From Pontiella agarivorans (GTDB taxonomy: Bacteria > Verrucomicrobiota > Kiritimatiellia > Kiritimatiellales > Pontiellaceae), in assembly GCF_034531395.1 (NCBI RefSeq), contig NZ_JARVCO010000006.1, positions 1 through 64,000 of the forward strand: a stretch of 64,000 nt of DNA. Reading direction: 5' to 3'. A program made the translations under genes and the position numbers. The notes beneath the pieces were generated by a model. The model saw nothing but the letters and a program-made list of their open reading frames with translations. It was not told the origin of the DNA and did not search any database. Below, piece after piece: positions 1 to 64,000 of the stretch. Numbering within the stretch: the stretch's first letter is position 1; every line of letters starts with the position of its first letter.

Positions 1-1593
1 CTGCCAGCTGAGTTTCATATTGCTGATCTTAAAGCCGTTACAGTTCGGATTCGGCGCGTTTTCAGGAAGGTCAATGGTCAGGGTTTTATCCTCATTGATC
101 GTATAATTCACAACGCCGTGACCAAACAGTTCGACCTTCGCTTTTTTACCCACTTCATCGACGCAAACCGATTTCAGCGTCAGCGTATGATCTGCCGGCC
201 AGTCCATGGCAAACGCATAAACGGTTTTCCCATCCTTACTCTGCGTATACCGGACATCCTCCTCCGTAAAGTTGGATCCTTCGTGTGCCAAAGAATTCGC
301 GGCACCCTGATGCCCGGTAATCGTCTTCGTGACGCCCTCACCATAGGTGAACCACGGACGGGTTTCGAAAATTCCTTCGCCACACAGATCGTTAAATGCA
401 CCCAACGCTTTCAAGCCGCTCATGAACTCAGGCGGAATCGTTCCGGTATGATCTGGTCCGACGTTCAGCAACATACACCCGTTTTTCGCCACAATATCAA
501 CAAACATATCCACCACGATATCATCGCTCTGCATGCGAGGATTTGGATAGTAGAACCAGGCGCTCGGCGATGTGTCGGACAACCACGGATAAGCCGTCAG
601 TCGCGGCATATTTCCCCGTTCCAGGTCCAGCGTCCCGTAATAAAGCGGATCATCGCGGCGGGACTTATGAGCCACGGTCGGCTGCGGCTGTCCATAGGCG
701 TGGGCCTTATTATAAAAGTTGGCAAACATCTGGTTCTGAATATCGGGATCCATCCAACCCAGACCAAAATCAAACCAGAGCAGATCCGGCTCATATTTAT
801 CCACGAATTCGGCCACGACATCACGCCAGTGTTCCTGATAATCACGCGGGATTTTTTTCCACTCTGATTCTCCCTGCCATTTATATTTGACCCACCTGAA
901 GCCGTCGTCATCAATATAGGTCTCAGAAATGGGATAGCGCTCCTTTCCATATAATTCAGGGGCTTCCGCGCCATCAAAATTCCAGGCCCCTTCGTAATAA
1001 CGATAGGTAAACCCATGATGAAAGGTACCTATAAATTTTATATCGCGTTTGCGCAGGGCCTTCGCCATTTCACCGCAGACATCCCGTTTCGGCCCCATTT
1101 TTGCCGCATTGTAGGGATTGATATCGCTGTCCCACATGTAGAACCCGTCATGGTGAGTCGATACCGGACCGGCAAAACGCGCCCCCGCCATCTCAAAAAG
1201 GTCCGCCCACACTTCCGGATCAAAGTTCTCCGCCTTAAAATGAGGAATAATATCCTTAAACCCCGTCTTCGCCGTACCGCCCCAATATTTTTCGTGATAA
1301 GCAAACCCGCGGGACCCCGGCAAATACATCTGCATGCCGTACCAGCCCAGTTGCCCCGTATTCAGCGGATCTTCAAACTTCAGCGCTTCGGTTACCGGGC
1401 CCCAATGGGTGTAGATACCCAACTTGGCATCACGGAACCATTCGGGGTCCTGAAAGTTGGCTTTGAGACTCTCGGCATTCGGTTCAATGACAGGAAGCGT
1501 TTGCGCTCGCCCCATCGCAATCGCCCCGCTTTGACACAGGGTAACCATGCCCAATACAATTAAATAACCTGGCTGCAAATGCATTTTTTTCAT
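1..1593 (-). CDS. Secreted alpha-L-fucosidase, GH29 (C-terminus beyond window edge)
   Basis: Removes alpha-L-fucosyl residues by a retaining mechanism; as an exported protein it would act outside the cytoplasm. The minus-strand reading starts at ATG 1593, with AAAGGA about 6 nt upstream, and opens with a signal peptide (MKKMHLQPGYLIVLGMVTL). GH29 hallmarks follow: WFRDAKLGIYTHWGP near the N-terminus, THHDGFYMWDS, and LLWFDFGLGW, whose Asp is the expected nucleophile. The frame stays open to base 1, so the end is missing. It resembles the GH29 enzyme at 35893-37410 most closely. It heads the run of minus-strand polysaccharide genes and probably acts with the sulfatases. Family assignment is firm; the exact linkage is not known. 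Confidence 0.93.
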   Translation of the reverse strand, partial: MKKMHLQPGYLIVLGMVTLCQSGAIAMGRAQTLPVIEPNAESLKANFQDPEWFRDAKLGIYTHWGPVTEALKFEDPLNTGQLGWYGMQMYLPGSRGFAYHEKYWGGTAKTGFKDIIPHFKAENFDPEVWADLFEMAGARFAGPVSTHHDGFYMWDSDINPYNAAKMGPKRDVCGEMAKALRKRDIKFIGTFHHGFTYRYYEGAWNFDGAEAPELYGKERYPISETYIDDDGFRWVKYKWQGESEWKKIPRDYQEHWRDVVAEFVDKYEPDLLWFDFGLGWMDPDIQNQMFANFYNKAHAYGQPQPTVAHKSRRDDPLYYGTLDLERGNMPRLTAYPWLSDTSPSAWFYYPNPRMQSDDIVVDMFVDIVAKNGCMLLNVGPDHTGTIPPEFMSGLKALGAFNDLCGEGIFETRPWFTYGEGVTKTITGHQGAANSLAHEGSNFTEEDVRYTQSKDGKTVYAFAMDWPADHTLTLKSVCVDEVGKKAKVELFGHGVVNYTINEDKTLTIDLPENAPNPNCNGFKISNMKLSWQ

Positions 1594-1610
1594 GAGCGTT
1601 CCTTTATTCA

Positions 1611-1799
1611 TCATTTAAACGTTGTCTTCACCGAAGGTGCGTAATCCCCTGATTTCTCAGCCGAAAACTGAAGATGCAGACCGCCCGGCCGTTGATTCCA
1701 ATCAAGGGTCCCAATCATTCCACTCCCCCCGAATACAACCTGCTTTTTTGCTGAACTCACCAGCACGGTGCCACATCTTTTCAAATCAGTATCATACAA
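1611..1799 (-). pseudogene. C-terminal stub of a GH29 fucosidase
   Basis: A 62-codon minus-strand frame whose end reads like a GH29 C-terminal beta-sandwich. Its WNQRPGGLHLQFSAEKSGDYA aligns with WKQTPQGLAIQVQGDKPCEAA at the end of the intact GH29 gene at 35893-37410. No catalytic domain is attached, and nothing recognisable lies between it and 1949. It is most simply the leftover of a deleted or recombined fucosidase copy. It also accounts for most of the 356-base gap between the neighbouring genes. Identity is judged by eye, so confidence is moderate. Confidence 0.55.
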
Positions 1800-1949
1800 C
1801 CATCTGCATCACAGAGAAGAGTTGGGACAGCGGCTATATTTTTTCTTCATTTCGACGATGCTGTTTGAAATCGATTCTTCAACAATTGAGCCGTTCTCCG
1901 AATGTAATCGTTAAAACGGAAGGTATCGCAAACCCTCGGCGTCGTGTAT

Positions 1950-4760
1950 TCAATGATAACATAATTCACCTTGCTCATCATAAAACGGAGTCTCCAGTTC
2001 AATATCCAGGAACCGGAAAAGACCGCAGGGGATCGTAACCGTGGCAGAAGAATGATTCACCGGAATCCTGCTCTTTTCCAACAGATCCGTAATTTTACGC
2101 GGTCTCACCGTATTAAACTGAATGGTCACTTCTTTATCTGACGGGTTGAGATACCCCCCATCAATCAAGGTCAGGCGAAGATGCGAGGGGGAAGTCTGCG
2201 CGCAAACCCAAGCGGCATCGCCCGATACCGTGAGGGGCAGTTTTTTCGCCGCCGCTTTGATATCCGCTTCGACCCGCTTGTAATATTGATCCGCCGCATA
2301 GGTTTTTGTTCCATCGGCCGAATAATATTTTTTTCCGTCGGTAATATATTCCTTCATGATGTTCCGATACAACGGGTGCAGATGATCCTCCATCCTGCCG
2401 CGAGACGCATGCTGATCGGCAAAGACGCCTTCCTGCGGTGGCGTAATCAGAACCATTCCATTTGAATACGAAGGCAGGAAATTCTGGCGACGCTCTTTGG
2501 TCCCCGCAGCATAGCGTGAAAAATCCCACGCCACTACAGGAGCAGCCGGCCAGGAACCGTTCATTCGGTTAAAAACCATCGGCTCCCCTTTTTCAATGTG
2601 CTCATCCCAGAAAGTCGTCCACTTCACATCAGCCGCCTGATTCATATAATCGGTATCCGGCTCAATCATACTCAGATGAACCGGACTAAAGCTGACAATC
2701 TCATCTCGCTCAGGAATATAGAGTGCTCCTTGCGCAACCAGCTCCCAATAGATACTTAAATATTCCTGGTCGACGGGGTGATTGTTTAAAAATTGAGCAC
2801 CGCTGGAAAGATGATAAACCAGCATGCGCAGAAAGTGATTCGGCAGGCGTTGCGTCGAAAACTGACGCAACCGGTCAAAACTCGGATTATCCATCGCACA
2901 ACGCGTCCCCCACTGATCCACCACGCCGCTGGCCCAGAGCCCCAGACGTCCGGCAATGCTCAGGTCCATCGTCTTATCGGACGTTTCTTCCATCGAAGGA
3001 ACGACGACCCCGGCATACGCACCGGAAAGCAGTTTCTTCCACGCATACTGGTACACATTTCCCTGCCAATAAATATTCTTATTTCGCAAAAACACGTTGA
3101 CGTTTTTCCCCTGTGCATGCGTTGCAACCGGTTCAAAAAGGTGATCAACCAGATAGCTCAAATTTTCACTGTGATCCCCCATTTCCGGCCAGGTAATAAC
3201 CGTCTTTTTCCCGCCGGCGCCATCAATCACTTTCTTCAGCGTTTCCGGGTTATAGAAATAAGGGTCATTTCCATGTCCCCCCCAAAACTGAATTCCAGGG
3301 GATTCATCATAGGCTGAAAGCAAGGTATCCACCACCTCTTGAGACGTGAGTGTATACTGTTTATGACGATGCCTTTTATTCCGATAGTACTCGTTATCAA
3401 TTTCCGTGCGCCAATCGCGTAATTCAGCATTACATTGGACCGAATTCAGAAAGATCATGTGAGCATATTTATTCGTCAACGATTCGACTAAACCCTCAAG
3501 ACCACGCGTCCCTTCCGTTAAAAAATAAACCGGCAGCGGATCCCGCTCGTATTCAGGCTTTTCAAAGTTCGCCAGCTGTCTGCGTGCGGTGGCCGTATTG
3601 GCAAGTATCGCCTCGATTTTACCCGGTGGAGTCAGCTCTTCGTATTCCGACTTCCAACTGGATTGACGAGGGTCGATAATGTGAATACAGCTTCCCCCGC
3701 TTTGGGCACTGGCCAGGATGAAGCGGCCGTCAGTATCCTTGCACATATCGTAATACGCATGCCGGTTCGACAACAGCTCCGTTCGGTCAGCATCCAGATC
3801 CGCCGGAGCAATCAGAATATTCGAGCCATAAAAAATCGCATACTGCGTTTCCCCGGAACCATCCTCAAGCAGCTCTGTCTGTGTAACCCGATACCCCGCA
3901 CCGCATTTTGCATTCAACTTTCGTGTTCTGTAGATATCCAACACCGTATCTTTGTCCGTTTCGATGTCATATCGAACGGCCCGTCCCGCATCGCGGTTCA
4001 ACGTACTTCCCATTATAATCTCATCCGTACCGTCTCCATCAGGATCCAACGCGCGGAAATCCCCGACCACCGTGCGGCACTTATGACTGAGATTCGGCAG
4101 ATCTTCCAGCACATCGAACAAGTAGACATAGCCCGGCATCTGCATGTTATTCATCACGCCATGTACGGCCAGTTTTTCAACTCCATCAACGGTTACCGGA
4201 CGCAGAAAATTAGCAATATGCATTCCGTCAGGCGGCAGGTGTCCCTCCATATTCCCATAAGCCTTTTCCTTGCCGTATGTGCGGGAATGAATGGTTTTTC
4301 TCAGCTTTCCTTTGGCCGTCAGATAATAAATATTCAGATCATATCCGCCGCAAACGACATAAGGTCGGCCGGTTTCGGCGTGCACCACACAGACCGCATA
4401 CATCGGCGCATCATTTCGTCGGAATGTCCATTGAACCACACCGCGATGATTCAGGCAGTACAGCGATCCATCCGCGTTTGCCACCATGATTTCATCAATT
4501 CCATTGCCTGTAAGATCTGCGCACCACATATCATGCACCATAAAACCTGACAGCGGATTCGTCCAAAGCTCGGTTCCGTCATACGTATAGGCAGCAACAG
4601 TCCCCTCATAGCTTGCACTGACGATAAATGAGGTTGACCGAGCCGTTGCCGCACGCACCTTCATCATCGTAAATCCGGTATCAAAACTTGAAATCGCCTT
4701 TTTACCGGCGGCCACGGAGCCCATTAACGCCAACATCAATAACAATATACTTTTCATCAA
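1950..4760 (-). CDS. Secreted beta-propeller protein, 936 aa; candidate polysaccharidase (GH150-like?)
   Basis: The signal peptide is MMKSILLLMLALMGSVAAG, and GAGGGATATTG precedes the ATG. The first ~330 residues contain repeated PQQ/VCBS-type propeller blades (GTVAAYTYDGTELWTN, DLTGNGIDEIMVANADGSL, DPDGDGTDEIIMGS). The remaining ~600 residues form a large domain I cannot place with certainty. Its conserved islands include FWGGHGNDPYFYNPETL, VPSMEETSDKTMDLSIAGR, MDNPSFDR and VFNRMNGSWPAAPV. The protein at 12304-15177 is a clear full-length paralogue. Size and propeller-plus-large-domain layout recall lambda-carrageenases (GH150, about 105 kDa with an N-terminal propeller), and the sulfated-glycan context fits. 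That assignment is inference from architecture only. An ordinary polysaccharide-binding protein or another hydrolase family remain possible. Confidence 0.75.
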   Translation of the reverse strand: MMKSILLLMLALMGSVAAGKKAISSFDTGFTMMKVRAATARSTSFIVSASYEGTVAAYTYDGTELWTNPLSGFMVHDMWCADLTGNGIDEIMVANADGSLYCLNHRGVVQWTFRRNDAPMYAVCVVHAETGRPYVVCGGYDLNIYYLTAKGKLRKTIHSRTYGKEKAYGNMEGHLPPDGMHIANFLRPVTVDGVEKLAVHGVMNNMQMPGYVYLFDVLEDLPNLSHKCRTVVGDFRALDPDGDGTDEIIMGSTLNRDAGRAVRYDIETDKDTVLDIYRTRKLNAKCGAGYRVTQTELLEDGSGETQYAIFYGSNILIAPADLDADRTELLSNRHAYYDMCKDTDGRFILASAQSGGSCIHIIDPRQSSWKSEYEELTPPGKIEAILANTATARRQLANFEKPEYERDPLPVYFLTEGTRGLEGLVESLTNKYAHMIFLNSVQCNAELRDWRTEIDNEYYRNKRHRHKQYTLTSQEVVDTLLSAYDESPGIQFWGGHGNDPYFYNPETLKKVIDGAGGKKTVITWPEMGDHSENLSYLVDHLFEPVATHAQGKNVNVFLRNKNIYWQGNVYQYAWKKLLSGAYAGVVVPSMEETSDKTMDLSIAGRLGLWASGVVDQWGTRCAMDNPSFDRLRQFSTQRLPNHFLRMLVYHLSSGAQFLNNHPVDQEYLSIYWELVAQGALYIPERDEIVSFSPVHLSMIEPDTDYMNQAADVKWTTFWDEHIEKGEPMVFNRMNGSWPAAPVVAWDFSRYAAGTKERRQNFLPSYSNGMVLITPPQEGVFADQHASRGRMEDHLHPLYRNIMKEYITDGKKYYSADGTKTYAADQYYKRVEADIKAAAKKLPLTVSGDAAWVCAQTSPSHLRLTLIDGGYLNPSDKEVTIQFNTVRPRKITDLLEKSRIPVNHSSATVTIPCGLFRFLDIELETPFYDEQGELCYH

Positions 4761-4861
4761 TATCCCTCAAACCTCTCGAATGAAGACGCCATTCGAATTA
4801 CCCGATTCAAATCCGGGAACCCAACAGTCCGTCAGATAAAAACAATCTGAGAGCTGAATAA

Positions 4862-4893
4862 AAATTGAGACAGTGAATCTCGATTTTTTTTAT
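4862..4893 (-). terminator. Weak terminator-like hairpin downstream of the kinase gene
   Basis: A short inverted repeat (TTGAGA / TCTCGA around a 7-nt loop, 4865-4883) is flanked by T runs on both strands. Read on the minus strand it follows the kinase stop and leads into TCTCAATTTTTATT. The stem has a mismatch on the minus strand, so the call is tentative. Confidence 0.4.
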
Positions 4894-4950
4894 CAACCAC
4901 TCGCCAGGCCGGAAGATATACCCGACGTACGGGAGAGAGAGGAAAGCCGA

Positions 4951-6978
4951 TCAGTCGACTTCAATGATTTCCAACGGTTCAATCGTCTGGATTCGAGCAC
5001 GCAATTCAGCGGGATCAACCGACCCGCGCCGAATCAATATCCGTTTCAATTGAAGCTGCGTATGCTTTCGCGCCAGCCGCACAGAACTGCATTCACTCAG
5101 ATCCAGCATTTCAATGGAAAGATGATCAATCTCGCTCAACGCCAGCTCCCCCGCCGTTTTAACCTTCAGCGATTTGATCGGAATAAAGCGTAATAAACTT
5201 CGGCCCCGGCGCCCCTGTAAAACGCGCAGGAAAAGACTCGCCTGGTCCGAGTCGATCGCTGCAACCGCCGTTTCCTGATCGTATTTCATCGAAAAATGTT
5301 CCGGTCCGCCATTCAACGCCGACAGCAAGGCCTCAAGCGGTAACGCCAGGTCCTCATGATTCCCTTTCAGCGCGGCCGCATGATAACAAAAAACCCGCTC
5401 CAGATATCCCGGATTCAGCTCTTCCGATGCAGTCTGAGCAAAGGTGAATATTTCGGTGAACGCAGCACGACTCGGACGGTTTGTTTCTGAAAAACTGTAC
5501 GAAGGAAACGCCCGTGCAAGCTCTAAATAGGTGGGATAGTTCTGAGGGTCTTTTAACGCTTCCTCATAATTCAATGTCAGACAATGCAGATAAAATTGCA
5601 TTCGACGGCCGATCCCGCTTTCCGGGTCCAGCTGTAAGGCCATATCCAATAACGGGCGCGCCTCCGCCTCCGCCCCTAAAGGTCGGTCGTAAATACCGAC
5701 ATTGATCAAACTCCGGGCCGCGAGGGCCAGCCGGTCCGCTAACTGTTTTTTCGTCAGATCCGACTCCGCGGTCAACAGGTCATATTCAGACGAAATCGCA
5801 TTGACCTTTGTCATCAGCTGGTTCGCACGACTCCTCTCTTCCTCGGTCACCATGGCCTGCCGATTCAGCCGTTGTATAAACAGAGCCGACGAGGCCGACA
5901 GCATCACCACAGCCAGAATTGCGATCAACGAAGCCATCCGGTTTCTACGTAAAAAAAGATGAGCTTCCTTAAAAAAGCCCGACTCTTCCGCCTCCGTAGA
6001 ATACCCATCCAAAAAAATCTTAATCTCCTGCCGAAGCTGCATGACCGATTCATAGCGAAAAGCCGCATCGCGCGCCGCAGCCTTCAGCACCACCGCCTCC
6101 AGACTTTTGGAAATACGTCGGGCCGGAAAAGAAGCGCGCAAAGGAGCAATATCCTTATGGACTGTTTTTTCAAACACCTCATCAATGGAGCCCGTAAATG
6201 GGGGTTCCCCGCAAAGAATCGTATGAAGGATGCAACCCAATGCATAGATATCGGTTCGTTCATCTTTCGGTTGATCCGCCAGAATCTGCTCGGGGGCCAT
6301 ATAGCCCGAACTCCCCCGGACAGGTCCCATCCCGTCTGCCGGTGCAGCCATCTTGAGGAGCTCAGCATCCTCAACCGTCTCCCCCTTTTCGAGCACCTGC
6401 GCCAACCCCCAATCGCACACCAGCACTTCCCCAAAGCGGTCGCATTGAATATTTTCAGGTTTTAAATCTAAATGAATCACGCCGCGAGAATGAGCATAAG
6501 CAACCGCATCACAGACCTTCTGAAAAATCTGCAACAGCTCTGTCCGAGGCGGCGGATCATCCGCCAGAATCAAATCCTGCAGACTGGTATTCCCTTTCAG
6601 ATCCATCGTGAAATAAGGAACCCCTTCTGAATCCACCCCGGTGTCGTGCACCTTAATGATATTCGGGTGACTCATCATCGCGACCAGCCAGGCCTCCCGC
6701 ACGAACAGGTCGTAGAATTGAAGACCGCGATCTTCGCGCAGACGCGCCATCGCCACCCAGCGGCGACTTCGATGATCATACGCGCGAAAAACATCCTTTA
6801 ACCCGCCCTGCCCAAGCAATGCGTCTCGGCGATAACGTTCATCACACTGATTCAGCGCAATATAAGCCGGACAAATACTCTCGAGCATCTCGTCATCCTG
6901 CCGTTCCGCCCGTTCATAAATGTCGGCCAACATGTCGTCGGTCAGCAACGAATCAGCGTCCTGTTCATCCGGGTTCAT
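4951..6978 (-). CDS. Transmembrane Ser/Thr protein kinase (PknB-like, atypical)
   Basis: Hanks-type kinase domain at about residues 50-325, one membrane helix (about 348-367, SLIAILAVVMLSASSALF), then about 300 helical, TPR-like residues. Visible motifs: glycine loop GQGGLKDV (56-63), RE of helix C (94-95), HLDLKPEN (D171, K173, N176), DWG in place of DFG (189-191), and APE (228-230). The beta-3 VAIK motif reads VAMA (75-78), so the usual ATP-anchoring lysine is absent. The start codon overlaps the stop of the sigma factor gene (ATGA), so the two are translationally coupled and probably one regulatory unit. The kinase may sense a signal and act on the sigma factor, as in sigma/kinase pairs of planctomycetes and relatives. 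Whether it is active or a pseudokinase cannot be told from sequence. Confidence 0.9.
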   Translation of the reverse strand: MNPDEQDADSLLTDDMLADIYERAERQDDEMLESICPAYIALNQCDERYRRDALLGQGGLKDVFRAYDHRSRRWVAMARLREDRGLQFYDLFVREAWLVAMMSHPNIIKVHDTGVDSEGVPYFTMDLKGNTSLQDLILADDPPPRTELLQIFQKVCDAVAYAHSRGVIHLDLKPENIQCDRFGEVLVCDWGLAQVLEKGETVEDAELLKMAAPADGMGPVRGSSGYMAPEQILADQPKDERTDIYALGCILHTILCGEPPFTGSIDEVFEKTVHKDIAPLRASFPARRISKSLEAVVLKAAARDAAFRYESVMQLRQEIKIFLDGYSTEAEESGFFKEAHLFLRRNRMASLIAILAVVMLSASSALFIQRLNRQAMVTEEERSRANQLMTKVNAISSEYDLLTAESDLTKKQLADRLALAARSLINVGIYDRPLGAEAEARPLLDMALQLDPESGIGRRMQFYLHCLTLNYEEALKDPQNYPTYLELARAFPSYSFSETNRPSRAAFTEIFTFAQTASEELNPGYLERVFCYHAAALKGNHEDLALPLEALLSALNGGPEHFSMKYDQETAVAAIDSDQASLFLRVLQGRRGRSLLRFIPIKSLKVKTAGELALSEIDHLSIEMLDLSECSSVRLARKHTQLQLKRILIRRGSVDPAELRARIQTIEPLEIIEVD

Positions 6979-7562
6979 GATTCCAAATCCGCCGTTAAAT
7001 CCAGCACTTCAAGATACAGACGATTCTTCACCCGCTTCCTCAACGTATAAACCGACGAAACGGTCAGTCCGGTTTTCTCTGCAATTTCCCTCGCAGAAAG
7101 CCCCGTCATACCCAATTCAAACACATGGATCGCCTGCCCCTGAAACACGGCGCGTACCCGGTCCATCGCCTGTCTGGTAATATAGGTCGCCCATTCCTTT
7201 TCGATGATGGCATCAACCTCCGCAGGCTGAACCTGCAGCTCAGTCTCTGCGCGCAATCCATCCAAGCGACGCTGATAACTCCCGACCCGCCGAAAATGAC
7301 CAAACGCGGCATCACGGATTTTAGCGCTAAGCCACGGACGGAAGCGTCCCTTCTCACGATCAAATTCAGCGAGATCGTTCAACAGCTTCATCAAAACCTG
7401 CTGACAAAGATCATCCACATCGCTATCCGCTACATTCAACTTGTGTAGAATAAAATAGATGAAACGCCGGTAATGCTCCACCAACCGCTCCCAGGCCTCT
7501 TCATCCCCCAGGTCTCGGGCTCGATGAATCAAGGTATAACTCGTATTTTGTCCATTACCCAT
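6975..7562 (-). CDS. ECF-type RNA polymerase sigma factor
   Basis: A 195-residue sigma-70 family protein with only regions 2 and 4. Region 2 (about 15-90) contains WERLVEHYRRFIYFILHKL and VDDLCQQVLMKLLNDL, the -10 recognition and core-binding helices. Region 4 (about 135-190) contains LSAREIAEKTGLTVSSVYTLRKRV, the -35 helix-turn-helix. No anti-sigma gene adjoins it. Instead the next gene, overlapping by 4 nt, is a transmembrane kinase. That arrangement suggests phosphorylation-based control rather than anti-sigma release, which is an inference. It sits inside the sulfatase/glycosidase island and is the only complete transcription factor there, so the island's promoters are its natural candidate targets. 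Confidence 0.92.
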   Translation of the reverse strand: MGNGQNTSYTLIHRARDLGDEEAWERLVEHYRRFIYFILHKLNVADSDVDDLCQQVLMKLLNDLAEFDREKGRFRPWLSAKIRDAAFGHFRRVGSYQRRLDGLRAETELQVQPAEVDAIIEKEWATYITRQAMDRVRAVFQGQAIHVFELGMTGLSAREIAEKTGLTVSSVYTLRKRVKNRLYLEVLDLTADLES

Positions 7563-7602
7563 AACGATTCAGGCGTCCTGTTGCTCCGGAGAGAAAATAG
7601 AA

Positions 7603-7630
7603 ATAATACGATAGAGTAAAGCACTCTAAA
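7603..7630 (-). promoter_or_regulatory. Candidate promoter and inverted repeat upstream of the sigma factor gene
   Basis: Read on the minus strand, TTTAGA (7630-7625) and TATTAT (7608-7603) are separated by 16 nt and lie 40-70 nt before the sigma factor ATG. An inverted repeat, AGAGT-AAAGC-ACTCT (7613-7627), fills the spacer and could be an operator. The sites are only weakly consensus-like. Confidence 0.35.
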
Positions 7631-7699
7631 GGTTAAAAAATACGCCCTGTGCATCTGTAACAGCAATAGTTGAACCTCATAACGTGGAATCCACGTCTA

Positions 7700-8011
7700 T
7701 TACGCAACCAGCCTGTGCTCTGGAAACGAATCAGACGCTGTCGCATCTGAAACATCCTTCGTGAAAGGAACCTGACCCACTGGCATAGGAAGAGTGACAT
7801 AACTCCCCACCATTCCATCATAGGCATAAACCCCGGTTTTCCCGGGGTGCGGGTAAGTTATCAAAGCCTTAACCTCAACCGGAATTCCAGTAGAATCCGC
7901 TTCAACACTCTGATGATTGATCGTGAGCATACGGGTGAGAGGTGTCTGTTTTTCAGCAACGCACCACGCGGCGTTTAAAACCAACGCAACACCGTATGGG
8001 AACTCGTGCAC
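7700..8011 (-). other. Unassigned open frame, possible gene remnant
   Basis: A 103-codon minus-strand frame begins at GTG 8011, remains open a few codons upstream, and has no ribosome-binding site. The translation (for example VEVKALITYPHPGKTGVYAYDG) has protein-like composition but matches no family I recognise. It sits between the sigma factor promoter and the end of a sulfatase gene, in a stretch of about 470 bases without a convincing gene. It could be a decayed C-terminal piece of an exported enzyme, like other debris in this island, or a chance frame. A palindrome CGTGGA-T-TCCACG lies just downstream, near 7684. Confidence 0.25.
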
Positions 8012-8034
8012 GACTAAACGCAGGAATGAGGGAA

Positions 8035-9723
8035 CTATTTAATCGTGATTTTCCCCGTTTCCCGTAGATGACGATAATGATTTGAAATTTTGATGGCTTT
8101 AGCCCGGCTCTCATCATCATACGCCCAGAATTCGTTAATCACCTTATTGATCGGAAATTCAGGATCATCTTCACCCAGTTCTGCACGGCGTTCTTTCAGC
8201 TGCTCTTTCAGCTTTTCAATAACGCCCGTATATTCCGGATTATCGTAAACATTATTATCTTCCGTTGGATCAAGTTTCAGGTCATACAACTCCCAGGCTG
8301 GCGGAATCTGAACCTCGTCAGAATCAATAGGAGCGCCATAGAAAAAAATCAGTTTGTAGCGCTTGGTGCGGATCGCGATATGGCCCGGATTGTCATGATG
8401 TTCCATATGCATCCAGTAATGATAATAGGCACACTTTTTCCAGTCCGCGGGTTCCACACCCGTCTCCAGAATCGGCTTAAAACTTTTTCCGTGCATATAG
8501 CCCGGCGTTTTTACCCCCGCAAAACCGAGCATCGTCGGCGCGTAATCGATGTTTTCCACGATGGCGTCAGAACGCCCGGCTTTCACGGCTTTTGGATAGC
8601 GCACAATGAACGGCATCCGCATCGATTCCTCATACGCCCACCGTTTGTCAATGTAGTCATGTTCTCCGAGGTAGAACCCTTGATCGCCCGTATAGATAAT
8701 GACCGTATTGTCGTAGAGCCCCTCGGCTTTCAGATAATCAACCACGCGTTTCAAGTTATCATCGACGCCTTTAACACAACGCAGGTAGGCCTTTAAATAG
8801 CCCTGATACGCGTCCCCGAAAATCTCTTCGTCGCTGAGTGATTGGTCGAGCGTTTTACGCCAACCCCGAAAGAACGGCTGCGTGTAATTACGGCGCAGAT
8901 TGCGACGCCCGACGGAGGTACCGATGTAGCGGGTTAACTCGTCATGATCGCCGCGCGTTGCAATGGACCCATGATTTTTCCGATCGCGCATATTGTCCGG
9001 TTCAGGAATGGTCACATCCGCCAAATAGGATTCATAGCGCGGCGCATATAGAAAATTATCGTGCGGCGCCTTGAAATGCAGCTTAAGAAAAAACGGCTTG
9101 GTCGCATCGCGTTTATTCTTCAGATAGTCCAGGGCCGAATCGGCAATGCAATCCGAAGAATGGCCCTTCATCCTGACACAATTTTTATAGGTGACTTTGC
9201 GAAAGGTATGCTCTTCCGTCGCGCCGGTTTCTAAAAAGATCGGGTCAAAATACGCCCCCTGCCCCGGCAGCACTTTATAATAATCGAACGTGACGGGTAG
9301 TTCATGCAAATGCCACTTACCAATCACCGCCGTATCGTAGCCCGCCTTGCCCATTTCAATCGACAAATAGTGCCGCTCTTTCGGCAGCGCATCAAACAAC
9401 GTGGGGCATCCATTCACGGCGGAACTCTGCCCGGTCATAATGCTCGCGCGGCTCGGGGTGCAGATCGCGTTCTGACAAAACGCGTTTTCCATCACCATCC
9501 CCTCCGCCGCAATCGAATCAATCGTCGGCGTTGGGTTCAGCCCGGCCAGCCGCCCGCCATACGCGCCAATCGCCTGCGAGGTATGATCGTCTGACATGAC
9601 AAACAAAATATTGGGGCGGGTTTCAGCGAACGCGCCCGACGACGCCATCGCCAACATTCCCGCGACGAATACAGCCTTTTTTTTCAAACAATACGGTACA
9701 TTCATTAACTTATTCCTATTCAT
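8035..9723 (-). CDS. Secreted sulfatase, S1 family (paralogue of the one at 28229-29842)
   Basis: A formylglycine-dependent sulfate ester hydrolase. The leader (MNRNKLMNVPYCLKKKAVFVAGMLAMASSGAFA, written here in part) is a signal peptide. The metal-binding DD lies in NILFVMSDDH (residues 45-46), and the modification motif CTPSR has Cys88, the cysteine form that anaerobic maturases (anSME) can convert. KWHLHELP and TGDQGFYLGEHDYIDKRW are further sulfatase signatures. Near-identical blocks in the protein at 28229-29842 show a recent or conserved duplication. AGGGA lies about 6 nt before ATG 9723; an ATG 18 nt further in is an alternative. The desulfated position on the glycan cannot be read from sequence. 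Confidence 0.95.
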   Translation of the reverse strand: MNRNKLMNVPYCLKKKAVFVAGMLAMASSGAFAETRPNILFVMSDDHTSQAIGAYGGRLAGLNPTPTIDSIAAEGMVMENAFCQNAICTPSRASIMTGQSSAVNGCPTLFDALPKERHYLSIEMGKAGYDTAVIGKWHLHELPVTFDYYKVLPGQGAYFDPIFLETGATEEHTFRKVTYKNCVRMKGHSSDCIADSALDYLKNKRDATKPFFLKLHFKAPHDNFLYAPRYESYLADVTIPEPDNMRDRKNHGSIATRGDHDELTRYIGTSVGRRNLRRNYTQPFFRGWRKTLDQSLSDEEIFGDAYQGYLKAYLRCVKGVDDNLKRVVDYLKAEGLYDNTVIIYTGDQGFYLGEHDYIDKRWAYEESMRMPFIVRYPKAVKAGRSDAIVENIDYAPTMLGFAGVKTPGYMHGKSFKPILETGVEPADWKKCAYYHYWMHMEHHDNPGHIAIRTKRYKLIFFYGAPIDSDEVQIPPAWELYDLKLDPTEDNNVYDNPEYTGVIEKLKEQLKERRAELGEDDPEFPINKVINEFWAYDDESRAKAIKISNHYRHLRETGKITIK

Positions 9724-9771
9724 CTACGATCCCTGCTTTTTGTTCTTCAAATCAAACGGTTCAACAGGCGA

Positions 9772-12222
9772 TTACTTGGCCTTAATCGAGATCCTTTTGG
9801 CCGCCAAGCCATCCGACTCGGCGAGCAGCTCAATCGTCCCGCTCTGCCCTTTCACCGAGCGGATAAACACCAACGCCTTGCCGTTGAATACCTTTCGTTC
9901 TTTCGAACTGAACGTCGTCAGATCCGTAGGATCGCCATTGCCGACAGCCGCGATTTCGCCCGGCCCGGAAATCGTGTATTTCACCCGGTTCTTGGTACGC
10001 GGAACCGTCATTCCATCCGCATCCGCCACACGCACCGTCACAAAGGCCAGATCCTGCCCGTCCGCCGCTATGGTGCCGCGATCAGCGTCGAGCAGGAGTT
10101 GCTCGGCCGCGCCGGTCGTTTGAACGGTTTCTTCGGCCCAGGGCTTGCCGTTTTTATACGCGACCACCTTCAGTTCGCCGGGTGCATACACCACATCGTC
10201 CCAGCGCAAGCGATACTCGTACGGCCCCTTGACTCTGCGGCCCAATGACATTCCATTCAGGAACAGCTCGGCTTCATCGCCGGACGTGTAGACATGCACC
10301 GGCGTCACCTGCCCGATTCGTTCCGCCCAATTCCAGTGCGGCAGGATGTGCGCCATCGGCTTTTCCGGCATCCAGCGCGACTGATAGAGATAATACCGGT
10401 CTTTCGGGAAACCACAGAGATCGACGATGCCGAAATAGGAACTGCGCGGGGGAATCTCTTTGCCCAGTGCGGCCATCTCTTTCTTGACGCGCTCGCGCAC
10501 AACCGGGTCGGGGTAATTCAACAGATTGGTTTTATCTTTATTATACGGCGTCGGCTCGCCGATATAATCGTAGCCCGTCCACACAAACTCACCCATCACA
10601 TAGGGGTGCTCATCCTGCGACTTAAACTCGGTGTCCGCAGGATAGCCGTTACGCGAAGCATACAATCCATAATCGCTAACCTGAAACCAGCCCCCGTTCC
10701 CCTCGTTCTGGCTCTCTGATACAGGAAAAAAATATTCTCCGCGCGAACTGATGCTTGAGGTCGTTTCACTGGCATAGAAAGGCAGGTTGGGAAAACGCTT
10801 CCGAATGTTGCCATACAACTCCGGCTTATAGTTAATGCCCATCACATCGGATACCGCACCGAATCCGTTGGTCGCCGCCACGGCTCCGGCACAACCGAAT
10901 GTGCTGGGACGGGTGGCATCCTCGTCTCGCACAATGTCCGCCAGGTGCGTGACCATCGAAACATCTTCCATCCTACGCGCCTCACGCACTTCGTTGCCCG
11001 TGCTCCACATAATCACACTCGGATGATTTCGGTCACGACGGACCATTGCCCGTATATCGCGCTCATGCCATGCGCCAAACAAATGCGCGTAATCATTGAC
11101 CGTCTTCTCCATGCGCCACACATCAAAGGATTCAACGACCACCAGCACACCCATGCGGTCGCAAAGTTCCAGCCATGACGGATCCGGCGGGTTATGTGCG
11201 GTGCGGATCGCATTACAGCCAAATGATTTTAACGTCTCCAGCTGACGCTCCATCGCGCGCCGGTTGACAGCCATTCCCAACGGACCGAGATCCGAATGCT
11301 GACAAACCCCGTTGATCCTCGTTTTTTTGCCATTCAGGAAAAAGCCCTGTGCGGTAAATTCAATCGAGCGGATCCCGAACGTCGAAACCACCGTATCGAC
11401 CGCCTTTTTGTCTTTAAAAACCGTCGTCGTTACTTGGTAGAGGTTGGGCGTTTCCAAACTCCACAGCTTCGGCTTCTTCAGGCGGATGGAACAGAATGCG
11501 CCCTTCCCCTTTTCCAACACCTTGTCGGAATTTAATTCCCTGATTTCGTGACATATATCCACTTCATCCGGCGCCGCGCCTTTCAATTCCGTCTCAATGC
11601 GGATCGTGGCCTTCTTTTCAGATACTTCCGGTGTTGAAACAAAAACGCCCCATTGATCCACATGCACCGGATCCGTTTTCACCAACCGCACATTGCGATA
11701 GATGCCGCCGCCTGGATACCAGCGCGACGAGTCATCTAAATTATTCAGCCGCACCGCCACCACATTTTTCTGTCCGGGTCTGACATGCGGCGTGATATCG
11801 AACCGAAACGAGGTATAACCATACGGCCACTCGCCAGCCCAACCTCCGTTTACCCACACGGTCGTGCCGGACATCGCCCCGTCGAACTCGATAAATACGC
11901 GCTTATTCTCATCTGCGGCAGGAAGCTCAAACGTTTTGCGATACCAACCGATGCCGGGCCACGGCAGCTTACCGGTCCGATTCGGAAGATCTTTGCGGAA
12001 CGGACCTTCAATGCCCCAGTCGTGCGGGACATTCAGCGTCCGCCAGCCGGAATCATCGGCATTGATTTCATAAAGCCCTTCCGGCTCTTCTTGATGAGAA
12101 CCGTTCGGCATCGGCCCGAAACGGGCAAATTGCCAGTTCTCATTAAAATCGATCGTCTCGCGGGCATACCCCTGAGACAGGGCTGCGCCCAATATCAGCA
12201 GGATCAGTTTGTTTTTAATCAT
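9772..12222 (-). CDS. Secreted GH2 glycoside hydrolase (beta-galactosidase-like)
   Basis: An 816-residue GH2 enzyme with a signal peptide (MIKNKLILLILGAALSQGYA). Domain order is N-terminal jelly-roll (about 25-185, with WYPGGGIYRNVRL), Ig-like domain, TIM barrel (about 290-600), then C-terminal sandwich and Ig-like domains. The general acid/base is Glu411 in MWSTGNEV, and the nucleophile is expected at Glu486 in FYASETTSS. GEFVWTGYDYIGEPTPY is a barrel signature of the galactosidase branch. It is flanked by a sulfatase and a propeller protein on the same strand, suggesting removal of beta-galactosyl units from a partly desulfated galactan or galactofucan. GH2 also includes glucuronidases and mannosidases, so the substrate is an inference. 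Confidence 0.92.
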   Translation of the reverse strand: MIKNKLILLILGAALSQGYARETIDFNENWQFARFGPMPNGSHQEEPEGLYEINADDSGWRTLNVPHDWGIEGPFRKDLPNRTGKLPWPGIGWYRKTFELPAADENKRVFIEFDGAMSGTTVWVNGGWAGEWPYGYTSFRFDITPHVRPGQKNVVAVRLNNLDDSSRWYPGGGIYRNVRLVKTDPVHVDQWGVFVSTPEVSEKKATIRIETELKGAAPDEVDICHEIRELNSDKVLEKGKGAFCSIRLKKPKLWSLETPNLYQVTTTVFKDKKAVDTVVSTFGIRSIEFTAQGFFLNGKKTRINGVCQHSDLGPLGMAVNRRAMERQLETLKSFGCNAIRTAHNPPDPSWLELCDRMGVLVVVESFDVWRMEKTVNDYAHLFGAWHERDIRAMVRRDRNHPSVIMWSTGNEVREARRMEDVSMVTHLADIVRDEDATRPSTFGCAGAVAATNGFGAVSDVMGINYKPELYGNIRKRFPNLPFYASETTSSISSRGEYFFPVSESQNEGNGGWFQVSDYGLYASRNGYPADTEFKSQDEHPYVMGEFVWTGYDYIGEPTPYNKDKTNLLNYPDPVVRERVKKEMAALGKEIPPRSSYFGIVDLCGFPKDRYYLYQSRWMPEKPMAHILPHWNWAERIGQVTPVHVYTSGDEAELFLNGMSLGRRVKGPYEYRLRWDDVVYAPGELKVVAYKNGKPWAEETVQTTGAAEQLLLDADRGTIAADGQDLAFVTVRVADADGMTVPRTKNRVKYTISGPGEIAAVGNGDPTDLTTFSSKERKVFNGKALVFIRSVKGQSGTIELLAESDGLAAKRISIKAK

Positions 12223-12303
12223 TATTAAAACTCTCTGTTTTCATCTTATTTCCAAAGAAATACGTTTGTCTGATGCGGGCCGGTTCATTCAACCGGATCT
12301 CAA

Positions 12304-15177
12304 TTAACCATTATCCGGAAAAAACGGCTCCTGAAGTTCAATATCAATGAAGCAAAACCCGCCTACCGGAACGTGAATCTGAGTTTGTGACGGTGAATTC
12401 AACTCCAACACATTTCGCGACAATACATTGGTCACCTTGACCGGAACGACGGAATTAAAATGCACGCACGCCTTGCGGGCCTTTGGATTCAGATACCCAC
12501 TATCCACCAGTGTTAAACGCAGATGACGTTCATCTGTCTGTGCACAAACCCAGGCGACATCACCGGATACCGTTATCGGCAACTGCTGCGCGCCGGCTTC
12601 GATGGCATCGGATACGTTTTTATAATAGCGGTCCGCGGGATAGGTTGCAGAACCATCGGGCGCATAATAATGCCGCCCATCCGTGATAAACTCCTGCAGG
12701 ATGGTGCGGTACATCGGATGCAAATGATCCGTCATAGCACCACGGGGTGCTTTCGTATCAGCAAAGACCCCGTGCTGCGGCGGGGTGATCAGAACCAAGC
12801 CCTTCGGATACGGCGGGAGGAAATTCTGACGCCGATCCTTCACGCCGGACGCATAGCTCGAAAAATCCCATGGAGTCACCGGCGCGCCCGGCCAGGATCC
12901 ATTCATCCGACTGAACACAAAGGGATTGTTCTGCTCAAATTCCTGATCATAGAAAACCGTCCATTTGCTCTCTTCCGCATCTTCCAGATAATGATGATCC
13001 GGATCTTTCATGCTCAAATGCACCGGAGAAAAACTTACGATCTCTTCGCGTTTAGGAATATACAGTGCCCCTTTGGCCACCAGTTCCCAGGCCAGACTCA
13101 TATAATCCGCATCCACATAGGTGCAGTTGAGAAAGGTTGCTCCCCCGGCCATATTGTAGACCATGTTCCGCAGAAAATGGTTAGGCAGGCGCTGATAGGA
13201 ATGCTGACGCTGACGGTCAAAACTCGGATTATCACGCGAACAGCGCATACCCCAGGAATCCAGCGCGCCACTGACCCACAGCCCCATACGACCCGCCACA
13301 CTTAGGTCCTGCGTTTTATCGGTTGTCTCCTCCAGCCCGGATGTAAAAATATCCGAATACGCACCACTGAGAATCCCGGCCCATGCCGGCAGATAAACCG
13401 CGCCCTGCCAGAAAACATTCTTGTTCCGTACATAAATATGGGCATTTTTACCGCGCATATAATCCGCCAGCGGATAAAACAGATGATCCATCACCGCTTC
13501 AAAAGCCTCCGAGGAGCCGTTCATTTCCGGCCAAATAAAGACCGTCGGCTTTTTGTCTGCGGCATCAACCAGTCCACGCAACGTCGCCGGACTGTAATAG
13601 TACGGATCCGTTCCATGCCCAGCCCACATAGAGACCCCGGCCGCCCCGTCGTATTCTGTCGAAATATCCGCAATGACCTGTTCCTGCGTCCAGTCATATT
13701 TTTTGCGGCGGTCGCGTTTTTTCAGATAGGAAGGGTTATTCTTCAGCACCGTCTCACGATCCCAATCTGCCGGATCCTGCACATGATTATTCCACAGGTA
13801 CTTCAGGAACACGGGACTGTTGTAATTTGCGGCAATCTGCTTCGCAACAGGGTGATCCGGATTCGCCTGCGTCAGGACCACTTCCACCGGATCGCGCTCC
13901 CAGGCCGGCTTTTTAAACGTGGCTAACCGGGCCCGAACATCAGCGGTCATCTTTAAAATCTCCGCAATTTTTCCGGGCGGTTTCAAATTGGAAAACGCCT
14001 CTTTCCAACCCGGTGTTCGCGGATCAATCACGTGCAGACAACTGCCGCCGCTTTGTGAACTGGCCAAAATCAAACGGCCGGCATCATCTTTCCACAAATC
14101 ATTATAGGCATAGGTTCCTCCCAGCATTTCCGGCGGGGTTTGGTCTGTGGAATTCAGGTCGTCACGCAGCACAATATGGGTTCCGCAAAGCATCAGATAC
14201 TGAAAGTCATCGCCCTTCGGAATCGTTTCCACCTGCGTCACGCGATAACTGCTGGCTCCCATTTTTCTGGGCAGCGTATATTCCTGATAGGATTTGCTAT
14301 CCAGATCAAAACGACTGATCCCCTGATTGCCTAAACTGGACGATCCCAACAAAAGCTCTGCGGTACCATCTCCATCCGGATCGCATACCCGAAAATCACC
14401 CACCATATCCGTCAATTCCACCGGATACCGACCATACGGCCGATCAGCAAGCGCTTCAAAAAGGTAGATACTGCCCCGCGCCTGCATATGATTACAGGTT
14501 CCGACAAGGGCCAGATGTTCCGACCCATCCGCCTGCGGAACCGGGCGAAGGAAATTGGCATTATGCGCGAATCCGGCCTTCGAGCGAAACGGCTCCTTCC
14601 ACGGCCGCTCTTTGGAATAAGTGACAGACTCCACTGTTTTTGCCAACGTTCCATCCGCCCGCACATAGTAGATATTCCGGTCAAAGGCACCGCAAACCAC
14701 ATACGGTGTTCCATCATCATCTTTCACTGAACAAACGGCATACATGGGGGTGAGGTGACCGCCGTCATTCGGCAAAAACTGCCACAACTGCGCGCCAGTG
14801 GCTGCATCGAGGCAGTAGATGGTTCCATCGGCATTGGCCACCAGAATCTCATCGTCCGCAGTTTCGGTGATATCCGCGCACCACATATCATGAATCATGA
14901 ATCCGGACAACGCGTTGGTCCACAGCACAGAACCGTCATAATCAACTCCAAGTACAGTGCCTTCATACGATCCGGCCACCATAATTTCTCCGGCTCCTGT
15001 CTCCGCCGAACGCACCTTCATGATCGTGTATCCGGTATCGTGGCTCACCAACGGCGCACGGCCCTTGGTCGATAATGAATTCGAATCCCGCGCGCTACGA
15101 CGGGACTTCTTGGCCACTGCGTCCGTCGTAACCACCGCAATCAAGCTCACCAAAACAAAAATACTTTTTTTATTCAT
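12304..15177 (-). CDS. Secreted beta-propeller protein, 957 aa; paralogue of the 1950-4760 protein
   Basis: The start is placed at ATG 15177 because GAGGTGGGG lies just upstream and a clean signal peptide follows (MNKKSIFVLVSLIAVVTT). A frame-extending ATG at 15210 lacks these. The N-terminal third has propeller blades (GTVLGVDYDGSVLWTN, DITETADDEILVANADG, DPDGDGTAELLLGSS). The large C-terminal part repeats the islands of its paralogue: MWAGHGTDPYYYSPATL, TSGLEETTDKTQDLSVAGR, RDNPSFDR, VFSRMNGSWPGAPV. Conservation of these blocks in two copies flanking the regulator/sulfatase/GH2 segment points to an enzymatic or glycan-binding role. A lambda-carrageenase-like (GH150) function is proposed only from size and architecture. 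Confidence 0.75.
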   Translation of the reverse strand: MNKKSIFVLVSLIAVVTTDAVAKKSRRSARDSNSLSTKGRAPLVSHDTGYTIMKVRSAETGAGEIMVAGSYEGTVLGVDYDGSVLWTNALSGFMIHDMWCADITETADDEILVANADGTIYCLDAATGAQLWQFLPNDGGHLTPMYAVCSVKDDDGTPYVVCGAFDRNIYYVRADGTLAKTVESVTYSKERPWKEPFRSKAGFAHNANFLRPVPQADGSEHLALVGTCNHMQARGSIYLFEALADRPYGRYPVELTDMVGDFRVCDPDGDGTAELLLGSSSLGNQGISRFDLDSKSYQEYTLPRKMGASSYRVTQVETIPKGDDFQYLMLCGTHIVLRDDLNSTDQTPPEMLGGTYAYNDLWKDDAGRLILASSQSGGSCLHVIDPRTPGWKEAFSNLKPPGKIAEILKMTADVRARLATFKKPAWERDPVEVVLTQANPDHPVAKQIAANYNSPVFLKYLWNNHVQDPADWDRETVLKNNPSYLKKRDRRKKYDWTQEQVIADISTEYDGAAGVSMWAGHGTDPYYYSPATLRGLVDAADKKPTVFIWPEMNGSSEAFEAVMDHLFYPLADYMRGKNAHIYVRNKNVFWQGAVYLPAWAGILSGAYSDIFTSGLEETTDKTQDLSVAGRMGLWVSGALDSWGMRCSRDNPSFDRQRQHSYQRLPNHFLRNMVYNMAGGATFLNCTYVDADYMSLAWELVAKGALYIPKREEIVSFSPVHLSMKDPDHHYLEDAEESKWTVFYDQEFEQNNPFVFSRMNGSWPGAPVTPWDFSSYASGVKDRRQNFLPPYPKGLVLITPPQHGVFADTKAPRGAMTDHLHPMYRTILQEFITDGRHYYAPDGSATYPADRYYKNVSDAIEAGAQQLPITVSGDVAWVCAQTDERHLRLTLVDSGYLNPKARKACVHFNSVVPVKVTNVLSRNVLELNSPSQTQIHVPVGGFCFIDIELQEPFFPDNG

Positions 15178-15219
15178 TCCCCACCTCAGTTCTTTCCTCA
15201 AATCAGTCATTTTACATCC

Positions 15220-15417
15220 CTCACTCGTCGCATTCCTTTTTTCTCTGCGTCTTCTTTTTTAAAATCCATTCCACCGGAATATCACGATAATCCGCATTGG
15301 CCAGCGGCAGATTCATGGCGGTACGGATCTGCCTGGCATCGGTTGTTTGTTCATGCGAACCTATATCCCGTCTGGTTCTAAATGCTCTGAATTCCAACCC
15401 ATTTGAAAATAAGAACC
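15220..15417 (-). pseudogene. Unassigned C-terminal fragment of a protein gene
   Basis: After an in-frame TAA near 15420, a minus-strand frame reads about 65 codons to TGA at 15220-15222, for example DARQIRTAMNLPLANADYRD and IPVEWILKKKTQRKKECDE. It has no start codon with a ribosome-binding site and no recognisable domain. The charged tail and protein-like composition suggest the end of a lost gene. With the LuxR fragment next to it, it occupies the 400-base gap between the propeller and oxidoreductase genes. Confidence 0.35.
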
Positions 15418-15600
15418 CTTACGAGCGAAACAAGTCCTGGAATTGCTGGCGATGGGCTATGTCAAAAAAGAAGTCGCCGACAAACTAAACCTCAGCTACC
15501 GAACCATAACGACGTATGCCGAGAACATTTACAAAAAGCTTCAAGTTCCGAACATTGCCGCGGCTGTTGCGACCGCCCTATATGTTGTAATACTGCTCCC
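15403..15600 (+). pseudogene. LuxR-type helix-turn-helix fragment
   Basis: On the plus strand, AKQVLELLAMGYVKKEVADK followed by LNLSYRTITTYAENIYKKLQ is a near-perfect LuxR/GerE C-terminal DNA-binding domain, as in response regulators. The preceding LTS appears in another frame, so the conserved start of the domain (LT..E.) is split by a frameshift, and nothing upstream resembles a receiver domain. The 3' part runs into the convergent oxidoreductase gene at 15578. This is the remnant of a regulator, not a functional gene. It is the only plus-strand coding trace found in region 1. Confidence 0.75.
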
Positions 15601-16921
15601 ATCCTTTTCGAACATGGTCTTTCAGCAAACGATTGGCCCATTCATTATTTGTAATCTGCTTTGATTCACGATCGAATTCCAGTTCTCCGCCCAGACGTTG
15701 CGCAATGCAACCAAGCACAAGCATTTGCGTAAGCGGCCCAGCCACTGAAAACGGAGAATTGGTTTTTTCATCGCCGCGACACGCCCGCAAAAAGTTTTCA
15801 TAGTGGTCCGAGTGCTTTCCAAATTCGCGAGGAAGTGCCCCGGCAACCAGCAATTCACGCATCTTTTCATACGGCACAATCTGGAGCGTTGACTGATGAC
15901 TGCCCCCTTGAAAGATCATTTCTTTCGAGTAGATAAACTTGCCGGGTTTATTGACCTTTCGTCCCGCAAATTCTTCAGGAACAGGAGCCATATTTTTCTG
16001 ACCATCATACCAATCAATATCCATGGCCGGCATGGCGCCGCGGGCAGGAAAAGCAAAGTTGATGGTTGATTCCAAAGGAAAGATAAAATCGTTACGGCCA
16101 ACCAAGTGTTTGGCCGATATTTTTTCAGGAAGTCCCAAATCAAGGAACTGATGAATCGTATCCAGAATATGCGCCCCCCAATCCCCGAAGCATCCCGTTC
16201 CATACTGATGCCAGCCGCGCCAATTTCCGGGATGGTATTTTTTACTGTATTCATGGAATTCTGGCGATGTGCCCTGCCAGAGATCCCAATTCAGTTCAGC
16301 TGGCAATTGCTCACCCGGCGGATAGCCCGTCACGTCCCCCCATGGATGCCAACGTCGCCCTTTATTCATATAGGCATCCACATGCGTAACATCCTTGATA
16401 ATACCCGCCTCCACCCAGGCCTTAAACTGATACAGGTTATTCTCGGAATGTCCCTGATTCCCCATCTGCGTCACGACGCCATATTTTTCTGCGGCCTTCA
16501 TCATCAGTTCTACTTCCTGAAACGTCCGCGCCATCGGCTTTTCAACATAAACGTGTTTGCCCAGACCCATGGCCATCATGGTTGCTGGAAAATGTGAAAA
16601 ATCGGGCACACAGACAATGACGGCATCAATCTCATTCGCCATCTTGTCAAACATTACCCGATAATCAGTGAATTGCTTCGCATCTGGGAAACGTTTAATT
16701 GTGTTGGATGTCGACTCACTTCCAAGTGCCACGTCGCAGATCGCGACCATATTACAGATCCCGGTCTGGCGCATAGACTGCAACAGGTTATTCCCCCGCC
16801 CGCCCAAACCGATGGCCGCCACATTTACTTTCCCGTTTGCCCCCATAACTTTACCGGGGATAAGGGAATACCCCGTTGCTGCTCCGAGCGTCGCCATCGA
16901 ATGTCTTCTAGAAATTTTCAC
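15578..16921 (-). CDS. Exported Gfo/Idh/MocA-family oxidoreductase
   Basis: NAD(P)-dependent sugar oxidoreductase family. The start is set at GTG 16921: AGGAG lies 7 nt upstream, and the protein then begins with a twin-arginine-like leader (KISRRHSMATLGAATGYSL). A longer frame to 16987 has no such signal. The Rossmann motif is VAAIGLGGRGNNLL, followed by the family's EKP motif in YVEKPMARTFQEVELMM (catalytic Lys). The C-terminal half has the usual GTGCFGDWGAHILD. Tat export is typical for cofactor-loaded members of this family. With the second Gfo/Idh protein and DUF1080 upstream, it may take part in oxidation of glycosides at C3; that is inference. Its 3' end overlaps a decayed LuxR gene on the other strand. 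Confidence 0.9.
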   Translation of the reverse strand: MKISRRHSMATLGAATGYSLIPGKVMGANGKVNVAAIGLGGRGNNLLQSMRQTGICNMVAICDVALGSESTSNTIKRFPDAKQFTDYRVMFDKMANEIDAVIVCVPDFSHFPATMMAMGLGKHVYVEKPMARTFQEVELMMKAAEKYGVVTQMGNQGHSENNLYQFKAWVEAGIIKDVTHVDAYMNKGRRWHPWGDVTGYPPGEQLPAELNWDLWQGTSPEFHEYSKKYHPGNWRGWHQYGTGCFGDWGAHILDTIHQFLDLGLPEKISAKHLVGRNDFIFPLESTINFAFPARGAMPAMDIDWYDGQKNMAPVPEEFAGRKVNKPGKFIYSKEMIFQGGSHQSTLQIVPYEKMRELLVAGALPREFGKHSDHYENFLRACRGDEKTNSPFSVAGPLTQMLVLGCIAQRLGGELEFDRESKQITNNEWANRLLKDHVRKGWEQYYNI

Positions 16922-17080
16922 TCCATCTCTCCTAATATTAACTTTTGTTCCAACTACAGCTTGATCTTTCGTCCCAACCGGGATCATCGTTTTCTTATAG
17001 GCCGATCATGATGAAGAAAATTCTGAGGACTTCTCCTACGATTCCGATACCAACCTAAAGGGGCTTTGCACATAGACATC

Positions 17081-18493
17081 CTATGGAGCCTGCTTGGGGT
17101 GATTTTCGGACGCTCCCCTTTTCGTCGAAATTTTTCCGGCTTTCGAGGCAGTGTTCACCCTGAATTTCTTGTGCCCCTTAAACGGAATAATGGTGTAGGA
17201 ATCATCGATTTGGGTAACCTTCATGTATTCCCGCATCGCACCATTCAAACGTTCGTAAGCTTCCGGGAAAGCTGCCGGGTCCACTTTATGTTCGCTATAG
17301 CGCGCTGCACTGGAGGAAACGGGAACCCGGTAAAATGTTCCGTTTTCATGAATTTCAAAACGCTGATCACGCACCATGTATAATCCACCTTCCCACCCCA
17401 GATAGACAAAGTCGCGATCCTTGCCCGGTGTGCCGAACAGATTGTGTGAAAGATCCATTCCGTCAACGGTATACGTCATCGACAGCCCCGTCAGTCCCGC
17501 CAGTGTCGGAAATAAATCGGCATGGGTAAAGAACGACTCCCGCAGCCCGGGGGGAACCCGCCCCGGCCAGCGTATAATATACGGTATACGCCAACCGGAC
17601 TCTTTGAGATGAAGCTTACCGCCCTGCACTTCCAAATCACCCATATGACTGGTGATTGCCGCCGGAGTTCCATTATCCGCCGTAAAGATCACAATCGTAT
17701 GATCCGCAATACCCAGCTCATCAAGCTTGTCGAGAATGCGGCCAACCATCAAATCCGCATAGGAAACCATCAGACCGAATGAATCATTATCGTTTCCGCA
17801 ATCATCCGGCAGGTTGTGTTTGATCTCTCCGCCGAGCCGCGGCGGCTTGTGAAAGGGTTTATGGGTCAGCACCATCGGATAATAGGCAAGAAACGGGTGC
17901 TCCTTATTCTCCTCCATGAAGGTACAGATCCTGTCACAGAACAGATCAGGACCATATAATCCTTCATACGTCTTACTACGGCCATCGGCATAGATCACAG
18001 GATCACGATACCGCTCATACTCAACCCCCTCATAGTAATCGGAAAACAGAAAATAGTCATCAAACCCATGCTCAACCGGCTGATTCGGATAGAGGTCAAA
18101 GCCTCCCAAGTGCCACTTACCGGAAATCGCGGTTTTGTAGCCATGATCCTTAAATAAATCTCCAAAGGTTGGAATATGCGCCGGCAAACGATTCGGCGTG
18201 CCCTTCCCCAGACGCTCTAGAATCCCGCTCCTGTTGGTATAGAGCCCCGTAAGAATCATCGACCGGCTCGGAGAACACGACGGGGTTCCATACGCATTGT
18301 TCAAGATTGCGCCCTGCTCCGCCAGCCGATCGATGTTCGGTGTAAGAAAACCGGTCGTTCCATAACAACCGATGCTCTCCGCACCCAGATCATCCGCCAT
18401 GATGATCACCACATTCGGCTTCGTTCCCGCCAGACAGCTAGCGGAAACGAGACCGAGAAACGATAGCATTATTTTCATATGCATCGTTGTCAT
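17081..18493 (-). CDS. Secreted sulfatase, S1 family
   Basis: A Cys-type formylglycine sulfatase of 470 residues. ATG 18493 follows the stop of the upstream oxidoreductase gene after 4 nt (TAG-tgcc-ATG), implying translational coupling. A longer frame to 18562 would overlap that gene. The signal peptide is MTTMHMKIMLSFLGLVSASCLAG in outline. Metal ligands lie in NVVIIMADDLGAES, and the modification motif CSPSR has Cys73. KWHLGG and FTADNGTPA are later signatures. The C-terminus is basic and lysine-rich. Its N-terminal block is closely similar to the leader of the GH29 gene at 25052-26464. Arylsulfatase-like; the glycan position is unknown. Confidence 0.94.
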   Translation of the reverse strand: MTTMHMKIMLSFLGLVSASCLAGTKPNVVIIMADDLGAESIGCYGTTGFLTPNIDRLAEQGAILNNAYGTPSCSPSRSMILTGLYTNRSGILERLGKGTPNRLPAHIPTFGDLFKDHGYKTAISGKWHLGGFDLYPNQPVEHGFDDYFLFSDYYEGVEYERYRDPVIYADGRSKTYEGLYGPDLFCDRICTFMEENKEHPFLAYYPMVLTHKPFHKPPRLGGEIKHNLPDDCGNDNDSFGLMVSYADLMVGRILDKLDELGIADHTIVIFTADNGTPAAITSHMGDLEVQGGKLHLKESGWRIPYIIRWPGRVPPGLRESFFTHADLFPTLAGLTGLSMTYTVDGMDLSHNLFGTPGKDRDFVYLGWEGGLYMVRDQRFEIHENGTFYRVPVSSSAARYSEHKVDPAAFPEAYERLNGAMREYMKVTQIDDSYTIIPFKGHKKFRVNTASKAGKISTKRGASENHPKQAP

Positions 18494-18497
18494 GGCA

Positions 18498-19871
18498 CTA
18501 TGCCTTCCAGAGATCTTCGCCGTATTCCCACCCCTTGCGAACGGGTTCTTTAACGAAGGCATTTAACTCGGGATGATTGGTAATCTTCATTTGCTTCGCA
18601 TCCCATTCAATACGTTTCCCGGTACGGATCGCGAGACCTCCCAGCAACACCATCTCTGTGAGCGGCGCGGCATAATCAAAGTTCGAGCCGGGTTTCGGGC
18701 CGCCCTTGACTGCACGGAACAACTCATGAACGGGATCCATATTCACACGCGGCAACGGACGCAGTTTCAAAATATCTTTATATTTCATCATGTTTTCACG
18801 CGGCCAGAGCTGCGGACTTTCCGGACGAATACCCGGTGCATAAAGTGTTTCTTCAGAACCCACCATATACATTCCCCCGCCTTTAGGCAGTTTGGCCATC
18901 CCCGGTAATACAGGCGGACGTCGCGCCCCTTCATACCAGTGAACTTTAACCGGAGGTAAATCACCGCGTGCGGCAAAATGATACGTAACATGAGCCCCGT
19001 TAACCGTGTAATCCATATTAACCGGCTCATCCAATTCAATATCCACGGCCGTAGGCATACCGAGATTCAGCGCCCAGAATGGTGCATCGAGTGTGTGGCA
19101 GCCAATGTCGCCCAGCGCCCCCACACCATAGTCCCACCAACCCCGCCAGAGTTTCGGCACATATTCCGCACTGTAGTCGCGCTCCGGCACCGGGCCCTGC
19201 CACAGATCCCAGTCGAGTCCTTCCGGCACCGGACCGGTTGCCGGAGGAATAGCCGTTGGCTTGATAAACCAGGGTTTTCTCGGGCGATCAGTCCAGCAAT
19301 GCACTTCACGGACTTCTCCTAGAATGCCCGCCTGTACCCATTCAACAATCAAACGTATGGCTTCAGAGGTGTGTCCCTGATTCCCCATAACGGTTTGCAC
19401 ACCGTATTTATGCGCCGCCTTCTGCAGCGTTCTCAACTGCCATATATTATGAGTCAGCGGTTTCTGCACAAAGACATGTTTCCCCTTCTCCATAGCCGCC
19501 AGCGTCGCAGCAAAATGAGAATGATCCGGTGTGGCCACACAAACGACATCAATCTTATCCCCCATAACGTCGAGCATCTCGCGATAGTCTTTAAATTTTT
19601 CAGCCTGGGGATTGGCTTCAAAAGAAGCGGCCGGACTCCGTTTTCGATACAGCGCCTTATCAGCACGCCAGTCGACATCGCAAAGAGCGACAAGATTTTC
19701 CTGTTTGCTCATTTGAACGGCATCGGAGCCTTTATTGCCGATTCCAATGCAGGCCACATTCAGTTTTTCATCCCCCCCCTGACCAATGGAAATATTCGGG
19801 ACAGCAAAACCGCCGGCTGTCAAAGCCGCCGCACCCTTCAGTAAACCTCTTCGCTTCAAATTATTATTCAT
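18498..19871 (-). CDS. Exported Gfo/Idh/MocA-family oxidoreductase
   Basis: A 457-residue NAD(P)-binding oxidoreductase with a Tat-type leader (MNNNLKRRGLLKGAAALTAG). The nucleotide-binding loop is VACIGIGNKGSDAV, and the catalytic-lysine block is KHVFVQKPLTHNIWQLRTL. GVGALGDIGCHTLDAPFWAL is the typical C-terminal domain motif. The gene lies 32 nt after the DUF1080 gene and 4 nt before a sulfatase, within a tight run GH95-sulfatase-DUF1080-Gfo-sulfatase. Known members oxidise sugars or, as GH109, hydrolyse glycosides through a transient 3-keto step. Next to DUF1080, the first role, C3 oxidation feeding a 3-keto-glycoside cleaving enzyme, is the better guess. Confidence 0.9.
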   Translation of the reverse strand: MNNNLKRRGLLKGAAALTAGGFAVPNISIGQGGDEKLNVACIGIGNKGSDAVQMSKQENLVALCDVDWRADKALYRKRSPAASFEANPQAEKFKDYREMLDVMGDKIDVVCVATPDHSHFAATLAAMEKGKHVFVQKPLTHNIWQLRTLQKAAHKYGVQTVMGNQGHTSEAIRLIVEWVQAGILGEVREVHCWTDRPRKPWFIKPTAIPPATGPVPEGLDWDLWQGPVPERDYSAEYVPKLWRGWWDYGVGALGDIGCHTLDAPFWALNLGMPTAVDIELDEPVNMDYTVNGAHVTYHFAARGDLPPVKVHWYEGARRPPVLPGMAKLPKGGGMYMVGSEETLYAPGIRPESPQLWPRENMMKYKDILKLRPLPRVNMDPVHELFRAVKGGPKPGSNFDYAAPLTEMVLLGGLAIRTGKRIEWDAKQMKITNHPELNAFVKEPVRKGWEYGEDLWKA

Positions 19872-19903
19872 CAGATTTTCTCCTGTTCAATTAACACATT
19901 CGT

Positions 19904-20887
19904 TTATAAAGGCCGGACCCAGATATTCCTGTACTGGACCGGATTGGCATGATCCTGAAAAATGATCGGTCCCGTTGGGTGCTCTCCCCGGGCCGCCGTT
20001 CGTTTAGTCAGCTTGGAAAAATCGCCTGCCACATCTTCATGAATAAGCACTCCGTTCAAACGCACCGTTAAACGAACATCTTTAATCTTTTTACCCTGTG
20101 CATCGAATCGCGCTGCCCGGGCAATCACATCATAAGTCTGCCACAGACCGGGCGGATAAACCGCATTCGAGTCCGGCTCCCGGATTTTATAAATTCCGCC
20201 CGCCTCATCGTATTTTCCGTACAGCCCGAAACTGTCAAGCACCTGCGTTTCATACAGGCCGTAATGAAAAATGCCGCTGTTTGCACGCTGCTGCCCCACC
20301 TGATCAACCATATACGGCAGCTTGAATTCCGCATGCAGTTCATAATCTCCAAATTCCGCCCGGGTCCGAATATCCTGCTTAAACTTTTTACCTTTGTCTT
20401 TTCCCGAGACTTCGATCGCGCCGCCCTCAACCAGCTTCCAGCCGATTTCACGCTTACCGATCGCAGACTTCAGCGCATCCACTCCGGAACCATCAAAAAT
20501 GACGACGGCATCTTCAGGCGCTTTTTTTCCCAGAGTTGGCGAAGGTTTAAAATTCACGCGCTTCAGATCAAATTCCGCACCGTTGACCGTGCCGGACATG
20601 GCATCATCCAGAATATTCAATTCCATGGATTCCACCGGCTTCAATGTTTCCGCCAGAAAATGAAAACCAGCCAACGGTTTCAGCCGCGAATCCGGCTTCG
20701 GCCTCAGCTTAACCTCATAACGATCTTTATAGCGAACCACATGGGCATGCACCTCACTCGACTTTCCCGCCACCGTCCACCGGCCCGACCAAATGCCTGT
20801 ATATGAATCCGGAACCGTTCCGAACTCTGTTGCATACGCCCCCGTCAAGACGGCCCCGAGGGCCACCATAATTCCTATAAACTTCAT
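19904..20887 (-). CDS. Secreted DUF1080 protein (3-keto-glycoside hydrolase/lyase family)
   Basis: 327 residues with a signal peptide (MKFIGIMVALGAVLTGAYA). The C-terminal ~190 residues are a DUF1080 (laminin-G-like) domain with characteristic blocks: DAVVIFDGSGVDALKS, FGDYELHAEFKLPY, RANSGIFHYGLYETQVLDSF, PPGLWQTYDVI, and the terminal GPIIFQDHANPVQYRNIWVR. DUF1080 proteins studied elsewhere cleave 3-keto glycosides after a Gfo/Idh or related enzyme has oxidised C3. Here the gene directly precedes a Tat-exported Gfo/Idh gene, which supports that pairing. A short N-terminal domain (about 20-125) has no assignment. A broken copy of the DUF1080 C-terminus lies at 26502-26590. Confidence 0.9.
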   Translation of the reverse strand: MKFIGIMVALGAVLTGAYATEFGTVPDSYTGIWSGRWTVAGKSSEVHAHVVRYKDRYEVKLRPKPDSRLKPLAGFHFLAETLKPVESMELNILDDAMSGTVNGAEFDLKRVNFKPSPTLGKKAPEDAVVIFDGSGVDALKSAIGKREIGWKLVEGGAIEVSGKDKGKKFKQDIRTRAEFGDYELHAEFKLPYMVDQVGQQRANSGIFHYGLYETQVLDSFGLYGKYDEAGGIYKIREPDSNAVYPPGLWQTYDVIARAARFDAQGKKIKDVRLTVRLNGVLIHEDVAGDFSKLTKRTAARGEHPTGPIIFQDHANPVQYRNIWVRPL

Positions 20888-20933
20888 CGTATAAGCTCCA
20901 TTACTGATTTTACATTTAAGAGGTATTTCTTTT

Positions 20934-22583
20934 TCATTTTTTCTTTTTTCCTGCAGCCATTTCGACGGGATCTCCCTCCGGATGGCGGGCTTTATATTCC
21001 TCAGGCGTCATCCAGGTGATCGACGGCCACCAGCCCGTGTCGTTCGAAAGGCGCGGCCCCTTGGTTGAGCGCCCGTTGCAAACCATGTCGGTCAATTTGG
21101 CTTCCAGCATCTGTGCGACCTCCGGATGACGGTCGATTACATTTTTCTTTTCCCCGATATCAGCGATCAAATCGTAAAGTTCGCACGTCTTTTTTCCGTA
21201 AGACATCACCAGCTTCCATTTGCCTTCGGTGATTGCAAACTGTCCTGTTTTGTTATTCGTGGCGATGAGCGGCATGCGCTCAAACCCGGAAGAGGGATGA
21301 GTCAGAACATCAGCAAAACTCTGGCTGTCTTCGGCATAATTTTCCGGAAGCTTTATGCCGATGATATCCGCGATCGTCGCCATCATATCCACCTGACAAA
21401 CCGGTTTGTTCCAGATGCGCCCGCCCTTGATAACGGCAGGCCAGCGAATGACAAAAGGAACGCGATGTCCACCTTCATAGTGCGAACGTTTTCCATCTCG
21501 AAGCACCCCGCTGCTGTCGTGATCAAACTCCTTGAGACGACCTTTCCATGTGCCCTCCGGACCGTTATCGCTGGAAAAAAGAATCAGCGTATTATCCCGC
21601 AGCCCCTGCTGATCCAAATAATCCAGCAGACGTCCGATGTGATAATCGGTCTCCATCACAAAGTCGCCATATCCGGCACACTCACTTTTGCCGATAAAAT
21701 CGTTCCGCGGCGCCACCGGCTCATGCGGAGACGTCATGGAAAAATAGAGGAAAAACGGTTTTCCGTTTTTGGCATCATCCGTCTTTTCACCGATCCACTC
21801 TATTGCTTTATCAGTGAAGCGGGTGAGCAACTGATCATCTTCCCAGTCGGGAGCAACTTCGCTGATAAACCGCTTGTTCTGGATGGTTTCCTCCGGCTGA
21901 TCCTTCAAATCCGTGTAATACGGTTTATTGATACGCCAGCGCGGCCCGAGACCGGGATTCGTTTTATGATAGGTCAGCAGGCCCGGCTCTGCCGCTCCCG
22001 GTGCCAGCCCGCGGTTCTCAAACCAGGCACACACCAGTTTCGGCGAAATGGGAATACCAAACCAATAATCAAATCCACGATCCAACGGCCCCTCCAGAAT
22101 CGGCTGAGACCAGTCACGTTTTCCGTACTCGCCCGGCAGACGCATCCCCAGATGCCACTTACCGATGCAGGCCGTGTGGTAACCGTTTTCCTGAAGCATC
22201 TCCCCGAGTGTCAGACGATCTTCGGCAATCATGGAGGGTTCATCCGGGCCGCCCACTCCGTTTTTGAGCGTCGTCCGCCATGGATAGCGCCCCGTCAGCA
22301 AGCCATAACGCGACGGTGTGCATGCCGATCCTGCAGAATGCCCATGTGTGAAGTTAATCCCTTCCCGGATCAGCCGATCCATATTCGGTGTCTGAATTTT
22401 GGATTCAGAATTCAGGGCACTGACATCGCCATAGCCCTGATCATCGGTATAGATAATTAACACATTCGGTTTTTCAGATGCCAGGCTGGAGATCGATATC
22501 AGCCCCAAAATAGAAATAAAGAGTCTCTGTTTCATAACGGCCTGATTCCTTTTTTTTTCACGCTCGACGGCCTTTGATTTCAT
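20934..22583 (-). CDS. Secreted sulfatase, S1 family (arylsulfatase A-like)
   Basis: A Cys-type sulfatase with metal ligands in NVLIIYTDDQGYGD and modification motif CTPSR (Cys88 from the first ATG). KWHLGMRLPGEYG and LFSSDNGPEG are further signatures. The start at 22583 overlaps the GH95 stop by 4 nt (ATGA). It gives a long basic pre-region before the hydrophobic core (LFISILGLISISSLAS). ATG 22535 (MKQRLFIS) is an alternative with a more ordinary signal peptide. The C-terminus is lysine-rich. Coupling to the GH95 gene suggests the two work on the same oligosaccharide, desulfation enabling or following fucose removal. Confidence 0.94.
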   Translation of the reverse strand: MKSKAVEREKKRNQAVMKQRLFISILGLISISSLASEKPNVLIIYTDDQGYGDVSALNSESKIQTPNMDRLIREGINFTHGHSAGSACTPSRYGLLTGRYPWRTTLKNGVGGPDEPSMIAEDRLTLGEMLQENGYHTACIGKWHLGMRLPGEYGKRDWSQPILEGPLDRGFDYWFGIPISPKLVCAWFENRGLAPGAAEPGLLTYHKTNPGLGPRWRINKPYYTDLKDQPEETIQNKRFISEVAPDWEDDQLLTRFTDKAIEWIGEKTDDAKNGKPFFLYFSMTSPHEPVAPRNDFIGKSECAGYGDFVMETDYHIGRLLDYLDQQGLRDNTLILFSSDNGPEGTWKGRLKEFDHDSSGVLRDGKRSHYEGGHRVPFVIRWPAVIKGGRIWNKPVCQVDMMATIADIIGIKLPENYAEDSQSFADVLTHPSSGFERMPLIATNNKTGQFAITEGKWKLVMSYGKKTCELYDLIADIGEKKNVIDRHPEVAQMLEAKLTDMVCNGRSTKGPRLSNDTGWWPSITWMTPEEYKARHPEGDPVEMAAGKKKK

Positions 22584-24988
22584 TTTTCAACTTCTTTCAG
22601 CAGAGCTGCATTCAACCGATAGGTCTTGCCGGCTTTCAGATCCAGTGAGCGACTCAGCTCCTTGTACCGAATCTCACAAGAACCATCCTTCCCGGCATAG
22701 AGCACGGCGGATTTAAGTTTCCCGTCGGCCCAGCTGATATCCATTTTATGACCGCCGCGAATGAGCACTCCGTTGAGGGATCCATCGGCATAGCTCTCCG
22801 GCCAGCCCGGCAGCAATTCCACAAAACCCGGCTTGGACAACACCACCATCTCCATCAGCAACCGCGGCATGCTCAGTGCAGCATCCAGATTGTATACTTT
22901 GTGATTCGGATTATGCGAAGTGACGAATCCGGAATACAGATACCGGCGGCGTGCAAAGCGATCGAGATTGACCTGCACCTTTTCCGCATCACGTAACCGC
23001 GAAGCCATCAGGGCCGCATGCATCAATCCATGAGCGGAGGTCGTGTCGTAGGCAAAACGTTTTTCGAGGGCGACCCGTGCCGCCTGCTCAAGAACAGGAT
23101 CCACCCCCGGCGGCACCAGTTCCATGCCGGGATAAACCGGATACAGATGTGAATTATGGCGGTGTTTATAGTGGTCTTTGTATTGCGCCGGAATCCATTC
23201 GGCCAGAGCACCGTCTTCGTTGACCCGATAGGCCGGAAGATGTTCGCGGATTTCCTTCCAACGCGCGATATCGTCCGCAGGAAGACGGAACTGCTCTCCC
23301 AGCTCCAGCAGAACATCGAAACATTCTTTTGCCACAGCCACAGAGAACGTCGCATTTTCAGTCAAACGCTCTCCCCGCTTCCCCCCCGGATCATTCTCCG
23401 GCGACTGACTGGGAATAATATCATAGACTCCGTCCTCACCGCGCAGCAGATAATCTTCATAAAACAGCCCCAGCTCCTGATAGAGCGGCAGAACCTTCTC
23501 TTTCATGAAAACATCATCGCCGGAGAGCAGCGCATAATCATATAAAGGGCGGATATTCCACCCCGTACCGCCCACCCAGTACAAGGCGGGATGCACGGCA
23601 TGGAAATGCGTTTCATATCCCGTTTCGGGATCCATATTCAGCGATGCAAGAATTCCGCGGCAGCCTACGTGGTATTTTGCATTGGCTCTCCAGCCCGGCA
23701 GCTGCCGCTGGATATATTCATAGTAGGCTTCTGCGCACTCGGGCAGGTTCCCCATGCCGAAAGACGAAATCGCCAGATTGACGTTCGAGTTTGTCGTGAA
23801 GCTTCCGCCCCATGCCGCCCGCCAGGCCGCCCCCCAGATGCCCTGCAGCGGCGCAGGATATTTCCCGGTCGTGGAGATCAGCAGATAACGTCCCATCGCA
23901 TGAACTTTTTCCAGAAAGTGAGCCGATACACCATTCTTACGAATGTCAGCCAAAAGCTGTTCATTCGACTCCTCGCGCCACTTCCGGGCGCAACCCATAT
24001 CCAAGGTCACCCTACGGAACATATCCCCATGCTTCAATGCATGCGGCTTCAGCAATGCTTCATATTCCAGCGGAAGCTTTTCGAGGGTTTTCTGTATCCT
24101 TTTCCTGCTGCTGGTCCCGCCCTGCTCCAGCAGCTCAATCCGGATCAGAACCAGAACCCGCTCGACATCTTTAATCCGCAGCAGATCACCGTCACGGCTC
24201 ATCGAACCGCCTGTCAGGCTTACCCGGCCCACGCCGTCATACCCCCGACGATCAAGTGCATAATCGGCGTGATAAAACAACCACCCCGGTTCCACACCGG
24301 ATGTAATGGAATTGAATGCTCCGTTGATATCGATATTACGATATAGCGTTTCGCTGGAATCGATACGCCCCGGCCGTTCCGCCAAACGCAATGTAAGGTT
24401 CAGCTTCCGCCCTTTAGTCGACCGAAGCTCCACCACGTTGATGTTGTCAGCCTGTGAGGAAAATACCCGCTGCTCAACCTCGTTGATTCCGTCGCTCCAA
24501 CGCGAAAGCGCCTCTCCATTTTCCAGATTCAGCGCCCGGCGGAATTGCACAACCTTTCCGTCACCCTCATGTATAACTTCCAGATCAAAAGCCGGGTGCG
24601 GAACAACCGGCCATCCGTCATTGGTAATTCCCTGAGGTTCCAGCTGTTTCCGAGCCTCCGCCACCGCCAGTTTTGCGGCACCGGCGGGATCGCCGGCCCG
24701 AATCAGCCGGCGCACCTCCGGCAAATCATCTGCAATATCCGCCACGGCCCGTTTATCGCGCTCCCAGGCCGGAATAAACAATTCCTCATGGACACAGGTA
24801 ATGGTTTCTTTGCCGGCTTTCCCCCAAATCATGGTTCCGTGCCTTCCATTGCCCGTCACAAAGGCATCCTCCCACTTTTGCGCCGGCTTCTCCGACCATA
24901 AAGTCCAGCGACCGGAATCAGCCGCATCGACCCTATTGACAACAGCCAACAGCGTCAGCCCGACAGCTATAAAACTATTTCTGCTCAT
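22580..24988 (-). CDS. Secreted GH95 enzyme (alpha-L-fucosidase / alpha-L-galactosidase)
   Basis: An 802-residue protein with a signal peptide (MSRNSFIAVGLTLLAVVNRVDA). GH95 features include the N-terminal sandwich block WEDAFVTGNGRHGTMIWG, the (alpha/alpha)6-barrel stretch NSNVNLAISSFGMGNLPECA, GGTGWNIRPLYDYALLSGDD, and PSQSPENDPGG, followed by a C-terminal sandwich. GH95 enzymes invert configuration and mostly remove alpha-1,2-linked L-fucose; some act on L-galactose. It begins the tight run that continues with a sulfatase (4-nt overlap), DUF1080, Gfo/Idh and another sulfatase. With GH29 enzymes nearby this supports a fucose-containing substrate. Whether fucose or L-galactose is removed cannot be decided here. 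Confidence 0.9.
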   Translation of the reverse strand: MSRNSFIAVGLTLLAVVNRVDAADSGRWTLWSEKPAQKWEDAFVTGNGRHGTMIWGKAGKETITCVHEELFIPAWERDKRAVADIADDLPEVRRLIRAGDPAGAAKLAVAEARKQLEPQGITNDGWPVVPHPAFDLEVIHEGDGKVVQFRRALNLENGEALSRWSDGINEVEQRVFSSQADNINVVELRSTKGRKLNLTLRLAERPGRIDSSETLYRNIDINGAFNSITSGVEPGWLFYHADYALDRRGYDGVGRVSLTGGSMSRDGDLLRIKDVERVLVLIRIELLEQGGTSSRKRIQKTLEKLPLEYEALLKPHALKHGDMFRRVTLDMGCARKWREESNEQLLADIRKNGVSAHFLEKVHAMGRYLLISTTGKYPAPLQGIWGAAWRAAWGGSFTTNSNVNLAISSFGMGNLPECAEAYYEYIQRQLPGWRANAKYHVGCRGILASLNMDPETGYETHFHAVHPALYWVGGTGWNIRPLYDYALLSGDDVFMKEKVLPLYQELGLFYEDYLLRGEDGVYDIIPSQSPENDPGGKRGERLTENATFSVAVAKECFDVLLELGEQFRLPADDIARWKEIREHLPAYRVNEDGALAEWIPAQYKDHYKHRHNSHLYPVYPGMELVPPGVDPVLEQAARVALEKRFAYDTTSAHGLMHAALMASRLRDAEKVQVNLDRFARRRYLYSGFVTSHNPNHKVYNLDAALSMPRLLMEMVVLSKPGFVELLPGWPESYADGSLNGVLIRGGHKMDISWADGKLKSAVLYAGKDGSCEIRYKELSRSLDLKAGKTYRLNAALLKEVEK

Positions 24989-25051
24989 TATCAGTTTCCT
25001 TATTTAGCTTCAATCTATGTGCATCAGACGACACAGCAAATCCATCGTCAC

Positions 25052-26464
25052 TTAATACGTTATAAAAGTCAGTTCTGCGATCATCGGCGGGCGACTGGCT
25101 TTCAATATCGTCAACCGATATTTCTGAGCCGTGACATCCGCGAAGGTTGCATTGACATTGTTTCCGATGCTTTCCTGACGCTTGACCAGCAGCTTCCACT
25201 CACCATTCACCAACGCCTCAATTTTATAAGCCTCGGTTCCCCTGCGATATTCACCGCAAACCACCCGGTTAAACGTCATCGGTTTTCCAAAATCCAGCTC
25301 AACCCAGCGTTCCTGATCGTCTTTGGCAAATTGCCAGCGGGTAAACAGATCGGCATCCAGTACATTTTGTGCAGCATAGTCCGGTCCGCTGATGCTGGAT
25401 GCGGTGGCCGTAATTCCCTGATGCACGGGGTGCATCTCCGGCAGCGATTTAAGCGGAGCAGAAAGCTGAACGGCCTGACCGATTTCCGCCAGGCGTTTAA
25501 TCACAGCATCATCCAGCACCCCTCTATCATTCGGAGCGGCATTCAGCAGATAGTTACAGGTTCGTGCATTGGCAAAGTTCAGTTCGTCGACCACCTCTTC
25601 AGTGGGTTTTAACGGTCCTTCTTCATCACCGGGCCGCCAGAACCATTTTGGTTGCAACGTCGGTCCCTGTTGCGACGGAATCGAGTTATCGAACGGACAG
25701 TGCTGACCGTGCGTCGCTTCATAGTGCACCACCTGGGTCACACTCAGATCCGTTTTACAACTGTGGTTGATCACCAGACAATCCGGCTGGATCGAATGAA
25801 TATGATCGGCCAGCACATCGTATGGAAGTTCTTCAAAAGTCGGGCTTTTGCCCCATTTGGACCCCCAGCCGTCAATCACAATGCAGAGCACGTCACCATA
25901 ATTGGTCAACAGCTCCGTGAGCTGATCTTTGGTATACTGAATTTTTGCGGGCGTAATGCGGCCGGCTTCGATTTTATGCTGACGATCCCAGACGGAAAAA
26001 TAGAGGCCGACCTTCATTCCCCGCTTTCGGAAGGCGTCGGCATATTTTTTCACGATGTCATCTTTATAGTCGCTGCTGGCAATATCATATTCTGTCACCG
26101 CCGAATCCCACAGACAAAAGCCGTCATGGTGCTTTGTCGTGAATACTGCATAATTCATTTTGGCTGATTTTGCAGCTTCGGCCCACTGCTCACAATCCAG
26201 CTCAGAGGGAATAAACGTTTTCGGGTCCACATTCCATTCAGCCCATCCGCCATGCCCCTGATAAGTGCTCATACCGTAATGGATAAACATCCCGAATTTA
26301 AGGTTCAGAAAAGAGAGGACGGGCTCCGACTCTTCCACTTTACCCCCGGCACTCTCTGCTCCGAGCTCATCCGTCATAGCCGTTACTACATTCGGACGAG
26401 AAACGGCTATAGCCGTTTGCACACTTACACCGATCAGGCAAAGCACTGTTTTTTTCACATACAT
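25052..26464 (-). CDS. Secreted GH29 alpha-L-fucosidase with C-terminal CBM32-like domain and a sulfatase-like leader
   Basis: The start is set at ATG 26464 (MYVKKTVLCLIGVSVQTAIA signal); the longer frame to 26662 runs through DUF1080 debris. Residues 22-40, SRPNVVTAMTDELGAESAG, are not GH29-like. They match the mature N-terminus of S1 sulfatases (KPNVVIIMADDLGAES in the protein at 17081-18493). GH29 sequence begins at about residue 47 with LSFLNLKFGMFIHYG, then FTTKHHDGFCLWDS and CIVIDGWGSKWG, whose Asp is the likely nucleophile. The last ~130 residues (SSISGPDYAAQNVLDADL, RWVELDFGKPM) form an F5/8-type carbohydrate-binding module. The gene therefore looks like a fusion in which the catalytic part acquired the 5' end of a sulfatase gene. 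Confidence 0.9.
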   Translation of the reverse strand: MYVKKTVLCLIGVSVQTAIAVSRPNVVTAMTDELGAESAGGKVEESEPVLSFLNLKFGMFIHYGMSTYQGHGGWAEWNVDPKTFIPSELDCEQWAEAAKSAKMNYAVFTTKHHDGFCLWDSAVTEYDIASSDYKDDIVKKYADAFRKRGMKVGLYFSVWDRQHKIEAGRITPAKIQYTKDQLTELLTNYGDVLCIVIDGWGSKWGKSPTFEELPYDVLADHIHSIQPDCLVINHSCKTDLSVTQVVHYEATHGQHCPFDNSIPSQQGPTLQPKWFWRPGDEEGPLKPTEEVVDELNFANARTCNYLLNAAPNDRGVLDDAVIKRLAEIGQAVQLSAPLKSLPEMHPVHQGITATASSISGPDYAAQNVLDADLFTRWQFAKDDQERWVELDFGKPMTFNRVVCGEYRRGTEAYKIEALVNGEWKLLVKRQESIGNNVNATFADVTAQKYRLTILKASRPPMIAELTFITY

Positions 26465-26501
26465 ACTGTGTGGTGGCCCCTTCTCTCGCAGATTCAATTT
26501 C

Positions 26502-26590
26502 TTATCCTCTCCCACAAAACCACAGAGACCGTCCCCAGACATTCCGGCATTGAACCGGATTGGCATGATCCGGAAAAAGCAGAGCCGTTC
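26502..26590 (-). pseudogene. C-terminal fragment of a DUF1080 gene
   Basis: The minus-strand frame reads ALLFPDHANPVQCRNVWGRS before a stop at 26502. This matches the last 20 or so residues of the intact DUF1080 protein at 19904-20887 (IIFQDHANPVQYRNIWVRP). The preceding ~40 codons of the frame show no DUF1080 similarity. The fragment lies directly upstream of the chimeric GH29 gene and marks an old recombination or deletion point. Confidence 0.75.
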
Positions 26591-26729
26591 GGTTATCATG
26601 CGTGCCCGCCCGAAAACCGGCATACGCATCAGAAACAGATCTAAACACAACGAAAAATGCACCCGACAAAACGGACATAGGGGGAATAATCGTGCTGAAA
26701 CAGTTCACATGTACCTTTTTCATTCCGAT

Positions 26730-28220
26730 CTAATCCTTCGACGGTTTCTTTTTTGCGCGAGCAGCCCGGGCAGCGGCAACCGCCTTTTTCTTATCGGCAT
26801 GCTCCCGCGTTACCGCACCTTGATAGCCCACTTTCACACGCCGTTTCTCCAGGGCGGTTTTCATGATTTCAAGTTCCTCTTTGTATTCTGGATTATCCGC
26901 CAGATTCGTGAATTCCCCCGGATCATTTTTGAGGTCATAGAGTTCACATCCGCTGTCACCGAACCCCCATTGCGTATAGCGCCAGTCCGCAGTTCGCAGA
27001 CTTTCGCCGCCGCCTTCCGCAACCGTAAAGACCGCCTGTTTTTTCCAATCGTCGGAAGCAGCATCTTTCAGCAGCGGCAACAGGCTTGTGCCCTGAATGC
27101 TTTCCGGCGGCGTCAATCCCGCCAGCTCCACCAAGGTTGGATACAGGTCAACCAGCTCCGCAAACTGCATGGACTTCCGCCCATGCTGCTCCTTCAGCCA
27201 GGGCACGCTGATGATAAACGGCACGCGCGTGCACTCTTCAAAGAGGTGGCGTTTCTGGAACTTGTGATGATCGCCGACGTGATAACCGTGGTCACTCGCA
27301 AACACGATGATTGTATTGTCGGTCAACCCGGCTTCATCCAGTGCATCCAGCACTTTGCCCACCTGCGCATCCATATAGGAAATGCTGGCATAATAAGCTT
27401 CCAGCAAACCGCGATGAAGCTCCGGTGTTGTGATACCCATTGCTTCCGCAGTTTGATCGTTTTGAATCACTTCCGGCAGATCATCCAGATCATCCAGATC
27501 ATCCTCCGGAGCAAACGGAATGGTGAGCGAAGTGCGCTCGTAGAGATCAAAATATTTTTGCGGAGCAATCAGCGGCACATGCGGACGAACAAATCCGACC
27601 CCCAGGAAGAAGGGTTTATTCGGTTCCAATGTCTGGATCATTTCCACTGCGCGATCAGCCGCCATGCCGTCCGCATAGCTGGAATCCCCTTCAGTTCCAT
27701 ACACCGCCGCAAAACGCTGCGATCCGCTCTTTTTCGGGGACCAGTTAATTTCAGGCCCCGGATTTTTGGCGCACGTAATATTGATGGCGGCGTCCCACGA
27801 TTCCGGATCATCATCTCTGGCGGTTCCTTTGCGGATTTCGACCGGAATACCCATGTGATAAATCTTGCTGACGCGCGCCGTGTAGTATCCGTTACGACGA
27901 AACAACTGCGGCAGCGTTACTGTATCCGGCACGGTTTTCCGGAAATGGGTAAAGTTGAGCAGCACATTATTCCTGTAGGGATAGAGCCCCGTCATCATCG
28001 AAGCGCGAGACGGCCCGCACAACGGGAACTGGCAATAAGCGCGATCAAACTGCACCCCGCGCACCGCCAGCCGGTCGAGATGAGGTGTTTTACAATCCAC
28101 ATGCCCGTACCCGCTGAGCGCGGTGTTCAGATCATCCGACATAATCAGCAGAACATTCGGTTTTGCAGCAAGGGAACTCAGCCCCATTCCGCAAAGCAGG
28201 ATAATCAGCAGTTCTTTCAT
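26730..28220 (-). CDS. Secreted sulfatase, S1 family (iduronate-2-sulfatase-like)
   Basis: 496 residues with a signal peptide (MKELLIILLCGMGLSSLAA). Metal ligands lie in NVLLIMSDDLNTALSGYGH and modification motif CGPSR has Cys68. YTARVSKIYHMG in place of the usual GKWH, plus FVRPHVPLIAPQKYFDLY, place it in the iduronate-2-sulfatase-like branch. FASDHGYHVGDHHKF is a C-terminal signature. An in-frame tandem of a 9-bp unit (about 27479-27505) encodes DDLDDLDDL, a likely slippage product. The tail is rich in K/A/R. It lies 8 nt after the sulfatase gene at 28229, so both are probably co-transcribed. Confidence 0.94.
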   Translation of the reverse strand: MKELLIILLCGMGLSSLAAKPNVLLIMSDDLNTALSGYGHVDCKTPHLDRLAVRGVQFDRAYCQFPLCGPSRASMMTGLYPYRNNVLLNFTHFRKTVPDTVTLPQLFRRNGYYTARVSKIYHMGIPVEIRKGTARDDDPESWDAAINITCAKNPGPEINWSPKKSGSQRFAAVYGTEGDSSYADGMAADRAVEMIQTLEPNKPFFLGVGFVRPHVPLIAPQKYFDLYERTSLTIPFAPEDDLDDLDDLPEVIQNDQTAEAMGITTPELHRGLLEAYYASISYMDAQVGKVLDALDEAGLTDNTIIVFASDHGYHVGDHHKFQKRHLFEECTRVPFIISVPWLKEQHGRKSMQFAELVDLYPTLVELAGLTPPESIQGTSLLPLLKDAASDDWKKQAVFTVAEGGGESLRTADWRYTQWGFGDSGCELYDLKNDPGEFTNLADNPEYKEELEIMKTALEKRRVKVGYQGAVTREHADKKKAVAAARAARAKKKPSKD

Positions 28221-28228
28221 GGTCGTTT

Positions 28229-29842
28229 CTATTTTGATTTGGTTTTGCCTTTTTTAGCCAGTTTGTTCGACATCCGGATTGAAAATCCGCGCTGTTCCGG
28301 CGAGTAGTCCCAGTATTCGTTGATCACCTGATTGCAGGCAAATTTTTTATCATCTTCACCCAGCTCCGCGCGGCGCTCTTTCAACTGCTTTTTCAGATCA
28401 GCAATGACCGCTGCATATTCCGGGTTATCGTAGACATTGTTATCCTCGGTCGGGTCGGCCTTCAGATCGTACAGCTCCCACGACGGCGGAGTGCTCGGAG
28501 CACTCTCGTCGGTCTTGCATCCATAAAACTGAATCAGCTTATAGCGCTTCGTTCGGATTGCAATGCAGCCGGGCACAAACAGCTGCTTCATGTGCATCCA
28601 ATAATGATAATAGGCCGCCTTTTTCCAATCATTGGATTCTTCACCCGTCTCCAGAATGGAACGGAAACTTTTGCCGTGCATGTAGCTCGGTGTCGCCACG
28701 CCTGCATAATCAAGCAAGGTCGGCGCATAATCGATATTCTCCACGATCGCATCCGAACGGCCGGGTTTGATGCTTTTCGGATAGTGCACAATAAACGGCA
28801 TGCGCATGCCTTCCTCATAGGGCCAGCGTTTGTCAATCAGGTCATGTTCGCCCAAATAGAAACCCTGATCTCCCGTATAGAAGATAATCGTATTCTCATA
28901 GAGCCCTTCCGACTTCAAATAATTGAGCACACGATTGAGGTTGTCGTCCACCCCCTTCACGCAACGTAGGTAAGCCTTCAGGTATTCCTGATAGGCCGCC
29001 CCCTGAAGCTCTTCATCATTCATCGACAGATCGAGTTTCGCAGCCCAGGGCCATCTTTTTTTCGGCTCCACATTATTAAATCTGGGATGACGTCGGCCCA
29101 CCGATGCGCCCAGCAAACGATCCAGTTCATTGTTATGGCCGCGCGAACCGACTGATCCAAAGTTCTTGCGGTCACGCAGATTTCCAGGCTCTGGAATTGT
29201 TACATCCTGCAGATAGCCTTCATAACGCGGAGCATACTCAAACTTTCCGTGCGGCGCCTTGAAGTGCAGCATCAGGAAAAAGGGTTTATCTGTATCGCGT
29301 ATCGTCTTAAACCAATCCAATGCAGAATCCGCAATCAGATCGCTGCAGTGCCCTTCCATCTTCACGGTTCCATCAGCAACCTTGAATGTCGGATCAAAAT
29401 AATCCCCCTGCTTCGGGAGCACCTTAAAATAGTCAAAGGCATCAGGCCGGGCGACCAGATGCCACTTCCCGATCACCGCAGTTTGATATCCAGCCGCCTT
29501 CATTTCGTGCGCCAGATACTGCCGCTCCGGCGGAAGCGGATCGTTGAGGATCGTGCAGCCGTTCATGGCACTGCTCTGCCCGGTGAGGATGGATGCGCGG
29601 CTCGGGGTGCAGATCGAATTTTGGCAGAATGCGTTTTCCATCACCACACCAGCATCAGCAAGGGCATCGATGGTCGGGCACGGATTTAAATAGGCCAGAC
29701 GGCTGTTATACGCCGCGATCGCCTGTGCCGCATGATCATCCGACATCACAAACAGAATATTCGGCTTATCCCCACCGAGCACCACAGAGGCACACAGGAT
29801 ACCGCTTAAAACCGCTATATTAATTTTTGCCGCAAACAGCAT
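28229..29842 (-). CDS. Secreted sulfatase, S1 family (paralogue of the one at 8035-9723)
   Basis: A 537-residue Cys-type sulfatase with signal peptide MLFAAKINIAVLSGILCASV. Metal ligands lie in NILFVMSDDHAAQAI and modification motif CTPSR has Cys78. It shares long blocks with the 8035-9723 protein, including YTGDQGFYLGEHDLIDKRW, the FVHYPKSIKPGRSDAIVENI region and ELYDLKADPTEDNNVYDNPE, so the two arose by duplication. It probably has a related but distinct regioselectivity. It sits between a second sulfatase (8 nt downstream) and a GH29 fucosidase (upstream by 81 nt), making a fucosidase-sulfatase-sulfatase unit. Confidence 0.95.
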   Translation of the reverse strand: MLFAAKINIAVLSGILCASVVLGGDKPNILFVMSDDHAAQAIAAYNSRLAYLNPCPTIDALADAGVVMENAFCQNSICTPSRASILTGQSSAMNGCTILNDPLPPERQYLAHEMKAAGYQTAVIGKWHLVARPDAFDYFKVLPKQGDYFDPTFKVADGTVKMEGHCSDLIADSALDWFKTIRDTDKPFFLMLHFKAPHGKFEYAPRYEGYLQDVTIPEPGNLRDRKNFGSVGSRGHNNELDRLLGASVGRRHPRFNNVEPKKRWPWAAKLDLSMNDEELQGAAYQEYLKAYLRCVKGVDDNLNRVLNYLKSEGLYENTIIFYTGDQGFYLGEHDLIDKRWPYEEGMRMPFIVHYPKSIKPGRSDAIVENIDYAPTLLDYAGVATPSYMHGKSFRSILETGEESNDWKKAAYYHYWMHMKQLFVPGCIAIRTKRYKLIQFYGCKTDESAPSTPPSWELYDLKADPTEDNNVYDNPEYAAVIADLKKQLKERRAELGEDDKKFACNQVINEYWDYSPEQRGFSIRMSNKLAKKGKTKSK

Positions 29843-29923
29843 GCACCACGCTCATCTCTAATCCTAAATCCCCGCAACAAAACTGCTTGAGCGGTTTGAT
29901 TGGCAAACCGCTCATGACCTTGA

Positions 29924-31495
29924 CTATTCAGGCACGCCGGGATAAAGAACCCGCTCCAGCTCGCCCTCAACTTCAATCTTGAATGCAAGCGCCACATCGT
30001 TCGGCAGCGGCACCGGGTGATAAATCAGCAGCCAATCATCTCCGCGCTCATATTCAACGGGGCCATATCCCAGCAGTTCTACCGACTTGATTTTATTTTC
30101 CGAGCCCACCTGCATCTCGTTACGCAAAGACGTGATGCGGGTCCGCCCGTAATACGGAACCTTCAGTTGAATCGCATACAGAGTGCTTTTTCCTTTTGTC
30201 GTGAAGCGGATATCAGAATCATCATAAAGGTCAGCGTTAATACGCAGATAACGTTTCGTATCAGGCCCGTCCCAGAGAATAATATTGTCTTCCTCACTCA
30301 TGTGCCCTTCACCCTGGACCTTTGCCCATGGGCGGGTTCCATAAATGGCTTCCCCATTCTGCCTGAGCCATTTTCCGATCCCCTTGAGCTGCGCAACCTG
30401 CTCCGGATCAAACGAGCCGTCCGGACGCGGGCACAGCGAAAGAAGCAGCCCGCCATTATTGGCCACGGCATGACACAAACGACGAATCATGTGGTCTGCG
30501 GTGTGATACCGGATCCCATGCCACCAGGACCAGCCGCGATCCGTGCACGCCGGATAATCATCATTCCAGGGCCAATCGACAAACATCGGACGCTGAAATC
30601 CCCGTTCATAGCTGTAGGTTCCAATATATTCCCCAAACTGGGCAAATTTGTTGTGAACAACGACCTCTTTGCCTTCATCAATTCCCATGTTGTAGTAGTG
30701 GGAAATAATTTCATAGGGAGTTTCATTCTGTGCACTGCCGTCAAACCAGATGCTGTCGGGTTTGTACTTATCGAGAAACTCCAGCGTAATATCCAGGCGG
30801 CGCTGTGTGAAGGTGTCGTCGCCGATCATCCAGAAATATTTATCCCGGTTTTCCTGCAGCATCACATCGGCATTTTCTTTGCGCTTTCGAGAGCCATCGA
30901 CGTAGCGCTTCCAATGTTTTTTTGTGCGCGAATGATGGAACGTAGCCACACTCTTCATTCCGCGTTTCTCCACTTCCGGCAACAGCTCAGCCACGAGGTC
31001 TCGTTCTGGCCCCAGCTTTCCGGCGCAGTAATCGGTATACGCACTGTCCCACATCAGATAGCCGTCATGGTGCACCACGCAAAGTCCTGCATATTTCGCG
31101 CCGGCCTCCTGCATGAGATCCGCCCATTCCGACGCGTCAAATTTGTCGGCCTTGAAGTTCCGGCAGAGATCGAGATAGCCATGTCCCTCTTCCACCGGGC
31201 CATAGCGTTTTTCGAGCGCCAATCGAAATGGATTATCCTTCGACTTATAGAATTGGGAATAACCGACCAGATAGGTCCCGCCGTTCTGCGGATATTCCTT
31301 GATCTCTTCCCACGTGCCGATTTCAGAATACGGTCCCCAATGAACATAGATCCCGAACTTGGCATCCTGCAGCCATTCAGGAACTTCATGCTGTCTGATC
31401 GACTCCAACGTCGGCTCATAGTTGCCCGCGGCATTCGCCGTTCCGGCGCAAAGTGTCAGTGCCGCAAACGGCACCATAATCATTCCCTTTTTCAT
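29924..31495 (-). CDS. Secreted GH29 alpha-L-fucosidase
   Basis: 523 residues with signal peptide MKKGMIMVPFAALTLCAGTA; AGGAATGGAG precedes the start. GH29 motifs are EWLQDAKFGIYVHWGPYSE, VVHHDGYLMWDSAYTD, and SIWFDGSAQN, whose Asp is the likely nucleophile, with GGLLLSLCPRPDGSFD later. The C-terminal sandwich ends with ELERVLYPGVPE. That ending is nearly repeated in the debris at 31530-31760, directly upstream, so a second copy once existed. It precedes two sulfatase genes on the same strand. Substrate is likely alpha-L-fucoside in a sulfated glycan; linkage unknown. Confidence 0.93.
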   Translation of the reverse strand: MKKGMIMVPFAALTLCAGTANAAGNYEPTLESIRQHEVPEWLQDAKFGIYVHWGPYSEIGTWEEIKEYPQNGGTYLVGYSQFYKSKDNPFRLALEKRYGPVEEGHGYLDLCRNFKADKFDASEWADLMQEAGAKYAGLCVVHHDGYLMWDSAYTDYCAGKLGPERDLVAELLPEVEKRGMKSVATFHHSRTKKHWKRYVDGSRKRKENADVMLQENRDKYFWMIGDDTFTQRRLDITLEFLDKYKPDSIWFDGSAQNETPYEIISHYYNMGIDEGKEVVVHNKFAQFGEYIGTYSYERGFQRPMFVDWPWNDDYPACTDRGWSWWHGIRYHTADHMIRRLCHAVANNGGLLLSLCPRPDGSFDPEQVAQLKGIGKWLRQNGEAIYGTRPWAKVQGEGHMSEEDNIILWDGPDTKRYLRINADLYDDSDIRFTTKGKSTLYAIQLKVPYYGRTRITSLRNEMQVGSENKIKSVELLGYGPVEYERGDDWLLIYHPVPLPNDVALAFKIEVEGELERVLYPGVPE

Positions 31496-31529
31496 TTCTG
31501 TTCTCCATTCCTGTTAATCATCAAAACCC

Positions 31530-31760
31530 ATCATCTGTTGTTTTTATGCAACACCCGTTCAAGCTCGCCCTCAATCGGAATTCTGAAAACCCGCGCCGCC
31601 TTGTTCGGCCGCTTTTCAGGGAGTTGAATCTCCACACACCTATTCAACCGGTCCATGTCCCTGCAATTCGATCGAATGAATCCGGTTGACGGAAACCACT
31701 CTTATTTTTTTGAAAGCGAGTTAATGCGCATGATGCTGTCGCCGGTCACATATCTCTCGG
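31530..31760 (-). pseudogene. Decayed C-terminal piece of a GH29 fucosidase
   Basis: Three minus-strand frames joined by frameshifts read TGDSIMRINSLSKK, IRVVSVNRIHSIELQGHGPV, and EIQLPEKRPNKAARVFRIPI followed by EGELERVLHKNNR. In order they match the C-terminal domain of the intact GH29 protein at 29924-31495 (RITSLRNE, NKIKSVELLGYGPVE, FKIEVEGELERVLYPG). A shift at an A-run and an in-frame TAG show it is not functional. It lies between the intact copy and a beta-helix gene and is probably the residue of a tandem duplicate. It fills the 265-base gap. Confidence 0.8.
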
Positions 31761-32939
31761 CTATCGAACACCGTTTTCGGAAATCATTTTTTTCATATAT
31801 GCATCCGTCACGATATCCGGATCGTCAAAAGGAAAACCCTTCCGTTCAATGGTCGCCTTATCATCAATAACAATCCACTCTACCGGCGCAACCTTGACCG
31901 CACCCGATGACGCACCGGTGGAAAACTTATTTCTTCCGTAACCCGGCATGACACCAACCTTTTTCTGCAGGCTTTCCGGGAGAAACTGCACGTTATTCAT
32001 CTTCCGTTCAAACGTGCGGAACTGACTGCCGTGATCATCGTAGTGAGCAGTAATCTTTCCTTTGATCAAAACGTTTTCGAATTTCCCATCCCCTTTTCCG
32101 CTGCTGGCCAGAACCGCCCATTGACAGCCATACGACGTTATATCCTTGATCACCGCTTTTCCGTTAACCGTACTTTTGGGGGCAATCAGAACGGCGGACC
32201 GACCGTGCCGTCCGATAATATTTTCGGCCTGCAGATTCTGAATACCAATGGGTGCCGTCGCGGAACCCTGCTCGAGCCGAAGAGTAAATCCCCCCTGCCC
32301 ATCCAGATTACGGGCAATAATATTCACCCCTCCCTGCATCTGCAGCAGCCCCCAGCCGGGACCCGCTCCCGTCATGGAGATATTTTCAATCGTTCCATCC
32401 CGGGCCGTGTTCTGCGTCATGATTGTTGAAAAGCGGGTATCCTTTTCCTCGATAAAAAGATTGGCAATCCGGAAGTTGGTTACCTCCTTCGCGCCCACAG
32501 CACGAAAGGAATGCTGATCCGGATGATTCGGATCTCCATCCACGGCAATCACCGCTTTTTCTGAAGGAGATGCCCCGGCAATACTCACATTCTCTCCCGT
32601 CAGACTGAACACGTTGGCCCCCCGCACCGACATATCTTTCCTGATCCGAACCCCGGGCTCCATACGGATATGCACATTGGACGGAACCACAATCCCGCCC
32701 ATAAGGTATTCTTCATCACTCGACCTTATCCGGATAATCCCTTTTTTTCCGGGCAGGGAATCAATGGTCTCCTGGAACCGCTGAGAATCGCTTCCGGGTT
32801 GGTTTACAAACGTGATGGTCTTGAGTTCATCAAAACCATCCGGCTCAACATATCCCGCCAAAACCGGCGTGGTAATCGAAATCGCAGCAACCGCAAGAAC
32901 CGTTTTCCAGACAACGGGTATTCCATATTTATTATTCAT
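31761..32939 (-). CDS. Secreted right-handed beta-helix protein (candidate polysaccharide lyase/hydrolase)
   Basis: 392 residues from ATG 32939 (GGGAG about 7 nt upstream; a TTG at 32945 is less likely). The signal peptide covers VVWKTVLAVAAISITTPVLA. The body is a repetitive parallel beta-helix: GSDSQRFQETIDSLPGKKGI, GGIVVPSNVHIRMEPGVRIR, then turns with regular N/I/V spacing such as NFRIANLFIEEK and GTIENISMTG. It is a paralogue of the next gene upstream (shared GYGLIQ/GWGLLQ and GG[FV]TLRL blocks). Such folds occur in pectate and alginate lyases, GH28 and iota-carrageenases (GH82). No catalytic motif lets me choose. Its location favours a sulfated-glycan depolymerase or side-chain enzyme. 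Confidence 0.8.
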   Translation of the reverse strand: MNNKYGIPVVWKTVLAVAAISITTPVLAGYVEPDGFDELKTITFVNQPGSDSQRFQETIDSLPGKKGIIRIRSSDEEYLMGGIVVPSNVHIRMEPGVRIRKDMSVRGANVFSLTGENVSIAGASPSEKAVIAVDGDPNHPDQHSFRAVGAKEVTNFRIANLFIEEKDTRFSTIMTQNTARDGTIENISMTGAGPGWGLLQMQGGVNIIARNLDGQGGFTLRLEQGSATAPIGIQNLQAENIIGRHGRSAVLIAPKSTVNGKAVIKDITSYGCQWAVLASSGKGDGKFENVLIKGKITAHYDDHGSQFRTFERKMNNVQFLPESLQKKVGVMPGYGRNKFSTGASSGAVKVAPVEWIVIDDKATIERKGFPFDDPDIVTDAYMKKMISENGVR

Positions 32940-32974
32940 ATCCAAACTCCCTCAGGGCTCACTGCTTCTGTTAT

Positions 32975-34207
32975 TCAGTCCAAAGTATCTTTCTTTTCAG
33001 CCATCCTGTTCCCGGCATCGGAAAACAGCACATCCTCCCGCCGGATGACCGGGGGATGCCCGACAAACCCCTCATAGGTGACTTTCTCCACCTTGATCGT
33101 GTCACCATAAAGCAGAACGCCCGTCACCGAAGGACCGCGACAGACCTGCCCCCAGCTTTCCGTTTTCTTCCGGATATAATTACGGGTGGCTTCCGGCAGA
33201 TAGCGGATATCCTTCGTCTTAAGTTGCGCGTGGGTTCCAAAAACCGCATGAATGTTTTTCACACAGGTTCCCGGTGCAAATTTCCCGGGCTTCAGACCGG
33301 ATGTACGTTGTTTTTTCGACACAAAGCCATCGCTGCCTTTCATCGCAAAAGCGCAGCCTTCTGCCCGGATACCGTCAGCCACCACCACGCCATTATTCAT
33401 GGAATGGGGACCCAGCAGCAGCGCGGCATACCCATCCTTGCACTGGATGTCTTTAGCCGTGATATCCCACAGGCCGCCATACTGCTTGTCGTTCATTTCT
33501 TTTTCCCCGGTTGCAAGGCGAAGCGTAACCCCCCCCTCTCCCGAAAGATTTTCAAAATAAACTGACCGGCCCGCCTGCGCCTGAATCAGGCCATAGCCAT
33601 ATTGTGCTCCCGTCACGCTCCCGTTATGAATTGCGCCATTTTCCGGCATGGCATAGAGCGCAGGCCGCTCAAGATATGGATTCAGGCTGATGCTACTGAA
33701 AACCGACAGATTGTCTTTGATATGAAAATTCTCGATCAGAAAATTTTCCACATTGCAGATCACAAGGAACTTCGCCCGCACCCCGCCGCCCGGCATCTCC
33801 ACAGTAAATTTTCCATCCGCACCGCGAATACTCGTGTTTGCAATCCGCCCCGCGCCCATCCCCATGGTGAAGATAACCGCGCCCTTACGCGATTTATTCA
33901 GAACGGGATAAAGAACGGCATCTTTGCTGATAAACAGATGTACATTCGACTCCAGCTTAACCCCGGCCAATCGGTATTTCCCCGCCGGGATATCAATACG
34001 TCCGCCACCCTGCCCGGCCAGATCGTCAATCGCCTGCTGAAGTTCGGCACTGTCATCTGCAGTTCCGCGGCCATCGACACCATAGTCCGTCCGCAGGTTT
34101 ACGGATAAACCATCGGGAAGAAGCGTTTCCGTATAAGCCGCATACACCCTTTCGGTTTGTCCCCAGAAGAACAATCCCGCAACCAGAGCGTAAAGCCATG
34201 TTTTCAT
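32975..34207 (-). CDS. Secreted right-handed beta-helix protein (paralogue of 31761-32939)
   Basis: 410 residues with signal peptide MKTWLYALVAGLFFWGQTERVYA; GGAG lies 5 nt before the ATG. The entry motif of pectin-lyase-fold proteins is clear: NLRTDYGVDGRGTADDSAEL, then QQAIDDLAGQGGGRIDIPAG and YRLAGVKLESNVHLFISKDA. Later turns resemble the neighbouring paralogue (VTGAQYGYGLIQAQAGRSVY versus MTGAGPGWGLLQMQGG). It is the first of the pair, 35 nt upstream of the other, and both are likely co-transcribed. Enzymatic class is open: lyase, GH28-like or GH82-like. An imperfect inverted repeat overlaps its ribosome-binding region. Confidence 0.82.
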   Translation of the reverse strand: MKTWLYALVAGLFFWGQTERVYAAYTETLLPDGLSVNLRTDYGVDGRGTADDSAELQQAIDDLAGQGGGRIDIPAGKYRLAGVKLESNVHLFISKDAVLYPVLNKSRKGAVIFTMGMGAGRIANTSIRGADGKFTVEMPGGGVRAKFLVICNVENFLIENFHIKDNLSVFSSISLNPYLERPALYAMPENGAIHNGSVTGAQYGYGLIQAQAGRSVYFENLSGEGGVTLRLATGEKEMNDKQYGGLWDITAKDIQCKDGYAALLLGPHSMNNGVVVADGIRAEGCAFAMKGSDGFVSKKQRTSGLKPGKFAPGTCVKNIHAVFGTHAQLKTKDIRYLPEATRNYIRKKTESWGQVCRGPSVTGVLLYGDTIKVEKVTYEGFVGHPPVIRREDVLFSDAGNRMAEKKDTLD

Positions 34208-34214
34208 ATGTGCT

Positions 34215-34248
34215 CCATGTTAAACCATCGATAGATGGCTAACATTGG
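34215..34248. promoter_or_regulatory. Imperfect inverted repeat in the leader of the beta-helix operon
   Basis: Arms CCATGTTAAACCATC and GATGGCTAACATTGG are separated by GATA and lie just upstream of the ribosome-binding site of the 32975-34207 gene. This could be an operator for a dimeric repressor or an mRNA hairpin limiting translation. No cognate regulator is present nearby. Confidence 0.4.
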
Positions 34249-34417
34249 AACACGAACCACGATTCAAATCAAAACACAGGGGTTGTAGTCCTTACCCCGC
34301 TCATACTACGAGATATTGTAGCAAATCAGCTATACGGACATATACTCCCGCAGCCCCCGCTTCATTCGGAACACGCTGTTGACATGGGAGCAATTTAAAT
34401 CTGAAACAGGGCAATCC

Positions 34418-35791
34418 CTATTGGAAACCGGAATACTGCTCAACGTCCATTTCCTTTTCCCACGCCTTGAGCTTTTCAACCAGCTCCTGAACCTTTTCAG
34501 GATTCTTCGCGGCGAGATCATTCTGCTCAACGCGATCCGTCTTCAGGTTATACAGCGCCGTTTTCCCGCTGCGGTACCCCAGCAGTTTCCAATCGCCTTC
34601 GCGGACGGATGCGTAGAGATCCTCATAAGCGCGATAGCCGTAGATCGGCTCGTTGCGCTTCAGCGTGCTGTTCTCCCGGATTACAGGCAGCAGCGAAACC
34701 CCATCAAGATCGGGATAAACAGCCGGATTGCCGCCGGCAATTTCAACAAAAGTTGGGAACAGGTCCGCCGTCTGAACAATACTGTCGTTCCGGACACCGG
34801 CCGGTGCAACGCCCGGCCAGCTGACAATAAACGGAACGCGCGCACCGCCTTCGCAAAGGGTATCGACACGTTTTCCGCCACGATACGGAGCCCATTCATA
34901 CAGACTGCCCTGATCCGAGGTGAAAACAATAACAGTGTTTTTATCCATCCCTTTCGCCTCGAGTGCGGCGCGGATACGGCCGATCGACTCATCGACCGCC
35001 GCCACCTGCGCAGCATACTGCACCCGCTTGGGTTCATCTTTCAGCCCCGGACGGTTTTCGAACTTCCGAACCAGGTCTTTTCTTCCAATGTTCGGAGAAT
35101 GAACGTTGTAGTACCACATGGAAACCATCAGCGGCTGCTTCTGATCCCAGCCCTCGATGAACGTCACCAGTTCGTCCGTCAAACGATCGGTCAGATAGGT
35201 TTCGGAATCTGCTTCATCCAGGATATCGGTATCTCTGAAATAGTCCGGATAATAATTATTGGGCGAACCGTGATCCGTGGTGCCGACCTGGCGGTCAAAC
35301 CCCTGATCAACCGGATAAAATCCTTCTTCACCGATATGCCATTTACCGAGAAACAGGTTGTAGTAACCCAGCTCTTTAAGTGCCTCCGCATAAGAGACCT
35401 GTTCCAGATCCACCCAGTTTTTGCTCGGAAAGCGGGCCGGATCCGTCGGCAGTAAATGGTGAGACGGGCGACCCTGCTCATCATAAATCAGCTGAATACC
35501 CTTTTTGGTGTCGGTGCGAACATGACGCACCATTTTCAACCGTGCGGGATGTTTTCCGGTCAGCAAAGTAGCCCGGCTCGGACTGCAGACCGGCCCGGCA
35601 ACGTAGCCCTGCTGAAAATCAATACCATCCTTTGCCAGCTGATCAATATTCGGAGTTTCGAACAGATCCGGATTGCGGTAACCGAGATTATTCCATCCCA
35701 GATCGTCCACAAAAAACAAAACGATATTGGGCTTTTCCGCAGCCATCGCAACGCCGGCGGCTATCATAAAATATGCGATCCATTTTTTCAT
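34418..35791 (-). CDS. Secreted sulfatase, S1 family
   Basis: 457 residues with signal peptide MKKWIAYFMIAAGVAMAA; AAGGGGAAG precedes the ATG. Metal ligands lie in NIVLFFVDDLGWNNLGYRN and modification motif CSPSR has Cys69. LGKWHIGEEGFYPVDQGFDR and FTSDQGSLYEWAPYRGGK are family signatures. It lies between a GH29 fucosidase gene (35893) and the beta-helix pair on the same strand. All six sulfatases of the island are Cys-type, so a single anaerobic maturase elsewhere in the genome could activate them. Regioselectivity is unknown. Confidence 0.95.
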   Translation of the reverse strand: MKKWIAYFMIAAGVAMAAEKPNIVLFFVDDLGWNNLGYRNPDLFETPNIDQLAKDGIDFQQGYVAGPVCSPSRATLLTGKHPARLKMVRHVRTDTKKGIQLIYDEQGRPSHHLLPTDPARFPSKNWVDLEQVSYAEALKELGYYNLFLGKWHIGEEGFYPVDQGFDRQVGTTDHGSPNNYYPDYFRDTDILDEADSETYLTDRLTDELVTFIEGWDQKQPLMVSMWYYNVHSPNIGRKDLVRKFENRPGLKDEPKRVQYAAQVAAVDESIGRIRAALEAKGMDKNTVIVFTSDQGSLYEWAPYRGGKRVDTLCEGGARVPFIVSWPGVAPAGVRNDSIVQTADLFPTFVEIAGGNPAVYPDLDGVSLLPVIRENSTLKRNEPIYGYRAYEDLYASVREGDWKLLGYRSGKTALYNLKTDRVEQNDLAAKNPEKVQELVEKLKAWEKEMDVEQYSGFQ

Positions 35792-35892
35792 CTCACTTCC
35801 CCTTCGCTTTCATTGTATTCTTTTTCACCATCGTTCTGCACATCGCAGTTCAACCTCAGCAGGGTCAGCACCGCGTGCTTTATCAAATGCGT

Positions 35893-37410
35893 CTACTCAT
35901 CGCTGAATGATTTGTAGTTAATGCGGAATACGTATGCCGCTTCACAGGGTTTATCTCCCTGAACCTGAATGGCCAGCCCTTGGGGCGTCTGCTTCCAGAC
36001 GACCGCTCCACCACTGATGAATTCCACCGTTTTAACAGGGCGGGATTCGAGCGGATTACCGGCTGCCAGAGAAGTAATATTGAACGCGCCATCTTCCGGC
36101 CAGCCCAGCGAAATAGCATAAAGCGTATCTCCTTTTTGCGTAAAACGGATATCGGCAGATACGTTGTCTGCATTCTCTTGTTCGGAATGATGCCCTGCAC
36201 TGATTTTCGTCGGTCCTTCCCCATAAATTTTCCAGGGTCTGGAACCGTAAATGGCTTCGCCATTCAATTTCAGCCACGCCCCCATTTCGCGGAGAATGGC
36301 TTTATCCTCCTCCGGAATAGTGCCATCGGCTTTCGGGCCGATGTTAAGCAGAAGACAGCCGTTTTTGCTGACGATATCAATCAGTTCATCCAATAGATAA
36401 TCAGACGTTTTATATTGCTCACCTTGAATATACCCCCATGAAAATTTGCCCACTGCAGTGTCGGTCTGCCACGGAAGTTTCCTGATTTCACTCATGCGGC
36501 CTCGTTCGATATCGAGCACGATCAGATCTTCGGGAAAAGACGCGTTCTTCATATTTTTATCCTGAAAAACCACCCCTTTCTTCCAATCGATCCCTTTGTT
36601 GTAGTAGTAAGCCAAAATACGTTTATGCATGGAATCCCAGCCGGGTTTGTCGAGACCGAAGTCAAACCAGAGAAGGTCGGGCTCATATTGATCGATTATA
36701 TCGGTAGTGCGATTCCACCAGAGCTCCATGAATTCTCTGGACGGTTTTGAGCCGCGCTCAATCTTTTTCCAATAGAGATCCTGATAGTGCGGATCATTGG
36801 TATCCCAGCCCGGATCTTTTTTACTGAAATACCCACGATGATTCGCAAAATGCGAAGAGACTCCGAACTTAAGACCGGCCTTGCGGGTGGCATCGGCCAG
36901 CTCACGCATCGTGTCGCGCTTCGGGCCCATATTCACCACATTCCAGCGGGTATATTTTGAATCATACATCGCAAAACCATCGTGATGTTCTGCCACGGGC
37001 ACCACATATTTTGCCCCTGCATCGTTAAACAGATTAACCCATTCCGTTGCATCAAATTTTTCTGCTTTGAACAAAGGAATAAAATCCTTGTAGCCAAATG
37101 CAGAAAGATCGCCATAGGTTTTTATATGATGGCTGTAGATGTCCATGCCATTGCGCTCGCCCCGTGTGGGGTAATACATATATTTGGGGTATTTCTCGCT
37201 GCCATAAGCCGGAACGGAATAAGGCCCCCAATGCAGAAATATGCCGAACTTCGCATCGCGAAACCATTCCGGGCATTGGTAATGGCTGCGGATCGAATCC
37301 CAGTCCGGCTCCATTTTGGAAGCCGGCTTTTCCAAGGGCCCTCCACCTCCGAACACCGGGACCGACAACAGACTTAAGCCATAAATCGCAACGATCATTT
37401 TTTTCATCAT
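35893..37410 (-). CDS. Secreted GH29 alpha-L-fucosidase
   Basis: 505 residues with signal peptide MMKKMIVAIYGLSLLSVPVFG; GGGAG lies upstream. Motifs are ECP/EWFRDAKFGIFLHWGPYS near residue 50, PVAEHHDGFAMYDSKYTRW, and DLLWFDFGLDKPGWD, whose Asp is the expected nucleophile. GCLLLNIGPKADGTIPEED follows. The C-terminal sandwich ends WKQTPQGLAIQVQGDKPCEA. It is the fourth GH29 of the window and closest to the partial one at 1-1593. It is the most upstream intact gene of the polysaccharide island, next to unassigned debris and then rex. Confidence 0.93.
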   Translation of the reverse strand: MMKKMIVAIYGLSLLSVPVFGGGGPLEKPASKMEPDWDSIRSHYQCPEWFRDAKFGIFLHWGPYSVPAYGSEKYPKYMYYPTRGERNGMDIYSHHIKTYGDLSAFGYKDFIPLFKAEKFDATEWVNLFNDAGAKYVVPVAEHHDGFAMYDSKYTRWNVVNMGPKRDTMRELADATRKAGLKFGVSSHFANHRGYFSKKDPGWDTNDPHYQDLYWKKIERGSKPSREFMELWWNRTTDIIDQYEPDLLWFDFGLDKPGWDSMHKRILAYYYNKGIDWKKGVVFQDKNMKNASFPEDLIVLDIERGRMSEIRKLPWQTDTAVGKFSWGYIQGEQYKTSDYLLDELIDIVSKNGCLLLNIGPKADGTIPEEDKAILREMGAWLKLNGEAIYGSRPWKIYGEGPTKISAGHHSEQENADNVSADIRFTQKGDTLYAISLGWPEDGAFNITSLAAGNPLESRPVKTVEFISGGAVVWKQTPQGLAIQVQGDKPCEAAYVFRINYKSFSDE

Positions 37411-37475
37411 TCACTCCCTGCCGCATCCCGAAGCCCGCGGTTCAGATCAAACGTAATGCAAATCTTTCTCTACGC

Positions 37476-37795
37476 TTATGAACCGATATTCCAGTAGAAC
37501 ACCATCACGCAGTTTTTGAACGGATTTGTATTCAATATCCTGATTTGCCGCAGATGCCCTTTTCTTCCGATTTCCAAATAGTTCAGCGAAAACGCATCCT
37601 TCATTTTGACCGCAATCTTAATCCGATCAGAACGCTCCACGCCCCGGACCGGCAATCGCCCGTCTTCCCACTCGTTACGTTTGGGATTAGCGAAAATGGA
37701 CACATTGTCCATCTTTTCACCTTCGCTCTGGATTTCAAACCGAACCGTATTCTGCGTTAACGGCCTCGATATCCCCTGAGTAAAAGCGTCTCTTC
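37476..37795 (-). pseudogene. Unassigned C-terminal gene fragment
   Basis: An open minus-strand frame of about 105 codons (IFRRDAFTQGISRPLTQNTV, FEIQSEGEKMDNVSIFANPK, then NTNPFKNCVMVFYWNIGS) ends at 37476. ATG 37712 lies inside it, but the similar composition upstream shows that this is not a natural start. I do not recognise a family; it looks like the end of a larger exported or carbohydrate-binding protein. It occupies most of the 436-base gap between GH29 and rex. Confidence 0.35.
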
Positions 37796-37846
37796 GAAAT
37801 ATTCATTAATCACTTCTGCCCGAAACCAACCTCATAAACTAACGCA

Positions 37847-38491
37847 CTATTTTTCATCTGTTTTCGCCGAATGAATCTCGGCAAAGTGAATATTGTAAAA
37901 GAGATTTTCGATTTCCTGCTCGATATTAATGTTGTGAATCAGGAAATCTTCGTCGCTTTTCAGCACAATCGGCGAAAAATTAATGACACCGCTGCAACAG
38001 GTTTTTTTCAGGGTTTCCACCATACTCTGGGCAGAGGGTTCGGGCACAGTCAAGGCGGCGACCTTAATTTTGTTGGCATCAATGAATTCGCGAATCCGTT
38101 TAATATGGAAAATCGGAATGGGTGCTTCGGCATCGAGTACCCGGGGATCGGAATCAAACGCAGCCACAACACGAATTCCAACCCTTGGAAATCCGTTATG
38201 ATTCATCAGGGCCTGACCCAGTTTCCCGCAGCCGATAATCACGATCTTCTGTTTTTTATCTTTTCCGAGCAGCACATTGAGCCGGGCAACGACATCGTCA
38301 ATCCGATACCCTCCGCGCTTATTCCCCGTGATATTGAACATCGAAAAATCTTTCCGCACCAACGACGCTGACACCCCGCAGGCATCGGCCAGATTATCGG
38401 AAAACACCTTCACCAACCCCAAAGCCTTCATTTTGCGCATCACATTACGGTATTTCGCCAGACGCCGGATGACTTCCTGATTTCCAACCAT
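37847..38491 (-). CDS. rex: Redox-sensing transcriptional repressor Rex
   Basis: 214 residues from ATG 38491; GGAG sits 6 nt upstream of it, whereas ATG 38503 has no ribosome-binding site. The N-terminal winged helix is FSDNLADACGVSASLVRKDF, with SMFNITGNKRGGYRID following. The Rossmann domain is VIIGCGKLGQALMNH, typical of Rex binding NADH/NAD+. Rex represses fermentation and hydrogen genes at low NADH and releases DNA when NADH is high. It is divergent from the hydrogenase operon, with two Rex-like palindromes in the spacer, so control of both units is very likely. The C-terminal domain-swapped helix (NIEQEIENLFYNIHFAEI) is present. Confidence 0.95.
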   Translation of the reverse strand: MVGNQEVIRRLAKYRNVMRKMKALGLVKVFSDNLADACGVSASLVRKDFSMFNITGNKRGGYRIDDVVARLNVLLGKDKKQKIVIIGCGKLGQALMNHNGFPRVGIRVVAAFDSDPRVLDAEAPIPIFHIKRIREFIDANKIKVAALTVPEPSAQSMVETLKKTCCSGVINFSPIVLKSDEDFLIHNINIEQEIENLFYNIHFAEIHSAKTDEK

Positions 38492-38496
38492 TGGAA
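38482..38496. repeat. Palindrome TTCCAA-CCA-TTGGAA, copy 1 (exact)
   Basis: A 15-bp site at the extreme 5' end of rex. It contains the preferred start codon (the CAT at 38489-38491 on the plus strand). One of five exact copies of TTCCAA-N3-TTGGAA in the window. Confidence 0.8.
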
Positions 38497-38506
38497 ACTC
38501 CATTTA

Positions 38507-38525
38507 TTGTTATTTGTATAACTTA
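38507..38525. promoter_or_regulatory. Candidate Rex operator 1 (rex side)
   Basis: TTGTTATTTGTATAACTTA contains the inverted repeat GTTAT-N4-ATAAC and resembles the Rex consensus TTGTTAA-N4-TTAACAA, differing mainly in the last half. It lies about 15 bp upstream of rex, where binding would give autoregulation. Confidence 0.55.
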
Positions 38526-38572
38526 AACTGCCAATTAGATGACTTGTTTTTGTAATTAATATTACCGGAATA

Positions 38573-38584
38573 TTGTATAAACAA
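38573..38584. promoter_or_regulatory. Candidate Rex operator 2 (hydrogenase side)
   Basis: TTGT-ATAA-ACAA, a 12-bp palindromic core matching the outer Rex half-sites. It is set in an AT-rich stretch about 75 bp before the structured leader, a suitable place to block a hydrogenase-operon promoter. Confidence 0.5.
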
Positions 38585-38659
38585 CGTCAAAGGCATTTTT
38601 TTTATTTACCTACTACCCACCAGTCTTTATTGCTCAGACCTTAGAACAAGAATGCGGCA

Positions 38660-38760
38660 GTGCTCTTGAGATGGGGTCTCAGGAAGCACCATGAACCGGG
38701 GGGTTCAAGCCGGGGCTGACAACCAGGGAATCAGCAGAACGCTGAATACGGGACTAGCCA
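38660..38760 (+). ncRNA. Candidate structured 5' leader (cis-regulatory RNA) of the hydrogenase operon
   Basis: About 100 bases fold into successive helices. First, a 12-bp bulged hairpin pairs GTGCTCTTGAGA (660-671) with TCTCAGG-A-AGCAC (677-689) around TGGGG. Second, TGAACC / GGTTCA (692-707) closes a GGGG loop. Third, GCTGA (715-719) pairs with TCAGC (731-735) across an 11-nt loop. The same TCAGC can instead pair with GCTGA at 741-745 across AGAAC. The two states exclude each other, as in switches and attenuators. The region is not coding on either strand and ends about 50 bases before the hndA start. I do not recognise a known riboswitch class. Confidence 0.5.
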
Positions 38761-38810
38761 GGGGAAGATCTTTTTAACGTACGAACAGACGCTACTGGAG
38801 GGTGGAGACG

Positions 38811-39293
38811 ATGACTGTTACTGCTGAAGAAAAAATGCTTACACCGGCCATCGACGCATTTATTGCGAAATGGAAGGAAAAGCCGGGCAACCTGATTATG
38901 GTCCTGCACCGCGTTCAAGAGGAGTTCGGCTACATTCCGCGACAGGCCGCCTTTGAAGTGGCCGAAGCCCTGGACATTCCGGTGGCGAAAATCTACGGCG
39001 TCATCACCTTCTATCACTTTTTCAAACTCACCAAACCCGGTCGAAACCGGATTGCGGTCTGCATGGGCACGGCCTGCTACCTTAAAGGCGGACAGGATTT
39101 GATTGAAGAATGCGAGCGCATCCTCGGCGTCGGCCTCAACACCGTGACCGAAGACGGTGAGTTCTCGGTGGAAGCGGTCCGCTGCATCGGTTGCTGCGGT
39201 CTCGCCCCGGTACTCACGGTGAACGGCGAAGTTTTCGGCAATGTCGACACCAAAGGCATGAAGAAAATCATCGAACAGTTCGAAGGGAAATAG
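38811..39293 (+). CDS. hndA: [FeFe] hydrogenase NuoE-like subunit (24 kDa, [2Fe-2S])
   Basis: 160 residues; ATG 38811 follows GGAGG by 9 nt (a GTG at 38802 overlaps that site and is rejected). The thioredoxin-like domain carries the four NuoE-type cysteines in VCMGTACYLKGG and AVRCIGCCGLAPVL, which ligate a [2Fe-2S] cluster. VLHRVQEEFGYIP at the N-terminus is typical of the family. As the first gene of the hnd operon it is the small electron-transfer subunit beside the flavoprotein HndC, in an NAD(H)-linked, probably electron-bifurcating soluble hydrogenase. Expected cytoplasmic. Confidence 0.95.
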   Translation: MTVTAEEKMLTPAIDAFIAKWKEKPGNLIMVLHRVQEEFGYIPRQAAFEVAEALDIPVAKIYGVITFYHFFKLTKPGRNRIAVCMGTACYLKGGQDLIEECERILGVGLNTVTEDGEFSVEAVRCIGCCGLAPVLTVNGEVFGNVDTKGMKKIIEQFEGK

Positions 39294-39296
39294 ACC

Positions 39297-39833
39297 GTGC
39301 ACGCCAGCGTCTGTGATCTGATTACCGATTTGGTCCAGAACGCGATCGAGGCGCATGCGGAAGAGATCATGCTGAACGTCGAAGAGACGGAAAAAAATAT
39401 TAAAGTCGTCATTCAGGACAACGGAAAAGGTATGAGTGCGGAAACACTGGAAAAAGCCAAAAACCCGTTCTGGTCGGACGGGAAACACCGGCACCGCAAA
39501 GTGGGCCTCGGCCTCCCCTTTCTTTTCCAAACGGTGGATATGACGGACGGATCGGCGGAGATCCAATCAGAAGAAGGAGTCGGAACCACAGTGACCTTCA
39601 ATCTTGATCCTCAACATGTGGACCTTCCAATGTTTGGAAATTTTGTATCCACCGCCGTCTCGCTGATGACTTACGAATTTGATGGAAACCTGACCGTGCA
39701 GCACAGCAGAAACAGCAGGAGTTATTCGGTCAGTAAAAACGATCTGACCGATGCTCTGGGCAACCTGAACAACCTGGAAAACATGGTCCTTCTCAAACAG
39801 TTTATACAAAGCAACGAAGAGGAACTCCGATAG
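39297..39833 (+). CDS. Stand-alone GHKL/HATPase-domain protein in the hydrogenase operon
   Basis: 178 residues starting at GTG 39297, 3 nt after hndA, with AAGGGA upstream. It is a bare ATP-binding domain of the histidine kinase/anti-sigma type: N-box LITDLVQNAIEAHAEE, G1 box IQDNGKGMS, G2 box KVGLGLPF and GVGTTVTF. There is no phospho-accepting His domain and no membrane segment. The last ~70 residues are unassigned. Similar proteins occur between hydrogenase subunit genes of other fermenters, so a role in regulation or assembly of the hydrogenase is likely but undefined. One copy of the TTCCAA-N3-TTGGAA palindrome lies in its coding sequence. Confidence 0.88.
   Translation: MHASVCDLITDLVQNAIEAHAEEIMLNVEETEKNIKVVIQDNGKGMSAETLEKAKNPFWSDGKHRHRKVGLGLPFLFQTVDMTDGSAEIQSEEGVGTTVTFNLDPQHVDLPMFGNFVSTAVSLMTYEFDGNLTVQHSRNSRSYSVSKNDLTDALGNLNNLENMVLLKQFIQSNEEELR
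39625..39639. repeat. Palindrome TTCCAA-TGT-TTGGAA, copy 2 (exact)
   Basis: Inside the HATPase gene, encoding LPMFGN. Exact match to the 15-bp motif. Confidence 0.8.
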
Positions 39834-39858
39834 GACTTTTCAACGAAAGGTGGGAACA

Positions 39859-40257
39859 ATGGCTAAAATGACACTGGATGAATTGCGCAGCCTGCGGGAT
39901 TCAAAGAAAAAAGAGATGACGCAGCGCGATGGGGATAAAACGGCACAGATTGTGGTCGGCATGGGGACCTGCGGGATTGCGGCCGGAGCAAAAGAAGCCT
40001 TCGATGCCTTTCTCGATGAACTCGATAACCATGATGTGAAAAACACCCGTATCACACAGACCGGCTGCATGGGCCTCTGCTTTTCCGAGCCGACCGTGGA
40101 GGTTGCGGTTCCGGACATGCCGCGCGTGATCTATGGCAACGTTGATGCCGATGTGGCCCGCCGTATTGTTAAAGAACACATCATCGGAAAAGCGCTGGTT
40201 TCCGATCATATCTTCGACAAACCGGCGAAGGACATCATTGACGGGGAGACGAAATAA
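39859..40257 (+). CDS. hndB: [2Fe-2S] thioredoxin-like hydrogenase subunit HndB
   Basis: 132 residues from ATG 39859 (AAAGGTGG upstream). After a short charged helix (LDELRSLRDSKKKEMTQRDG), it has a [2Fe-2S] ferredoxin-like fold with cysteines in VGMGTCGIAAGAKEAF and TQTGCMGLCFSEPTVE. This matches HndB of NADP-reducing/bifurcating hydrogenases. It is in line with hndA upstream and hndC 2 nt downstream. Probably an electron-relay subunit; it has no catalytic site of its own. Confidence 0.9.
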   Translation: MAKMTLDELRSLRDSKKKEMTQRDGDKTAQIVVGMGTCGIAAGAKEAFDAFLDELDNHDVKNTRITQTGCMGLCFSEPTVEVAVPDMPRVIYGNVDADVARRIVKEHIIGKALVSDHIFDKPAKDIIDGETK

Positions 40258-40259
40258 CC

Positions 40260-42044
40260 ATGGCTTTTAAAAACTATATTTTAGTCTGTGCCGGAACGGC
40301 CTGTGAATCCAGCAAGGGTGTTGCTCTGTACGAAGCGCTTGAAACCGAACTTAAAGCTCAGGGCGCTGAAGCCGATGCACAGCTCGTGAAAACCGGCTGT
40401 TTCGGGTTCTGCGAGCAGGGCCCGATCGTCAAAATTCTCCCCGACGAATCTTTCTACGTCAAAGTCGGCCCGGAACACGCCCAGAAAATCGTGGCCGAAC
40501 ACATCATTAAAGGGCGTCAGGTCAAAGAACTGCTCTACGATAAAGACCAGGCCGCCGGAACCGGCGCCGACAACATCGATTTTTACCAGAAACAGCAACG
40601 CATCGTGCTGCGCAACTGCGGCGTCATCAACCCGGAATATATCGATGAATATATCGCCCGCGACGGCTATGCCGCGCTGGAAAAAGTCATCTTCGATATG
40701 ACCCCGGATCAGGTGATCCAGGAACTGAAGGACGCCGGGCTGCGCGGCCGCGGCGGCGCCGGTTTCCCGACCGGCATGAAATGGGGCTTCACCAAAGAGG
40801 CTCCCGGCGACCAGAAATATATCGTCTGTAACGCCGACGAAGGCGACCCGGGGGCCTACATGGACCGCTCCACCTGCGAAGGCGACCCCCACTCCGTGCT
40901 CGAAGCCATGACCATTGCCGGCCACACCGTCGGTGCCAATCAGGGGTTCATTTACATCCGTGCGGAATATCCGCTGGCCATTGAACGCCTCGAAAACGCT
41001 ATTGCTCAGGCCCGCGAATACGGACTGCTCGGCGAAAACATTCTCGGTTCCGACTTCAGCTTCGACATCGAACTGCGCCTCGGAGCAGGCGCTTTTGTCT
41101 GCGGCGAAGAAACCGCCCTGCTCGCCTCCATCGAAGGCAAGCGCGGCATGCCGATTCCCCGCCCGCCCTTCCCGGCGGTTAAAGGCCTCTGGGGCAAACC
41201 CACCGTCATCAATAATGTCGAAACCTGGGCCAATATTCCGATGATCATCCTCAAGGGGTCCGAATGGTTCAGCAGCATCGGAACCGAAACCTCCAAAGGA
41301 ACCAAAGTGTTTGCCCTCACCGGAAAAATTAATAATTCCGGACTGATTGAAGTGCCGATGGGGACCACACTGCGCGAAATCATCTACGATATCGGCGGCG
41401 GTATCCGCGGCGGCAAAAAATTCAAAGCCGCTCAGACCGGCGGCCCCTCCGGCGGGGTAATCACCGCAGATTATCTCGACACGCCGATCGACTACGAAAG
41501 CCTCATGAACATCGGTTCCATGATGGGCTCCGGCGGCATGATCGTGATGGATGAAGACGACTGCATGATCGACGTCACCAAGTTTTACCTCGAGTTCACC
41601 GTCGATGAATCCTGTGGCAAATGCGCCCCCTGCCGAATCGGCGGACGCACCAACTACAACATTCTCGATAAAATTTCCAAAGGTCAGGGCGAAATGGAAG
41701 ACCTCGACAAACTCAAAGAACTGGCCCAGGCCATGCGCAAGGCGTCGCTCTGCGGTCTTGGGCAGACGGCGCCTAATCCAATCATGTCGACCCTGAACTA
41801 TTTCGAAGAGGAATATCTCGAACACATCAACGACAAAAAATGCCGCGCCGGCAAGTGTAAAGATCTGCTGTCCTACACCATTATCTCAGACAAATGCATC
41901 GGTTGCACCGCCTGCGCCCGCGTCTGTCCGGTCGGCTGTATCAGCGGTGAAGTGAAAACCCCGCATGTCATTGACCAGGACCAGTGCATCAAGTGCGGCC
42001 AGTGTTATGACAAATGTAAATTTGACGCCATCCTGAAGGGATAA
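40260..42044 (+). CDS. hndC: NuoF-like flavoprotein subunit of the [FeFe] hydrogenase
   Basis: 594 residues. Domain order: thioredoxin-like [2Fe-2S] domain (about 1-100; CAGTACESSKG, KTGCFGFCEQG), NADH/FMN-binding 51-kDa domain (about 115-500; LRGRGGAGFPTGMKW, CNADEGDPGAYMDRS), the [4Fe-4S] motif CGKCAPCRIGG, then two ferredoxin-type [4Fe-4S] clusters (CIGCTACARVCP, CIKCGQCYDKCK). This is the HydB/HndC architecture and the site where NAD(H) exchanges electrons with ferredoxin and the H-cluster subunit. The gene starts 2 nt after hndB and ends 11 nt before hndD, so one operon. Confidence 0.97.
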   Translation: MAFKNYILVCAGTACESSKGVALYEALETELKAQGAEADAQLVKTGCFGFCEQGPIVKILPDESFYVKVGPEHAQKIVAEHIIKGRQVKELLYDKDQAAGTGADNIDFYQKQQRIVLRNCGVINPEYIDEYIARDGYAALEKVIFDMTPDQVIQELKDAGLRGRGGAGFPTGMKWGFTKEAPGDQKYIVCNADEGDPGAYMDRSTCEGDPHSVLEAMTIAGHTVGANQGFIYIRAEYPLAIERLENAIAQAREYGLLGENILGSDFSFDIELRLGAGAFVCGEETALLASIEGKRGMPIPRPPFPAVKGLWGKPTVINNVETWANIPMIILKGSEWFSSIGTETSKGTKVFALTGKINNSGLIEVPMGTTLREIIYDIGGGIRGGKKFKAAQTGGPSGGVITADYLDTPIDYESLMNIGSMMGSGGMIVMDEDDCMIDVTKFYLEFTVDESCGKCAPCRIGGRTNYNILDKISKGQGEMEDLDKLKELAQAMRKASLCGLGQTAPNPIMSTLNYFEEEYLEHINDKKCRAGKCKDLLSYTIISDKCIGCTACARVCPVGCISGEVKTPHVIDQDQCIKCGQCYDKCKFDAILKG

Positions 42045-42055
42045 GGAGATAAAAA

Positions 42056-43804
42056 ATGTCTATGATTGAAGCTGAAATCAACGGAATTCCCGTAAGCGTC
42101 CCTGAAGGCACCACCATCCTCAATGCCGCCAAAGAAGTGGGCGTACAGATTCCGAAACTCTGCTACCATTCCGACCTCGACGCCTGGGCCGCCTGCGGCA
42201 TCTGCGTGGTCAAGGTGGAAGGTTCCCCGAAAATGCTCCGCGCCTGCGCCACGGCTATTGCGCCGGGCATGAAGGTGCTGACCCACGACCCGGAAGTGGT
42301 GGAAGTCCGCCGCACGGTCCTGGAACTGATTCTTTCCACCCACCCGAACGATTGTCTGCAATGCGGCCGCTCCGGAAACTGCGAACTGCAGACCCTTGCC
42401 GCCGATTTCGGTATCCGTGAAATCCCGTTTGAAAAACGGGTTGAACATATCGAGCCGGACACTTCCACAACCTCGATTGTGCTGAATCCGGAAAAATGCA
42501 TCAAATGCGGTCGCTGCGTACTGGTCTGCCAGGAAATGCAGGGGGTCTATGCCCTCGAGTTTATCGGCCGCGGCGACGGTACCCGCCTGGCTCCGGCCGC
42601 CGATGTAAATCTGGAGGAGTCTCCCTGCATCAAATGCGGTCAATGCTCGGCCCACTGCCCGGTCGGCGCAATCTACGAAAAAGACGAAACGAAAATCGTC
42701 TGGGACGAAATCAAGAAACACGAAAAACACTGCGTGGTTCAGGTGGCCCCGGCCGTACGTGTCGCCATTGGCGAAGCATTCGATATGGAGCCCGGCGAGC
42801 TGGCTACCGGGCAGCTCTATGCCGCCCTGCGCCGCCTCGGTTTTGATGCGGTGTTCGACACCAACTTCTCGGCCGACCTCACCATTCTGGAAGAAGGCAC
42901 CGAATTTGTGAAGCGCTTCACCGAAGGCGGCGAACTTCCTCAGCTCACCTCCTGCTGTCCGGCGTGGACCGACTATATGGAAAAATTCGCCACCGACTTT
43001 ATCCCGAATTTCTCTTCGGCAAAATCGCCGCAGCAGATGCTCGGCGCCATGGCGAAAACCTATTATGCCGAAAAGGCCGATATTGAAGCCCGGGACATGT
43101 TTGTGGTTTCCATCATGCCCTGTACCGCCAAGAAATTTGAAGTCGGCCGCGACGATAACATGAACTCCACCGGTTTCCAGGATGTGGATGTGGCCCTGAC
43201 CACCCGCGAACTGGCCCGCATGATCAAGCAGGCCGGCATCGACTTCAAATCCCTTCCGGACGAAGAAGCGGACAGCCTGCTCGGCACTTATACCGGTGCC
43301 GGAACCCTCTTCGGTGTGACCGGCGGCGTGATGGAAGCCGCGCTGCGCTCCGCCTACTACCTGATCACCAAAGAAGATCTGGCCGACGTGAACTTCATGG
43401 AATGCCGCGGCCTCGAAGGAGTGAAAGAAGCCGAGATCGATATCAAAGGCACCAAAGTCCGCATTGCCATTGCCCATCAGATGGGCAACATCGAAGCCGT
43501 GCTCAACCGCGTCCGCGAAGCCAAAGCCAACAACGAAGAGACTCCATGGCACTTTATCGAAGTCATGGCCTGTCGCGGCGGTTGCATCGGCGGCGGCGGT
43601 CAGCCCCACGGCGCAACCGACGAAGTCCGTCTGAAACGTACACAGGGCATCTATGCTGACGACGAAAAATCGGTGCAGCGCTGCTCTCACCACAATCCGG
43701 AAATCACCCGTATCTACGAAGATTTCCTGGGCGAACCCTGCAGTCACAAAGCACACGAACTGCTCCACACCGATTACATCGAGCGGGCAGCCTACAAGAA
43801 ATAA
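42056..43804 (+). CDS. hndD: [FeFe] hydrogenase catalytic subunit, group A
   Basis: 582 residues; AAGGAG precedes the ATG. N-terminal [2Fe-2S] domain (C36, C47, C50, C64), His-ligated cluster (H96, C100, C103, C109), then two [4Fe-4S] clusters (C148-C158 and C191-C201). All three H-cluster motifs are intact: TSCCPAW (C300, C301), MPCTAKKFE (C356), and EVMACRGGCIGGGGQP (C506, C510). The first Cys of TSCC is the expected proton-transfer residue. With HndA-C it should couple H2 production to NADH and ferredoxin oxidation during sugar fermentation. HydE/F/G maturases are not in the window. Confidence 0.98.
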   Translation: MSMIEAEINGIPVSVPEGTTILNAAKEVGVQIPKLCYHSDLDAWAACGICVVKVEGSPKMLRACATAIAPGMKVLTHDPEVVEVRRTVLELILSTHPNDCLQCGRSGNCELQTLAADFGIREIPFEKRVEHIEPDTSTTSIVLNPEKCIKCGRCVLVCQEMQGVYALEFIGRGDGTRLAPAADVNLEESPCIKCGQCSAHCPVGAIYEKDETKIVWDEIKKHEKHCVVQVAPAVRVAIGEAFDMEPGELATGQLYAALRRLGFDAVFDTNFSADLTILEEGTEFVKRFTEGGELPQLTSCCPAWTDYMEKFATDFIPNFSSAKSPQQMLGAMAKTYYAEKADIEARDMFVVSIMPCTAKKFEVGRDDNMNSTGFQDVDVALTTRELARMIKQAGIDFKSLPDEEADSLLGTYTGAGTLFGVTGGVMEAALRSAYYLITKEDLADVNFMECRGLEGVKEAEIDIKGTKVRIAIAHQMGNIEAVLNRVREAKANNEETPWHFIEVMACRGGCIGGGGQPHGATDEVRLKRTQGIYADDEKSVQRCSHHNPEITRIYEDFLGEPCSHKAHELLHTDYIERAAYKK

Positions 43805-43822
43805 GCCGTCTGCCAACAGCTG

Positions 43823-43853
43823 AAAACCGTCCCTTTCGGGGGGCGGTTTTTTT
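43823..43853 (+). terminator. Intrinsic terminator of the hydrogenase operon
   Basis: AAAACCGTCCC and GGGGGGCGGTTTT form a GC-rich stem around TTTC, followed by a run of T (847-853). It starts 19 nt after the hndD stop. Confidence 0.88.
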
Positions 43854-43928
43854 GTGCCTGCGCCTTGCTTTCTTCAAAGAGGCAACTAGACTGCAATAAA
43901 TCGAATACATGCGGGTTTAATTTTACCT

Positions 43929-46334
43929 ATGAATTACAGAACTCTTTTTTTATCGGCTATTGCAGCATCAACAATCACGGTCCTTCCTCTTTATGGTCAG
44001 GGACTTCCGCCGGCCTTTCCCACCGGGCGGCCTGTGCAGGCCGCACCGGCGGCGCCCGCCGTACAGGCCAACGTTCCGGAAGAAGTGGTTGAACAACGAT
44101 CTCAACCGGTTCAGACGGTTACAAAAGTCGCACCGGGCCTCGAAAATGATCTGTACAATTTTGCGTTTGAGGGTGCTCCGCTTGAAGTGGTGATGGAGGA
44201 ATATTGCCGCTGGACCGATAGAATCTACCTGAAAACCGATGCCGTAAAAGCCAATATCACGCTGCGTTCCGAGAAGAAGATCCCTGTAACCGAAGCCATC
44301 AAAGTGGTTGAAGCCATACTGGCCATGAATAATATCGCGCTGGTTCCTATGGGCGATAAATATGTCAAAGTGGTTCAGGCCACCGCTGGCGATTTCACCG
44401 GACAGGGGCTGGATATCCAGCTCGATCCTGAACTTCCACTGGGTTCCGGAAACCGTTTTGTCACCCGTATCGTCACGCTGCAGAATGTGGAAATCCCCGA
44501 AGTGCAGGCCGCTGTGCAGCACGTGATGCATGCCTACGGAAAAATCATGGCACTGCAGCGCAGCAACAGCCTCATGATCACCGACACGGAAGCCAATGTA
44601 AAACGCGCCTTGGAAATTATTGATTTTATCGACCAGGCCACGGCCAAAGTGGAATCACGTATTTATCAGATTCAGCATGCCGAAGCGCAGGAAATTGCCA
44701 GTAAACTGACTGAAATCATTGACGCGGCGCAAGGCGATGAACCGTCCCCTGCCGTAACCACGGGCAACCGTTATGCGCGAACCCCGCCGGGAGTCATCCG
44801 GGCCGGAGCAGCCAACAACCCGAACAGCCGGAACGCCGCAACCCCCACGCAGGCATCCATCGGACAGACTGAAGGGGCATCAGCCACAATGATTCAGGGC
44901 ACGGTCAAAGTACTCGCTGACGAACGCACTAACATCATCATCATCTTTTCACAGCCGTTGAACTTTCAGTTTTTCGACGAAATCATCAAAGTGCTCGACA
45001 TCGAAGTCGAACCGGCCACAACCTTCGAGGTCATTCATCTTGAATATGCAGACGCTTCGGACCTCTCCGGTACCATCAACGATTTGATCGGCACTGCCGG
45101 CGGCAGCTCCCGCAGCTCCTCGTCATCGAGCTCTCGCAGCAGTTCTTCAAATTCTTCACGCAGCTCGAACACCAGAAATACAGGATCTTCGCGCAGCACT
45201 TCAGGCACAAGTGTTACGCCGAATGCCGCACCTGCCGGAGCTCCTTCTATTGAAAACCTCAACCGACTGTCCGAGGATACCAAAGTGCTGGCCGATGAAC
45301 GCTCCAACGCCATTCTGCTGATGGGCAGCAAAGGAGACATTGCGGTCATCAAGCAGTTGATCCGTGAACTCGATATCATGCTGGAACAGGTGATCATTGA
45401 AGCCGCCATTTTTGAGATTGGCCTGACCGACACACTCCGCCACGGCATTGACTGGCTTTATCAAGCCTCGGACAGCACTAAAGTGGGTGGCTGGGACGGC
45501 AGCTCCCTGGTCGGCTCTACCAACGGCCTTGGCACCGTTGCATCCGGCGCACTGACCTACTACCAGAACATAGCCGGAATCGACACAGAAGTGGCCATTA
45601 ATCTGGCTGCAACCGACAACAATGCCCGTCTGCTGGCCACTCCGGTCATCATGACAACCGACAATACCGAAGCCTCCCTGAGTATCGGCGAACAGCGTCC
45701 GGTCGTTACCTCTACATCCACCTATAACAACAGTGCCGGAACCACCAGTTCGAACTATGAATATAAAGATATCGGCATTCAGCTCACCGTCACCCCGCGC
45801 ATTAATCCGCAGCGCTTTGTCGTAATGGAGCTCACGCAGCAGGCCGACCAGATCGGCGGCAGTGTCACAATCGACGGTAACGATGTACCCGTCATTCTCA
45901 ACCGGGAATTCGGAGCATCCATTGCTGTCCCCGATGGCGGAACAGTGGCCCTCGGCGGTCTGATTCAGACCGAGGTCTCTGACGATGTCACCAAAATTCC
46001 GTTGCTGGGCGATATTCCGTTTATCGGCCGTTATCTCTTCAGTTCAGTCACCAAATCGGAGACCCAGCGAGAACTTGTGGTGCTGATGACGCCCTATGTA
46101 ATTGACGATATCAGCGCCATGACCAAGCAGACCGAACGCCTCTATAAGGGTACAAATCTCCGCCAGAAAGATTGGAACGGCTCATGGTCTGAAAGTGAAC
46201 TTCGTTTTATTCCCGATCCCGTGGAGGAAGATGATCAGGCCCCGGCAACTCAGCAGCAGATGGCGCCAACAGCAACATCGGCAGATATTCAGGCTCTGAT
46301 GGATGAAATGAGTCAGCAGGGTGCACAGCAATAG
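43929..46334 (+). CDS. gspD: Type II secretion secretin GspD-like
   Basis: 801 residues with signal peptide MNYRTLFLSAIAASTITVLPLYG. An N0-like domain is followed by secretin N-domains (for example RIVTLQNVEIPEVQAAVQHV, IYQIQHAEAQEIASKLTEII). A serine-rich low-complexity linker lies at about residues 390-425, and the C-terminal secretin barrel carries VPDGGTVALGGLIQ, KIPLLGDIPFIGRYLF and ELVVLMTPYVI. It forms the outer-membrane channel, presumably for the gspI-M products encoded 5 kb downstream. The stop lies 5 nt before the Mur-ligase ATG, an odd pairing. A PilQ-type role is less likely given the gspI-K set nearby. Confidence 0.93.
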   Translation: MNYRTLFLSAIAASTITVLPLYGQGLPPAFPTGRPVQAAPAAPAVQANVPEEVVEQRSQPVQTVTKVAPGLENDLYNFAFEGAPLEVVMEEYCRWTDRIYLKTDAVKANITLRSEKKIPVTEAIKVVEAILAMNNIALVPMGDKYVKVVQATAGDFTGQGLDIQLDPELPLGSGNRFVTRIVTLQNVEIPEVQAAVQHVMHAYGKIMALQRSNSLMITDTEANVKRALEIIDFIDQATAKVESRIYQIQHAEAQEIASKLTEIIDAAQGDEPSPAVTTGNRYARTPPGVIRAGAANNPNSRNAATPTQASIGQTEGASATMIQGTVKVLADERTNIIIIFSQPLNFQFFDEIIKVLDIEVEPATTFEVIHLEYADASDLSGTINDLIGTAGGSSRSSSSSSSRSSSSNSSRSSNTRNTGSSRSTSGTSVTPNAAPAGAPSIENLNRLSEDTKVLADERSNAILLMGSKGDIAVIKQLIRELDIMLEQVIIEAAIFEIGLTDTLRHGIDWLYQASDSTKVGGWDGSSLVGSTNGLGTVASGALTYYQNIAGIDTEVAINLAATDNNARLLATPVIMTTDNTEASLSIGEQRPVVTSTSTYNNSAGTTSSNYEYKDIGIQLTVTPRINPQRFVVMELTQQADQIGGSVTIDGNDVPVILNREFGASIAVPDGGTVALGGLIQTEVSDDVTKIPLLGDIPFIGRYLFSSVTKSETQRELVVLMTPYVIDDISAMTKQTERLYKGTNLRQKDWNGSWSESELRFIPDPVEEDDQAPATQQQMAPTATSADIQALMDEMSQQGAQQ

Positions 46335-46339
46335 CATCC

Positions 46340-47575
46340 ATGCGGCACGTGCATTTCATAGGCATCGGCGGAGTCGGCATGAACGGCCTGGCCCAACTTG
46401 CCGCACAATCCGGATACCGCGTTAGCGGATCTGACCGCGCCTACAGCTCCGATGCTTGGATTTTTCAATGCCTGAAAAAAGCGGGTATCGAGCTCTTTGC
46501 GCAGGATGGATCCGGCATAACCAGCGAAACCGATGCCGTGGTTTACAGCACCGCAATCGAGTCCGACAATCCGGACCTGCAGCAAGCTGCCGCACGGAAC
46601 CTTCCCCGGCTCCACCGCTCGGAATTTCTTAAAGAGCTTGTGGGTGACCGCGAACTTATTGCCGTCGCCGGTACCGCCGGAAAAACGACCACAACCGGGA
46701 TGCTCGGCTGGATTTTTGAGTCTCTGGGCTTCGACCCTTCCGTCTACAGCGGGGCGGCCATACTCAACTGGAAAAAATTTCCGGTTCCGGGCAATATACG
46801 GAAAGGAAATTCCGACCTCTGGATCATTGAAGCTGATGAATCAGATAAATCTTTCCTCAATTTTCACCCCGCCCACTCGATCATCACGAATATTTCGCGT
46901 GATCATTACGAACTCGACGAACTCAATGCCATGTTCAACCAGTTCGAGGCTCAAACAGCAGGCACCACCCTTCGCGGCAGCGGAAAGCGCATTCCGGTTC
47001 CGACCCTTGGAAAACATGATGAGGAAAATGCGGCCACTGCGCTGGAGCTATGCGTGAAACTGGGCCTGAACGAAACCGACGTTCGCAAAGCTCTTTCAGC
47101 TTTCAAAGGCATTGAGCGACGACTCGAAATTGCAGGAAAAACCAATGAAATAACCGTCATCGACGATTATGCACATAACCCGGCAAAAATGGCCTCCGCA
47201 CTGTCATCGATTGCTGACCGGTTCGGTACAGTGCATGCTTTCTGGCGCCCCCACGGGTTCGGCCCGCTTGCCCAGAGCCTTGCTGATTTTACAGAAGTTT
47301 TTTCCAACCATTGGAAAAAATCCGGCGGATCAATCTTTATTCTCCCGGTCTATTATGCCGGCGGAACCGTCACCCGCTCGGTTGAATCCGCAGATCTGGT
47401 GGACCGGCTCAATTCAGCTGGCGTTCCGGCGGTGGCTGTGGCAGATTATCCGGCTTTGAAATCTGAGCTTGAAACTGCCGCACGGCCCGGCGATGCCATA
47501 CTCGGCATGGGCGCGCGCGATCCGCAGCTTCCGCTCTTTGCCCGGCATCTGGTGAAGGAATGGACCACAACCTGA
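46340..47575 (+). CDS. Mur ligase, MurC/Mpl-like
   Basis: 411 residues. N-terminal Rossmann domain VHFIGIGGVGMNGLAQLAAQ, as in MurC/Mpl, then the central ATPase domain with AVAGTAGKTTTTGMLGWIF, ADESDKSFLNF and TNISRDHYELDEL, then the C-terminal domain IDDYAHNPAKMASALSS. MurC and Mpl normally have GTHGKTT; here the His is Ala. The protein is also about 50 residues shorter than typical MurC, and the gene is not in the ddl-ftsQAZ cluster 10 kb away. It could be the UDP-MurNAc:L-alanine ligase or the peptide-recycling ligase Mpl. Its 3' end overlaps the methyltransferase gene by 16 nt. Confidence 0.85.
   Translation: MRHVHFIGIGGVGMNGLAQLAAQSGYRVSGSDRAYSSDAWIFQCLKKAGIELFAQDGSGITSETDAVVYSTAIESDNPDLQQAAARNLPRLHRSEFLKELVGDRELIAVAGTAGKTTTTGMLGWIFESLGFDPSVYSGAAILNWKKFPVPGNIRKGNSDLWIIEADESDKSFLNFHPAHSIITNISRDHYELDELNAMFNQFEAQTAGTTLRGSGKRIPVPTLGKHDEENAATALELCVKLGLNETDVRKALSAFKGIERRLEIAGKTNEITVIDDYAHNPAKMASALSSIADRFGTVHAFWRPHGFGPLAQSLADFTEVFSNHWKKSGGSIFILPVYYAGGTVTRSVESADLVDRLNSAGVPAVAVADYPALKSELETAARPGDAILGMGARDPQLPLFARHLVKEWTTT
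47302..47316. repeat. Palindrome TTCCAA-CCA-TTGGAA, copy 3 (exact)
   Basis: Within the Mur ligase gene, encoding SNHWKK, a different reading frame from copies 1 and 2. Confidence 0.8.
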
Positions 47576-48372
47576 AAATCGAAAGCACAAAAAACCCGCG
47601 CGTGAAAACGGTGAACCGGCTTCGCAAATCGAAGCACCGCACCGAGCTGAAACAGACCGTCGTCGAAGGATGCCGCGAAATCCAGCGCGCCTTTGAAAGC
47701 GGCTGGCCCTTTCTGGAGCTCTACATCTGCCCCGAACTCTACCTGGCCGTCGACGAAGATCTCCTGGTCGAAAAAATCCAACATTCCGGAGTTCCGGTTT
47801 TCCAATGTTCGGAAGCCGCTTTCCGCAAAATGTCTTATCGCGATACCCCGGATGGGCTGATGGCGCTTTCCCCGCTGGTGGGCAAATCACTTGCCGAACT
47901 GAAACTGCCCGAAAATCCGTTGATTCTGATTGCCGAAGATCTCGAAAAGCCGGGAAATCTCGGCACTATTCTCCGCACGGCCGATGCCACCGGCGTCGAT
48001 GCGGTGATTGCATGCGATCATAAAACCGACCTGAACAATCCCAATGTAATCCGCGCCAGTATCGGAACCTTATTTTTTATGCCCGTGGCTGAAGCCACCT
48101 CGGATGAAGTATTCGAATGGCTGAAGAAAAACGGTATCCAGTCGCTGGCAGCGGTGCCGGATGCCGAAACGGAATATACCGGAATCGACATGAACGGCGG
48201 TACAGCAGTGGTGGTCGGAGCCGAGGACGAAGGGCTGACCGATCAGTGGATCAAGGGGGCCGACCACGCGGTATCAATTCCAATGCTTGGAAAAAATGAT
48301 TCCCTAAACGTCTCCACGGCAGCTGCAATTCTGCTTTATGAAGCGGTTCGCCAACGCCGGAAACACTTATAA
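47560..48372 (+). CDS. TrmH/SpoU-family RNA methyltransferase
   Basis: 270 residues. The N-terminal substrate-binding domain is IESTKNPRVKTVNRLRKSKH with VVEGCREIQRAF. The C-terminal knotted SPOUT domain has LILIAEDLEKPGNLGTILRT, RASIGTLFFMPV, VVVGAEDEGLTDQW and the SAM-binding end AVSIPMLGKNDSLNVSTAAA. Members 2'-O-methylate rRNA or tRNA with S-adenosylmethionine; the target base cannot be deduced. It overlaps the Mur ligase by 16 nt. Copy 4 of the palindrome falls exactly in the conserved IPMLGK codons. Confidence 0.93.
   Translation: MDHNLKIESTKNPRVKTVNRLRKSKHRTELKQTVVEGCREIQRAFESGWPFLELYICPELYLAVDEDLLVEKIQHSGVPVFQCSEAAFRKMSYRDTPDGLMALSPLVGKSLAELKLPENPLILIAEDLEKPGNLGTILRTADATGVDAVIACDHKTDLNNPNVIRASIGTLFFMPVAEATSDEVFEWLKKNGIQSLAAVPDAETEYTGIDMNGGTAVVVGAEDEGLTDQWIKGADHAVSIPMLGKNDSLNVSTAAAILLYEAVRQRRKHL
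48278..48292. repeat. Palindrome TTCCAA-TGC-TTGGAA, copy 4 (exact)
   Basis: Within the SpoU gene, encoding IPMLGK, part of the conserved SAM-binding motif. Confidence 0.75.
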
Positions 48373-48562
48373 ACGGGCGTTTTTCGCATATTTAAAAATT
48401 AATTCAGGGATAATTCAACGCTTCCCTGCTTTCCGTGTCATATATATAGAAAAGTATTATTTATACATACACGAGAATATAAGAATTTATTTTTAAGAAA
48501 TTTCGTTGCAAAATAATAGAACAAAATTACGATACAGGGACATTACGAAAGGAGATAGTACA
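48373..48562 (+). promoter_or_regulatory. AT-rich leader and promoter region of the small RHH gene
   Basis: 190 bases markedly poorer in GC than their surroundings. TTGCAA (48506-48511) and TACGAT (48528-48533), 16 nt apart, are a possible promoter. GAAAGGAGA provides a strong ribosome-binding site 8 nt before ATG 48563. No coding frame is supported in the stretch. Confidence 0.4.
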
Positions 48563-48742
48563 ATGGCTACTAATCCAGCAGGTAAAGGGACAAAAACAAT
48601 CGGCATCAACATGAAAATGGAGATGGCACAGGAGCTGGAACGGCGCGCGGCGTCCATGCAGCTCTCAACGGGTGCATACTGCAAAATCATCCTCGGGGAA
48701 TGGATTCGTTCCGGAAAGAAGCTTAAACTTCAGGAAAACTGA
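48563..48742 (+). CDS. Small ribbon-helix-helix DNA-binding protein
   Basis: 59 residues. The strong AAAGGAGA site fixes the start at ATG 48563 although the frame extends upstream. TKTIGINMKMEMAQELERRA gives a beta strand and first helix, and SMQLSTGAYCKIILGEWIRS the second helix, an Arc/CopG-type layout. The tail is basic. It is a single gene with its own AT-rich promoter and a following intrinsic terminator. No toxin gene adjoins, so an antitoxin role is not supported. A small abundant regulator or nucleoid-type protein is possible. Confidence 0.8.
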   Translation: MATNPAGKGTKTIGINMKMEMAQELERRAASMQLSTGAYCKIILGEWIRSGKKLKLQEN

Positions 48743-48767
48743 TACATCTGGATCATCGAACAGCAGG

Positions 48768-48806
48768 AAAAGCCGGCATCGCATCTGATGTCGGTTTTTC
48801 TTTTTT
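48768..48806 (+). terminator. Intrinsic terminator after the RHH gene
   Basis: AAAGCCGGCATC and GATGTCGGTTTTT pair around GCATCT and continue into CTTTTTT. It lies 26 nt after the RHH stop and excludes ATG 48788 as start of the next gene. Confidence 0.85.
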
Positions 48807-48835
48807 CTGTGCTCAAAGTTTTGCACCCTGCCCGA

Positions 48836-49771
48836 ATGCAGAAGAAAAATCAGTTTTCAATCATTGGAACCGGCGCGGTTGGCGGCTACTACGGCGGCCT
48901 GCTTCAACGTGCCGGATTCGACGTCCATTTCCTTGTTCGTTCTGATTATAAACAAATCAAAACAGATGGGCTCCGGGTTGATTCCGTCAACGGAAATTTT
49001 ACGCTTCCCGACGTGCAGGCCTATAACGATCCATCCGAAATGCCGACCTGCAATGTCGTGATTGTTGCACTGAAAACCACAGCCAATGCAGCACTGAAAA
49101 AAATCCTTCCCCGCGTGGTTGGAGAACATTCACTGGTTCTGACCTTGCAGAATGGACTCGGCGGCGAAGCGGAAATTGCGGATATCGTCGGTGCTGACCG
49201 TATTCTTGCCGGACTTTGCTTTCTCTGCTCAAACAAAATCGGCCCCGGACACATCAGCCACCTTGACTACGGCATGATTACGCTCGGTGAATATCGGGCC
49301 GACGGTGAACCGGGTGGAATTTCCTCCAGGCTGAACCAGCTCAACAAAGACCTTCAAGCCGCCAATATTCCCACCCAGCTGGTTGAAGATCTGGCCCTCG
49401 CCCGCTGGAAAAAACTGGTCTGGAATATTCCGTTCAATGGCATGTCAGTGGCCTGTGATTGTCTGACCGATGAACTTGTTCGCAATCCGGAAAAACGCCT
49501 GATCTGTGAAAAACTGATGCACGAAACCGCAGCTGCATCCAACGCCGTATGCCGTCCCATCGAACCGGATTTTCTCGCAAAAATGATACGGAATACAGAA
49601 AAAATGAAGCCCTATGCTCCTAGCATGAAACTGGATTTCGACCGCGGAAATCCGATGGAAATCGAGGCCATCTACGGCCATCCAATCCGGGCCGCTGAAG
49701 CTGCGGGCGTGAATATGCCCGAAACCAAAAAACTCTATGAAAAACTGAAGAAACTCAATCCTGCTGTTTAG
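48836..49771 (+). CDS. panE: 2-dehydropantoate 2-reductase
   Basis: 311 residues from ATG 48836; the frame-opening ATG at 48788 lies inside a terminator. It reduces ketopantoate to pantoate with NADPH in pantothenate/CoA synthesis. The Rossmann motif FSIIGTGAVGGYYGGLLQRA is at the very N-terminus. VIVALKTTANAA and LTLQNGLGGEAEIADIVGAD are ApbA/PanE blocks, and ARWKKLVWNIPFNGMSVACD holds the catalytic-lysine helix. PSMKLDFDRGNPMEIEAIYG is the C-terminal signature. Family members with other 2-keto-acid substrates exist, so the symbol is likely rather than certain. Confidence 0.9.
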   Translation: MQKKNQFSIIGTGAVGGYYGGLLQRAGFDVHFLVRSDYKQIKTDGLRVDSVNGNFTLPDVQAYNDPSEMPTCNVVIVALKTTANAALKKILPRVVGEHSLVLTLQNGLGGEAEIADIVGADRILAGLCFLCSNKIGPGHISHLDYGMITLGEYRADGEPGGISSRLNQLNKDLQAANIPTQLVEDLALARWKKLVWNIPFNGMSVACDCLTDELVRNPEKRLICEKLMHETAAASNAVCRPIEPDFLAKMIRNTEKMKPYAPSMKLDFDRGNPMEIEAIYGHPIRAAEAAGVNMPETKKLYEKLKKLNPAV

Positions 49772-49803
49772 ACGGAGTTGCAATTAATCGCCGAATATCG
49801 GAT

Positions 49804-49836
49804 AACCTCGCGCTCATTTGCATGAGGTTTCTTTTT
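49804..49836 (+). terminator. Terminator-like hairpin overlapping the next gene's ribosome-binding site
   Basis: AACCTC (804-809) pairs with GAGGTT (824-829), with CTCAT/ATGAG as an alternative inner stem, followed by TCTTTTT. It would end panE transcription, and its 3' arm contains the GAGG that serves ATG 49837. Confidence 0.6.
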
Positions 49837-50502
49837 ATGATTAATCTGGAGTATTCCGAGCACCGCGTGGCAGCGGTTAATACCATCAACGACGATCTGT
49901 TTGAACTGCTGGTGGAACGCAACGGCATGGAATTCACACCCGGTGACTGCGTGGCGGTTTATACGGAACACGATCAGTCGCGCCCCTACTCGATCGCCTC
50001 TGGCCCCGGTAAGGACCTCCTGCGTTTTCTAATCCGTGAGATGGATGGCGGAGAGGTATCACCCTGGCTTCGAAATCGAAATCCCGGTGAGGCAGTCCGG
50101 ATTACCCCGCCGTTCGGCTGGTTCCGGCCGGGACAGGATATCGGAGAACACCCGTTCGTCTTTCTGGCCACGGGAACCGGCATCGCCCCGTTCATTGCCT
50201 ATATGGAAACCTTCAACCGGCCGCCGGAAGCAGTGCTCTATGGCGTGCGGCGTGCAGCGGATGCATTTGGATTTTCCGCCCTTCAGAACTTCTGCACGGC
50301 CACACAGCTTGCCGTTTCGCGCGAAGCGTCCGAACACCACCATGGGCGGCTGACGGATCTGTTGCCGGATCTGCCAAGAACTGAAAACATGCATTACTAT
50401 TGCTGCGGACTTGAGAGCATGGTCAACGATACCGCGGCCTGGCTGCAGAAAAACGGCCTGCCTCTTTCGCAGATCCACCGCGAAGTCTTCTTTCACGGCT
50501 AG
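49837..50502 (+). CDS. Ferredoxin-NADP reductase-like FAD oxidoreductase
   Basis: 221 residues from ATG 49837, with GAGG 9 nt upstream (ATG 49822 has none). An FAD-binding barrel (SRPYSIASGPGKDLLRFLIR, the RxYS motif) is followed by an NAD(P)-binding domain (FVFLATGTGIAPFIAYMETF) and a terminal HYYCCGLESMVNDTAAWL. There are no iron-sulfur cysteines, so it is a free-standing reductase. It may exchange electrons between NAD(P)H and ferredoxin or flavodoxin, which would connect to the hydrogenase pool. The natural partner is not evident. Confidence 0.87.
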   Translation: MINLEYSEHRVAAVNTINDDLFELLVERNGMEFTPGDCVAVYTEHDQSRPYSIASGPGKDLLRFLIREMDGGEVSPWLRNRNPGEAVRITPPFGWFRPGQDIGEHPFVFLATGTGIAPFIAYMETFNRPPEAVLYGVRRAADAFGFSALQNFCTATQLAVSREASEHHHGRLTDLLPDLPRTENMHYYCCGLESMVNDTAAWLQKNGLPLSQIHREVFFHG

Positions 50503-50550
50503 ACGGCCTTCGGCTAAAATACCGCCCTTGTAAAATACGGAGTGTGACAC

Positions 50551-51723
50551 ATGATTGATAAAGAACGGGCCATGGAACACCTGCTGGACCTGCTGGCGAT
50601 TGAGGGGCCCACGGGACAGGAAACCGCAGTGGTTGAAGCGATTACTCAGAAACTGCTGACGGCCGGTTGCAAAAAAGAATGGATTAAAACCGATGATGCC
50701 CATGAACGTTTGGGTGAAGGGTTTAAAATCGGTAATCTCATCGCCAAACTGCCAGGTACGGTAAACGCACCGCGCATTATGTTTTCAGCGCATATGGATA
50801 CCGTTCCGCTTTGCCGCGGCGCCGAGCCGGTTATTCAAGGAAACCGGGTGGTGGCCAAAGGGAATACCGGCCTGGGCGGAGATGATCGCTCCGGTTGCGC
50901 AGCGATCGTAACCCTGTGCGAAACGCTGCTGAAGAACGACCTGCCTCATCCCCCCATCACCTTTCTGTTTCCGATTGCCGAAGAAAACGGACTGCATGGT
51001 TCGCGCATGGTGCGGTTTTCAGACCTTGGAAATCCGGCGATGGGCTTTAATCTGGACGGGCAGTTTCCAAATGAAATCGTCATTGGTGCCATGAGCGCAG
51101 TGCGCTGGACGGCGGAAATTACCGGTATTTCCACCCACGCCGGACTGGAACCCGAAAACGGCATTTCGGCTGGACTGATTGCTTCTAAAGCAATGACCCA
51201 TATTGCCGAACAAGGCTGTTTCGGACGTATTGAAAAAGACAACGGCTCCGGCACAGCAAACCTGGGCACAATCCATGGCGGCGAAGCGAACAATCAGGTG
51301 ATGGACCGCTGCATCCTGACCGGCGAGTGCCGCAGCCACAGCCCGGATTTTCTGGAACAGATTATCCAGGTGTATAAAGACAGTTTTGAGCAGGCCGCCA
51401 GCAGGGTCACTAACGAACAGGGAAAATGCGGCAAGATAAAGTGGTCGGTCATTTCCGATTACAATGCATTCAAACTTAAAAAATCCGAACCCTGTGTACA
51501 GATTGCCAGCAAGGCTGTGAAACTTACAGGAAAAGAACCCCGCCCGCTCGTGATGGATGCCGGACTGGATGCCAACAATTTCAATGAAAAAGGCCTGCCG
51601 ACCGTCACGCTGGGAACCGGCGCGCATAAATTCCATCAGGTGGAGGAATATGTGGAGATCAATGAATACCTCTTTTCCTGCGATGTACTGCTGCAGATTG
51701 CCACACTTTCTGCCAAACCGTAA
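50551..51723 (+). CDS. M20-family metallopeptidase (peptidase T-like)
   Basis: 390 residues; GGAG lies 8 nt before the ATG. Zinc ligands are in MFSAHMDTVPLC, KGNTGLGGDDRSGCAAIV and PIAEENGLHGSRM, the latter with the catalytic Glu. The dimerisation domain starts near VRWTAEITGISTHAGLEPEN. The C-terminal TLGTGAHKFHQVEEYVEI supplies the last His ligand. Likely a cytoplasmic di- or tripeptidase. No signal peptide. A hairpin (GGCTCA / TGAGCC) follows the stop. Confidence 0.92.
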   Translation: MIDKERAMEHLLDLLAIEGPTGQETAVVEAITQKLLTAGCKKEWIKTDDAHERLGEGFKIGNLIAKLPGTVNAPRIMFSAHMDTVPLCRGAEPVIQGNRVVAKGNTGLGGDDRSGCAAIVTLCETLLKNDLPHPPITFLFPIAEENGLHGSRMVRFSDLGNPAMGFNLDGQFPNEIVIGAMSAVRWTAEITGISTHAGLEPENGISAGLIASKAMTHIAEQGCFGRIEKDNGSGTANLGTIHGGEANNQVMDRCILTGECRSHSPDFLEQIIQVYKDSFEQAASRVTNEQGKCGKIKWSVISDYNAFKLKKSEPCVQIASKAVKLTGKEPRPLVMDAGLDANNFNEKGLPTVTLGTGAHKFHQVEEYVEINEYLFSCDVLLQIATLSAKP

Positions 51724-51728
51724 AAAAC

Positions 51729-51759
51729 GGCTCATAAAAAGTGAGCCATGTTTATCTTT
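51729..51759 (+). terminator. Weak intrinsic terminator after the peptidase gene
   Basis: GGCTCA (51729-51734) and TGAGCC (51742-51747) form a stem around TAAAAAG, followed by a T-rich but interrupted tail. It separates the peptidase from the gsp genes. Confidence 0.5.
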
Positions 51760-51799
51760 ATATACGGCCGCCAAATTGGGATGATTCTTTTCGGTTTTT

Positions 51800-52213
51800 A
51801 TGAAGCATGCTCACGAATCCAAATTAGGACTCACATTGGTGGAAGTCCTGCTGGCCTTGGTGATCCTCAGCGTCGGCGTTTCGGCACTGATGACGGCAAT
51901 GTCGCAGTGCCTGTCGGTGGTCCGCACAGCGCGTAACCGTGATGTGGCCCGTGGCCTGATTCAACAAATTGACATGCTCTACCCGATTGAAGAAGTCGAT
52001 GTGGCGGAAACAATCGAAGAAGGTGATTTTGAAGAGATGGAGGGTTATACCTGGTTCCGTGAAATCCGTTTTTTTGATGAAGAGGAGCGCCCGGGTCTTT
52101 TTTTGGTAACGCTGCGGGTGACGTGGTCGGAAAAAGGCCGCGATGCCTTTGAGGAAATTACAATGTTCCGCTATGCCCCGAATGCTGAAGTCGTCACCAG
52201 CCAGACCAATTAA
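51800..52213 (+). CDS. gspI: Type II secretion minor pseudopilin GspI-like
   Basis: 137 residues. Prepilin leader and N-methylation segment KLGLTLVEVLLALVILSVGV: cleavage is expected after the Gly before LTLVE, and Glu at +5 is present. The next ~100 residues are acidic and consistent with the GspI head (EVDVAETIEEGDFEEMEGYT). It opens the gspI-J-K-L-M run. GspI is the core of the tip complex with J and K. GspE, F, G and the prepilin peptidase are not in the window. Confidence 0.85.
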   Translation: MKHAHESKLGLTLVEVLLALVILSVGVSALMTAMSQCLSVVRTARNRDVARGLIQQIDMLYPIEEVDVAETIEEGDFEEMEGYTWFREIRFFDEEERPGLFLVTLRVTWSEKGRDAFEEITMFRYAPNAEVVTSQTN

Positions 52214-52229
52214 CCCGGAATTTCTGATA

Positions 52230-52931
52230 GTGAATGCTGCCACGATCCATCTGAATAAATACCGCAAAGGCTTCACCCTGCTGGAACTGCTGGTGGCACT
52301 TACCTTACTGGTGATTGCGATGTCGATTGCTTTTCAAGCATTCAGCGGCACCGTGCGCGGGTGGAAGCGCGGCATTGAGGTCATCGACGGCATCAAACAC
52401 GGCGATTTCGCCATGCAGCAGATTAAATCAGCACTTAACTCGACCATCTATTTTTTCAATCCGCGAAAAACCTACGCCTTTACCTTTGAAAAAGATTCTT
52501 CGGGCGGACTTCCGGCGGATTCCATCAGCTTTGTCACCTCCAGCGGTGCAATGATGCCCTACGATTCGCCCTTTGCCCGCGGCCCGCACCGACTCCGCCT
52601 TTTTATTGATGAAGAATTCGGGGCCCCAGCTCTGTTTGCAACAGCGCTCCCGGCGGTACCCGATGTTGAAGATGAAGAAAGTGAATTTGAGGCCGAACCC
52701 ATTCTGGTTTCCACGGCCGTCCAGGGATTGGAAATCCTGGTCTGGGATTTTGAAAACGAGGAGTGGACCGAAGAATGGGAAAAGGAAAATGCTGTACCGG
52801 AGCGGATTCAGATCACCATCTATGTCGCGTCCGACGATGAGGACGAAGATCCTATTCCATTCATGCGCGTGCTTGAGATTCCCGTAGCGGAATCGGTGCA
52901 GGATAAACTGACAGGCCCTTCCCTGAAATAA
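52230..52931 (+). CDS. gspJ: Type II secretion minor pseudopilin GspJ-like
   Basis: About 233 residues from GTG 52230; the frame reaches back to 52143 but that would overlap gspI and put 30 unlikely residues before the leader. The prepilin motif is KGFTLLELLVALTLLVIAMS (cleavage after Gly, Glu at +5). The head is rich in acidic residues, with FDNEEW-like and PERIQITIYV segments typical of GspJ. It lies between gspI and gspK, which fixes the assignment. The exact start (GTG with weak GGA) is less certain than the product. Confidence 0.82.
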   Translation: MNAATIHLNKYRKGFTLLELLVALTLLVIAMSIAFQAFSGTVRGWKRGIEVIDGIKHGDFAMQQIKSALNSTIYFFNPRKTYAFTFEKDSSGGLPADSISFVTSSGAMMPYDSPFARGPHRLRLFIDEEFGAPALFATALPAVPDVEDEESEFEAEPILVSTAVQGLEILVWDFENEEWTEEWEKENAVPERIQITIYVASDDEDEDPIPFMRVLEIPVAESVQDKLTGPSLK

Positions 52932-52935
52932 ACTC

Positions 52936-53949
52936 ATGCAGAAGCGAATCAACCAACTGAAAAAAAATAAAGAAGGGGCCGCCCTGCTGGTGGCCATTAT
53001 GGTGTTGCTGATTCTCGGGCTGATCATCGGCTCATTTGCCTTTGAAGTGAATCTGGAGGCCATGCTGGTTTCGTACAAACGTAAAAAATGGCGGGCGGAA
53101 ATGATGGCCCACTCCGGGCTGGAATATGCCCGCGCCATTCTCGACGAACAGGCGAAGGCAAAACAGCTGGAAATTGAAGATCTGGACGAAGATAAAGATG
53201 GCTTCATGCAAGATGCTCTTTTTGTCCAGCGGGGCCTCGCGGTAAACCGTACCTTTTCGTTCGACGACGGCAGTGAATTTACCATTGCCATTGAATCCGC
53301 TGAAGCCGGCCGCAACATCAACCTGCTGACCCGCGACCAATGGCTGGATATTTTCGAAATGGCCAACGTTCCCAACACCGACTGGGACGCCATGATCGAC
53401 TGCCTGATCGACTGGACCGATGAAAGCGACGAACATCAGCTCAACGGGGCCGAATCAGACGATCCGTTCTATCAGGATGCCGGTTATCCCGTAAAAAACG
53501 GCCCGCTTGACAGCGTTGAAGAACTGCTGCTCATCAAAAACTGGGGGCCCGAAATCCTGTACGGCAAACCAGCCGATGAGGAAAGCGACGAAATTTTCGG
53601 CATTTATGACATTCTCACCGTCTGGGGTGACGGCAAAGTCAACCTGAACACCGCCTCGGAAGACCTGCTGCTCAGTTACTCGGAATACGAAGACTGGGAG
53701 CTCGAAAGTGTGTTTGAAGCACGCATGGGCGAGGACATGGAAGCGGGCACGCTCGATGACGGGATCCGCTCGCTCGAGCAGGTCGGTGCCGATGCCGGAA
53801 AATTTAAATTGCAAAGTAGTTTTGTGAAGGTAACGTCTGTGGGAGATATTTACGGTCAGCAATATCAGATCGAGGCAATCTTCCTCATGAAAAGCAAGGA
53901 CTCCGTGGTAGTTTACTGGAATGAAGGACCTGTTAAGCAAAATAAATAA
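52936..53949 (+). CDS. gspK: Type II secretion protein GspK-like
   Basis: 337 residues. The hydrophobic prepilin-like segment is GAALLVAIMVLLILGLIIGS, without the +5 Glu, as is usual for GspK. The body has GspK features: AHSGLEYARAILDEQ, NINLLTRDQWLDIF, IDCLIDWTDESDEH (Ca/tip loop) and VNLNTASEDLL, a helix-hairpin-helix type stretch. It caps the pseudopilus tip. The 3' end overlaps gspL by 29 nt, so they are translationally coupled. Confidence 0.88.
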   Translation: MQKRINQLKKNKEGAALLVAIMVLLILGLIIGSFAFEVNLEAMLVSYKRKKWRAEMMAHSGLEYARAILDEQAKAKQLEIEDLDEDKDGFMQDALFVQRGLAVNRTFSFDDGSEFTIAIESAEAGRNINLLTRDQWLDIFEMANVPNTDWDAMIDCLIDWTDESDEHQLNGAESDDPFYQDAGYPVKNGPLDSVEELLLIKNWGPEILYGKPADEESDEIFGIYDILTVWGDGKVNLNTASEDLLLSYSEYEDWELESVFEARMGEDMEAGTLDDGIRSLEQVGADAGKFKLQSSFVKVTSVGDIYGQQYQIEAIFLMKSKDSVVVYWNEGPVKQNK

Positions 53950-55333
53950 GTTCCGCGAGAAAACGGTGACGGCGGTATGCCGGACACCCGATGGAATTGA
54001 ATGGACCTCTGTGAAGATTTCACAGGAAGGTACCGAACCGGTCAGTCAAAACCGGCTCGATATCGACCTGCCGGATTCGCTGGCTTCGGAAGACCTGGAA
54101 ACGAACGATTTCCCGAATTTTGCGGACAACTTCAAAGGCGAAGTAACAGTGGCTGTACAAGCCTCAGCTCTCCTGATGCGCACAATGGATTTTCCTTCGA
54201 CCGACCCGCAAGAAGTGGCCGATATGGTCGGCTTTCAGATTGATAAAATCTCACCTTTTCCGATAGATCTGCTGGCGGTATCCCACGAAATGCTCAGTGT
54301 CGGCGCCGACACCTCCCGGGTACTGATGAGCGCCGTACGGCGAGAACAGATCAACCATATCGGCGAAGTGTTTGAAAAACATGGAATCCGTATTCACAGT
54401 ATTGATGCACGGGTGCTCGGCTGGCTGAATCTGTTGCAACACGAAAAACGGCTCACCGGAAACGAGTGCGAGATCATTGTGATCGACGATGGAATCGATC
54501 TCGTCCTTGCCGTACTGCACAACGGGCAGCCGCTGACCTTCCGTCCGCTGGCCGGAAGCCTGAATGACCCCGAAATACCGGCTGAACTGGCATACGAATT
54601 CAGCTACACCCTGACCACACTTGATGCGGAATACGACCTGCCCGCACCGGAAAATATCCATTTCTGGACGCTCGAACATCTTCCGCCGGTCTTCGTATCC
54701 GAACTCTCAGAAAAAACCGGTGTAACAATTGAAAACAGCACACTCGCGGAGCTGCCGCCTCTCTCGGAAGGAATCCTGCGGCGCACACTCAGCGCAGAAC
54801 CGCACATTGAATTGATTCCCGCAGAATGGCTTGAGCAGGAAAAAAACCGTAAAATGCGCAAACAGTTTGCTATTCTGACCGGCAGTATTGCCGCGGTCTG
54901 GCTCAGCATACTGCTCATATTCCTGAGCGTCTTTAAAATTCGCGATATGAAGCTGGCATCTGTCCAAAAAGAGGCTGCGGCCATTGCACCGCTTGCGGCG
55001 CAGGCAGCACAGAATAAAAATAAGCTCGAAAAACTAAAAGCCGCCTCAGACCGCACCTACTCCTCGCTCGAATGCCTGCGCGAAGCCACCCGCCTGTTGC
55101 CCGCCGGTGATATTGAATTTGTCTCTTATAACTATTCCAAAGATAAAGGCGTAACCCTTCGCGGAACCGGACGCGATAAAAGTATCATTACCGATTTCTA
55201 CACCACTCTGAACAAATCTGATCTGTTCGACGGCGTTCGTAATGAATCCGTTACCGAAAAAACCACAAAAGGCGTCCGACGCGCGGTATTTTCAGTCACC
55301 CTTCCTCTATCAAGGAAGGAGGAGAGTTCATGA
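53921..55333 (+). CDS. gspL: Type II secretion GspL-like (PilM-PilN fusion layout)
   Basis: 470 residues. Cytoplasmic actin-like domain (about 10-300; MVGFQIDKISPFPIDLLAVS, IIVIDDGIDLVLAVLHNGQ), one membrane helix (about 310-331, GSIAAVWLSILLIFLSVF), then a coiled segment and a periplasmic ferredoxin-like domain ending in TTKGVRRAVFSVTLPL. This equals a PilM-like domain fused to a PilN-like domain, the general plan of GspL. It links the secretion ATPase to the inner-membrane platform. Overlaps gspK (29 nt) and gspM (4 nt). Confidence 0.87.
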   Translation: MKDLLSKINKFREKTVTAVCRTPDGIEWTSVKISQEGTEPVSQNRLDIDLPDSLASEDLETNDFPNFADNFKGEVTVAVQASALLMRTMDFPSTDPQEVADMVGFQIDKISPFPIDLLAVSHEMLSVGADTSRVLMSAVRREQINHIGEVFEKHGIRIHSIDARVLGWLNLLQHEKRLTGNECEIIVIDDGIDLVLAVLHNGQPLTFRPLAGSLNDPEIPAELAYEFSYTLTTLDAEYDLPAPENIHFWTLEHLPPVFVSELSEKTGVTIENSTLAELPPLSEGILRRTLSAEPHIELIPAEWLEQEKNRKMRKQFAILTGSIAAVWLSILLIFLSVFKIRDMKLASVQKEAAAIAPLAAQAAQNKNKLEKLKAASDRTYSSLECLREATRLLPAGDIEFVSYNYSKDKGVTLRGTGRDKSIITDFYTTLNKSDLFDGVRNESVTEKTTKGVRRAVFSVTLPLSRKEESS

Positions 55334-55890
55334 AAATCTCTCAACGGGAAATGGTTCTCGGCGTCGCCACCCTCGCCCTGATCATGGGCGGTTTAACCTA
55401 TGTCGTCATCCACAAAAAAATGGCGGTGCACCGAACCAATAAAACAAAAATTGAAAATCTGCGGCAGCAGATCCTACTCGATGAAGCACGAATTCGCATG
55501 CAGCAAAACTGGATCGAGGAACTCAACGAACTTCAGAAGGATCTCCGCGTTTTCAATACCGAACAGAAATCGGTATCGCCCGAGCTGATGAAAACCGTCA
55601 ACACCATTGCCGGAAAACACGGCCTGCATATCACCCGCAGCCAGCCGCGCACGGAAAAACCGACCGGCGACCTTTTTGAACTTCCCATCAACTGTGTCTG
55701 GGACGGTGAACTCGAGGCGCTCGTTGACTTCCTTACCGAACTTCAGCAACAGGGCGTCCGTTACGATGTCCGCTCGCTGACTGCTCAGCCTGCCGGAAAA
55801 AACAGCGGAAAGCTTAAAGGAAACATCGTCATTCACTGCGTCTACACCCGTAAACCCGGCGGTGCACTGAAAAATCCCCCTGAAAAATGA
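55330..55890 (+). CDS. gspM: Type II secretion GspM/PilO-like protein
   Basis: 186 residues: short cytoplasmic start, membrane helix VLGVATLALIMGGLTYVVIH, coiled coil (about 35-75, ENLRQQILLDEARIRMQQNW), then a ferredoxin-like domain (LPINCVWDGELEALVDFLTE, GVRYDVRSLTA). ATG overlaps the gspL stop by 4 nt. This position and layout fit GspM or PilO, the assembly partner of GspL/PilN. It ends the gsp run; the next gene is an unrelated hydrolase. Confidence 0.82.
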   Translation: MKISQREMVLGVATLALIMGGLTYVVIHKKMAVHRTNKTKIENLRQQILLDEARIRMQQNWIEELNELQKDLRVFNTEQKSVSPELMKTVNTIAGKHGLHITRSQPRTEKPTGDLFELPINCVWDGELEALVDFLTELQQQGVRYDVRSLTAQPAGKNSGKLKGNIVIHCVYTRKPGGALKNPPEK

Positions 55891-55891
55891 T

Positions 55892-56515
55892 ATGAATATT
55901 CAGCCCATTCCTACCGGGGCATATCAGGAAATGTGCTACCTCGTCTGGGGAACCGATAGAAAAACCCTTGTTTTCGATCCCGGCGACGACGCAGATCACA
56001 TTTCCCAATGCCTGGAACAGCACGATCTCGAAGTCGCCGCCTATGTACTGACCCATACACACTACGATCACATCAACGCACTCGCCGATCTGTACGATCT
56101 CCGGCCCGCCCCAATTTATGTCCATTCGAAAGACTGGGAATGGGCCTTTGATGACCGAAACCAGAGCCCCCCCTATTATCCACGCCCGCGCAGCCCCGAA
56201 ACAGATAACATCCACTGGCTGGAAACCTCCAAGAACCGGACGATTGCCGACCTGAATTTCCAATGTCTGGAAACGCCCGGCCATACCCCCGGCGGCTGTT
56301 GCCTCCTGTTTCCAGAGGGTCGATTTATACTCACAGGCGACACCCTGTTCAAAGGGTCGTGCGGTCGCACCGACCTCCCTGGCGGCAACCCGCGGGAGAT
56401 GAAAAATTCACTGAAAAAACTTCAACAGCTTCCCGATGAAATTCAGATTTTTCCAGGTCACGGGGAGAACAGCACCATCGGGCACGAAAAAGCCACCAAC
56501 TTTTTTATGCAGTAG
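55892..56515 (+). CDS. Metallo-beta-lactamase-fold hydrolase (glyoxalase II-like)
   Basis: 207 residues. Zinc-binding motif LTHTHYDHINALADLY, further His in ETPGHTPGGCCLLFPEG and FPGHGENSTIG, and Asp in LTGDTLFKGSCGRTDLPGGN. No extra domains. The family hydrolyses thioesters such as S-lactoylglutathione or serves other detoxification roles; in a strict anaerobe without obvious glutathione use the true substrate is open. It starts 1 nt after gspM, so probably same transcript by position only. A near copy of the 15-bp palindrome lies at 56258-56272. Confidence 0.9.
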   Translation: MNIQPIPTGAYQEMCYLVWGTDRKTLVFDPGDDADHISQCLEQHDLEVAAYVLTHTHYDHINALADLYDLRPAPIYVHSKDWEWAFDDRNQSPPYYPRPRSPETDNIHWLETSKNRTIADLNFQCLETPGHTPGGCCLLFPEGRFILTGDTLFKGSCGRTDLPGGNPREMKNSLKKLQQLPDEIQIFPGHGENSTIGHEKATNFFMQ

Positions 56516-56526
56516 AAAATATCTCC

Positions 56527-56605
56527 CACACCTTCGAAGGTGTGAAATTATTCTCTTATATACTCAATATATTTGGATATTAATAACCACACCTTCGAAG
56601 CTGTG
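56527..56605. repeat. Paired 18-bp palindromes between convergent genes
   Basis: CACACCTTCGAAGGTGTG (56527-56544) is a perfect palindrome, and CACACCTTCGAAGCTGTG (56588-56605) repeats it with one change, 61 bp apart. The second copy is further framed by CTCAATATA (56563-56571) and TATATTGAG (56606-56614). The site lies between the convergent hydrolase and ftsZ ends, where a bidirectional terminator or a protein-binding site would fit. No T run follows directly. Confidence 0.7.
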
Positions 56606-56641
56606 TATATTGAGCTGACCCCTCAGATAACTTTATCCAGC

Positions 56642-57790
56642 CTATCTGGGAAGTTTGATATCACGGCGAATATAGGTCGGCACATCAAGATCCTCGTTGT
56701 TATGAATCGTCGGATCTGTATGAATAAACTCCCCTTTGCCGGTCGTTTCCAGCAACAGTTCTCCCTGCGCGGGGTGACTGTTTTTATTGAACAGATCCCG
56801 CTGACGCTGGCTGTCTACCAGCGGTTCTTTCCATGCTTCAGCAACGAGTACGATCGCAGAAAGACGTCCTTCAAAAGATCGATCCGTGGCTACACCGAAA
56901 TTGATCCATACGTCCTCCGGCAGTTTTTCCTGCAGTCTGGAAAGCACCTCATCCACCTCAGCCAGCTTCAGGTCTATGCCACCGGTCAGCCCAATCACAA
57001 TGCCTACTGCCGACTCCAGCATGCGTCCTTTATTCAGCAGTCGGTGCGTCGTCAGAGCGTCCACGACCGCAGCAGCCCGGCCTTCTCCCGCTCCATCGGC
57101 ACTCGCGAAATGACAAAATCCGTCACAGTTGCGCAGCATCGTGTGAATACACGCAAAATCAAGCCCGACCACTCCGTGTCGACTCAACAGACGGCTGATC
57201 GAAAATATACCATCCATCATTACCTGGTGGCTCCGGGCATAGGCCTGTTCCACCGGCAGTTCCGCATCGGAACGGTCGACCAGCCGTTCATTCTGAATCT
57301 GAATAATAGCATCTGAATGGGTACGGATACGCGCAAGGGTATCCTCTGCAGTACGACGTATTTTCGTCCCCTCAAATTTAAACGGCATGGAAACCATGGT
57401 CAGCACCAGCGCACCGGCCTCACGTGCGATACGGGTAATCACCGGTACTGCGCCCGAACCCGTACCGCCGCCCAACCCTGCCACCATTACGAGCAGATCG
57501 ATTTTTCTCAACTGTTTCCGGATATTTGAAGAATCCTTTTCAATCGACTGACGGCCCAGTTCCACATCGCCGCCAGAGCTGAGTCCGCGTGTGATGGTAG
57601 CACCCACATGAATCGTATTTTCCATGTCCAGCGCATCCAGCACCTTGGTGTCGGTGTCAATCGCCACAGCCTGCAGATCCGGTTTGAGGGCAACCATCGC
57701 CGCCACCGCCCGGGCCCCGCTGCTGCCTACACCCATCACCAGCATCTTCGGAACATGAATTTCACTCTTTCCGCTCCGCTGCTCACTCAT
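56642..57790 (-). CDS. ftsZ: Cell-division GTPase FtsZ (divergent)
   Basis: 382 residues. The tubulin signature GLGGGTGSGAVPVI and FtsZ blocks TMVSMPFKFEGTKIRRTAED and INFGVATDRSFEGRLSAIVL are present, and a C-terminal peptide DLDVPTYIRRDIKLPR resembles the FtsA-binding tail. Departures: the first glycine loop reads MGVGSSGARAV instead of IGVGGGGGNAV, and the T7-loop/helix-8 motif reads VVGLDFACIHTML where other FtsZ have NVDFADV. The second catalytic Asp is thus Cys and the Asn is Gly. Position directly after ftsA (8-nt overlap) supports identity. GTPase activity may be weak or altered. Confidence 0.92.
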   Translation of the reverse strand: MSEQRSGKSEIHVPKMLVMGVGSSGARAVAAMVALKPDLQAVAIDTDTKVLDALDMENTIHVGATITRGLSSGGDVELGRQSIEKDSSNIRKQLRKIDLLVMVAGLGGGTGSGAVPVITRIAREAGALVLTMVSMPFKFEGTKIRRTAEDTLARIRTHSDAIIQIQNERLVDRSDAELPVEQAYARSHQVMMDGIFSISRLLSRHGVVGLDFACIHTMLRNCDGFCHFASADGAGEGRAAAVVDALTTHRLLNKGRMLESAVGIVIGLTGGIDLKLAEVDEVLSRLQEKLPEDVWINFGVATDRSFEGRLSAIVLVAEAWKEPLVDSQRQRDLFNKNSHPAQGELLLETTGKGEFIHTDPTIHNNEDLDVPTYIRRDIKLPR

Positions 57791-59009
57791 CGGAACCTCC
57801 CCAGAACAGATTCAGCAGGGTTTTTCCCAGCGAACGTTTTTCCACAGGGCGATTGAGCGATGCCGCATAGCGGATGGCCCCAACATGACTGGCATAGAGC
57901 GGGGCATCCTTTGCCGACGGCAGCCCCTGCACATCAAACGGTTTTCCATGCATGCACGGAACGTTAAATACTTTCTGTCCAAGATCACGCGCCCCGTTCA
58001 GAAACGAACCGCCACCAGTCAGCAACACACCGGCACTCAGCGGGACATTTGGCGACTGCACTTCCACAGCCTCCTTCACCAGCGTGAAAATCTCCTCCAT
58101 CCGCGCATTGATAATCGTATTCAGCGTCACCGCCCGAACCATTTTTCCGCTGAAACCCTGCGCCGCCGCAGGAATAGAAATATTATGATCCCGCTCCATC
58201 AGATTGGTCAGCGCACTGCCGTCCTTCTGCTTCACCAGCTCCGCCTGACTCAGCGGAATCTGCAACCCCACAGAAATATCGTTGGTCACGTGATCTCCAC
58301 CCACCGCAAAGGATCCGGCCGCCTGAATAAATCCGTCATGATACAACGTAAAATCGGTAGTCCCGCCGCCGATATCAATCACCAGAACGCCCGCCTTTTT
58401 CTGCTCATCCGTCACCACCGCCAGAGCAGAGCACAGTCCGCTGAACACCGCATCGGAACAGGCAATTGGAGCGTCATCGACCAGTTTTCGAAAATTATCC
58501 ACAGCACTTCGTTTCGCATGAATCGTCAGCATATCCACCCGAAGCTCTTCCCCCGCCATACCAGCCGGGTTGGTAATATTCACCGTATCATCGAGCTGAA
58601 AATACTGCTGCAGCGTATGCAGCTTGATCCGGTTATCGGGTAGTGCCACCTTGCGGGCAATTTCCACCACCTCATCCATATCCTGTTCATCAACTTCCGA
58701 AAGGCGGTTTTCCAGCGGATCCACCAAACGGTGGAACCCTGTACTTTTTTTGGCCATCGCCTGCCCGCCTGAAGTAATCAGTACAATCGAATGAATACTC
58801 TTACGCCGATTTTCCTCCGCCGATTTTATGGCTTTGCGCACACACTTAATCGCATCATCGCGGTTATAAATTTCACCCTTTCGGATACCGCGCGATTGGG
58901 TCTCGCCAATGCCGATAATTGAAACCACACCATCATCGCGCACCTCGCCCACCATAGTGCGGACGGTACTTGTGCCGATTTCCAGAACTGCCGTTGCGTC
59001 AAGAGCCAT
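57783..59009 (-). CDS. ftsA: Cell-division actin homologue FtsA
   Basis: 408 residues. Actin-fold nucleotide motifs are AVLEIGTSTVRTMVGE (phosphate 1), GVLVIDIGGGTTDFTLYHDG (phosphate 2) and GVLLTGGGSFLNGARDLG (adenosine). The FtsA-specific 1C subdomain lies between about residues 80 and 165. A C-terminal amphipathic helix (LGKTLLNLFWGGSDE) would tether it to the membrane. It recruits FtsZ to the membrane. The gene overlaps ftsZ by 8 nt and follows ftsQ by 10 nt. Confidence 0.96.
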   Translation of the reverse strand: MALDATAVLEIGTSTVRTMVGEVRDDGVVSIIGIGETQSRGIRKGEIYNRDDAIKCVRKAIKSAEENRRKSIHSIVLITSGGQAMAKKSTGFHRLVDPLENRLSEVDEQDMDEVVEIARKVALPDNRIKLHTLQQYFQLDDTVNITNPAGMAGEELRVDMLTIHAKRSAVDNFRKLVDDAPIACSDAVFSGLCSALAVVTDEQKKAGVLVIDIGGGTTDFTLYHDGFIQAAGSFAVGGDHVTNDISVGLQIPLSQAELVKQKDGSALTNLMERDHNISIPAAAQGFSGKMVRAVTLNTIINARMEEIFTLVKEAVEVQSPNVPLSAGVLLTGGGSFLNGARDLGQKVFNVPCMHGKPFDVQGLPSAKDAPLYASHVGAIRYAASLNRPVEKRSLGKTLLNLFWGGSDE

Positions 59010-59019
59010 CGTTCACCGG

Positions 59020-59856
59020 TTAATAATAGGTCACCGGCACTTTGGCCGAATCCAGCGTGAGATCCACTTCTTTCACCCGCTGCCCCTGGCCATTGGCAAT
59101 TTTAATCAGCGTCGCCAGATTCTGCAGTTTGGGCTTAAGCGAAAAACGCGGCATGCGCACACGAATATCCCCATGCAGCCGCATATCAATAAAATCAGAA
59201 TATTTCAAATCCAGCGTCTCAATCTGGATATAGGTCCGCAGATACCCCGAACTCTCACAGATGCCGATGATCTTCAGCGCGGTCTCCACATCGGTGACCC
59301 CAACAGCTTCCCCCAGAAGCAGCTCGGTATCAAGCCCCTTGATCAACGGCAGACTCTTCGACTTGATCGAAGGAGGCATCACAAAACCGTAGCGATCAAC
59401 CCGCAACGGAAGCCCCCGTTTTTTAACCCCCTCAATCCGGGCAACCGCCATCCGTTCCTTCACCTCGATAATCAGCGTATGCGGCAACCTGCGTTCCAGC
59501 GAAACCGATTCAATCTGGGATACTTCCTCCAGCTTCTTTTCGATCTCACGGAACGACTGATCCCACAAATTCATCCCCTCGCGCAATCCCGTCGTTTCAC
59601 GGATAAAATCCTCTTTCAGACGGCCATTGCTCGAAATCTCCAAATGCTGAATTTCAAAGCGCGGATTGCCCGCATAGAGTTTGTAACCAACCCATCTAAA
59701 GCCCGAAAAAATACCGAAACCGATCGCCCCGAGAACCAGCAGCAGAAAAACAACCGAAACCGAGCGGCGCGCCCGGGTTCCGCCGTCCACCCCGCGCTTT
59801 TTCGCCCGCACATAATGTGTTTTTTTCCGTGTTGTTTTCTTCTTTACCGCCGCCAT
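59020..59856 (-). CDS. ftsQ: Cell-division protein FtsQ
   Basis: 278 residues from ATG 59856, 9 nt after CAGGAG; a GTG at 59886 overlapping the ddl stop is less likely. A basic cytoplasmic tail (KKKTTRKKTHYVRAKKRGVD) is followed by one membrane helix (SVSVVFLLLVLGAIGFGIFS), a POTRA domain (FEIQHLEISSNGRLKEDFIR, ETTGLREGMNLWDQSFREIE) and the FtsQ beta domain ending AKVPVTYY. It connects early and late divisome proteins. Order ddl-ftsQ-ftsA-ftsZ is the standard dcw arrangement, without the murC/murB usually upstream of ddl. Confidence 0.93.
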   Translation of the reverse strand: MAAVKKKTTRKKTHYVRAKKRGVDGGTRARRSVSVVFLLLVLGAIGFGIFSGFRWVGYKLYAGNPRFEIQHLEISSNGRLKEDFIRETTGLREGMNLWDQSFREIEKKLEEVSQIESVSLERRLPHTLIIEVKERMAVARIEGVKKRGLPLRVDRYGFVMPPSIKSKSLPLIKGLDTELLLGEAVGVTDVETALKIIGICESSGYLRTYIQIETLDLKYSDFIDMRLHGDIRVRMPRFSLKPKLQNLATLIKIANGQGQRVKEVDLTLDSAKVPVTYY

Positions 59857-59885
59857 GCAAACCAGCTCCTGAAACAATCGCGACA

Positions 59886-60779
59886 CTATAGATGAGCCCG
59901 TTCCATGATGCTACAGCAAAGCTCGGAAAAACCGACCCCCGCCGCCCCCGCCGCCTTTGGAAGCAGGCTCGTCGCCGTAAACCCCGGAATCGCATTCAGC
60001 TCCAGCACATACGGCCGGTTTTCCGGCGACAGCCGGAAATCCACCCGCCCAAACGTATCTGCTTCCAATGCCCGGAAAGTACGCAGTGCCAGCGCCTGCA
60101 GATCCGCCGTAATCTCCGCCCCCAGCTCCGCCGGGCAGACATAATGCGTATCACCCGTCACATACTTCGCCTCAAAATCATACCACTCCGACTCCGGAAT
60201 AATCTCCACCACCGGAAGCACCCGACCGTTCACCACCCCCACCGTCAGCTCCCGCCCCGGAATATATTCCTCCACCAGAACCTCTTCTGAATACTGCTGC
60301 GCATCCGCAAACGCCTCCCCAAAACCAGCCTCTTCAACAACCAGATGACACCCCACACTTGACCCTTCCCGCGGCGGCTTCACCACCAGCGGAACTCCCA
60401 ATTTCCGATCCATGGAACACTGCAACACCTCTCCCGGCGCAACCGGAATCCCGTTTTCCTCCAGCACCCTCCGCGTCAGAATCTTATCAAATGAAATGCG
60501 GCTCGACTCCGGCCCCGACCCCGTAAACGGAAGCTTCATTTCCCTCAACCGACTCTGAATTCCCCCGTCCTCACCAAACCGGCCATGCAATGCCACAAAC
60601 ACCGCCTCAATTCCATCCGGCAGCTGAAAATCCTCTGAAACAACATCCACCTCCGTCACCTCATAGCCACCGTCACGCAATCCCTGCGCAATGGCTTCCC
60701 CTGACTTCAGCGAAACCGCCCGCTCCGACGAAATTCCCCCCATTAAAACCGCAACCTTTGAAAATCTACGCGCACACAT
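59886..60779 (-). CDS. ddl: D-alanine--D-alanine ligase
   Basis: 297 residues; AGGAAGGAAA precedes ATG 60779. An ATP-grasp enzyme joining two D-Ala for peptidoglycan. N-terminal VAVLMGGISSERAVSLKSGE, FVALHGRFGEDGGIQSRL, PLVVKPPREGSSVGCHLV (ATP binding), EEYIPGRELTVGVVNG, and the Mg-binding RVDFRLSPENRPYVLELNAI end are all in place. It heads the division cluster and shows that peptidoglycan is made. Confidence 0.96.
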   Translation of the reverse strand: MCARRFSKVAVLMGGISSERAVSLKSGEAIAQGLRDGGYEVTEVDVVSEDFQLPDGIEAVFVALHGRFGEDGGIQSRLREMKLPFTGSGPESSRISFDKILTRRVLEENGIPVAPGEVLQCSMDRKLGVPLVVKPPREGSSVGCHLVVEEAGFGEAFADAQQYSEEVLVEEYIPGRELTVGVVNGRVLPVVEIIPESEWYDFEAKYVTGDTHYVCPAELGAEITADLQALALRTFRALEADTFGRVDFRLSPENRPYVLELNAIPGFTATSLLPKAAGAAGVGFSELCCSIMERAHL

Positions 60780-60950
60780 ACCACTTTCCTTCCTAACCGA
60801 AATTTGAACGGAGCACCCTAATCATTAACACTCACCAGCTCAAGATTTGGTTCCAGACCATACTCCTCGCTATGAATCTTAAAAATCCAGATCAACGCAA
60901 TTTCAATCCTCAAAACCTCTTTAAAAATCGCCTCCCGACCTTCCTGAAAA

Positions 60951-60982
60951 CTTCAATCCACGCGCCCCGGGCGGGGCGCGAC
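60951..60982 (-). CRISPR. Solitary type I-C-like CRISPR repeat (orphan or relic)
   Basis: On the minus strand the 32 bases start GTCGCGCCCCG, contain a palindromic stem GCGCCCC/GGGGCGC, and end GCGTGGATTGAAG. Type I-C repeats share the start GTCGC, the stem, and the end GCGTGGATTGAAAC. Only one copy exists, and no cas gene is in the window. It lies in the 325-base gap between ddl and the YggU gene; the rest of that gap shows no gene. Confidence 0.7.
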
Positions 60983-61104
60983 CAATTGCCGCCACCGAAT
61001 AACTATCCTTCGCAAGTAAAGTCCATGCCCGCAGTTTACACCCGGAAAACAGGATTGCCTTTGGTATGGATTTGTTAAAGATGCCGGGATGTATGGAGGT
61101 ATAT

Positions 61105-61401
61105 ATGTCGTGGTTTGATGACAGAGGGGATCATTTGATCCTGAATGTGCGGGCGGTGCCGCGGGCATCGCGCGATGAATTGGCCGGCCTGATGGGCGAT
61201 GCGCTGAAGGTGCGGATTCAGGCACCGCCGGTGGATGGCAAGGCCAACGCCTATCTGATTAAGTTTCTTTCCAAACATTGGAAAATCCCGAAGAGCGCGA
61301 TTAAAATTCTTTCGGGCGAGACCGGACGGAATAAACGGCTGCGGGTTGCTTCGCCGACCGACGAAATACGTAAAGAATTGTTGTCTTTCGGGAAGGGGTA
61401 A
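61105..61401 (+). CDS. YggU/DUF167-family protein
   Basis: 98 residues from ATG 61105, five nt after GGAGG (an ATG at 61066 lacks a site). The whole protein is a DUF167 domain: LILNVRAVPRASRDELAGLM, ALKVRIQAPPVDGKANAYLI, KILSGETGRNKRLRV. Widespread but of unknown molecular function. Alone on the plus strand before the metal transporter. Copy 5 of the palindrome lies in its FLSKHWKIP codons. Confidence 0.92.
   Translation: MSWFDDRGDHLILNVRAVPRASRDELAGLMGDALKVRIQAPPVDGKANAYLIKFLSKHWKIPKSAIKILSGETGRNKRLRVASPTDEIRKELLSFGKG
61269..61283. repeat. Palindrome TTCCAA-ACA-TTGGAA, copy 5 (exact)
   Basis: Within the YggU gene; frame as in copy 3 (SKHWK). Confidence 0.8.
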
Positions 61402-61416
61402 GTATCAATACCGCAC

Positions 61417-62277
61417 ATGAAAGGTCCCATATTAATTCTAGCGTCACTCCTTCTGGCCGGATGCTCCCCGAAACAGACGGCAGAAACCGAACATCCGACG
61501 GTATTTGTGAGTATTCCGCCTCAGGCGGGCATTCTTAAAACTCTGGTTGGCGACACCATGGAAATCCGTACGCTGGTAGGCGAAGGTCAATCGCCGCATT
61601 CGTATGAACCGACGGCGCGACAGCTGGCGGCGCTGGGCGATGCGAATATGCTGTTTACGGTGGGTGTCCCATTTGAAGAAGCCTTGTTGAAAAAAATTCG
61701 GCCGCTTTATCCTGATCTTCCAATCATTGAAACCGATGATGCAATTGAAAAACGGGTGATGCCGCATGCGCATCATGGCGAGGAGTGCTCGCATAACCAC
61801 GGCGAAAGCGATCCGCATATCTGGCTGAGTGCGCGTAATGTGGTGAAGATGGCTTCCGCCATGCAGAAAAAACTTGAATCTTCGGGCTTGGCGAATCAGG
61901 TACAATATGACGCGCTGATCCACACCTTGAAAATTCTCGATGCGGAAACGACTGAAAAACTGGCCCCGTATAAAGCGGAGCGGTTTTATGTATTCCATCC
62001 CTCTTTCGGCTATTTTGCGGATGCCTATGGTCTGGTGCAGGTGCCGATTGAGCTCGACGGGAAATCGCCTTCGCCGCGCCAACTGGCGAATCTGATCGAA
62101 ATGGCCCAGACCGATGGTGTGAAGGTGATTTTTGTTCAAAAGCAGTTTCCTATGGAGAGTGCGCGGGCTGTCGCGGATGCCATCGGCGGCCGTGTGGTTC
62201 AGTTGGATCCTCTGGACGAAGATGTGGTTGCCAACCTCCGCCAAATAGCCGAAGCTGTTGTTTCTTCATATGAATGA
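61417..62277 (+). CDS. znuA: Zinc/manganese ABC transporter substrate-binding lipoprotein
   Basis: 286 residues with a lipoprotein signal (ILILASLLLAGCSPK, Cys16). Cluster A-I metal-binding fold: PHSYEPTARQLAALGDANML (first His), a His-rich loop MPHAHHGEECSHNHGESDPH typical of zinc binders, DPHIWLSARNVVKM, and FYVFHPSFGYFADAYGL (third His). It delivers Zn2+ to the permease encoded downstream. Zinc is favoured over manganese by the His-rich loop. Znu-type operon with ATPase and permease following. Confidence 0.92.
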   Translation: MKGPILILASLLLAGCSPKQTAETEHPTVFVSIPPQAGILKTLVGDTMEIRTLVGEGQSPHSYEPTARQLAALGDANMLFTVGVPFEEALLKKIRPLYPDLPIIETDDAIEKRVMPHAHHGEECSHNHGESDPHIWLSARNVVKMASAMQKKLESSGLANQVQYDALIHTLKILDAETTEKLAPYKAERFYVFHPSFGYFADAYGLVQVPIELDGKSPSPRQLANLIEMAQTDGVKVIFVQKQFPMESARAVADAIGGRVVQLDPLDEDVVANLRQIAEAVVSSYE

Positions 62278-62282
62278 CGCCA

Positions 62283-62340
62283 ACGAAGAAATACACCAAA
62301 TGCACGAAAAAGGACTGAACGACCTTAATGTATTTCGTGG
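62283..62340. repeat. Short inverted repeat upstream of znuC
   Basis: AAATACA (62289-62295) and TGTATTT (62329-62335), extended by ACG/CGT with a bulge, frame 33 bases. The minus-strand reading contains several near-repeats of a CGTGCATTT-like unit (CGTGCATTT, GGTGTATTT). It could be an interspersed intergenic element or a hairpin between znuA and znuC. Confidence 0.4.
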
Positions 62341-62352
62341 CTGAGATAAAAC

Positions 62353-63093
62353 ATGAGTATTCCCATCCATATTGAAAACCTGAATTTTTCCTACGGCCCG
62401 GTGGCGGTACTGGAAAACGCCAATGTGTCTATCGGGGAGAGAGAATTCATTTCAGTGGTCGGTCCGAACGGTGGCGGCAAAACAACCCTGCTGAAAATTA
62501 TGCTGGGTTTACTGGAACCGCAGTCGGGCTCTGTTTCAATCTTTGGAAAAACGCCGGATCTGGGCCGGAAGTGGATCGGTTATCTGCCGCAGTATGCCAA
62601 CCTGGATGCCAAATTTCCTGTGACGGCGCTGGATGTGGTGCTGATGGGCCGGCTGGGTAAGACCCGCAGTTTCGGCTTTTATTCCAAAACCGATCGCGAG
62701 GCCGCACGAGCCATGCTGGCACGCGTTGGACTCAATAAGCAGGAAAATCGCCCGCTTTCTGCACTTTCAGGCGGCCAACAGCAACGCGTGCTGATTGCGC
62801 GCGCGCTGGTGTCTGAACCGAAACTCTTGCTGCTCGATGAACCCACATCCAGTCTGGATGACTATGTGGAGCAGGAACTCTACGATCTTTTGCAGGAACT
62901 GAACAAAGAGCTGACGATCATTGTGGTTTCGCACGATGTCGCCTATGTCTCGCGCTATGTGGAAAAAGTCGTCTGTGTGAACCGGGAGGTACATATCCAT
63001 CCGGTTTCTGAAGTTGATGAAAACATTATTCACGACATGTACGGGGAACACGTCCACGCCGTCCGTCACGATCAGGAGCACGATAATGGCTGA
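62353..63093 (+). CDS. znuC: Zinc/manganese ABC transporter ATP-binding protein
   Basis: 246 residues. Walker A GPNGGGKTTLLKIMLG, Q-loop YLPQYANLDAKFP, signature LSGGQQQRVLIARAL, Walker B LLLLDEPTSSLD and switch His in IVVSHDVAYVSRY. The C-terminus is His-rich (HDMYGEHVHAVRHDQEHDNG), as in ZnuC, suggesting metal sensing or buffering. Overlaps the permease gene by 8 nt. Confidence 0.95.
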   Translation: MSIPIHIENLNFSYGPVAVLENANVSIGEREFISVVGPNGGGKTTLLKIMLGLLEPQSGSVSIFGKTPDLGRKWIGYLPQYANLDAKFPVTALDVVLMGRLGKTRSFGFYSKTDREAARAMLARVGLNKQENRPLSALSGGQQQRVLIARALVSEPKLLLLDEPTSSLDDYVEQELYDLLQELNKELTIIVVSHDVAYVSRYVEKVVCVNREVHIHPVSEVDENIIHDMYGEHVHAVRHDQEHDNG

Positions 63094-63916
63094 GTTTTTC
63101 CAGGCCCTGCTTCGGCACAGCTTTCTGCAGCACGCCCTGATCGCCGGACTGCTCGTCAGCATTTCCTGCGGCATTGTCGGCACCTACGTCGTAACACGGC
63201 GCATTACCTATCTGGCCGGCGGCATCGCTCACTGTGTGCTCGGCGGAATGGGATTTGCGCGTTATATGCAGGTGGTGCACGACTGGCAATTCATGACCCC
63301 CATGCTCGGTGCGCTGATTGCCGCCCTGCTGGCCGCATTCATCATCGGCTGGGTCAATATGAAAGCGAAAGAACGCATTGATACCGTCATCAGTGCATTC
63401 TGGGGGCTGGGCATGGCTATCGGCATCCTGTTTATTGCGAAAACCCCGGGCTACGGAGAAGATCTGATGGCCTATCTTTTCGGCAATATCCTGCTCGTTA
63501 CCTCCCGTGATCTGCTGGCCATCGCCGGGCTCGACCTCTTTATTGCCGGCATTGCGCTACTCTTCCACAAACAGTTTGTTGCGGTTTGTTTTGACGAGGA
63601 GTTTGCGAGGTTGCGCGGTATAAACACCCAGTTTTTCTATTTTCTCATGCTCGCCCTCACCGCGCTGACCGTGGTGCTTATGGTTTCGATTGTCGGCATT
63701 GTGATGGTAATCGTCATGCTGACGCTGCCGGCCGCAATTGCCGGACGGTTCTGCCGGCGCATGGGTTCAATGATGGCGCTGGCAACCGGACTCTGCGCAG
63801 TGCTGACCTTCTGCGGTCTCGGCCTCAGCTATGGCCCCGACCTTCCGGCCGGTGCCACCATTATCGTCCTCACCGGGATCGCCTATCTGCTGGCACTGTG
63901 CATTAAAAAGCGCTGA
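63086..63916 (+). CDS. znuB: Zinc/manganese ABC transporter permease
   Basis: 276 residues from ATG 63086, with AGGAG 8 nt upstream and an 8-nt overlap with znuC; a frame to 63014 lacks a site. About eight hydrophobic helices of the ABC-3 family, with LAGGIAHCVLGGMGFARYM as a conserved block and GIVMVIVMLTLPAAIAGRFC near the end. Moves the metal delivered by ZnuA across the inner membrane. It ends the operon at 63916; the last 84 bases of the window show no supported gene (an ATG at 63985 lacks a ribosome-binding site). Confidence 0.94.
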   Translation: MAEFFQALLRHSFLQHALIAGLLVSISCGIVGTYVVTRRITYLAGGIAHCVLGGMGFARYMQVVHDWQFMTPMLGALIAALLAAFIIGWVNMKAKERIDTVISAFWGLGMAIGILFIAKTPGYGEDLMAYLFGNILLVTSRDLLAIAGLDLFIAGIALLFHKQFVAVCFDEEFARLRGINTQFFYFLMLALTALTVVLMVSIVGIVMVIVMLTLPAAIAGRFCRRMGSMMALATGLCAVLTFCGLGLSYGPDLPAGATIIVLTGIAYLLALCIKKR

Positions 63917-64000
63917 TCGTTTCCGGTAACCCGTTAAAGTTAAACCATTTTATGGCATGCAGCATGCTTAATATCTTCCACCTTATGAGGAAGAAAATAC

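Follow-up and report, generated by a model that had tools for sequence, protein, structure and literature searches.

The hnd operon of Pontiella agarivorans is preceded by a structured region with a conserved G-rich core, and this region was a good candidate for a previously uncatalogued leader RNA of narrow distribution, although not a demonstrated riboswitch. The window, meaning the whole stretch of 64,000 nucleotides that was analysed, carries the 18-nt core GGGACTAGCCAGGGGAAG at 38750..38767 (+ strand). The core is conserved and linked in cis to hndA, the element occurs as a single copy, and its folding is non-random. The earlier note on this DNA had proposed a possible new cis-regulatory RNA laid out as a switch or attenuator. 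The first part was upheld, since a conserved, structured leader outside Rfam was found before the hydrogenase operon, but the switch or attenuator was not. Our preferred reading, to which we give slightly less than an even chance, is a structured element, restricted to this lineage, in the 5' UTR of the Pontiella hnd operon; it would act post-transcriptionally and offer its G-rich core to a trans-acting factor. The element is presumably transcribed and regulatory. Which factor binds, and whether its effect is positive or negative, are guesses.

The first gene, hndA (38811..39293, + strand), codes for a [2Fe-2S] thioredoxin-like subunit (PF01257, E 5e-48). It is followed by genes for a HATPase-domain protein, a small protein without a Pfam match, a NuoF-like subunit and the catalytic (large) subunit of the [FeFe] hydrogenase (42056..43804, + strand; PF02906, E 5e-94, and PF02256). 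The HATPase_c-domain gene (histidine-kinase-like ATPase; 39297-39833) is the second hnd gene in most of the genus. A rex-like gene for a redox-sensing repressor (37847..38503, − strand; PF06971 and PF02629) is divergent from hnd. An inverted repeat, GTAATTAATATTAC and TTGTATAAACAA, lies at 38552-38584 and is largely kept in the rex-hnd spacer genus-wide; these are likely Rex or other operators. A link to rex is shared with Solidesulfovibrio, where the hnd promoter of S. fructosivorans has a predicted Rex site (PMC10084766). However, the Pontiella element lies downstream of the promoter, and the accessible text of that source does not mention a leader RNA for the Solidesulfovibrio hnd operon.

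Upstream of hndA, most same-genus genomes have a T-run, TTTACC, 15-16 nt and T[AT]TAT[TGC]. The window carries this layout as TTTACC-N15-TTTATT (38605..38631, + strand), which a simple sigma-70 scan missed. Transcription probably starts near 38638, judging from this promoter-like element. The earlier note had named a start downstream of 38760 as evidence against its claim, and the probable start lies upstream of the element. The predicted 5' leader is 173 nt long (38638..38810, + strand) and ends at the hndA ATG at 38811, with the Shine-Dalgarno sequence GGAGGG (38797..38802, + strand) 8 nt before it. Among the same-genus loci that share the promoter-like element, some leaders are only 35-45 nt long and others about 130-173 nt. 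Since the promoter-like element was kept even in relatives with short leaders, the conserved element would lie inside the 5' UTR.

The folding of the leader was consistent with a structured RNA. The segment 38654-38770 (117 nt) gave −44.1 kcal/mol with z −3.3, and only 1 of 200 dinucleotide shuffles was as good, while the longer leader 38640-38810 folded at only z −1.4. Three hairpins before hndA, two of them with G-rich loops, had been described from the letters, and all three were recovered at 38660-38689 (TGGGG), 38693-38706 (GAACC-GGGG-GGTTC) and 38731-38745. The 5' stem-loop (38660..38689, + strand) is built from GTGCT/AGCAC and CTTGAGA/TCTCAGG. The second hairpin, hairpin b, extends to TGAACC-GGGG-GGTTCA (38692..38707, + strand), and its counterpart in relatives is GGAACC, a G-rich stretch and GGTTCC. 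In the minimum free energy fold, a closing helix CGGC/GCCG (38655..38712, + strand) encloses the 5' stem together with the G-loop hairpin. A second domain (38714..38759, + strand) is formed by the closing helix GGCTG/TAGCC and the inner hairpin TCAGC-AGAAC-GCTGA (38731-38745). Both the closing helix and the second domain were predicted in the sister species G025 as well, and not in other members.

Leaders of 19 same-genus genomes, including that of the window (G000), were gathered by HndA protein search. A DNA search gave G025 as the single close relative, with a leader 83% identical over 126 nt. The core stands before hndA in six genomes (G000, G025, G009, G001, G017 and G024), and 14-18 of its 18 bases agree. 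At four-fold degenerate sites of rex, hndA and the two genes that follow, identity among these six was 37-64%, so that the conservation of the core was far above that of four-fold sites. The six carriers form one clade in the concatenated protein tree (support 86). A covariance model (R1) recovered these six members and no other strong match in 58 genomes, always directly before hndA; in the model seed (A2), the extra segment of G000 and G025 was spliced out and the other four sequences were left natural. Outside the clade, the leader of G004 matched R1 with 20 bits (E 1e-4, filters off), and it is probably a diverged member. Weak R1 matches in G020 and in other classes (G054, G043, G046 and G056) were inspected in sequence and taken as apparent chance. 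The small membership, six clear cases within one clade plus one probable outlier, counts against the preferred reading.

The distribution of the element was narrow. The 4.4 Mb genome of G000 has a single occurrence of the motif CCAGGGGAMGR, and the element was a single strong copy per genome, which ruled out a dispersed repeat or mobile element. A scan of 84,980 species with the core pattern returned three Pontiellaceae and 11 other matches. These 11 all lay within open frames with no hndA nearby, and they were therefore read as chance. No viral contigs with HndA were found. In several same-genus species, the hnd leaders were unrelated or very short. The long hnd leaders (about 130-155 nt) of L039, L041, L044, L047, L048, L050 and L052 had unrelated, species-specific hairpins at a similar overall length; possibly they represent one common, fast-evolving leader. 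The element shares with Rfam families the form of a structured leader before an operon, but no family matched it. None of the 4227 families of Rfam 15 reached gathering in the window and 15 leader loci, and none fitted the leader even at E 5.

The earlier note had named a lack of covariation in homologous leaders as refuting; some covariation was seen, in the 5' stem. Each of the six leaders has a stem that ends at most 4 nt from hairpin b, and very little of the sequence of this stem is shared between lineages. The positional conservation of this 5' stem gave a combined shuffle p of 3.5e-4 across the six members, and against G025 one pair was changed on both sides, from U-A to C-G. However, hairpin b and the 3' hairpin d showed solely one-sided consistent changes, and double-sided covariation was nearly absent there. 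Hairpin d (CTAGCC-AGGGGAA-GGTTAG and variants) was present in four members. It is impossible in the two sister species G000 and G025; there, TAGCC is paired with GGCTG. The strongest constraint was on the core and not on any helix, which made the docking of a trans-acting factor at the core the most economical reading.

According to this reading, transcription would start from the promoter beside the rex-like gene, and the element would act after the start. The 5' stem-loop and one or two more hairpins would hold the G-rich core, which in most members reads CCAGGGACTAGCCAGGGGAAG, about 45-60 nt before the start codon. The core would be the docking site of the factor, either an RNA-binding protein or a small RNA with a C-rich loop, and the bound factor may set how well the hydrogenase mRNA is translated or how stable it is. 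G-rich leader targets of such small RNAs are an established kind, as with the C-rich loop of GsrN on katG (PMC5869019). In both systems, the 5' leader of a redox gene contains a G-rich stretch, but no complementary small RNA is known here. No perfect 11-nt complement of the core was found elsewhere in G000, and so there was no obvious small-RNA partner.

An unlikely alternative is that the leader is neutral or matters merely for stability, with hairpins that arose by local duplications as in many Pontiella spacers. The different species-specific hairpins in other Pontiella hnd leaders and operon spacers were consistent with this, and so was the fast turnover of leader sequence outside the clade. 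However, it leaves unexplained how 14-18 of 18 core bases were kept across lineages with such low identity at four-fold sites.

In leaders controlled by CsrA, such as those of the Bacillus hag type, GGA motifs are located in hairpin loops or linkers. The Pontiella hnd leader likewise has GGA motifs in loops and linkers, and the genome has a csrA-fliW-flagellin module. The GGA motifs of the core might be CsrA sites that tune hydrogenase translation, as for flagellin, but we consider this distinctly unlikely. GGGGA is displayed in the loop of hairpin d, and the linker CAGGGA matches the ANGGA pattern. The csrA gene was present in exactly 5 of 25 genomes (G000, G001, G004, G009 and G025), and each of these five carries either the element or, probably, a diverged form of it. 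The hypergeometric value of this co-occurrence was about 0.002 (19 same-genus genomes, 7 carriers) and is uncorrected for relatedness; the carriers, however, are mostly one clade. In addition, GGA counts in the element leaders were not above those of element-free long leaders. The core was intact in G017 and G024, which have neither CsrA nor FliW (both drafts, about 94% complete), so csrA was not found wherever the element was kept. The flagellin leaders of the csrA genomes have a different, canonical hairpin, ACACAAGGAYGTGT. The absence of CsrA and FliW in these two carriers and the unlike hairpin CACAAGGAYGTG of the flagellin leader in the same genomes as the element made CsrA a rival and not the answer. 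As a separate observation, a near-perfect canonical CsrA hairpin, AACACAAGGAYGTGTT, stands before the first flagellin gene in csrA-fliW-flagellin clusters (L121:521, L122, L123, L124 and L125), and the L125 version is GCACAAGGATGTGC.

It is similarly improbable that the conserved units work at the DNA level, as CCnGGG operators of a transcription factor spaced about 10-14 bp apart downstream of the promoter. In G017, the spacings between the units CCAGGGGG, CCGGG, CCAGGG and CCAGGGG are about 14, 11 and 10 bp, and inverted repeats can mimic stems. However, a segment of about 25 nt is inserted between the units in G000 and G025, and positions of about +60 to +130 are unusual for operators. The variable yet complementary 5' stem fits an RNA better.

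We regard as very unlikely a new, narrow class of regulatory RNA for electron-bifurcating [FeFe] hydrogenase whose G-rich core senses a redox-linked ligand or an RNA-binding protein. Ligand sensing by the leader is unsupported. The weakest reading, a metabolite or metal riboswitch or an attenuator, is highly improbable. A redox operon with a structured leader, G-rich loops and no Rfam match would suit it, but the distribution is very narrow and the junctions are poorly conserved. The choice of two structures that had been read from the letters was confirmed only as to its segments, as GCTGA (38715-38719), TCAGC (38731-38735) and GCTGA (38741-38745) were present exactly. The alternative itself was not above chance. 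Pairing of 38715 with 38731 had a probability of 0.00, and the forced fold was less stable by 5.7 kcal/mol. An arrangement of this kind, in which a 5-mer is flanked on either side by its complement, occurred in 4% of shuffles and 8% of 101-nt windows across the 64 kb. Only G000 and G025 have the segment needed for the choice, and it was missing in the other four of the six members. No intrinsic terminator (a G+C-rich stem followed by a U-run) was found on the + strand in 38638-38810. The leader thus showed neither two mutually exclusive folds, one of them controlling a terminator or the Shine-Dalgarno sequence, nor the terminator of an attenuator.

Two further candidates were rejected. A small upstream peptide had no conserved reading frame, and the ATGs of the window leader were lost in G025. 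A possible G-quadruplex was not conserved as such, since four G3 tracts were present in five of the leaders and the sixth, that of G001, has GG as its second tract.

The regulation of bifurcating hydrogenases has been discussed mainly at the promoter (Rex). In marine Kiritimatiellota, a conserved leader RNA would mean an additional, post-transcriptional level of control. A literature search found no riboswitch work in the phylum Kiritimatiellota. With its defined 18-nt core and its six natural variants, the element is amenable to testing.

Further repeats were observed within the operon. In G026, which has a short hnd leader, a copy of the core motif, GGGGGATTAACCAGCCAGGGGAAGC, lies before the third gene (L045, about 730-750, − strand). 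The spacers between hndA and the HATPase gene have species-specific imperfect inverted repeats (of the TACTGCGTACTACG and GTGAAACGTGA types) in L038, L039, L040, L042, L044, L045, L048, L050 and L052. Such operon-spacer repeats were found in many Pontiella genomes, and the window, with a 6-nt spacer, is without them.
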